From positions 1-30,371 of the IMG/VR virus record IMGVR_UViG_3300026518_000042: 30,371 nt of DNA. One strand, 5' to 3'. The stretch is from a virus. The position numbers were made by a program, and so were the translations under genes. The notes beneath the pieces were generated by a model. That model had not been told where the DNA came from. It searched no databases and saw only the letters and a list, made by a program, of their open reading frames with translations. Positions 1 to 30,371 of this stretch are shown here, piece by piece. Positions within the stretch are counted from its first letter, which is position 1, and every line of letters begins with the position of its first letter.

Positions 1-1
1 A

Positions 2-379
2 TTATAAACTACCTCTAGTAGAATATATTATCATCTTTCCTTCATAAAAATTCCATACAGGCGGTGTATTCCCATAGACTGTGGTTATTATTACTTGGTT
101 TCTTGCAGCATTTAGAGATATATCAGTAACGAAAGTAGTTTCTTGAGAACCTGAACCCGTGTTATCTAATACATAATCTACAGTTTGTAGTTCTCCGTCT
201 AAAACTCTAGTAGCTTTTAGCGACGTACCCGTAGGTAATGGTGATGATAAATTTACTGTGTATGAACCAGTATGCGTTGTTGCAGACGGATTTATCTGTA
301 CGGTCATCAAAATATACGTAGCAGGTTTCGTATACAAAATTTCATTACCATTATTATAAACTTGTAAACCAAAAGACAT
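2..379 (-). CDS. Small tail-tip-associated protein (unknown function)
   Basis: 125-aa complete ORF; its stop lies at the extreme left edge of the window. It starts with MSFGLQVYNNGNEIL and then reads as alternating beta strands with no signal peptide or membrane segment. Its ATG overlaps the stop of the upstream J-like fibre gene by one base (TAATG), so translation is probably coupled. Small proteins opening with a similar 'M(S/A)FG-aromatic/hydrophobic' strand are commonly encoded next to lambda J-type tail-tip proteins; their role is not established. I infer a small virion protein of the tail tip or fibre from position and beta-rich composition. No enzymatic motif is visible. Confidence 0.6.
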   Translation of the reverse strand: MSFGLQVYNNGNEILYTKPATYILMTVQINPSATTHTGSYTVNLSSPLPTGTSLKATRVLDGELQTVDYVLDNTGSGSQETTFVTDISLNAARNQVIITTVYGNTPPVWNFYEGKMIIYSTRGSL

Positions 380-3300
380 TATACAAGATTTCCTATTTTA
401 ACTCTTAATACTCCAGACTCATATACTCTCATACCATTGCTATCAATAATAGTGCCAGAATAGCCAGCAGGAACAGCAGCAGTACTTAATTTAGTAGTAA
501 GAAAACTACCTGAACCTATAGCATCAGCACTTAAAGTACCATTAACTACCTGATTACCATTAACAGTAAATGTATTAGCAGCAGTCCAAGAGCCTGCCTT
601 ATACTCATAAATATGCGTCCAACCAGCAGCAACATTGGTATTAGTTACTATTAGAGTATCACCTTCTCTTTCAGGTTTATATTCAGAAGATGCTAAGCTA
701 CTCCAATAAGATGCTATTGATGAAGTAGCACCAGAAGTCGTTGTAGAGCCTAAATCAGCAGAATAGCTTAATACGGCTGTACCTCTTACACCATTAGCAC
801 CATTATCTCCTTTAGCGGCTATTATAGTGATAGTTACCGTTGATGGTTTTCCCTGAGTATAGTTTATAGTAGTTTTATTCCACATATAGGGATAAGTCAC
901 TGTTAAAGGACCAGCATTGGCTATAGTGGAGTACCAAATACCTGTAGGTGCAGTAGTAGCGCTAGAACCTCTTTGATATTGTTCTGTAATACTGGCTATT
1001 CCAGCACCATCTTCAACATACTGTGTTATAAGGCTAACAGCACCTATATCATAACTACCGTCAGATTTATTACTTACATTATAGTTCCACAGGTATCTAT
1101 TAGACGCTGTTGGTATAACAGGAGACGTACTCCATCCTGTACCTGAACTACCTCCATTAGTGGGAGCTGTAGCCGAATTAGTTACCTTATAGTATTCTGA
1201 AGTTCCTGTATAGCTTACACCGTTAGCGCCATTAGTGCCTTTAGCCGCTATAAGTGTATAAGAATAACCACTATTTGTACCATCAGTGTAATTTATTAGA
1301 GTTCTATTCCACATGTATGGTGTAGCATCAGATATAGCACCTGCCCCAGAAAATGTTGAGGACCAAGTGCCTGTTGGATAGCTAGTAGAGCTAGTTCCTA
1401 ATTGATACCAATCAGAAATGCTAGCTATTCCTACACCGTTTTCTACATATTGTGTAACAAGACTTACTGAGCTATTAGTGTATGTACCGTTAGATTTACT
1501 GTTTTTATTATAATTCCAAAGATAACGATTTGTCGCTGTAGGTGTCTGAGGTGATGTAGACCATCCACCACTCGATATAAGAGGAGCAGTAGATGAGTTA
1601 GTTAATTTATAATACTCAGTAGTTCCTGTATAACTTACACCATCAGAACCTTTAGCACTTAGCAAAGACCAGTACGTAGTATTAGTAGGAGGAGTGCCCG
1701 TAGGTACATTAGATAATGCTAAGTAGCTTGAGCCTGAAAGAGTAACAATATCGCCTTGAATATAAGTAGTAGAAGCATTGTACTCACCTCTAGGTATATT
1801 TCTAGTAGCTTCTGTTTGATCTAATGATAATTTAAGACCTGTGCTAGTAACATTAAATTTAGCTTCAACACCGGGGTAGTTAGGATTAGTCAATACAAAA
1901 TTTTCAGCATTAACTCTGAATTTACTACTAAATATTGGATCTCCTGCCCCATCTACTCCTATTTGTGATGAGCCTGTTACGTCTAAACCAAATCCTGCTT
2001 CATATTGTACACCGTTAAGTATAACGGTACTATCATAAGAAAATTTACTTTCAACTTTATTGGATACATTATCTGCATAAGCTTTATTAGTTACTTTTAA
2101 ATCACTCATTGCTTTTGCTACATGACCATGAGGACCTGTAACAGCATCGTCTAAATCTACAAACCACTTACTCTTAGATATTATTCCTGATGGACCGTTG
2201 GATACCCATGACCCGTTATTGTACCAATATACAGAAGTATCTCCTGTAACAGGGTCAAATACAGTAAGTAAATCACCTTCTGCAATAAACTCAGAACCTC
2301 CAGATGTTGTAGGCACTAATACCTTATCTGCCCATGATGTGCCTTTTTTATATAATTTTCCTCCAGTAAACCAAAAAACTACATTTACAGCGCTTAAATT
2401 ATAAGTTTCTGCTGGAGTTATAAGAACATACGCAGCAGGGTCAGTAGTTATATTATTGTTAATATCTAAGTAATTTCCGTAAGAATCTACTTTATACTCC
2501 GCCTGTTTAGTAGTTATAGTGCGATCTTTAGGAGATTTATCTACAACATCGTCATCATCACCCCAAGCATAAAAATTAGATATTTTACCATCTGCCATAT
2601 CTCTAGCTTGTAATGCTGTCATGTAGATAGATTGAGAATCTGTATCGGTAACTAATGCCCAAGTATACCCTTCTGTGTCCGTAGCGTAAGGCGATGTAGC
2701 ATCAGGAGCTATTTTTATAAATTTATAGGATTTTATATAATTACGAGTACCATTTGTATTATCGTACATTATATAGACATCGCCTACATGGGCATTACGT
2801 AATAATTCTTTATCATTTAAATACTGAGCTTCAGTGATAGCAGTCCAAGAACCGCCTGTAAATTTGTAATATTTATCAATATTTACGTCTGTTACATTTA
2901 CATCGTCCGTTCTTATATAGATAGTACCTTCCAATATAGCAGCATTAGACACAATTACAGGGGTTTTTTCGTAATCTTTGAATGTTCTAACAGTAGCTGT
3001 AGGAACACCAACACCGTACATATTAGTCCATAACGCATAAGGTAAGGCATCAGTTATCAATCTGTCATCGTTAATGTTGGTGTTGGGGTTTGTAACACCA
3101 TCCATTACGTCATAAATATTAGAGGTAAAATCTACTAAGCCATCAGATTGTTTCTCTAATGTACCTATTCTAGCTAGCATCCCTAAACCATTAGGATTAG
3201 AAGATGAATAGTCTAAACCTACATAAGTTTGCAGACCAGTAACAGCATTTGCAATACCTGACATATTAGTTTCTTGATCTGTAAACATTGTAGTAAGCGA

Positions 3301-3882
3301 AGTAATGCTGTCAGCATTGGCTTGATAATTATTAGCCATAGCTTGATTTACTATAGTAATTCTTGAATTTATATCGTCGGTAAACTGTGCTTGTAAATCT
3401 TGGGCACTTAAAGCTATTGATTGGTTAACAGAAGCTTCTACTAAATCTAAGTTAGTTATAGTAGCAAATTTGGTGTCATAGGTGGCATTGAGAGTTTCTA
3501 TATGTGTACCAACTATACCGTTAACTCTAGTCGAAAAATTTATCTCTTCTACATAAGAATTTTTAGCTACATCTATTGAATCTATTGCGTTTCTTACATC
3601 TTGAACTAACGCATTATAGTCGGTAAGTCCATTGGCAATAGAATTATTAACTACATTATTTATTAGTGCTGTCAGCCATGTTGGAGCAGTATCAGAATTA
3701 ATTCCTGCGTAAAACGCATCGCCTACAATAGAATATTCTTTTTTTATTGCTACAACTTCATTAGGCGGCAGAATATCTACACAATGTTTATTAGAATCAG
3801 CAGCTAAAGTTGTAGATTTTTTGGGTAAAACCTCTACAGAATCTACGGATATTTCAGTAGTTGTCTTTGAGTTAATCGACAT
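379..3882 (-). CDS. Lambda J-like central tail fibre / receptor-binding protein
   Basis: About 1167 aa. The N-terminal ~250 residues are predicted helical, with alternating Ala/Asn/Gln/Ile typical of a trimeric fibre stalk. Near the middle (nt about 1850-2060) a segment with EAGFGLDV and then SKFRVNAENFVL looks like the DUF1983-type region of lambda J proteins. The C-terminus VLRVKIGNL also matches the J-family ending. A short chitin-binding-like module follows (nt about 1651-1791: RGEYN, YIQGD, SSYLAL, YW). Then come two tandem ~142-aa repeats (nt about 1225-1644 and 796-1224), each with EYYK, NRYLWNYN, TQYVE, PYMWN and ending in collagen-like AAKG.NGANG. The role inferred is host recognition at the tail tip. 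The start is ambiguous: an ATG at 3882 (MSINSK) is chosen; an ATG at 3891 is the alternative, and both overlap the upstream gene. Confidence 0.75.
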   Translation of the reverse strand: MSINSKTTTEISVDSVEVLPKKSTTLAADSNKHCVDILPPNEVVAIKKEYSIVGDAFYAGINSDTAPTWLTALINNVVNNSIANGLTDYNALVQDVRNAIDSIDVAKNSYVEEINFSTRVNGIVGTHIETLNATYDTKFATITNLDLVEASVNQSIALSAQDLQAQFTDDINSRITIVNQAMANNYQANADSITSLTTMFTDQETNMSGIANAVTGLQTYVGLDYSSSNPNGLGMLARIGTLEKQSDGLVDFTSNIYDVMDGVTNPNTNINDDRLITDALPYALWTNMYGVGVPTATVRTFKDYEKTPVIVSNAAILEGTIYIRTDDVNVTDVNIDKYYKFTGGSWTAITEAQYLNDKELLRNAHVGDVYIMYDNTNGTRNYIKSYKFIKIAPDATSPYATDTEGYTWALVTDTDSQSIYMTALQARDMADGKISNFYAWGDDDDVVDKSPKDRTITTKQAEYKVDSYGNYLDINNNITTDPAAYVLITPAETYNLSAVNVVFWFTGGKLYKKGTSWADKVLVPTTSGGSEFIAEGDLLTVFDPVTGDTSVYWYNNGSWVSNGPSGIISKSKWFVDLDDAVTGPHGHVAKAMSDLKVTNKAYADNVSNKVESKFSYDSTVILNGVQYEAGFGLDVTGSSQIGVDGAGDPIFSSKFRVNAENFVLTNPNYPGVEAKFNVTSTGLKLSLDQTEATRNIPRGEYNASTTYIQGDIVTLSGSSYLALSNVPTGTPPTNTTYWSLLSAKGSDGVSYTGTTEYYKLTNSSTAPLISSGGWSTSPQTPTATNRYLWNYNKNSKSNGTYTNSSVSLVTQYVENGVGIASISDWYQLGTSSTSYPTGTWSSTFSGAGAISDATPYMWNRTLINYTDGTNSGYSYTLIAAKGTNGANGVSYTGTSEYYKVTNSATAPTNGGSSGTGWSTSPVIPTASNRYLWNYNVSNKSDGSYDIGAVSLITQYVEDGAGIASITEQYQRGSSATTAPTGIWYSTIANAGPLTVTYPYMWNKTTINYTQGKPSTVTITIIAAKGDNGANGVRGTAVLSYSADLGSTTTSGATSSIASYWSSLASSEYKPEREGDTLIVTNTNVAAGWTHIYEYKAGSWTAANTFTVNGNQVVNGTLSADAIGSGSFLTTKLSTAAVPAGYSGTIIDSNGMRVYESGVLRVKIGNLV

Positions 3883-4270
3883 ATACTTCATCAACCTTAG
3901 CTATAAAATCACCATTATTAACAGTAGAGCATTCGATAATAAGTTTATAGGTAGGTCTAGCATAATATCTGTCTACTTTACTGCCTACATCTCTAACTAA
4001 TGAATCTGTACCACTTCCAACACCATAAGTATCTGCTGAAGGTATAATTAATGTTATTTTACCATTTAAAGCATCAGAACTACCGGTTGTAGGAGTGGTT
4101 ATAGGGTACGTGTGAACTACTGAATTGTCACTTAGTAGTATAAGTTTAGCGGAGAATGTATCAGTATTTTCTATAGTTAAAGGTAGCGTAGAGTTATCTT
4201 GTTTTATTGTAAAGATAAAAGTATTATCAGACCCTTTTGATATTGTAAATTTAGTAACATCACAGCTCAT
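3872..4270 (-). CDS. Putative baseplate/tail-tip small structural protein
   Basis: 132 aa, beta-rich. The N-terminal pattern FTISKGSDNTFIFTIKQ followed by hydrophobic strands (TFSAKLILL) recalls the N-terminal beta-sandwich of BppU-like and other small tail proteins encoded just before fibre genes; this is a fold-level resemblance, not a firm family call. An AAAGGA Shine-Dalgarno lies 7 nt before the ATG. The gene overlaps the start of the J-like fibre gene and is preceded by a perfect 8-bp hairpin. Probable virion component or fibre-assembly partner; no catalytic residues are visible. Confidence 0.55.
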   Translation of the reverse strand: MSCDVTKFTISKGSDNTFIFTIKQDNSTLPLTIENTDTFSAKLILLSDNSVVHTYPITTPTTGSSDALNGKITLIIPSADTYGVGSGTDSLVRDVGSKVDRYYARPTYKLIIECSTVNNGDFIAKVDEVYVD

Positions 4271-4295
4271 GTTGAGTCCTTTAAATAAAATATTA

Positions 4296-4317
4296 GTGAG
4301 GTAAATTAATACCTCAC
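4296..4317 (-). terminator. Hairpin between two late genes, possible weak terminator
   Basis: Perfect inverted repeat GTGAGGTA / TACCTCAC (8 bp) with a 6-nt loop. On the minus strand it is followed by an A/T-rich tract with several T runs but no clean U tract. It sits in the 59-bp gap after the SAP-domain protein gene. It may attenuate transcription into the fibre genes or stabilise the upstream mRNA 3' end. Confidence 0.45.
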
Positions 4318-4329
4318 ATTATCTCATAA

Positions 4330-4854
4330 TTAATCTTCGTAAGAAATAGAGTATCTATTACGAGTTTTAGCTACTGACAAGCCTGTTTTAACGTCTTTTG
4401 CGTGAAGCGTGATTACTACGTCTTTTAACACGTCAATATGCCCTTGAGCTACTTCAATTTTCTCATTTAATGGTAATATACGAGTACCTAAATCGAAGTA
4501 CTCATTAGAGCAGTTTACTGTACAGGTAGTAGTTTGATTGTTAACACGTTGATCGTTATCTGTGATAATAACAATACGAGTTTTACGTGCAGCTTGTTCT
4601 CTAAGTAATCTAATGTTAGGTTTTTTAATGAGTTTATTAACACCACCTACAGTAGTTGCGATGGTATCATTTTCAGTAGATATATCAGCATTCATAGCAA
4701 CTTGTAGTTCTTTTCCTGAAGTTTCTTGAGATTTGTAATAAGCATCAATTTTTTCTTTTAATTTAGTAACGCCTAAGTTTTTACTAAACTTAATACCTAA
4801 AGCATCAGCTTCATTTCTAAGGTCTTCTAATTCTACATTTATTTCTTTTGACAT
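4330..4854 (-). CDS. SAP/HeH-domain head-associated protein
   Basis: 174 aa. Residues about 8-42 (LEDLRNEADALGIKFSKNLG, then VTKLKEKIDAYYK) match the helix-extended loop-helix pattern of SAP/HeH domains, a short nucleic-acid-binding or protein-docking motif. The remainder is mixed alpha/beta. Proteins with an N-terminal HeH/SAP motif directly downstream of the major capsid gene are common in tailed phages. They are usually annotated as head or DNA-associated structural proteins, with function not well defined. The AGGA Shine-Dalgarno lies 8 nt before the ATG. A terminator-like hairpin lies between this gene and the capsid gene, which fits lower expression than the capsid. Confidence 0.6.
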   Translation of the reverse strand: MSKEINVELEDLRNEADALGIKFSKNLGVTKLKEKIDAYYKSQETSGKELQVAMNADISTENDTIATTVGGVNKLIKKPNIRLLREQAARKTRIVIITDNDQRVNNQTTTCTVNCSNEYFDLGTRILPLNEKIEVAQGHIDVLKDVVITLHAKDVKTGLSVAKTRNRYSISYED

Positions 4855-4885
4855 TTTCTAATTCCTAGTTAGGTTTTTTAGATTT

Positions 4886-4911
4886 AAAAGCTCCCCTAGC
4901 CTAAGAGGAGC
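4886..4911 (-). terminator. Rho-independent terminator downstream of capsid gene
   Basis: On the minus strand: GCTCCTCT, loop TAGGCT, AGGGGAGC (8 bp including one G-U pair) followed by TTTT and an A/T-rich stretch. It is located 24-49 nt after the major capsid stop. A leaky terminator here would isolate high-level capsid transcription from the genes that follow. Confidence 0.6.
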
Positions 4912-4934
4912 ATTTGATTAGTGGTTATCGGTGT

Positions 4935-6308
4935 TCAAGCTGAAGCTGATACCAAAACTTTTAACAGTTTTTCTTCTTGTAAAATAATTCCACCGTAGAA
5001 GAAATTATAAGAGAAGAAACCATTAGTACCATAAGGGTTAGCATTTTCAACGCTTTCAGGTGATTTAGCGTTGAATTTGATTTTACCCTGACCTTTAAGA
5101 CCTACTGTAGCAAAAGAGCCTTCAGTAGGGAATAAGATTGGGAATACATCAAAACGACCTTTAGCACTAGCTACTGTGTCAAATGATACATTAGTAACTG
5201 CATTAAGTAACTCTGCATCTATACCTAAAATTTCATGCTGACCTACAGTCAATACACTAGGATAAGTACCAGTTAAGCCTGTAACGCCGGAAATATCAGC
5301 ATCAGCAGTAGAAACTGTAACAGTAAACGTAGCATAAGGGAACGTGCTAACAGCCTCAGAAGCTGTGATAGTATCTACTGCATCAGCATCTTCAGACCAA
5401 GAAGCAGTACCAGTATATAATGGAGGTACAGCAGCGCCATGACCGTTATATACTACAGCAGCTTCAGATTCGATAAAGCGTACTTCGTGCATAGCACCTA
5501 CTTCACCTTCCGATAATACACTAGCAGAGGCGTACTTATGTGCAGGGATATAAGTATACTCTTCTGTAGTACCACTACCGCGAGTAAGTGTTTCTAAATC
5601 GCCTTTAACATTAGCACCGATAATAGCATAGTAAGCTTTAGCTACTGTACGTGTATCGATACGAACATCACCCGCTACAAGCATAGTATTTTTCTTAGCA
5701 CGATTACGTACTAATTTACGCACTGCTTTACGAATTAAATCGTAACTTACACCACAAGTATTATCAATTTGACTAATTTTAGTAGCTGTACCACCATACA
5801 TAACAGTGGGAGTTGATAACATATCACGTTGGATTAAATCTTCATAACGTGAATTAGCTAACTCACCAAGCTCTTCACGATAACGAACTTGCATAGCATC
5901 TTCAGAAAATAATTCTACTTCATCAGTGTAATCAATCATTTCACCATAACGAGCTAAAGAAGTTTCCATAGTTACTTTTTTAAGAGTAACTTTATTTACA
6001 TCTTTAGCGCCTTCAGGTAAAGCCGCATTAGCTTCTAAATCAGAAGTAATAGCATCAATAGAACGTGCAGATAAAAAGCCTTTAGATGCAAATTCTGCTG
6101 AATTCATTGATCTATCATATAGGTGTAAAAACTTAGAAATTTTAAAAGTTTTACCCATTTTTTTAGGCATAGATTTGCGATCAGCAAATTGCCCGTATAA
6201 GTTTACTCGGTTAGCCGCTTTTACACCTGCTCGGTCATAAAAGTGAATAATAGTATTAGCACCTGCTGTAGCAGTATTAGTACCATTACCGTATGCGTTA
6301 GTAGCCAT
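4935..6308 (-). CDS. Major capsid protein, N4-gp56 family
   Basis: 457 aa, the expected size for an HK97-fold capsid subunit. The N-terminal half has hallmarks of the N4-gp56 family: an Ala/Asn/Gly-rich start, IIHFYDRAGVKAANRVNLYG, then KKMGKTFKISKFLHLYD, the motif LARYGEMIDYTDEVELFSED near residues 115-140, and ANSRYEDLIQRDML. Residues about 300-390 form a Thr/Val/Ala-rich beta segment that may be an inserted or surface domain, followed by NPYGTNGFFSYNFFYGG near the C-terminus. AGGAA lies upstream of the ATG. It is preceded by the scaffold-like gene and followed by a terminator, the usual capsid arrangement. It forms the icosahedral head shell. Confidence 0.9.
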   Translation of the reverse strand: MATNAYGNGTNTATAGANTIIHFYDRAGVKAANRVNLYGQFADRKSMPKKMGKTFKISKFLHLYDRSMNSAEFASKGFLSARSIDAITSDLEANAALPEGAKDVNKVTLKKVTMETSLARYGEMIDYTDEVELFSEDAMQVRYREELGELANSRYEDLIQRDMLSTPTVMYGGTATKISQIDNTCGVSYDLIRKAVRKLVRNRAKKNTMLVAGDVRIDTRTVAKAYYAIIGANVKGDLETLTRGSGTTEEYTYIPAHKYASASVLSEGEVGAMHEVRFIESEAAVVYNGHGAAVPPLYTGTASWSEDADAVDTITASEAVSTFPYATFTVTVSTADADISGVTGLTGTYPSVLTVGQHEILGIDAELLNAVTNVSFDTVASAKGRFDVFPILFPTEGSFATVGLKGQGKIKFNAKSPESVENANPYGTNGFFSYNFFYGGIILQEEKLLKVLVSASA

Positions 6309-6334
6309 AATAGATTCCTATCAAATTATAAAAT

Positions 6335-7585
6335 TTACATTGAGTCCTGCAATTTCTTATACCATTCATCAAAACTTTCGTCTGATTCATCTAGATAATC
6401 AACTACAGTGTTAGATGACACTTTTTTAGTGGGTGTAGCAGCTTTTCTTTTAGCTGCAGCCTTCTTCGTAGCAGCTCTTCTATTAGAATCCGTTTTGGCT
6501 TTTTCAACTCTAGCTTTCTTTTTATTTGAAGCTTCTTGTTGTTGATTAGCATTTTCTTCTTCTACTTTCTGAGCATACTGCCGTTGTCTGGCTGCGGCAG
6601 CTTCTGAAAAGTGCTTCTGAGCAGCTTCTTTGTAATATTCTAAATCTGATTTAGTACCACCACCAAAAACTTTAAGTTTTTCAGCTAAAGGCTGTATTTT
6701 TGCATATACACCACTTTTAACATCAGTGTGCAGTAACCGAATCATTTCAGGGTTTTCTGCCACAGTTTCCCATGACTTATCATCCCATTCATTAGATAGA
6801 ATATTATGTGTCATTGCATACTCAGGGTCTTTACTTATTTCATCAACAATATCAGAAATAGCTAAAGCACCTTCATCCCGACCATAATCCTTAGCAACAT
6901 ATTCACTGTCTTTTTCAGTATCTAATTCGAGGGTATCTACACCTGTTCGTTTTAAAACTTCAGTAACAGCGTCTTTGTCGCCCTTCAACACATCAATCAT
7001 AAGATTAACGTCTTCATGCGAAAGTTTTGCTTCCTGTAAAGCATCTATTGTTTTACGCCAAGGTTTGATGGTTTGCATCTTTTTGGTGTAATCCATAGCT
7101 TGCCCAAATATTTTAGGAAACTGGTCTACAATCTCTTCGCTTGAAAATTCATAATCTTTACCGTTTGCACGGAAAGTATATGAACGTGGTTGTTGCAAAT
7201 CTTCTTTAGACTCTTCTGTATCTTCTGAGCTTTCTTCTTTTTCTGAGTCAGAATCCTCGTCAGGATTATCATCATCAGCTTCTGAAGTGTCTTCTTCGTC
7301 TACTTCATCGTCTTCAGCTTCTTCGCTAGCATCATGGTCGGATTCCTCAAGTAAATCTTCAGGTTGATCTGAACCATCCTCTTCGTGTTCTGAATCATCA
7401 GCAGTTTCTGAATCATCAAATTCTTCATTATCGGAATCAGTTTCATCTATAGATTCCGTTTCAAAGGCATCTTCATCTACTGATTCTGCCTCTGTTTCGG
7501 GTGAGTTTTGATTTGCTACAGCTTCTTTATAAGCTTTTTCCAAATCTTCATCACTCATATCCCATAAATCGTCTTTAATACTCAT
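6335..7585 (-). CDS. Scaffold-like head assembly protein (N4 gp57-like)
   Basis: 416 aa with extreme charge partition: residues about 28-130 are almost entirely Asp/Glu/Ser. This is followed by a compact region (RSYTFRANGKDYEFSSEEI, QAMDYTKKMQ, PWRKTIDALQ), a helical middle, a basic Lys/Ala/Arg tail (about residues 350-393) and a final acidic helix with DEWYKKLQD. A basic C-terminal segment is the shell-binding end in several known scaffolds. Position immediately upstream of the capsid gene, with 26 bp between them, supports a scaffold or internal core role. In N4-like phages the equivalent gene (gp57) has been described variously as structural, tape-measure-like or scaffold; I infer scaffold. 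Confidence 0.65.
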   Translation of the reverse strand: MSIKDDLWDMSDEDLEKAYKEAVANQNSPETEAESVDEDAFETESIDETDSDNEEFDDSETADDSEHEEDGSDQPEDLLEESDHDASEEAEDDEVDEEDTSEADDDNPDEDSDSEKEESSEDTEESKEDLQQPRSYTFRANGKDYEFSSEEIVDQFPKIFGQAMDYTKKMQTIKPWRKTIDALQEAKLSHEDVNLMIDVLKGDKDAVTEVLKRTGVDTLELDTEKDSEYVAKDYGRDEGALAISDIVDEISKDPEYAMTHNILSNEWDDKSWETVAENPEMIRLLHTDVKSGVYAKIQPLAEKLKVFGGGTKSDLEYYKEAAQKHFSEAAAARQRQYAQKVEEENANQQQEASNKKKARVEKAKTDSNRRAATKKAAAKRKAATPTKKVSSNTVVDYLDESDESFDEWYKKLQDSM

Positions 7586-7593
7586 AGTACCAC

Positions 7594-7908
7594 CTATTCT
7601 TCTTCTTCATCGAGGTGTGGAGTACCTAAGTTTTCTACCATAATAAAGTAATCTTCTAAATGAGAAATAGCCACTAAGCTTTCTATGATAGATGGACGTC
7701 TTCCTTCACTAACTATTGAGTCTTGTGCTAGTAAACTTACACCGTTAACAGCTTTATCTCTAAAATACCCATTTAAAATTAATGTTTGAAAATCTTTATT
7801 ATTTTTTAGGTTTTTTAAGGCTTCTGCCATATCTGCCCAATACTGATTTTCAACTTCTAATAATTGGTCTTCTGTCATATTATTTGTGTCAATGTTTTGG
7901 TTATTCAT
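7594..7908 (-). CDS. Small late protein, unknown
   Basis: 104 aa, acidic at both ends (NMTEDQLLEVENQYWADMAE near the start, DEEEE at the end) and helical in between. No recognised domain, signal or membrane segment. AGGA lies 8 nt before the ATG. It is the first gene after a 214-bp gap holding a candidate promoter, and is 8 bp from the scaffold-like gene, so it leads a probable scaffold/capsid transcription unit. It could be a minor head or assembly factor; this is inferred from position only. Confidence 0.6.
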   Translation of the reverse strand: MNNQNIDTNNMTEDQLLEVENQYWADMAEALKNLKNNKDFQTLILNGYFRDKAVNGVSLLAQDSIVSEGRRPSIIESLVAISHLEDYFIMVENLGTPHLDEEEE

Positions 7909-7969
7909 TAATGAATCCTATTATCTGTTTGAAACTTACATTATTGTATTTGTTTCCAAGCACACTTAG

Positions 7970-7997
7970 TATATAACAATAATATTTTACTAAACAA
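7970..7997 (-). promoter_or_regulatory. Candidate sigma70-like promoter for scaffold/capsid unit
   Basis: On the minus strand TTGTTT, 16-bp spacer, TATATA. It lies about 60 bp before the first gene of the scaffold/capsid block, in one of the few real gaps of the late region. The match is moderate in an AT-rich background. Confidence 0.35.
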
Positions 7998-8060
7998 CTT
8001 TTTTACATCGTTTATTCGATTTTTTTTTAGGTTTTTATACTTTTTATTCGGGACAGGTTT

Positions 8061-8092
8061 ATAGTAATAACATTATTAAAAGTTATTACTAT
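8061..8092. other. Perfect 11-bp inverted repeat in late intergenic gap
   Basis: ATAGTAATAAC / GTTATTACTAT separated by 10 nt. It lies 31 nt after the stop of the 104-aa Gln/Pro-rich gene and upstream of the candidate promoter at 7970-7997. No U tract follows on either strand, so it is not a canonical rho-independent terminator. It could act as an mRNA 3'-end stabiliser, a factor-dependent terminator or a protein-binding palindrome. The 7909-8122 gap holds no other ORF I can support. Confidence 0.6.
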
Positions 8093-8122
8093 CATCACCG
8101 TGTACTAAACTATCCTTAAAAT

Positions 8123-8437
8123 CTACCGTACTCCTGAAGCCATTTGTTCGGCTAAACCTGCTTCAGATACTTGTTGTGGTTGTCCTTCTAGCGCACTAGG
8201 ATTCTGAGGAGGTTGAGAACCTAATTGCTGTTCTATAATATTTATAGCTTGCATAATAAGCTCTCTAGGAACACCTGCTTCTTCTAGTTTTTCAGGAGGA
8301 ACACCTTTGATGAGTAATTGTACTATTTCATCTACTGAAGGCGTATTGCCATTACTCTGTTGTGCCAGTGCTTCTTGTTGTTCTTGTGCTTTAGGTTCTT
8401 GTTGTTCCATAGCAGCACTTTCCGCTAAACCCATCAT
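8123..8437 (-). CDS. Small Gln/Pro-rich late protein, unknown
   Basis: 104 aa. Low-complexity N-terminal third rich in Gln/Glu/Ala, then a compact helical pair (VDEIVQLLIKGVPPEKLEEA, GVPRELIMQAINIIEQQLG), then a Gln/Pro/Ser tail. The central segment recalls the short helix-turn-helix hairpins seen in many phage structural proteins encoded after the portal; the function is unknown. The start overlaps the stop of the upstream gene (TAATG), and AGAGGT precedes the ATG pair. Confidence 0.6.
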   Translation of the reverse strand: MMGLAESAAMEQQEPKAQEQQEALAQQSNGNTPSVDEIVQLLIKGVPPEKLEEAGVPRELIMQAINIIEQQLGSQPPQNPSALEGQPQQVSEAGLAEQMASGVR

Positions 8438-8907
8438 TATAGACCTCTCTTATTTAGTTCTTGAATTACTAATTTATTAATATTGTTTTCAGACGTATCA
8501 CCCATCTTTTCTGCTGCGATAAACGCACTGTTATAGGAATCTTGTCTCATACTTTCTATATCTTTAGCTGCTAATTCAGCATTTGATGGGTATAGACTTG
8601 ATTTTTGTGCTGTTAATCGTTCTACTTCATCGTATAAGCCTGTTACTTTGTTATTACGCTGATTAGCTGTATTTAATTTGTTAGCTATATCCGTATAAGC
8701 TGCTGTAGCACCTTCTTGAATACCATATTGTCTGCCTTCTTCTGCTGCTCTGTCTAAATTAGCTCTAACAGCATCATTAAATGCTTTTCTGGATCTCAAT
8801 TCATCAAACATTTTAGCTTTTTCTGCATTTTGTTTATTTATATTACTGGTAGTTATAGTGCTACCATTTTTATATAAGTCACTTTCTGTAGGTCTATAAT
8901 AATTCAT
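8437..8907 (-). CDS. Coiled-coil small structural protein, unknown
   Basis: 156 aa, predicted almost entirely helical (runs such as DELRSRKAFNDAVRANLDRA and LYDEVERLTAQKSSLY). No cysteines, signal or membrane segment. One-base start/stop overlap (TAATG) with both the portal gene upstream and the Gln/Pro-rich gene downstream, so the three are likely translated as a coupled set. By position it may be a portal-associated or internal head protein; the family was not recognised. Confidence 0.6.
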   Translation of the reverse strand: MNYYRPTESDLYKNGSTITTSNINKQNAEKAKMFDELRSRKAFNDAVRANLDRAAEEGRQYGIQEGATAAYTDIANKLNTANQRNNKVTGLYDEVERLTAQKSSLYPSNAELAAKDIESMRQDSYNSAFIAAEKMGDTSENNINKLVIQELNKRGL

Positions 8908-10898
8908 TAGTCGTATATTCCTATTTGATTATCACCAGATTCTCGTTGAAAACGCATTTGCTCTAGGTTTTCTCTATACTTGATAATATCTCTTTCCATT
9001 TGCTGCGCATGTTTAATATCATTAAGCTCTATTTTCTCTAAATGATTATATCCTTCATCTTCTTTAATAAATTTTAAATCATTAAAATCCGCTTCAGTAG
9101 CTAATTTACGTGCTTTAGCAGCTTCTACTTTAGCTTTATTGCGTTTAAGCTCTGCATCTACTTCATTTTCACTAGCTCTAGCAATTTTATCTTTTATTTG
9201 AGCTTTTAGGTGAGAATTTTCTAACATTAAGTTTTCTAGTTGGAGTTCTTGCATTTTTTGCTGCATAGCGTCAGGTTCAGGCTTATAATTTCTTATACGT
9301 TTAGCTTGCTCAGGCATACGCATAAGTTCCATAATATTAGCCATAATTTCTCTACGAATAGCAGGATCTTCATTAGGTCCTAACGTCTGAAGTAAGAAAG
9401 ACAGCTCTTGAGCTTTAGCTGCATTATCTTCAGCAGTAGATATTGATATATCTATATCTACTCTGCCTTCTAAGTCATCTCTTCTTACAGGTACAAACTT
9501 TTCATTCGTTACACGTATAACTTCTTCATCTTCAAGAAATTCTGCATTATATGCCATCCACTTACGCATTAAAGGCTTTATTAGATTCTCAGCTACATTA
9601 CGTACTATGTTCATTCTACGTGTTGCAGTAGCATCCATAGCTCCTCTAGCACCTGTAGCAGTACTACCTAAACTACCTGCATTTATACCTCCACTAAATG
9701 ACTTAGTACCTGTTATAGATTCTATTTCATTGTTCATTAGTCCTATAACATCAAATGCTGAACTAGGTATGTGATTATAATTGCCTTGCCAAAAATCATT
9801 AGGAGTTCCATTAAATTCAAAATTTTTACCATTTAGAAATTTCTTTCTATTAATAGGATCTAATGCGCCTTTTCTAGTAGCTACCTGCCCGTTGTTAGAC
9901 AATGCCATATTGTCTATTATACCTCTCAGCACAGCCGTTTTAACTTTTTGATTACTTCCTATAAGTTCTGCGTTAGATTCACCATGAATTCTAAATGGAA
10001 CACTATTAAAGGGTACTACTAAAAAAGGAGGTTTTTTATCAGGATAAGGATTTGATTCTAACCTAATGATGACATCGTTAACCCAAGAACATACGATAGC
10101 TTCAGCAATACCATCACCATTTACATCATAATTACCCCAATACTCATATACAACAATTTTTTTACGAGGTTCATCTGAAAATTTAAAGTAAGTGGGATCT
10201 TCCGGGAAATAATCTAAATCTTCGTTATCTAATTTAGCTACTTTATCCAGGTTTTTGTATCTACCATCTTTACGTAATGATGATAAGTTAGTTTCATATC
10301 TGTATATTACAAATTCTGCTTCATCTAGGTTATCTTGGCATGTAGGATCTATGTATATGTCTTCATTACGGCATACTTTAGCAGTAGGTTGATTTTTTAC
10401 TACTATAGTTTCTGTAACTATTTCTCTGACAATCTCTTCTTCACCGTACTCGTTAATTATTACAGCATCTACTTCTTTTTTTACTTCTTTATGTTCGTAA
10501 TCCCACCCAGTTTGTACTACTAAAGTACCTTCTCTATCTAATACTTTTACAGATTTAGATATAAAATTAAATCTATCGAATTTTCGTGTAAATTGGGTGT
10601 TTAAAAGAAGCTCATTTTGTCTTGCTGATGCAGTATCTTCGAAAGTTATAGGTGTACATTTTATAATGTCAGATGTGCTAACAAATGGATCTACTATAGT
10701 AGCATGTTGCCATTCAGATTGTTTCTTTATATCTCTGGATACTATTGCAGATCTACCTTTGACTTCATTGCCATAAGGTTCTCCATTGTATTCAGCCTTC
10801 CATCGAGCTATTTCTTGGTCTTGAGATTTTTTAAGAATCTCAGCAGCTTTCATGTCAGCTTTTAGAGACTTTAACAATTCATATTTGTTTATTTTCAT
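8907..10898 (-). CDS. Portal protein
   Basis: About 663 aa from the ATG at 10898 (a TTG five codons upstream is possible; the Shine-Dalgarno is weak for both). Portal signs: an N-terminal WKAEYNGEPYGNEVKGRSAI segment, QSEWQHATIVDPF, a clip/wing region with many beta strands, SNAELIGSNQKVKTAVLRG, then ITGTKSFSGGINAGSLGSTA and TATGARGAMDATATRR followed by the long helix expected for the crown. A C-terminal coiled coil (about residues 550-650) is rich in Lys/Glu/Gln. The length and order fit the large P22/N4-type portals. The dodecameric ring sits at the packaging vertex, binding terminase and the adaptor. Confidence 0.85.
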   Translation of the reverse strand: MKINKYELLKSLKADMKAAEILKKSQDQEIARWKAEYNGEPYGNEVKGRSAIVSRDIKKQSEWQHATIVDPFVSTSDIIKCTPITFEDTASARQNELLLNTQFTRKFDRFNFISKSVKVLDREGTLVVQTGWDYEHKEVKKEVDAVIINEYGEEEIVREIVTETIVVKNQPTAKVCRNEDIYIDPTCQDNLDEAEFVIYRYETNLSSLRKDGRYKNLDKVAKLDNEDLDYFPEDPTYFKFSDEPRKKIVVYEYWGNYDVNGDGIAEAIVCSWVNDVIIRLESNPYPDKKPPFLVVPFNSVPFRIHGESNAELIGSNQKVKTAVLRGIIDNMALSNNGQVATRKGALDPINRKKFLNGKNFEFNGTPNDFWQGNYNHIPSSAFDVIGLMNNEIESITGTKSFSGGINAGSLGSTATGARGAMDATATRRMNIVRNVAENLIKPLMRKWMAYNAEFLEDEEVIRVTNEKFVPVRRDDLEGRVDIDISISTAEDNAAKAQELSFLLQTLGPNEDPAIRREIMANIMELMRMPEQAKRIRNYKPEPDAMQQKMQELQLENLMLENSHLKAQIKDKIARASENEVDAELKRNKAKVEAAKARKLATEADFNDLKFIKEDEGYNHLEKIELNDIKHAQQMERDIIKYRENLEQMRFQRESGDNQIGIYD

Positions 10899-10943
10899 AA
10901 TATAGTTTAACAATCCATACTAGCATCAATGTATAATGCAATC

Positions 10944-10952
10944 ATTATAACA
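10944..10952 (-). promoter_or_regulatory. Candidate extended -10 promoter for portal unit
   Basis: On the minus strand TGTTATAAT, a full TGnTATAAT extended -10, about 46 bp upstream of the portal ATG and just after the Rz1-type gene. No good -35 is visible, which extended -10 promoters can tolerate. Confidence 0.4.
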
Positions 10953-10973
10953 GCTACAATATTATAAAGGTAG

Positions 10974-11264
10974 CTACTGGTCGTTACTCTTAATATACAA
11001 TACTGCTGATTTCATCTTACTTGCACATAAAAAATAAATATTATTATTCTTTACTGTGGTTCTAATAACTTCTCTAACATCATTGCTTTCATACTTTACT
11101 AAAGGTTCACATAACGTAGTAACACTAACAGGCGGTTTAACTTTAACTTTTTTTAGCTTAATTACTGGCTGAGTTACTGTTATTGACGGAGTTGTTGAGC
11201 AACTGCATAATAGAACTATCAAAAGTAGTACACTCATTTTTAATAATAATTTTATCAACATCAC
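10974..11264 (-). CDS. Rz1: Rz1-like outer-membrane spanin lipoprotein
   Basis: 96 aa. A short charged start, a hydrophobic stretch and the lipobox LCSC (lipidation expected at Cys22) give a type II signal peptide; the mature part begins STTPS and has Pro/Lys/Val repeats (KLKKVKVKPPVSV). The first 107 nt lie inside the 3' end of the Rz-type gene in another frame, the classic overlapping spanin arrangement. The lipoprotein binds the periplasmic end of the Rz partner to fuse inner and outer membranes at lysis. At 96 aa it is longer than lambda Rz1. Confidence 0.8.
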   Translation of the reverse strand: MMLIKLLLKMSVLLLIVLLCSCSTTPSITVTQPVIKLKKVKVKPPVSVTTLCEPLVKYESNDVREVIRTTVKNNNIYFLCASKMKSAVLYIKSNDQ

Positions 11265-11553
11265 GATAAATTTCCTTAACTTTAGTCTCTACTACACGTT
11301 CATTCTTTACTCTTTCAAGCTCTCTATCAAATACATCTTGTTGAGCATTTAAAGCCTTCTCCATTTCTTCATTAGCTTTATTTATGGCTTTTTTAGTAGC
11401 CTCTTGTACAGCTTTATTAGTTTTTAGTTGTAACTCTACAATAGCTTTATTATACCCACGCTGTTCAAAGTAAGATGCTATAGAAAATAAACTTGCAGCT
11501 AAACCTATTGCACCTATTACCCACCTAAATTTAGTTAAATAGTAAATCCACAT
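11158..11553 (-). CDS. Rz: Rz-like inner-membrane spanin
   Basis: 131 aa. A single N-terminal transmembrane anchor (about residues 9-28, FRWVIGAIGLAASLFSIAS) is followed by a long Lys/Glu/Ala coiled coil (about 35-95) projecting into the periplasm, the standard i-spanin layout. Its 5' end overlaps the endolysin by 23 nt and its 3' end contains the start of the Rz1-type gene. With that lipoprotein it forms the envelope-spanning complex for the last step of lysis. Confidence 0.8.
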   Translation of the reverse strand: MWIYYLTKFRWVIGAIGLAASLFSIASYFEQRGYNKAIVELQLKTNKAVQEATKKAINKANEEMEKALNAQQDVFDRELERVKNERVVETKVKEIYRDVDKIIIKNECTTFDSSIMQLLNNSVNNSNSASN

Positions 11554-12088
11554 AATGTTTCCTTATAATTAAAGAAACGTAATTTATAGTTTCTTTACTG
11601 TGTTGTTTAGTTACTAAAGGTAAACACTTAATAATTTCTTTGTAAAGCACATTACCATTACACAATATTTGTGATTTGGTAATGTTGCCAACACCTGAGT
11701 TATAACTCGCTAGTGCTAACATATACCTATCTATCTGCGGTCTTTTACTTTTCCAGTAATTATTTAACCTATTCATGTAAAGTGCTGCAGCCTTAATAGA
11801 CACTTCAGGTAACCAAAAATTATCAAGTTCAGGGTATCTATTACTGTATTCTCTAGCAGTGCTTGGCATAAATTGACATAGCCCCATTGCACCTACGGGG
11901 GATACGGCAAAAGGATCTAACCTGCTTTCTTGATAGCATTGTGCTTTAAGTAATCTCCAGTCAGTACCTAAAGGTAAAAATAATGAATACTCTTTAAAGT
12001 ATTTGTCATATTCATTACTTATTAAACTACCGGCGTTAGCTAACTGCACCTGCAACAATAATAGCAACACCAATCCAACGCGAACCAT
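11531..12088 (-). CDS. Secreted SLT-type lytic transglycosylase endolysin
   Basis: 185 aa. Residues 1-19 form a Sec signal (hydrophobic LVLLLLLQVQ, cleavage after ANA). The catalytic domain follows the SLT/GH23 pattern: QESRLDP with Glu54 as the predicted catalytic acid, SPVGAMGLCQFMPSTARE, ALASYNSGVGNI (residues 125-136) and ETINYV (166-171). It cleaves the MurNAc-GlcNAc linkage of peptidoglycan. The cleavable signal implies host Sec export, so a holin would time lysis by depolarisation or releasing factors rather than by large pores. The start codon lies 53 nt inside the upstream holin-like gene; AGAGGT precedes it. Confidence 0.85.
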   Translation of the reverse strand: MVRVGLVLLLLLQVQLANAGSLISNEYDKYFKEYSLFLPLGTDWRLLKAQCYQESRLDPFAVSPVGAMGLCQFMPSTAREYSNRYPELDNFWLPEVSIKAAALYMNRLNNYWKSKRPQIDRYMLALASYNSGVGNITKSQILCNGNVLYKEIIKCLPLVTKQHSKETINYVSLIIRKHYVDLLFN

Positions 12089-12266
12089 AATAAATACCTC
12101 TAGCTATTCCATTACGTTCATTATTTAACCAACGAGCAAAATGTGATCTGCCTTGCTCTATATGTTTATCCATCCATAATACAGTCATACGAGCAAATAT
12201 TATTGCAGTAACTGCTAAACAGACTTTGAATGCTCCTTGAACAATAAAACTTTCTAAACCTAACAT
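12036..12266 (-). CDS. Putative holin, two membrane segments
   Basis: 76 aa with two hydrophobic segments (about residues 11-31, GAFKVCLAVTAIIFARMTVLW, and about 57-75, GIYYGSRWIGVAIIVAGAV) joined by a charged, Arg-rich loop. Size, topology and position immediately before the endolysin, with a 53-nt overlap, fit a class II or pinholin-type holin. No sequence family was recognised. One base separates it from the coiled-coil membrane protein gene upstream. Confidence 0.6.
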   Translation of the reverse strand: MLGLESFIVQGAFKVCLAVTAIIFARMTVLWMDKHIEQGRSHFARWLNNERNGIARGIYYGSRWIGVAIIVAGAVS

Positions 12267-12267
12267 A

Positions 12268-12732
12268 TTATTTTCCTCGTGTTACGCTGGTAGGCGGTTT
12301 TTCTGGTGTAGTGTGTGAATTTTCATACAACCAAGAAACTAAAGGGATTGATAATACAACTACAGTAATTATCTTAAACCAGTTATTAGAAATAAAATTT
12401 GATACATTATTTCTAACTTCTTTTCTGCCTTCTTCTCTTGCATGGCACAGTTCTAGGTCACACACCCTTACAACAACGTCTTTATACGCTTGACTAAGCT
12501 CATTTAAACTATCTTCTACTAAGTACATTCTATCTAATGCCCTGTCCTCTAGTGACGTAACTTTCATTTCTAATTCCGAGTTGCTAGCTAAAGCTTTATC
12601 TACAGTCTGTGTCATTTTAAGTAGTGCTTCAGAAATATGTTCTTGAGTAGTCTCCAATCTTACTGCTCTTTCTGAAGATTCCTTAATAAAATCGGATACT
12701 GTTTTTGTCAGATGTATTATTTCGTTTTGCAT
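12268..12732 (-). CDS. Coiled-coil, C-terminally anchored membrane protein (XhlA-like layout)
   Basis: 154 aa. A long heptad-patterned helical region (residues about 1-110) is followed by one transmembrane segment (about 118-136, WFKIITVVVLSIPLVSWLY) and a short Pro/Thr/Lys tail. This coiled coil plus C-terminal anchor recalls the layout of XhlA-type holin partners. First gene of the lysis cassette. It may be a second holin, an antiholin or a lysis regulator; the sequence does not decide between them. Confidence 0.6.
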   Translation of the reverse strand: MQNEIIHLTKTVSDFIKESSERAVRLETTQEHISEALLKMTQTVDKALASNSELEMKVTSLEDRALDRMYLVEDSLNELSQAYKDVVVRVCDLELCHAREEGRKEVRNNVSNFISNNWFKIITVVVLSIPLVSWLYENSHTTPEKPPTSVTRGK

Positions 12733-12775
12733 AAACTACCTAAAATATGAAAAATTAAAAATTAAGTATAGTATA

Positions 12776-13024
12776 TCAAACTTTAACTGCTTTAGTGTAG
12801 CTAACAGATTCAAGACCTAAATCTTTTATAAAGTTTAATAAAGTAGTGTAGTCTGATATATGTAATCTTTCTGACGATAATAATCCTTCAATGTGGGGTA
12901 TACCATCTACTATAGATATAGTAGCTACTGCTGTATATGGATCTTTATGTTTGTTTGTTTTTCTAGCTCTTACCTGTATAACTTCAAAAGTCCAATCACC
13001 AATAGTAGTAATATGCTTAACCAT
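12776..13024 (-). CDS. Conserved-looking small phage protein, unknown
   Basis: 82 aa. It opens MVKHITTIGDWTFEVIQVRA and has a second strand-rich block (PYTAVATISIVDGIPHIEGLL) before a C-terminal helix (TLLNFIKDLGLE). The pattern suggests one small alpha/beta domain. I have the impression of similar short proteins near tail genes in other phages but cannot name a family. GAGGGAT precedes the ATG. It is flanked by the lysis cassette and the tail-fibre cassette. Confidence 0.55.
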   Translation of the reverse strand: MVKHITTIGDWTFEVIQVRARKTNKHKDPYTAVATISIVDGIPHIEGLLSSERLHISDYTTLLNFIKDLGLESVSYTKAVKV

Positions 13025-13040
13025 GATCCCTCACTTATTT

Positions 13041-13361
13041 TTATTCGTTGAAATCTCGTCTAACTACATCTACTTTTGTTGTATTAGTTGATACCATTCC
13101 TGACAAATCAGTAGTTACTATAACCGCTTTGTATTTTTGTCCTATTATCAAATTAGGTATAGGATCAAATGTTTTTTTATACACTCCATTAGACCCTGAA
13201 ACAAAAGGTATCTGTTGTGGAAAACTAGTACCAGCTATAGGACTATCATCTAAGTTTTTAAGGTCAAACATAACTGTAGCGTCATTCACATTAGAAGGTG
13301 TTAACGCTGGGTTACTTACAGTATGTTCAACTACGAAAGAATTGTTTGGTGATAATTTCAT
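13041..13361 (-). CDS. Small Ig-like tail/adhesin accessory protein
   Basis: 106 aa, predicted all-beta. The pattern (VEHTVSNPALTPSN, ATVMFDLKNLDDSPI, GVYKKTFDPIPNLIIGQKYK, AVIVTTDL, TNTTKVDVV) is an immunoglobulin-like sandwich of the kind used in phage tail decorations. No signal peptide. It lies in a run of five closely spaced genes (13.0-18.8 kb) that all look like tail or fibre parts. A + strand ORF overlies it almost exactly but lacks any such pattern. Function inferred from context. Confidence 0.55.
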   Translation of the reverse strand: MKLSPNNSFVVEHTVSNPALTPSNVNDATVMFDLKNLDDSPIAGTSFPQQIPFVSGSNGVYKKTFDPIPNLIIGQKYKAVIVTTDLSGMVSTNTTKVDVVRRDFNE

Positions 13362-13366
13362 ATAAC

Positions 13367-13552
13367 CTACCTAATATCAGTATTAGTATTCATATAATTT
13401 TTTATAATGGTAGAAGAAACCATTAAATTTAATATTGAGGTTTTAACTACAAACTTACCTACTAAAGCTTTAATTTCCTTTATAGAAAATCCTGCAACTA
13501 CTAGGCTAGATGCGGAAAATGTACCATTAGAAAACCCTTTAGTTACTAACAT
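13367..13552 (-). CDS. Very small tail-cassette protein
   Basis: 61 aa. It begins MLVTKGFSNGTFSASSLVVA, resembling the repeated LVT(R/K)G(F/Y)..G strands of tiny proteins found in many phage fibre cassettes. Its ATG lies two bases after the stop of the 703-aa gene (TAAGATG), which suggests translational reinitiation. Function unknown; possibly a fibre tip cap or adaptor. Confidence 0.45.
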   Translation of the reverse strand: MLVTKGFSNGTFSASSLVVAGFSIKEIKALVGKFVVKTSILNLMVSSTIIKNYMNTNTDIR

Positions 13553-13553
13553 C

Positions 13554-15665
13554 TTATGTATTCCTATTAAGTTTAGTAGGTGTTGTTCCGCTATCCATAG
13601 TGTATGTACTTGCTGTAGTAATTCCGTCTAGTTTAAACGTAGTTTTTGTAGTACCTGCATAACTAAAGTTATCATTATGGCTAATCATACTGTATATAGC
13701 CTGTGTCAAGGTTGGCTCTACACCTTTGTTAGCGTAACTTTCAGTTAAAGGTGTAGACAGTATATCCGCAGTAGTCGCAAAGCCTGTGGCTGTAGTCCAA
13801 TTACCCTGATTAAGTTGTAGCTCATTAGTATCTGCTAATATATTGACAGTATCCGCTTTAATAGTATCTGTATCAGCTTTAGTAGAAAATCCTGTAGCAG
13901 TAACAGAAGCTGCAAACTGAACATCCATATTAGCTGCTGCTAGACCTACGGAAGTTCTTATATCAGCTTGAGATAAATCATTTAAGCCGCTAATACTGGC
14001 AGGTATAGAAGTACCTGTATCTACTAGTATTGCTGCTATAGACGCATTATCAGGTGCTACTGTGTTAGCACCATCCGTACCTCTCATATCAGAATTTGTT
14101 AATACATTAGATACTGAACCTGAAGATGTAGTTATAGGACCTGCACTGACTATTTCAGTAGCTGCTACATCATTAAGAGAATCTAATGTAGTCTTAGTAC
14201 CAGCTATTGTATATCCAGACTTATCATTATTAGTTCCTACAGTAACTTCACCTGTAGTAAGAGATATTTTCATATCAGAGAAATTAGCAGGGAACGATTG
14301 AACTAATGAATATCCAGTTTTACCTATATTCCAATTACCTTTATTATCTAAAGCATTGTTAGCTACACCGGAATTTGTTATCCAATTTGTAGGTATACTA
14401 GGCAATGTAACAGGATTAATTACGTTAGTAACTGAAGCTACTGTATCAGACGACGGGTTAAACGTGGATATGCCATTAGGTGTAGCTGTCGGAACTGCTA
14501 CAGAACCATCTATACCTAGTCTGTACCTTAACTGTGCAAGTTCTGACGATGTAAACGCTGTACCGCCACCAGAAACCGCAGTACCTACATCATCTTGGGT
14601 TTTAGTAGCTGCTATATTACCATTATCAAAAAATGTTGATATGTTAGTAGCTATATTACCTGCTGTAGTTTCACTTATAGCTGTACCTAATATCTTAGAT
14701 ACGTTAACAGGGGTAGTAGCAGGATCAAACGTACTAAACCCTGTAGCAGTTACCCAATTTCCTTGATTTAACTGTAGTTCATTAGTATCAGCCAATATAG
14801 ACGCTAATTTAGTGCTGTTAGCATCTAGTTCATTACGTATATCTACAACTGTAGGTGCGCTACCTCCTGCACCTGTAAGCCATGCAGAATCGCCTCTATT
14901 ACGTATAGCCTCTAAGCTATCAGTTAGTGCATCAAATGTAGCACCTTGTATAGCATTTAATTTACTATTAATACCTGAGTTATCAGGAACTACTGTATTT
15001 GCTCCATCAGTTCCTCTCATGTCCGTGTTAGATGTACAAGTATCTACTGTGTCAACATTAACTACTGCTCCTGCTAACGTAGTAATAGCACCAGCGCTTA
15101 CTATTTCAGTAGCTGCAATATCGTTTAGCGCATCTAATGTTGTTTTAGTGCCAGCTATTGAATAACCTGTTTTACCAATATTCCAATCACCTTTACCATT
15201 TAATGCTGATGCTGCTATGCCTGTAGACGTTATCCATCCAGTAGGTATTGTAGGCAATGTTACAGCATTTGTTATATTTGTAACAGTGGCAACTGTATCA
15301 GTAGCAGGGTCAAAATAATTAGCACTAGGTAATGTTCTACTGTCTAAATACGATTGAGTAGGTAACGTAGATAAAATAGTATTATTATCTACTGATTGTG
15401 GGTATGTAGTATACACTTGAACTGTTGCAGTTATTGCACCAGTTCCAATAAAGGTAAAAGCGATATGATCTGCATTAGTCTCTGCTTGAGTTGGAGAATA
15501 TGAATAATATCCATTACCTTCATGTACTGGTGCTGATCCTGCACCTGCTGTTTGTACCCCACTATCTTTAGTAACCACTACAGAAATAGAACCTGTAAAA
15601 TTAGATCCATCTGAAGCAGATACCATCTGAACACCAATACTCTGATTACCTACGTTCTTTTTCAT
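13554..15665 (-). CDS. Repetitive tail fibre/adhesin protein
   Basis: 703 aa. The N-terminal ~95 residues form a beta-rich module (KKNVGNQSIGVQMVSASDGS) resembling the small structural head of fibre proteins. The rest is dominated by an internal duplication: residues about 117-312 and 402-631 share WNIGKTGYS, IAGTKTTLD(A/S)LND, AATEIVSAG.ITT, DMRGTDGANTV.PDN and ILADTNELQLNQGNW. The composition (Thr/Ala/Asn/Asp, few Cys or Trp) is typical of extended fibres. It is likely a tail-attached fibre shaft or side fibre. No enzymatic or chaperone domain is recognisable. The C-terminus FKLDGITTASTYTMDSGTTP is a short beta tip. Confidence 0.7.
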   Translation of the reverse strand: MKKNVGNQSIGVQMVSASDGSNFTGSISVVVTKDSGVQTAGAGSAPVHEGNGYYSYSPTQAETNADHIAFTFIGTGAITATVQVYTTYPQSVDNNTILSTLPTQSYLDSRTLPSANYFDPATDTVATVTNITNAVTLPTIPTGWITSTGIAASALNGKGDWNIGKTGYSIAGTKTTLDALNDIAATEIVSAGAITTLAGAVVNVDTVDTCTSNTDMRGTDGANTVVPDNSGINSKLNAIQGATFDALTDSLEAIRNRGDSAWLTGAGGSAPTVVDIRNELDANSTKLASILADTNELQLNQGNWVTATGFSTFDPATTPVNVSKILGTAISETTAGNIATNISTFFDNGNIAATKTQDDVGTAVSGGGTAFTSSELAQLRYRLGIDGSVAVPTATPNGISTFNPSSDTVASVTNVINPVTLPSIPTNWITNSGVANNALDNKGNWNIGKTGYSLVQSFPANFSDMKISLTTGEVTVGTNNDKSGYTIAGTKTTLDSLNDVAATEIVSAGPITTSSGSVSNVLTNSDMRGTDGANTVAPDNASIAAILVDTGTSIPASISGLNDLSQADIRTSVGLAAANMDVQFAASVTATGFSTKADTDTIKADTVNILADTNELQLNQGNWTTATGFATTADILSTPLTESYANKGVEPTLTQAIYSMISHNDNFSYAGTTKTTFKLDGITTASTYTMDSGTTPTKLNRNT

Positions 15666-15686
15666 ATTTAAACTCTAAAATTAGTG

Positions 15687-18056
15687 CTATTGTATTACGC
15701 TGTTAGCGTTCCTAGCCCAAGCTATATTAAATCCGCTAGCTGTGGGAGTTATTGTAAATGTAATATCACCTATTACATTTACCGCGGAAGTAACTAATGA
15801 TGAAGATGGTACAGTAGTAGTTATTGTTTCCTGTGTTGTTATATTATATAACGCTTCAGGAGATAATGTAATAGTTAATACTGTGTCTGATGTTCTAACT
15901 ACTGAAGTAATTACTTCTTTAGCTTTTACTTCATTATTCCATCCAGCAGTTTCTGCCCCATCTGATACTAAACCATCTATGATAGCTTGTCTTTGTGCAT
16001 CAAATAAAGTACCTGCCGGTTGCCATGTGTCTCCTGTAAGTGTGATTACTATGGTTTTACCGCCAGCAATAATATCAGCTTCAGTAGCAGAAGTTACTGT
16101 TCCTGATATAGCTGCTGCTATAGTTACTGCATTAGCATAAGCCCATCCAACTATATCAGTACCATTCCACCCTTTACCCTTGAGAGCTGTTTGACCTGTT
16201 TGGTTGATAGTGTAATCGTTGGTTGCAGGGTCAGTGAAATATGTATAGAGATTGGTGTCTTGAGTTCCTACAGCTTTATCTACTGCGGATGTATCGTCAG
16301 TTACGTTATTACTACCTAACGCACCAGTGTAAAAATGAGTAGGTGAAGTATTACCATAGTTGTATCTATTTGACGTAAATATGCCGACACAATTTGTATA
16401 AGTAAAATTTGCTTTACTTACGAATGTACACCAATTACCGCTGTAACTCCCTGCACAATCTATACCTATAACATTATCAAATGATAGTTTAGTTATACTG
16501 TTTGGATTGGCTATACTTGTTTTTATCCCCTTAAAAACACTATCTTTTACTAATATTATCCCTTTAGTGAAATAATGTATTCCATTAAACCCATAATCTA
16601 CATATATATTTTCCCCATAAAATTTGTTTCCTACCCCTTGGTTAGCATTTATACTCGTTGAATAAATCTGTAACCCATACAGCTCTAACTTTTGATTAGC
16701 GTCATAGTTGTAGATATACCCTGAACTATTAAAATGATATCCTGTAAACTTTCCTTTAAAATAGTTATCTCCAGCTACTAATCTCCACGTTTGATCTACT
16801 AAATTATTATTAGAAATATATGTTCCTGCCGCATTAGAACAATCTCCAAACAGTATTAGCTCATTAATTATATCTACTGTACTATCTTGATTAGCTAGTA
16901 TAGCGTCTCTTGCAGATATATAATCCATTGTTCCATCAGATTTCACGTTAAAAACCTTCTTAGAAACAACAGACTGCCACTTATCTGTACTAGCATTAAT
17001 AATAGTTGCGTGATTACCTGAGATTGTTTCGATGATTTTGGTTGAGGCACCTGTGGTAAAATCGTAATTTCTGACGTCCCCTGCACCGTTATCTAGCTGT
17101 ATAGTTGTCAATAAATCTACAAATCTGTACCCACCTATCTTTCCTATAGCCATAGGATTATTGTTATTTACAGATACATCACTACTTATTTCGTTACCAT
17201 TTGTGTACCATTTATACACTCCTGATACCCTTTCTACTTTCACTTTAACATTAGAGTTGCTGTATTGATATGGTCTTGTTAATACTTTTATATTGTCTAC
17301 ATAAAAATATAATCTATTATCATTAGCTCTAAACAATCTTGTAGTATTGTCTGTACTTGAAAATATTTCTATAGAGTTACCACCTGTAAAATCTACTAAA
17401 AATTCAAAACTAAAGTCTCCTGTGGTAGTCCAATTAGGGAATGTTATAGAGGTACCTCCATCAAACTGGTACCCCTCAATCAATCCATTAGCACCTCTCA
17501 CATAGCCCGAATCAACTGGAAATCCTGTGAGTGTACAAACTAAACTAGACGTATGACTTGTAACTGTATTGCCTTTAGTTTGATTAAATTCAAATAAGTG
17601 ATAACCATTACCATCTGTAGCCGTTATTAATTTAATCTTAACTGGTGTTGTACCATCTAATGTATAAGTACCTGTACCGCTAATTGCTGCTGTTGTATTG
17701 TCTGAATAAGTAATTGTACCTGAATATGCTCCAGTAAATGGTATTGAAATACTTTCACTAGCTGTGTTTATATTGAGTGAATACTCTTGCTGCTTCTTCG
17801 TTGAAGTTTTGAATAATGAAAATGGGTCGCTATCAATATTTGCTGGTTTAGTTGCCCATGTTGCACTAACGCGTTCGCCTGAGCTTGCCGCAACACCGAC
17901 TATGTTAGCAACATCAAAAACCTCACCTGTTGCACCTGTTATCATGTTAGTAACAGTTGTACCATCATCAAATTGAAGCGTTATTAACGTGTCTGTATCA
18001 CCATTTTCCCAATCAACTTCAACGGGTGTTATCAACTCGTCAACATAAGTAGTCAT
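15687..18056 (-). CDS. Tailspike/adhesin with LamG-like and beta-helix regions
   Basis: 789 aa. Rough layout: an N-terminal module (1-110); a beta domain with Thr/Gly strands; a concanavalin/LamG-like region (about 194-332: GYQFDGGTSITFPNWTTTGD, FSFEFLVDF, YKWYTNGNEI, MAIGK); a right-handed beta-helix candidate (about 369-575) with the rungs ELYGLQIYS, FYGENIYVDYG and ILVKDSVFKG; and a C-terminal module (about 650-774, SGTVTSATEADIIAGGKTIV, FDAQRQAIIDGL, AKEVITSVVRTSDTVLTITL) that I recognise as recurring in phage adhesins. Probably a receptor-binding or depolymerase spike; no catalytic pair could be identified, so enzymatic activity is unproven. Confidence 0.7.
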   Translation of the reverse strand: MTTYVDELITPVEVDWENGDTDTLITLQFDDGTTVTNMITGATGEVFDVANIVGVAASSGERVSATWATKPANIDSDPFSLFKTSTKKQQEYSLNINTASESISIPFTGAYSGTITYSDNTTAAISGTGTYTLDGTTPVKIKLITATDGNGYHLFEFNQTKGNTVTSHTSSLVCTLTGFPVDSGYVRGANGLIEGYQFDGGTSITFPNWTTTGDFSFEFLVDFTGGNSIEIFSSTDNTTRLFRANDNRLYFYVDNIKVLTRPYQYSNSNVKVKVERVSGVYKWYTNGNEISSDVSVNNNNPMAIGKIGGYRFVDLLTTIQLDNGAGDVRNYDFTTGASTKIIETISGNHATIINASTDKWQSVVSKKVFNVKSDGTMDYISARDAILANQDSTVDIINELILFGDCSNAAGTYISNNNLVDQTWRLVAGDNYFKGKFTGYHFNSSGYIYNYDANQKLELYGLQIYSTSINANQGVGNKFYGENIYVDYGFNGIHYFTKGIILVKDSVFKGIKTSIANPNSITKLSFDNVIGIDCAGSYSGNWCTFVSKANFTYTNCVGIFTSNRYNYGNTSPTHFYTGALGSNNVTDDTSAVDKAVGTQDTNLYTYFTDPATNDYTINQTGQTALKGKGWNGTDIVGWAYANAVTIAAAISGTVTSATEADIIAGGKTIVITLTGDTWQPAGTLFDAQRQAIIDGLVSDGAETAGWNNEVKAKEVITSVVRTSDTVLTITLSPEALYNITTQETITTTVPSSSLVTSAVNVIGDITFTITPTASGFNIAWARNANSVIQ

Positions 18057-18067
18057 AATAACTACCT

Positions 18068-18775
18068 CTACAGTGTTTCTTCAAAGAACGTATTGAATGG
18101 GAATTGATAGCTACATACTGCTTTAAGCTTAATATGTCGAGCCAGCGGTTTAGAAATGGTTGTGCTTAAACTCACATCACCAGCTTTAACACTAAACACA
18201 TGCAATGGTCTATTCTCCAATGCAAAATTACTATCTACTGTTTTATCTGCATCCATCGGTGCATTACGAGCTGTCACGGTCACCGTACAATCCACTGGCA
18301 CGGGATTGTCAAACGTGATAATCAACTTATACTGCTTATTATTCAACACTACTTGATAATCAATACCGCCCATAAAGCTATAAGAAGCTGATTCTAAATC
18401 GCCGAATAACTTAGCATTGTCATAGTCTGCTTGTGTGATATTAGCAAATGGGGTTGAAGTAGGATTAGCATAAGCAATCGCATAATCAACAAACGCTTGA
18501 CTAACTAGCCCATCAGTAACCATCTTATCAAGCAACGGTTTAACGCTCGCAGGGTGATTATTAATTAAATTAAATTCTGAGCCAAACTGTAACGCCAGTT
18601 GTAATCCCTTAGCTTCCTCAGTAGTTGCATTCATAATTGAAGATACATGCTGGAAACTGGTCATAAAAGCCACCATCATATCTGGTGAAATCATCCTCTG
18701 ACCTGTCTCAGCATAAGCCTGTGTGCTAGCTAAAGTAGCGGTAGGATTTGCTTGTAAGTATTCTTGTAAGTTCAT
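18068..18775 (-). CDS. Tail-cassette protein, unknown
   Basis: 235 aa. The N-terminal half is helical (MNLQEYLQANPTATLASTQA, then AYAETGQRMISPDMMVAFMT). The C-terminal half is strand-rich (YQVVLNNKQYKLIITFDNPV, TVTVTARNAPMDADKTVDS, LHVFSVKAGDVSL). This two-part build suggests an attachment helix bundle plus an Ig-like or carbohydrate-binding beta domain, but no family was recognised. ATGA overlap with the upstream membrane-protein gene. It may be an adaptor for the adjacent spike; inference only. Confidence 0.6.
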   Translation of the reverse strand: MNLQEYLQANPTATLASTQAYAETGQRMISPDMMVAFMTSFQHVSSIMNATTEEAKGLQLALQFGSEFNLINNHPASVKPLLDKMVTDGLVSQAFVDYAIAYANPTSTPFANITQADYDNAKLFGDLESASYSFMGGIDYQVVLNNKQYKLIITFDNPVPVDCTVTVTARNAPMDADKTVDSNFALENRPLHVFSVKAGDVSLSTTISKPLARHIKLKAVCSYQFPFNTFFEETL

Positions 18776-19095
18776 TCAACTTCGTCCCATTCAATAGAAT
18801 TATAACAATGGTTTTTCTGAAACCAGAAAAGTGTATTTATTATTTTCTGTGCTCTAAGCCATTCTTTAGTTTTATATTTCCAAGCCATATAACCTACTCG
18901 ACCTGATATTGTATGATCTTCATTACCATTCAGTATTGCATTCATATCTTGATCATCTGAAATCCATATTTTTAACGCATAAGGTCTAAGCTTAACTATA
19001 AATATAGAAATAAATGCTATAAGTATTTTATACCAACCTTTTAAAGAAGTAACTACCGAAAGTACCCAAAGTATTCCAATTAATATTATTTTCAT
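18772..19095 (-). CDS. Small membrane protein of the 'HC..SI..DE' phage type
   Basis: 107 aa from the ATG at 19095, chosen over a GTG at 19116 because AAGGA lies 5-6 nt before the ATG. Two hydrophobic N-terminal stretches (KIILIGILWVLSVVT and WYKILIAFISIFIV). The C-terminal half carries DHTISGRVGYMAW and ends NHCYNSIEWDEVE. This matches a recurring small phage protein pattern (DETISSR, a Trp-rich middle, then HC..SI..DE) found near tail or lysis genes in many phages. Its biochemical role is not known to me. Stop overlaps the next start (ATGA). Confidence 0.6.
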   Translation of the reverse strand: MKIILIGILWVLSVVTSLKGWYKILIAFISIFIVKLRPYALKIWISDDQDMNAILNGNEDHTISGRVGYMAWKYKTKEWLRAQKIINTLFWFQKNHCYNSIEWDEVE

Positions 19096-19140
19096 ATCAT
19101 TCCTTAATGTAATCACGTATAAATTAAATAAAATAGTTTT

Positions 19141-19491
19141 TTAAATTCTTTCTAATCGACCGCCAGAGTAATGCAAACCATTTTTTATAATAAGCAAAAG
19201 CTCTTTTAACTTCCCCTCTACATTAGCGGGTAAGCCATCATCTTCAGGTAAAATGTTATTAACATCTACAATAAATTCATTGATTAGTTCATCTACTGTT
19301 TTATGTATAGAAGAACTTTCATCAGCATTAAGCCTTTCGTTAACTCCTTGTACAATAGTTTCCCAGTTCCAATCATTACCTGATTTTTTGCTTAGCGCTA
19401 AAACATCATCACCTGATTGATAGCCGATTGCGTACTCAGTACCGTTATGAGTAAATTTGTAATCGTGACTTTCTGGTATTGCGTTTTTCAT
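19141..19491 (-). CDS. Hypothetical tail-cassette protein
   Basis: 116 aa. A beta-like N-terminus (YKFTHNGTEYAIGYQSGDDV) precedes a helical body (IVQGVNERLN, TVDELINEFIVDVNNILPED, GKLKELLLIIKNGLHYSGG). No membrane segment, signal or recognised motif. It sits between the small membrane protein and the fibre-associated protein gene. Its start follows a 57-bp A/T-only-looking gap in which I see no firm promoter. Confidence 0.5.
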   Translation of the reverse strand: MKNAIPESHDYKFTHNGTEYAIGYQSGDDVLALSKKSGNDWNWETIVQGVNERLNADESSSIHKTVDELINEFIVDVNNILPEDDGLPANVEGKLKELLLIIKNGLHYSGGRLERI

Positions 19492-19548
19492 TATGTTTAT
19501 CCTATTATACTTATTTAAAAATAATAATTAATATTAAATATTATATAC

Positions 19549-19929
19549 TTATATTTTTTCGTTATCTGTACCATCAATCAACATTTTAGATTTACGAGTA
19601 CTTTCTAATAAACCTATAGAGACTAAATAATCTATTGCATTTACTACATCAACATCATCTAAATCTACAAACGTCGCCAATTTTAGATCCTCATAAATAT
19701 CAACCACGATAGGGTCTGTACTCGCTCTGATAGCGATACGTTCCGCTTGGGTAAAACGTTTCATAAAAGCACGTTTGGTAATGCGTCGTATCGGTTCAGG
19801 TACACTGCTTTCATGTACGCTTTCTATATACCCTTCATTTCCTTTAGAATCTATAAAAATTTTTCTATATACCTGACCTACTTTCGGTGATCCTTCTACC
19901 CATTCTCCATTTACTAATATTTTTATCAT
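19549..19929 (-). CDS. Fibre-associated small protein (KRAFxxRFTxAE type)
   Basis: 126 aa. The central motif RRITKRAFMKRFTQAERIAI, followed by ATFVDLDDVDVVNAIDYLVSIGLL, is a pattern I have seen in small proteins next to tail fibre genes of many phages. There it is of unknown role, possibly a fibre-assembly factor. GGAGGAAG lies ahead of the ATG, and the start overlaps the upstream stop (TAATG), so it is coupled to the small beta protein gene before it. Confidence 0.6.
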   Translation of the reverse strand: MIKILVNGEWVEGSPKVGQVYRKIFIDSKGNEGYIESVHESSVPEPIRRITKRAFMKRFTQAERIAIRASTDPIVVDIYEDLKLATFVDLDDVDVVNAIDYLVSIGLLESTRKSKMLIDGTDNEKI

Positions 19930-20307
19930 TTAAACTTCCTCCATAATTTGCCATCCAACTTTAACTTTATACGTATTATTGCCAGTATTTGATACTATAA
20001 CTTGCTCACCTTTACCACATACTATTTGACCTACTGAGTTTTGCCCAGAAGAACCTACGACCTGTTGAACTCTTGTCGTACCTGTCGTATCTACTATTGC
20101 ACTAAATAATGTTACTCCTCCAGATGTAACATTTACATTATAACTAGACGATACAGTATCAGAATAGATAGAAGTTATTATAACAAACTGGGAAGATGTA
20201 GGATTAATAACTACGATATTTCCTTGAGCAAAGTTTCCTGCTATTCCTGTAGACACTGTTTTAAATGTCTTACCACCAGCCATTAAAAATTGACTTAATT
20301 CACTCAT
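19930..20307 (-). CDS. Small beta-rich structural protein
   Basis: 125 aa, predicted nearly all-beta (KTVSTGIAGNFAQGNIVVIN, SSQFVIITSIYS, YNVNVTSGGVTLFSAIVD, KGEQVIVSNTGNNTYKVKVG). This composition and its size are typical of phage tail or head decoration domains. Thirteen bases separate it from the large tail fibre gene upstream. Function inferred as a fibre accessory or decoration protein. Confidence 0.55.
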   Translation of the reverse strand: MSELSQFLMAGGKTFKTVSTGIAGNFAQGNIVVINPTSSQFVIITSIYSDTVSSSYNVNVTSGGVTLFSAIVDTTGTTRVQQVVGSSGQNSVGQIVCGKGEQVIVSNTGNNTYKVKVGWQIMEEV

Positions 20308-20320
20308 ATTATTTATTCTC

Positions 20321-23300
20321 CTAAATTGGTGTTACTTCAACTATCCAATTATAAATATCGATCTTTTTGAACCTTGCTTTAAATTTGCCTGTATTCATAG
20401 TGACTGTATTGCCTTGTGAGGTTCCGTCCACGTAAAAAGCACCTTGGTCGGTTACCACAGTTATGTTACCTACTGTGCTGTACAGTCGGTTTACTTCAAC
20501 TACATCGCCCACAAGATATGAACTTTCATTTAAAGTTAACGTAGCTGTTCCCGTCCAATAATCTATCTCAGTGAAAATTGCTTGTCGTACTAGCGTTCGT
20601 GTACTAGGATTAGTAAGGTATTCTCGGTTAGATATAGGCTGGTTATTTATTTTACCTATAAATTCCTCTAAATAGGTATTAGTACCGTACACATATACCC
20701 CAGTAACTATATGTACTGGAGCATTAAAGTAAAATTTCGCTCTGTCTGTATATAAATGACACCAATTTACATTATCAGGTCCTATAGTCATTTCGCCATA
20801 AGAAGTTATTACTTTTAGCTGTTTAGTAGGTGTTTGAGATAGTGAAGATAAACCAACATCAGTTGCAGTAGGTTTATTGCCTTCGTGGTATAAAGCGTAA
20901 GTAACTTGTCCCATAGACCAACCACCAACGGATAATTTGTTGGTAGCACCATCTAATCCGAACCTAACCGCGTAATCACCTACAATATGGAAAGTCATAA
21001 ACGCATCACCACTACCGCCATTTTGAATAGCAACTAACCCAGCGTTTGTATTGGGTGTAGTGGAAATAGTTTGCGAGGTGGGTACATTAAATGTGTGAGC
21101 TGCTGTATTCGACCAAACTGAGTTACCATTCCATGTATTGTTACCTGAGTATGTGTTCGATCCAGTAAGCAATTCTTTATTATCTAATCTGTTCCAGCTT
21201 GACCATGCGGTATTAAACGACCTTACATAAGTATCACCTGATTGGTAATGGCTAGCTATCTGAGTAATTACGTCTGCTTCATTGCCTAATATCACCAACG
21301 CATAAAAATCTGCTGTTGGTGCATTAGTTGCTGTATTATTTACACGATAAAACCCATTAGTTTTATAAGTGTTTAAATCACCAGTAATATAACTATTTGT
21401 TTGTGGTATTGCACCCACCTCTGACGGAGTAGCCCATCTACTAGCGTATACTGGTACGTTAGTTAGTATGCTCCAGTCATGGGTTGCAGGGTGTGTGTAC
21501 ACCGTATCTGTAAAAACAGCTCCAGCAGGTACATCAGTCAATACTTGAGATTTATCCGCTTTAAGTGCTAAAGCGTTAGCCGTAGCTGTACTAATAGGCT
21601 TATTTATATCCGATGTGTTGTTTACTGACCCTAAACCTACATCAGAAGCTGTAATAGCTACATTAGAAGATAATGCTTTACCATTAACAGTAATTGTTTT
21701 ATCTACTTTTAAAGCTAGTGCTGTATTAGTGGCGGTACTTACAGGTTTATCTAAATCTGCTGTATTATCTACTGAAGATAATCCTACATCTGATTTGTTT
21801 AATACTACTGCGCCTACTTTACCAGCTACGGAAGATACGGCAGACAATGGGGATAATATTTTCGTCCAGTCGGCTATAGTACCAGATACTCCACCATTAT
21901 GAATAAATGTATTATTTAGGTCTGTTCTTATTGCTATATCACCTGACTGAGCAGAAATAGCTAACTGAGCAGCTTCACTAGATACTACAGAAGTATTCGT
22001 TATAGCAATTGAAGGTAAATTGGAAGCATCAATTTTATAGCCTGTACCTACAGTCCAATCAAGATGTTCTTTTAATGAAACTCCTGATAAATCGTTATGA
22101 ACAAAATCAGAAGATACTTGGTCTCCTGTATTAACACCGCTCTGATTAGCTAATAAAGCTTTCTCTGCATCAGTAAAAGCATTAGTATTAAGTTCTGCTT
22201 CATAAGCTGTTTTTACTTCAGCCCCTGTCATATTACCAGTATATCCAGCATCATTAGTTAACTGGCTAATATTATCTAATGGTTGCAGTGCAGTATCTGC
22301 TTTAGACCCTTGAACAGAAGTAGCATAGTAAGAAGGTAACTGACCACCTAATTTTAAAGAATCTACGGCTGTACCTCCTGCTATAGCTGCTGCTTTCTGT
22401 TTCCAATGATAAGCAGAATATTCAGTAGTTCCAGGTATTAAAGAATCTTCAGGATGATTAGCGTACATTTGAGCTAAATTTTTACTAGCAGAAGCATTAG
22501 ATTCGCTTGTAGCAGCCGCACTAGCTAATGTTGACGTATTTGTTTCGCTAGTCGAGGCGTTATTAGCAGAAGCTAAGGCGTTATCAGCAAATGTAGACGC
22601 ATTATTAGAATATGTTAACGCATTATTAGAGTATGTTAACGCTGTATTTTTATTAGTTTCTGTCGCTGTTACATTATTATTAGTGGTAATAACATCACTA
22701 TTAGTTATAGCAGCATTAGCAGCGGATATGTTACTGTAGTGCTTAGCAGACCTAGTGCCTATACCATCTACGTCTGTGTTATCAGCCTTTTCTGCCCAAT
22801 CTGCTGCTAAATTTTTATAATTTAGTGCGGAATCTCTATAAGATTTACTACTTTCAGAATATATAAAAGAATCCCCTTTATAGGTAAGGGCTTCATTTTT
22901 ATACGTAAGGGCATCACCTCTGTATGTAAACGCATCATTTCTGTATGTAAATGCGTCGTTTTTATAATTAAACGCATCATTCTTATAAGATAGTGCGGAA
23001 TTTGCGTTAGATGCTGAATCAGAAGCACTATTTATAGCTGATACTATATCTATAGCTGCCCATGAGTTGCCACTCATATTGTAGTATACAAGGTAATTAT
23101 TATTAGAATCTAAGTAATAATCCCCATCTTGTATAGGTGCATTGTCTCTTCTCTGTGAAGGAGGAGTAGTTGAAGCACCTAAATACTTTAAAGAAGCTGA
23201 TAACCCTTTAGCAGCTTCTACTATATCATCTATATTATCAGCTACTATTTTTATCTCTTCGTATTTACTATCAACATCTCTGTTTTTTACGACATTGACA

Positions 23301-23329
23301 TCTGCAAGGGTAGATTTTCTCCTAGACAC
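20321..23329 (-). CDS. Large tail fibre protein with heptad repeats
   Basis: 1002 aa from a GTG start (AGAGGG 8 nt upstream; TAGTG overlap with the adaptor stop). Residues 1-100 form an N-terminal anchor-like domain (SKYEEIKIVADNIDDIVEAA, DGDYYLDSNNNYLVYYN). Residues 112-181 are ten heptads of the form A(F/L)TY(K/R)xD, followed by Asn/Ser/Ala coiled coil. The middle has repeats of the SDVGLSSVDNTADLDKPVS type ('VDNT..DKP' fibre repeats). The C-terminal part (WNRLDNKELL, GLVAIQNGGSGDAFMTFHI) resembles beta-prism or tip domains, ending KKIDIYNWIVEVTPI. The fibre would attach through its N-terminus near the adaptor product encoded just upstream. Confidence 0.85.
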   Translation of the reverse strand: MSRRKSTLADVNVVKNRDVDSKYEEIKIVADNIDDIVEAAKGLSASLKYLGASTTPPSQRRDNAPIQDGDYYLDSNNNYLVYYNMSGNSWAAIDIVSAINSASDSASNANSALSYKNDAFNYKNDAFTYRNDAFTYRGDALTYKNEALTYKGDSFIYSESSKSYRDSALNYKNLAADWAEKADNTDVDGIGTRSAKHYSNISAANAAITNSDVITTNNNVTATETNKNTALTYSNNALTYSNNASTFADNALASANNASTSETNTSTLASAAATSESNASASKNLAQMYANHPEDSLIPGTTEYSAYHWKQKAAAIAGGTAVDSLKLGGQLPSYYATSVQGSKADTALQPLDNISQLTNDAGYTGNMTGAEVKTAYEAELNTNAFTDAEKALLANQSGVNTGDQVSSDFVHNDLSGVSLKEHLDWTVGTGYKIDASNLPSIAITNTSVVSSEAAQLAISAQSGDIAIRTDLNNTFIHNGGVSGTIADWTKILSPLSAVSSVAGKVGAVVLNKSDVGLSSVDNTADLDKPVSTATNTALALKVDKTITVNGKALSSNVAITASDVGLGSVNNTSDINKPISTATANALALKADKSQVLTDVPAGAVFTDTVYTHPATHDWSILTNVPVYASRWATPSEVGAIPQTNSYITGDLNTYKTNGFYRVNNTATNAPTADFYALVILGNEADVITQIASHYQSGDTYVRSFNTAWSSWNRLDNKELLTGSNTYSGNNTWNGNSVWSNTAAHTFNVPTSQTISTTPNTNAGLVAIQNGGSGDAFMTFHIVGDYAVRFGLDGATNKLSVGGWSMGQVTYALYHEGNKPTATDVGLSSLSQTPTKQLKVITSYGEMTIGPDNVNWCHLYTDRAKFYFNAPVHIVTGVYVYGTNTYLEEFIGKINNQPISNREYLTNPSTRTLVRQAIFTEIDYWTGTATLTLNESSYLVGDVVEVNRLYSTVGNITVVTDQGAFYVDGTSQGNTVTMNTGKFKARFKKIDIYNWIVEVTPI
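22787..22996 (-). repeat. 21-bp imperfect tandem repeats inside tail fibre gene
   Basis: About ten in-frame 21-bp units encoding A(F/L)xY(K/R)xD heptads. Several neighbours differ at only a few bases (for example CTGTATGTAAAYGC recurs at 21-bp steps near 22920-22960). Such tracts can gain or lose whole units by slippage or recombination without a frameshift, changing fibre length. Confidence 0.75.
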
Positions 23330-23961
23330 TATACGAACCCTCTACTAGACAATCTAAATGGCATAGCTACAGAATCTATTGGGGTAGCTATTCCGAGCTC
23401 TATAGCTTTATCTACACTTCTTACAAATCTACGCCAATGAGCATTATTTTCTGATTGTGCGTCACCTCTTATGCCTAGATGCGCTCTATACCCCACGTAG
23501 CTTAATAGTGCTTCTATCAGTGAATCAGGTAATTCTAACTCTGTAACCCCATCTTCAGCGTGTATAGAAGTTATCATAGCTGGTTTAGCTACATATATTA
23601 TAGATACATAAGAACCTACAACTGATGAAGGTATTTGAATAGTGTTCCAATCGTTAAAAAACACACTATAAGGATTATCTTCATCGTTTACTGGGAGTTC
23701 GTTATTCTTATTCTTTTCTTTTTCTGATATTGTTATTTCGCCATGAACTGACAAATAATACATAAAATTAGAAGGCATATCATAATATGCAACACCATCT
23801 ACTAAATTTACTATGTATTCTTCTACTTTTATAGGAAATCTTTTGTATAGCTCTATCATGCCTAAGTTTATAAAAGCTACTATAGCGTCTATGTCATCTT
23901 TAGCAGCTACTCCTGATAGCTCACTGTATTTAGCTAAAGATACTAAATCTTTTATAAGCAT
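23329..23961 (-). CDS. Head-tail adaptor / tail accessory protein (P22 gp4-like)
   Basis: 210 aa. The start is the ATG at 23961 because GGAG lies 6 nt before it; a TTG at 23973 is less likely. An N-terminal helical bundle (IKDLVSLAKYSELSGVAAKD, AFINLGMIELYKRFPI), then DGVAYYDMPSNFMYYLSVHG and VSIIYVAKPAM, then ELPDSLIEALLSYVGYRAHL. This fits the adaptor pattern of P22 gp4-type and N4 gp67-type proteins that dock under the portal and receive the tail. It lies between the large terminase and tail fibre genes, as expected for this family. One-base overlap with the fibre gene. Confidence 0.65.
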   Translation of the reverse strand: MLIKDLVSLAKYSELSGVAAKDDIDAIVAFINLGMIELYKRFPIKVEEYIVNLVDGVAYYDMPSNFMYYLSVHGEITISEKEKNKNNELPVNDEDNPYSVFFNDWNTIQIPSSVVGSYVSIIYVAKPAMITSIHAEDGVTELELPDSLIEALLSYVGYRAHLGIRGDAQSENNAHWRRFVRSVDKAIELGIATPIDSVAMPFRLSSRGFV

Positions 23962-23997
23962 TAAGATCTCCAAGTATTATGTATTTATATTGATAAC

Positions 23998-24006
23998 ATT
24001 ATATCA
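23998..24006 (-). promoter_or_regulatory. Extended -10 promoter ahead of adaptor/tail fibre
   Basis: On the minus strand TGATATAAT, a perfect TGnTATAAT, in the 53-bp gap after the large terminase gene. The start point would be near 23991, about 30 nt before the adaptor ATG. The -35 region is poor. Confidence 0.45.
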
Positions 24007-24014
24007 TATACAAG

Positions 24015-25652
24015 TTAGAAAACATTACTATTTGTGTAATCGTCCTCATCATCCTCTTCCCATACAGATTGCCATATTAAGCCATCACCTGTCACCTCTA
24101 CTACTGTTGAATCTTGTACAGTTGATGGTACAAATAATTCCATTTCAGATAACTGATTTAACAAATCTAATGCGTCATCATGTTTTAATACTTTTACACC
24201 ACCAGCTAGTGTAAATTTACTTAACTCATATTGTAATTCTTCAATCAACTCTAGCAATCTAGGGGATGTAGACTTTAGCAGTTCAGGTTTAGGTAGCCAT
24301 ATTTTATTTTGTTTAAATTTAGGCTGTACACCGGTAACAAATCTATGGGTTTTGTCCTTTAAAGGTCTAATACCTAAATCTTTACTTCCTTGCTTCTTAG
24401 CTATAGTGAACCATATATTACGTTTCATCATCATTTCTTGAATGATTGAAATAAATCCGCCTTGTTGACCTGAACTCTCTATACCTACGCTGAGAGGACT
24501 CCATTTTTTAGAGTACCTGAATAAATCATCTATGTTTTCTTGCATAGATTGACGTTTACACTGACCATCTACTAGTAACCAGTCGTTATTACTAGATATA
24601 GCCCATACACCTATTGTAGAAAAATCAGCAGATCTTTTAGTGCTAGTCGCAAAATCAGTAGTAATATAAAAATTATAATTTTCTTTATTTTTTATAATTA
24701 GTGATGGGTCATACCACATAATATCTTCAGGCTCTACCAATAACGTAGCTAAATCGGTAACCTCTAATAGGTATTCCCTATAAAACAGCTGAGTATTACC
24801 AGCAGCTTTAAATTGGTTATACATATCTAATGCGTAATCATAGGTAAATCTATCTTCCCATATACTATCGTATTCTTCACGAGGTACAGGGAATTTACTA
24901 CATAAAGGGAATTTAATTATACTATAACTACCGCTATTTTTAAGTTTATGGAGTAAATCATCCTCACTTATAGGAGTACCTATATAAACTATTTTATGTT
25001 TAGGAGCTAATGCCGGTAATGCTGATGCAAACCAATTTGTTTCTATAGTATTACGTATAACTTCAGAAGTAGCGGAATCATTATGTAAAATATCATCTGC
25101 TAATAATATACTAGGTCTGTGACCAGAAGGAGATCTTGCACCCCTCCAGTTTACATTCATACCCTTACCAGCAATAAATGTTTCTACGCCCTCTGAGTTA
25201 ACAAGCTCTATTTCTTTATCAGTAACACGCTTTACAGAAACTACCTGACTTAAAAATGTAGAATTAGCTATTTTGCTAGCGATATTCTTGAAAAATTGTT
25301 TTACATTGCCTTCAGCACTAGCACCTAAGAATATAATAAAAGGACATTTACCAAATCCTGCCCATTCACCCATAGTAGCTGCAAATATTACTGCGTATTC
25401 TGCTATCGTGCTTTTGCCAACACCTCTTGAACACTCCTCTAGGACATTTTTATCTTTAGGGTCTGAGCTAAATAACTTATCCGCCATTTTGTAGTGTATT
25501 TCAGGAGAACTAAACTCCTCATTGCCTGTAGCTCTTATGAAAGATATAAATTTAAGTGCTATTTCACTAGGTATGTACCTATCAGGCTTACTATTTTGGT
25601 GTAAAGTCTTATTTACTGATTTTGATACAACACTTTGACTTCTATTTGGCAT
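24015..25652 (-). CDS. terL: Terminase large subunit
   Basis: 545 aa. ATPase domain: Walker A CSRGVGKST (residues 74-82), Walker B SILLADD (181-187) and the coupling motif YIGTP (223-227). RNase H-like nuclease domain: Asp333 in YITTDFATS, Glu392 in VGIESSG and Asp492/493 in KHDDALDLL form the expected acidic metal-binding set. It pumps and cuts concatemeric DNA into the prohead through the portal. Start overlaps the upstream small subunit gene by 11 nt. The length is in the usual range for the N4/T7-size large terminases. Confidence 0.93.
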   Translation of the reverse strand: MPNRSQSVVSKSVNKTLHQNSKPDRYIPSEIALKFISFIRATGNEEFSSPEIHYKMADKLFSSDPKDKNVLEECSRGVGKSTIAEYAVIFAATMGEWAGFGKCPFIIFLGASAEGNVKQFFKNIASKIANSTFLSQVVSVKRVTDKEIELVNSEGVETFIAGKGMNVNWRGARSPSGHRPSILLADDILHNDSATSEVIRNTIETNWFASALPALAPKHKIVYIGTPISEDDLLHKLKNSGSYSIIKFPLCSKFPVPREEYDSIWEDRFTYDYALDMYNQFKAAGNTQLFYREYLLEVTDLATLLVEPEDIMWYDPSLIIKNKENYNFYITTDFATSTKRSADFSTIGVWAISSNNDWLLVDGQCKRQSMQENIDDLFRYSKKWSPLSVGIESSGQQGGFISIIQEMMMKRNIWFTIAKKQGSKDLGIRPLKDKTHRFVTGVQPKFKQNKIWLPKPELLKSTSPRLLELIEELQYELSKFTLAGGVKVLKHDDALDLLNQLSEMELFVPSTVQDSTVVEVTGDGLIWQSVWEEDDEDDYTNSNVF

Positions 25653-26364
25653 CTACTTCACCTTCGATAATATCGTCTGGTATTACCTTCATTGATCCAA
25701 ACTCATTCAAATTTGATGCACCACTTTCCAGCAGCTCTTTTTGTCTAGCTGCCATAATAGCCAACTGGTCATTAAGCTGTTTAACAGCGCTATCCTCTTT
25801 AACACCTACATCTAATGCTATTTTTACATTTTCAGGACCTTTAGTGGCGGCTAATAGTTCTTTAGCGGCATTAATTCTGTCTCTGTCATACCTACCATCG
25901 GTCATAATTTCTGCTAGTACACCAATAGCTTTGTATCTATGACCTGAAAATATTAAATCTAAAGGTACTTGGCTAGCAGTAAGTATATCTACCACTAGCT
26001 TAGACCGTCTATACCTAGAGGCTGCACTTGTAAGTTCTACATATTTTATTGAATCTGTAGGTAAATCTTTTCTTTCTTTAACGAAATCTCTATCAGCAAA
26101 GACCTTTTTATAAGCTTCAACGTAACTTGTATTATTGGTCATAGTGTATGCACAGAATCTAATGGCGTTAAGATACTCAACTACGGAAGCTCTAGCACCT
26201 TTTAATACCCCTTCATAGATAGAAGCCGTCTGTAATAGTGATTCACCTTGAAATTCTGGCTCATTTAAAGATTGATTTATTATATCTACAGCTTCTTGCG
26301 TTACAAATTTCCCCTTGTAAGGCATTACTTCTTTAACTTCTTCTAATGTAACTATTTTACTCAT
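25642..26364 (-). CDS. Putative terminase small subunit
   Basis: 240 aa, mostly helical. A C-terminal coiled coil (VKQLNDQLAIMAARQKELLE) and a central helical region (YRRSKLVVDILTASQVPLDL, HRYKAIGVLAEIMTDG, NAAKELLAATKGPE) are consistent with an oligomeric DNA-binding subunit. The gene directly precedes and overlaps terL and follows a strong sigma70-like promoter. Function is inferred from position and build; no diagnostic small-terminase helix-turn-helix sequence was identified. It would recognise phage DNA for packaging and stimulate the large subunit ATPase. Confidence 0.55.
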   Translation of the reverse strand: MSKIVTLEEVKEVMPYKGKFVTQEAVDIINQSLNEPEFQGESLLQTASIYEGVLKGARASVVEYLNAIRFCAYTMTNNTSYVEAYKKVFADRDFVKERKDLPTDSIKYVELTSAASRYRRSKLVVDILTASQVPLDLIFSGHRYKAIGVLAEIMTDGRYDRDRINAAKELLAATKGPENVKIALDVGVKEDSAVKQLNDQLAIMAARQKELLESGASNLNEFGSMKVIPDDIIEGEVDAK

Positions 26365-26397
26365 TTTATATGCACTTCATTGTATATAATTTTTGAA

Positions 26398-26426
26398 ATT
26401 ATATGATTTAAGTTACAAATTATCAA
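26398..26426 (-). promoter_or_regulatory. Strong sigma70-like promoter for terminase genes
   Basis: On the minus strand TTGATA, 17-bp spacer, TATAAT: 5/6 and 6/6 matches at the ideal spacing. Predicted start near 26391, leaving a leader of about 27 nt before the small terminase ATG. This is the best host-type promoter I found in the window. Confidence 0.65.
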
Positions 26427-26434
26427 TATTTAAG

Positions 26435-26827
26435 CTAAATGTTCTTATTTACCTTAAAAAATTTACTTGATTTAGATTTTTTAGTAGATTTTTTAATACT
26501 TATCATAGAATCATACTTATCTACTACAATATCTAAGTCTATATCAAAAAATTCTGTACTACCTGAGAACTTTTTATCAGGTTTATAACGGTATTCGGAG
26601 AAATAATCGTGAAGTTCCTTTTCTTTTTGATAGGCGTTTTCTGTGGTGCGGAATCTTTTAGGTTTACAGTAATAAAATTCCCTATACTTTTTAAACATGC
26701 TGACTAATATTTCTGCTACCCTATCCTCTATATTTCTCTGGGTAACACCTATTTTAATCAACTTTTTATCTTCAAATTCAAATTGAAGAATATAAACTAT
26801 ACCTGTCGCATTCTTTTTATTAGTCAT
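26435..26827 (-). CDS. T5orf172/MUG113-type GIY-YIG nuclease-like protein
   Basis: 130 aa. The order of residues fits the T5orf172 branch of the GIY-YIG fold: GIVYIL (9-14), KIGVTQR (25-31), a conserved Arg in EDR (36), a Glu in the EKELHDYF helix (about 71) and TEFFDID (91-97). Such stand-alone proteins in phages are often homing-type endonucleases or of unknown role; a C-terminal Lys/Ser tail may bind DNA. It sits between the regulatory operon and the terminase genes and overlaps the stop of the 28-aa ORF by 8 nt. Nuclease activity is inferred. Confidence 0.7.
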   Translation of the reverse strand: MTNKKNATGIVYILQFEFEDKKLIKIGVTQRNIEDRVAEILVSMFKKYREFYYCKPKRFRTTENAYQKEKELHDYFSEYRYKPDKKFSGSTEFFDIDLDIVVDKYDSMISIKKSTKKSKSSKFFKVNKNI

Positions 26828-26906
26828 TAAAATCTAATTCTTTTAATTCCTCATCTTCGTAATCTGAATCATCATAATCTTCTAAATCGTCTATATTATT
26901 TTTCAT
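26820..26906 (-). CDS. Small acidic ORF (28 aa)
   Basis: Reads MKNNIDDLEDYDDSDYEDEE then LKELDFND and a TAA; about half the residues are Asp or Glu. The stop overlaps the start of the GIY-YIG gene by 8 nt, suggesting translational coupling, but no Shine-Dalgarno is visible. Acidic mini-proteins (DNA mimics, inhibitors) are frequent in phages. It may equally be a chance ORF, since it is short. Confidence 0.4.
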   Translation of the reverse strand: MKNNIDDLEDYDDSDYEDEELKELDFND

Positions 26907-26962
26907 ACTATTAATAAAACAACTAATGAATATCAATATATTAGAATAGTATAAATAAAACA

Positions 26963-27724
26963 TCAACTACTGTATTTATGCTTTATTAGACAAGCTATCT
27001 TTTTACCTAATGCGGTATTAGGGTGCAAATTAGCCCCTCCTACCCTAGCTAAATTATACAAATCCCAATATTCAGACTCAGCAGCGGAGTTTCCAAAATA
27101 TTCCTCTAAATCTACGGAATAATCAGCAGTATCTTCTAACTCTGGTACTACTTCTATAACAGTATTCTCTAATTTTTGATTGTTTTTAAGCGTTTTCCAT
27201 ATACCATTAATAGTTCCATAATCTTCTATCTTATCAAATTCCCTATTATATAATCTTACCTTGTTTTGGTGTAATAGTGCCTTCAGGTATCCACTATTTT
27301 CTTTCTCTATAAAACTAAGTTTACTAACATAATTAGAGTTCAATCTACTGAATACACTAGGCATATCTGATTTCTTTACACCTTTAGCTTTACATAATAA
27401 ATAAGCTTCAGTTTTAGCTGCATCAGTATTTGTAGATTTATTAAGTGCATTACTTATAACTAATGATAAGGCATCTTCATCAGAAATATCTCCTACATCT
27501 ACGCATTTCATGCCTATTTCTAAATCTACGCATATAGCTCTTCTATGCCTACCATCAAGTATCTTACCGTTTCTCATAACTACTGGCACTAGCTGACCAT
27601 TCCTATAAATATCATCGCTAAGCTCCTTTAACCCCTCTTTAGTGTATGACAAAGTAAGCTCAGCTAATGGGTCTATAGCTAATTTACTAGCTGTACCTGT
27701 ATCTAGTTCATAAATATTACGCAA
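26963..27724 (-). CDS. ParB/sulfiredoxin-like nuclease-domain protein
   Basis: 253 aa. The N-terminal ParB-like domain carries GQLVPVVM (43-50) and ILDGRHRRAICVD (55-67), matching the nucleotide-binding box II of the ParB/Srx superfamily. The second half (AKTEAYLLCKAKGVKKSDM, LNSNYVSKLSFIEKENSGYL) looks like the helical DNA-binding region of ParB/KorB-like proteins, in degenerate form. A TGA directly precedes the TTG at 27724 and the next Met is at residue 50 inside the domain, so a TTG start is needed for an intact domain; GGCGGA precedes it. It overlaps the ribbon-helix-helix gene by 8 nt. Possible roles: transcription regulation, DNA segregation or DNA processing. Confidence 0.7.
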   Translation of the reverse strand: MRNIYELDTGTASKLAIDPLAELTLSYTKEGLKELSDDIYRNGQLVPVVMRNGKILDGRHRRAICVDLEIGMKCVDVGDISDEDALSLVISNALNKSTNTDAAKTEAYLLCKAKGVKKSDMPSVFSRLNSNYVSKLSFIEKENSGYLKALLHQNKVRLYNREFDKIEDYGTINGIWKTLKNNQKLENTVIEVVPELEDTADYSVDLEEYFGNSAAESEYWDLYNLARVGGANLHPNTALGKKIACLIKHKYSS

Positions 27725-28052
27725 TCATCAATCCGCCATCATAGTCGTTAACATTATAGGAAAGCAATCTAAGGGTGTAACAAACCTTACTACCATTTAT
27801 TAGGTATGTATTATCATCAAATATAACTTTACCATTCTGTATACTCTTAATAACCAACGGTACGTTAGCAGGTCCTAAAACTACTGCCCCTATAGGAAGG
27901 TAACCATCTTCAGTATACGCATGTGTGAGCTTCAGCTCTTTATCTACTAGGTCACTAATAATCGTATCATAAGTACCGGCAGATAAACTATCTTTAAGAA
28001 TTCTCAATCTATCTGCGGTACTTTCTTTTACCCTTATTGTTTTATCTGTCAC
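27717..28052 (-). CDS. Ribbon-helix-helix DNA-binding protein
   Basis: 111 aa from a GTG start. The N-terminal segment TIRVKESTADRLRILKDSLS, followed by TYDTIISDLVDKEL, fits the beta strand-helix-helix layout of RHH (MetJ/Arc/CopG-like) proteins. The C-terminal ~65 residues form a separate beta-rich domain (GAVVLGPANVPLVIKSIQNG, KVIFDDNTYLI) of unknown role. GTGA overlap with the upstream gene and 8-nt overlap with the ParB-like gene. It probably represses this operon or acts on the adjacent repeat-rich control region (inference). Confidence 0.65.
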   Translation of the reverse strand: MTDKTIRVKESTADRLRILKDSLSAGTYDTIISDLVDKELKLTHAYTEDGYLPIGAVVLGPANVPLVIKSIQNGKVIFDDNTYLINGSKVCYTLRLLSYNVNDYDGGLMIA

Positions 28053-28228
28053 GTCATAGTCTCCATACCATAACGAGCTACATGCGCATCTCTTAATTCC
28101 TTATAATTCTCATAATCCTTTTTATGAACCTTAGCGGATATAGGCTTATCTGTATCTACGGCTATTTGCCATTGCTTATACGCATCATTCATCTTACTTT
28201 CATAATAACTAATCATAGTATTCACCAT
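28049..28228 (-). CDS. Small leader gene of RHH/ParB operon
   Basis: 59 aa, start ATG at 28228 with AGGAG 6 nt upstream (a TTG one codon earlier is less likely). Helical and rich in Tyr/Lys/Asp (YESKMNDAYKQWQIAV, KKDYENYKELRDAHVARYG); no known domain. First gene of the leftward operon, about 35 nt after the predicted start point of the promoter at 28270-28297. Confidence 0.6.
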   Translation of the reverse strand: MVNTMISYYESKMNDAYKQWQIAVDTDKPISAKVHKKDYENYKELRDAHVARYGMETMT

Positions 28229-28269
28229 CAATTACTCCTAAAATCTACAGGTAAATAAATCACTATATT

Positions 28270-28297
28270 ACTATACCTGCCCACTTATAACTGTAAA
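28270..28297 (-). promoter_or_regulatory. Leftward promoter of RHH/ParB operon
   Basis: On the minus strand TTTACA, 16-bp spacer, TATAGT (5/6 and 5/6). The spacer contains a GTTATAA box immediately next to the -35, so a box-binding protein would occlude polymerase. Predicted start near 28263; the gene start is 28228. Confidence 0.5.
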
Positions 28298-28308
28298 ATA
28301 AATGTTAA
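28292..28308 (+). repeat. 17-bp direct repeat, copy 1
   Basis: TGTAAAATAAATGTTAA, identical to 28615-28631. This copy contains the -35 of the leftward promoter (TGTAAA on this strand). Confidence 0.85.
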
Positions 28309-28362
28309 TATACCCGTAAAAGTTATAAATTTTAGGATATTTCAGTTATAAATCTCATCCTT

Positions 28363-28411
28363 GTATGCAGATAATAGACTATTTGCATACAATAATACAA
28401 TATTTGCATAC
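28363..28411. repeat. Three TGCATAC boxes with exact 21-bp spacing
   Basis: GTATGCA at 28363-28369, TGCATAC at 28384-28390 and 28405-28411. The centres at 28366, 28387 and 28408 are exactly 21 bp apart (two helical turns). The two right-hand copies share a longer ATTTGCATAC; the left copy is inverted. Confidence 0.7.
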
Positions 28412-28427
28412 AGAATAAGGTATTTTT

Positions 28428-28442
28428 TTATAACTGTTATAA
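28428..28442. repeat. Perfect inverted repeat of GTTATAA boxes
   Basis: TTATAAC, one base, GTTATAA: two boxes head to head around a single central T, a natural dimer-binding palindrome. A second palindromic form, GTTATAAC, lies at 28502-28509. Confidence 0.7.
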
Positions 28443-28614
28443 TTTTTAAGGCAATTATAATTTCCTATAAGCACTGGATTCCGCTAAGGTAAAAAGTGCA
28501 AGTTATAACCTTAATATTATATATACATAGGGAAGTTATAAATTTGTACAAAAAATGAACAATTTTGATATTAAAAGACTACCCCTAAATCTAGTGGGTA
28601 TACCCCATATATTA

Positions 28615-28631
28615 TGTAAAATAAATGTTAA
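28615..28631 (+). repeat. 17-bp direct repeat, copy 2
   Basis: Exact copy of 28292-28308. No -10 element lies at the right distance here, so it is not a second copy of the same promoter. The shared sequence may be a binding site. Confidence 0.85.
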
Positions 28632-28719
28632 ATTGCAATAATGTTATAAGAAAATTTGTATTGGAAATTGTAATTATTTATTAGAGGGGCTGTACTCCTA
28701 CTATTCGTTATCTTAGATT

Positions 28720-28757
28720 GAAGTACCCCCCCTATACTTCGTATATGACGGTACTTC
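28720..28757. other. Nested hairpin upstream of first rightward gene
   Basis: Outer arms GAAGTAC (28720-28726) and GTACTTC (28751-28757); inner 5-bp stem TATAC/GTATA with a 3-nt loop (28733-28745). Placed 46 bp before the 28803 ATG. Could be a promoter hairpin, operator or attenuator. Confidence 0.6.
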
Positions 28758-28802
28758 TTAATGACCTTGTGTTATGAATAAATCAACATAAAGGTAAAAA
28801 TT

Positions 28803-29021
28803 ATGAACAAATTAACCAAAGACGACTATGTAAGTATATGTGAGGCTCTTAGAGCCAAAGGATACTCTGTTGAAACAAAGCGTGAACAGTCAAAACTGTT
28901 CAAAGACTTAGAAAAGTCTAACTTTCAAGTAAGACTGAAAGGGAAGACGTACCAAGTGTACGCATCAAGAATCATAGCTATGATGCACGAGACCTCGGAG
29001 GATTCACCTCTTGAGTTATAA
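28803..29021 (+). CDS. Small early protein, unknown
   Basis: 72 aa, basic and helical at the N-terminus (MNKLTKDDYVSICEALRAKG) with a short strand pair (FQVRLKGKTYQVYASRIIAM). No recognised domain. The leader AACATAAAGGTAAAAATT precedes the ATG and is nearly identical to that of the next gene. A rho-independent terminator follows within 10 nt. First gene of the rightward block; likely an early host-takeover or regulatory protein, from position only. Confidence 0.65.
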   Translation: MNKLTKDDYVSICEALRAKGYSVETKREQSKLFKDLEKSNFQVRLKGKTYQVYASRIIAMMHETSEDSPLEL

Positions 29022-29027
29022 ATATTG

Positions 29028-29059
29028 GGCTACAACTTCGGTTGTAGTCTAAATTTTTT
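29028..29059 (+). terminator. Rho-independent terminator with TTCG tetraloop
   Basis: Stem GGCTACAAC / GTTGTAGTC (9 bp with one G-U pair), loop TTCG closed by C-G, followed by TAAATTTTTT. It ends transcription after the 72-aa gene, at least partly. Confidence 0.85.
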
Positions 29060-29060
29060 G

Positions 29061-29101
29061 TTCACACTTCATAAGATAGAATCTTTTCACACCTTTCACA
29101 C
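29061..29101 (+). repeat. Three TTCACAC boxes
   Basis: TTCACAC at 29061-29067, 29086-29092 and 29095-29101, between the terminator and the candidate promoter. Possible operator or simple pyrimidine-rich spacer. Confidence 0.4.
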
Positions 29102-29136
29102 TTACTCATTCGTTCCTCACTCGTGTCCTTGTGTAG

Positions 29137-29145
29137 TGGTATATT
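29137..29145 (+). promoter_or_regulatory. Extended -10 promoter for second early gene
   Basis: TGGTATATT (TGn plus TATATT, 5/6) about 50 bp before the 29194 ATG and after the terminator. Just upstream is CCTTGTGT (29127-29134), an octamer also found at 28765-28772 ahead of the first early gene. Confidence 0.4.
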
Positions 29146-29193
29146 AAGATATGCTAAATTTTAATTAATTAATTAAACATAAAGGTAAGAATT

Positions 29194-29430
29194 ATGGAAA
29201 CAGTATTTATAATCATCTCAGTTGTTGCAATATTAGCTTATTACGGCTTTATGCGTAGTTTCGAAGTAGCGGCTAATATGGTAAATCGTGAGATTAAGCA
29301 TGCAGAAGATGTGCATGATGTAAGTTTAATATCACGTACAGCAAGATTATCAGACAGATTGTCTGATTCCGAGATCGAAAAAGCGACTAAAGTTAAAGCC
29401 CAAATTCAAGCAATGAGAGAGAGGTTATAG
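29194..29430 (+). CDS. Small membrane-anchored protein, unknown
   Basis: 78 aa. One N-terminal transmembrane segment (about residues 4-20, VFIIISVVAILAYYGFM) is followed by a charged helical cytoplasmic or periplasmic tail (NREIKHAEDVHDVSLISRTA, SDSEIEKATKVKAQIQAM). Leader AAACATAAAGGTAAGAATT precedes the ATG. Phage early genes often include such single-pass proteins; the function is unknown. The stop is one base before the start of a 26-aa ORF. Confidence 0.65.
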   Translation: METVFIIISVVAILAYYGFMRSFEVAANMVNREIKHAEDVHDVSLISRTARLSDRLSDSEIEKATKVKAQIQAMRERL

Positions 29431-29431
29431 C

Positions 29432-29512
29432 ATGAGCATCGAAGAAATAAAAGAATTATTTGAAGAAGCAATAGAAGCTGATTCTGAGTGTCAAGAATTA
29501 GATTTCAATTAA
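29432..29512 (+). CDS. Small acidic ORF (26 aa)
   Basis: MSIEEIKELFEEAIEADSEC then QELDFN and TAA; a single acidic amphipathic helix. Starts one base after the previous stop (TAGCATG), preceded by GAGAGAGG within the upstream gene, a plausible Shine-Dalgarno. Likely translated by coupling. Function unknown. Confidence 0.5.
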   Translation: MSIEEIKELFEEAIEADSECQELDFN

Positions 29513-29522
29513 TTTATATATA

Positions 29523-29546
29523 TAGAGGTTTAGTAATAGACCTCTA
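29523..29546 (+). other. Intergenic hairpin
   Basis: TAGAGGT / ACCTCTA, 10-nt loop, between the 26-aa and 58-aa genes. No U tract follows, so it is more likely an mRNA processing or stability element than a terminator. Confidence 0.5.
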
Positions 29547-29577
29547 CAATATGTAAATTATTAATAAAGGAAAAATT

Positions 29578-29754
29578 ATGAACAAATTTAAAGATGATAT
29601 GGAAAATATTAAAAAAGTAGTAAATAGAGTTGACGAAGCAAGGAAACTTGGTAATACAAGTGAAGCGTTAGATATATTAGAGTTATTGCATGTTTACGTA
29701 TGTGACGCATTAAATGATGCAGGTAGACGTAGAATTTCTATTTATAAAGACTAG
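29578..29754 (+). CDS. Small helical protein (58 aa), unknown
   Basis: MNKFKDDMENIKKVVNRVDE, then ARKLGNTSEALDILELLHVY and VCDALNDAGRRRISIYKD. Predicted as two or three helices, with a TPR-like look to the middle (EARKLGNTSEALDILELL). AAAGG lies 7-8 nt before the ATG in a leader (TAATAAAGGAAAAATT) like those of its neighbours. No known family. Codon pattern and leader support a real gene despite its length. Confidence 0.6.
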   Translation: MNKFKDDMENIKKVVNRVDEARKLGNTSEALDILELLHVYVCDALNDAGRRRISIYKD

Positions 29755-30153
29755 ACGGTACTAGATTTAACTAAAATAAACTTAAGTTTTTAGCCTGAGT
29801 AAAATTAGGCTAGGAGCTTTAAACCAAGATAGAACCGCAGACGTTAACCGTTAAAATAAAATGTTAATAAATACGCTAAAATTTAGTCAATTTCACCAAC
29901 TAAAATAAAAAAGTGGTCAAATTAACCAATCTGTAAATATAAATAACTTAAATACATACAGTTACACTAAATAAGGAATACAAATATGCCTTTTATTGTA
30001 GGTAACAACTGTTATTCATTCGCAGAACATAACTTAATATAAGGGTAAAATTATATACTAAATACACATAGCAGCCTCAAATAAGCCTAGGTTTGAGTAT
30101 CTGTTAGTACACGTAACTAGGCACAATCTTAAACTAAACAAAAAGGTAACATT
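29755..30153. promoter_or_regulatory. Repeat-rich intergenic region
   Basis: 399-bp gap. It contains the hairpin TAGCCT/AGGCTA (29791-29812, 10-nt loop), CTAAAATAAA at 29771 and 29900 with a related TTAAAATAAA at 29851, the imperfect direct repeat GTCAAnTTnACCAA at 29886-29899 and 29916-29929 (30-bp step), and the hairpin CTCAAA/TTTGAG (30076-30097). A possible 18-aa ORF lies at 29986-30042. It looks like a second control region rather than lost coding sequence. Confidence 0.5.
29986..30042 (+). CDS. Possible 18-aa leader peptide
   Basis: MPFIVGNNCYSFAEHNLI followed by TAA, with AAGGA about 8 nt before the ATG. It lies in a long gap ahead of the next gene. Too short to be certain; it could be a leader peptide or chance. 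Confidence 0.25.
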   Translation: MPFIVGNNCYSFAEHNLI

Positions 30154-30371
30154 ATGAACATTGAAGAATTACAAGCTAAAGTTGAAGCAGCGCAAAAAGC
30201 CAATGCAGAACGTATCAAAGAAGCGGTACAAGTAGCGGCATTAGGTACTAAGTTAGCATTAGAAAGTAATGAAAATTTATTTAATGCCAAAGTTAAATTG
30301 GAAGTAAGAGCCAGCAATACCCGTAAGTTACAATCATTAGTTGATGAATGCGCTAAGATTGTAGAGTCTGT
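30154..30371 (+). CDS. Small helical early protein, truncated by window end
   Basis: 72 codons visible, then cut off by the window edge. Starts MNIEELQAKVEAAQKANAER and continues as Ala/Lys/Glu/Leu-rich helix (KEAVQVAALGTKLALESNEN, NTRKLQSLVDECAKIVES), probably coiled coil. Leader AAAAAGGTAACATT precedes the ATG, matching the other rightward genes. An antisense ORF overlies it but is a shadow. Function unknown. Confidence 0.6.
   Translation, partial: MNIEELQAKVEAAQKANAERIKEAVQVAALGTKLALESNENLFNAKVKLEVRASNTRKLQSLVDECAKIVES

Follow-up and report, generated by a model that had tools for sequence, protein, structure and literature searches.

A dense array of 7-bp boxes in the divergent control region of a marine N4-like phage probably serves the adjacent ParB-like protein as an operator array; this protein would act as a KorB-type autoregulator. 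The array, its conservation in relatives, its architecture, and a one-to-one change of the box with the protein's recognition helix can be read directly from the sequences. On this evidence, physical binding of the boxes by the ParB-like protein is very likely; a role in repression and in an early/late switch is inferred more weakly and is only somewhat favored. What is new here is a ParB-like regulator whose specificity switches naturally among phages of an apparently virulent lineage.

The DNA analyzed here, referred to as the window, is a 30,371-nt fragment of a virus record from an N4-like phage. Its TerL is 61% identical to that of Alteromonas phage AD45-P1, whose record labels N4 gp68-, gp69-, gp59-, and gp50-like proteins. 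Leftward of the array lie the genes for p60, an RHH-like protein, the ParB-like protein, a GIY-YIG protein, TerS, TerL, and structural proteins. The small rightward genes are presumably early genes, judging from their position and the N4 plan. In two relatives, ORFs that appear by eye to be YopX-like are inserted into the leftward operon (L001 3688–4065, L021 544–973). The features of the operon in the window are the following.

28270–28297, minus strand: TTTACA-16-TATAGT, by consensus match only a sigma70-like leftward promoter for the p60/RHH/ParB-like operon, with box 1 inside
28049–28231, minus strand: ORF of a 60-aa protein (p60), the leading gene of the leftward operon
27717–28052, minus strand: RHH-like protein of 111 aa, encoded in one operon with the ParB-like protein; some relatives with an array have no counterpart
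26963–27724, minus strand: ParB-like protein, 253 aa (phrog_26392, 1.6e-102; AF2 and Foldseek), the putative box binder
27311–27349, minus strand: codons for residues 126–138 (SRLNSNYVSKLSF), start of the recognition helix, in which S130 and S134 covary with the box

A first-pass annotation of this DNA had claimed eight GTTATAA/TTATAAC sites in about 365 bp, in both orientations, including a head-to-head pair at 28428–28442 and a self-palindrome at 28502–28509. Recounting returned the same eight places, and both special arrangements are as described. The eight places, between 28285 and 28649, give nine oriented matches, one place being palindromic.

28285–28291, minus strand: box 1, GTTATAA, exact match, inside the leftward promoter-like site, in its spacer
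28322–28328, plus strand: box 2, GTTATAA, exact match
28345–28351, plus strand: box 3, GTTATAA, exact match
28428–28442, both strands: boxes 4 and 5, head-to-head TTATAAC-T-GTTATAA, a 15-bp palindrome with a 1-nt center; matches start at 28428 (minus) and 28436 (plus)
28502–28509, both strands: box 6, palindrome GTTATAAC, with matches at 28502 (plus) and 28503 (minus)
28535–28541, plus strand: box 7, second arm of an inverted pair spaced by 32 bp
28643–28649, plus strand: box 8, exact match

The TTATAAC reading of GTTATAAC (28503–28509) forms the other arm of this inverted pair, with a start-to-start distance of 32. The first-pass annotation had proposed a comparison with shuffled sequence, and the array proves to be well above chance. 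Dinucleotide shuffles of the same stretch yield 0.39 copies of GTTATAA in 365 bp or 0.56 in the 571-bp intergenic region, and nine matches were reached in 0 of 5000 shuffles; with free choice of the word, about 1% of shuffles contain some 7-mer nine times. Across the full 30-kb window, GTTATAA matches 20 times versus 14 expected, and no other local 7-mer cluster there is as dense as the array. Box 1 lies between the −35 and −10 hexamers of the leftward promoter-like site, in agreement with the earlier annotation. Promoter-like sites in the region number four versus 5.3 expected in shuffles, and so are not enriched. Judged by eye, a box also falls in or on the corresponding promoter-like site of AD45, L019, and L023, which reads TTGCAT-18-TGTTATACT in AD45 and L023.

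Several other repeats accompany the array. The first rightward gene (28803–29021) has an extra GTTATAA at its 3′ end (29015–29021), and a perfect 17-nt direct repeat, TGTAAAATAAATGTTAA, occurs near both array ends (28292–28308 and 28615–28631). TGCATAC/GTATGCA occurs three times between 28362 and 28412, two copies lying inside a 21-nt direct repeat. The idea that the TGCATAC repeats form an RHH site was rejected, since they are also present in L024, which has no RHH gene; they thus fit a −35 element (TTGCAT) better. TTGCATAC, found again in AD45, L023, and L024, is perhaps also a −35 element.

Conservation was examined in ten relatives from IMG/VR and phage records that carry a ParB-like gene and whose control region could be read. 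The array is present in the matching early/late divergent region of all 11 phages (the window and the ten relatives, including AD45-P1), so the boxes flagged by the first-pass annotation are conserved, though with altered spelling. The box is GTTATAA in the window and L001; GTTATAC in AD45-P1, L019, L020, L021, L023, and L098; GTTACCC in L003; GTTAGG(T) in L024; and GTTAG(CA) in L004, where it is weakly defined, with two exact copies alongside GTTAGAA and GTTAGGT. The spelling varies, but the spacing is kept. In a targeted search, an inverted pair with a start-to-start distance of 30–32 bp was found in 11 of 11 phages and a head-to-head pair with a 1-nt center, exact or degenerate, in 10 of 11, those of L021 and L098 being partly degenerate. 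In a sequence-agnostic search, perfect 7+7 inverted repeats with a start-to-start distance of 31 occur in seven of the 11 regions (shuffle mean 0.65, maximum 3), and those with a distance of 8 occur in six (shuffle mean 0.8, maximum 4). When the targeted architecture search was run against 60 shuffles, nine regions beat all of them and L021 was matched by 3 of 60; L020 fails for lack of the 1-nt pair. The complete AD45-P1 genome has one array, with seven of its 21 GTTATAC copies within 185 bp. No comparable array was recognized in L006 and L008, which lack the ParB-like gene. L011, also without this gene, has an AGGTAC-rich array (1790–2100) adjoining an ORF that is RepL-like by eye, possibly the array of another regulator in the same position.

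The boxes covary with the ParB-like protein. Its residues 130 and 134 change one-to-one with the five box classes, three of which have a single member each: S/S with GTTATAA (window, L001), I/R with GTTATAC (AD45, L019, L020, L021, L023, L098), G/K with GTTACCC (L003), K/E with GTTAGGT (L024), and R/D with GTTAGCA (L004). They are the sole columns of the protein to do so. A control scan of TerS, TerL, and GIY-YIG columns found none that is one-to-one with box class; one GIY column, with seven residues, determines the box yet is not one-to-one. The residue pairs also appear chemically sensible: R134 goes together with a complementary-strand G (GTTATAC), and K/R130 with E/D134 goes together with GTTAG. 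Outside the helix, L001 is 64% identical to L021, a GTTATAC phage, versus 60% to the window, with which it shares box and helix. A ParB tree built without the helix columns is weakly resolved and requires five box changes. A single clade of the window and L001 is not rejected (p-AU 0.28), so shared ancestry could account for part of their box/helix match. Because box spelling and two helix residues change together, the DNA-recognition code of the ParB-like protein becomes readable from sequence alone. The DNA specificity of ParB and Noc can be switched by a few residues in or near the recognition helix (PMC7383237).

The ParB-like protein has an N-terminal ParB domain followed by an HTH, the arrangement of the ParB/Spo0J/Noc/KorB family. 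A Pfam search returned zero matches, and PHROG ParB-like matches and PDB profile matches to the N-domain are weak; Noc, ParB, KorB, and PadC are among the PDB and Foldseek matches and are the best solved structures by Foldseek (5e-5 to 7e-4). The AF2 model has a mean pLDDT of 74, rising to 80–90 around the HTH, and places the HTH at residues 118–142 and the recognition helix at 130–142. The CTP-motif positions are partial in the alignment, with DGRHR at GERR (GERRxRA) and SNALNK at ENxQR. A direct equivalence of residue 130 with Caulobacter ParB R173 was rejected, as R173 corresponds to residue 129, and N178 to residue 134, in the HMM alignment. This offset limits the claim for residues 130 and 134 to the first turns of the recognition helix. 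No relatives of the protein were found in GTDB genome contigs. A second ParB subfamily, also found beside box arrays, extends the pattern but was left out of the covariation count. Its L005 member is 27% identical to the window's protein and adjoins five AGTGCA boxes (L005 6928–7229); L096, a relative of L005, has TTATAGCC/GGCTATAA boxes (2493–2857), one of them on a TTGACA-16-TATAAT promoter-like site.

These data suggest a mechanism in which the HTH of the ParB-like protein would read a 7-bp half-site, with invariant helix residues recognizing the GTTA core and residues 130 and 134 the three outer bases. Dimers would be expected on the palindrome with the 1-nt center and on the inverted pair, whose arms lie about three helical turns apart. 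The palindrome and the 30–32-bp pair would be the main binding sites, with further boxes on or beside the leftward promoter. Bound protein would then repress its own leftward operon, a negative autoregulation, and its occupancy could separate this operon from the divergent early region.

On the early side, the leader contains a conserved hairpin upstream of the first rightward gene, identified by leader alignment.

28720–28757, plus strand: conserved hairpin GAAGTACC...TATAC-TTC-GTATA...GGTACTTC

The 11 aligned leaders (window, L003, L004, L005, L016, L019, L020, L023, L024, L096, and L098) have two features in common: an element near GGCATTACTCC and, about equally far from the first rightward gene, a stretch resembling a hairpin that contains CCCCCC and in most cases ACTTCGT. 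The template strand of many leaders reads C-G-A/G-A-G, and most have a C-GNA-G mini-loop; in the window, the template loop is C-GAA-G, and the predicted +1, near 28750, is a template C. Promoters of the N4 virion RNAP need −11A/G, −10G, a loop-closing G:C pair, and +1C (PMC4496689), and the template-strand C-G-A/G-A-G supplies the required loop and closing pair. The G that N4 requires at −8 is an A in the window hairpin. The element is a candidate N4-type virion-RNAP early promoter. Ahead of it lies a conserved AGAGGGGC-TACTCC element (28684–28699, plus strand), and L004 seemingly carries several copies of the form TTTTTTACGAGGGCAATACT (3600–3830).

The ParB fold, the AT-rich sequence, the single array per complete genome, and the position between divergent gene blocks would also suit a parS-like centromere or replication origin site, rather than mainly a transcriptional operator. 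As the main function this is improbable; a mixed role is conceivable. No PF13614 (ParA-type ATPase) match was found in complete AD45-P1 and six other records, the scope of a search that was positive for 14 of 14 controls. Complete AD45-P1 also yielded no integrase, which leaves no sign of a plasmid-like or prophage state, and the two absences make partition unlikely. Moreover, the boxes are located at promoter-like sites that belong to the ParB-like protein's own operon. The first-pass annotation had offered an autoregulated switch or an origin/partition-like site; the autoregulated control region is well supported, but the partition half loses ground with the lack of PF13614 in AD45-P1. Its remark that such a region is not described for phages of this type holds within the literature searched, in which nothing was found on this regulator.

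The first-pass annotation also suggested that the RHH and ParB-like genes could form a switch with the boxes. The RHH protein could itself bind the boxes as operators. Arc, CopG, and omega-type repressors bind repeated short half-sites, the omega heptad arrays are a known precedent, and in most relatives the RHH gene immediately follows the array. However, L020, L024, and L098 keep the array in an operon without an RHH homologue, so the RHH protein is not the general box reader. No relation to box class is evident in its beta-strand residues, and the window and L001 share a box at 33% RHH identity, whereas AD45, at 41%, has another. A search of IMG/VR with the RHH protein alone yielded no relatives, and the RHH alignment was too divergent as a query. 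The RHH protein is a very unlikely reader, and of the proposed pair the ParB-like protein is the likely one.

That the boxes are merely repeated −10-like (TATAAT-like) elements of an AT-rich control region is hardly credible: GTTATAA and GTTATAC contain TATAA and TATAC, and predicted −10 hexamers (TATACT for GTTATAC) fall on some of the boxes, so promoter function may explain part of the conservation, but L003 and L024 build the matching architecture from GTTACCC and GTTAGG, neither of which resembles a −10 element, and the box covaries one-to-one with the recognition helix.

If the ParB-like protein is the reader, the group offers a natural matched regulator–operator series, with five box classes and two covarying residues, as a test set for specificity change in ParB-family HTHs. 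It further suggests that a regulator distinct from the N4 SSB route acts at the early/late boundary in this group of marine N4-like phages. Immunity and incompatibility groups are known for temperate phages and plasmids. Repeated box/helix switching might reflect selection against cross-recognition between co-infecting relatives, with a ParB-type specificity factor defining such groups, although we consider this doubtful; if true, avoided cross-regulation would extend the immunity-group idea to apparently virulent phages.

Among known systems, the RHH protein omega of pSM19035 binds contiguous 7-bp heptads in both orientations. The phage array likewise has 7-bp boxes in both orientations, but they are irregularly spaced, and the array is kept without an RHH gene. 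The stoperators of Cluster A mycobacteriophages are spread genome-wide and act in lysogenic immunity. As in that system (PMC6550527), a phage repressor would face many operator copies that diverge between relatives. In contrast, the phages here have one local array and no detected integrase, and the AD45-P1 box outside its array is at the shuffle level (14 versus 15.3). Chromosomal ParB and Noc, which act on parS and NBS, share the HTH family and a specificity that a few helix-region residues can switch; their sites are 14–16-bp palindromes for segregation or nucleoid occlusion (PMC7383237). ParABS systems cluster ParB sites near parB; the array here, which adjoins the operon and whose box covaries with the ParB-like helix, may be such a cluster. 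The phage group differs in having five natural classes with two covarying residues and no ParA. Another close likeness is to KorB–OB of plasmid RK2, a ParB-family repressor system whose operator is TTTTAGC-G-GCTAAAA, with a 1-nt center (PMC11790492). Both have a ParB-family fold (Foldseek 8qa9/8qa8), a short 1-nt-center palindrome, and operators near promoters; at the sequence level, the phage palindrome lies near the promoter that would be regulated. No KorA was found in the phage, and its CTP motifs appear degenerate in the alignment (GRHR for GERR; ENxQR not kept). Unlike KorB–OB, the phage array gathers many half-sites and a 30–32-bp inverted pair in one control region, and its box spelling switches between close relatives.
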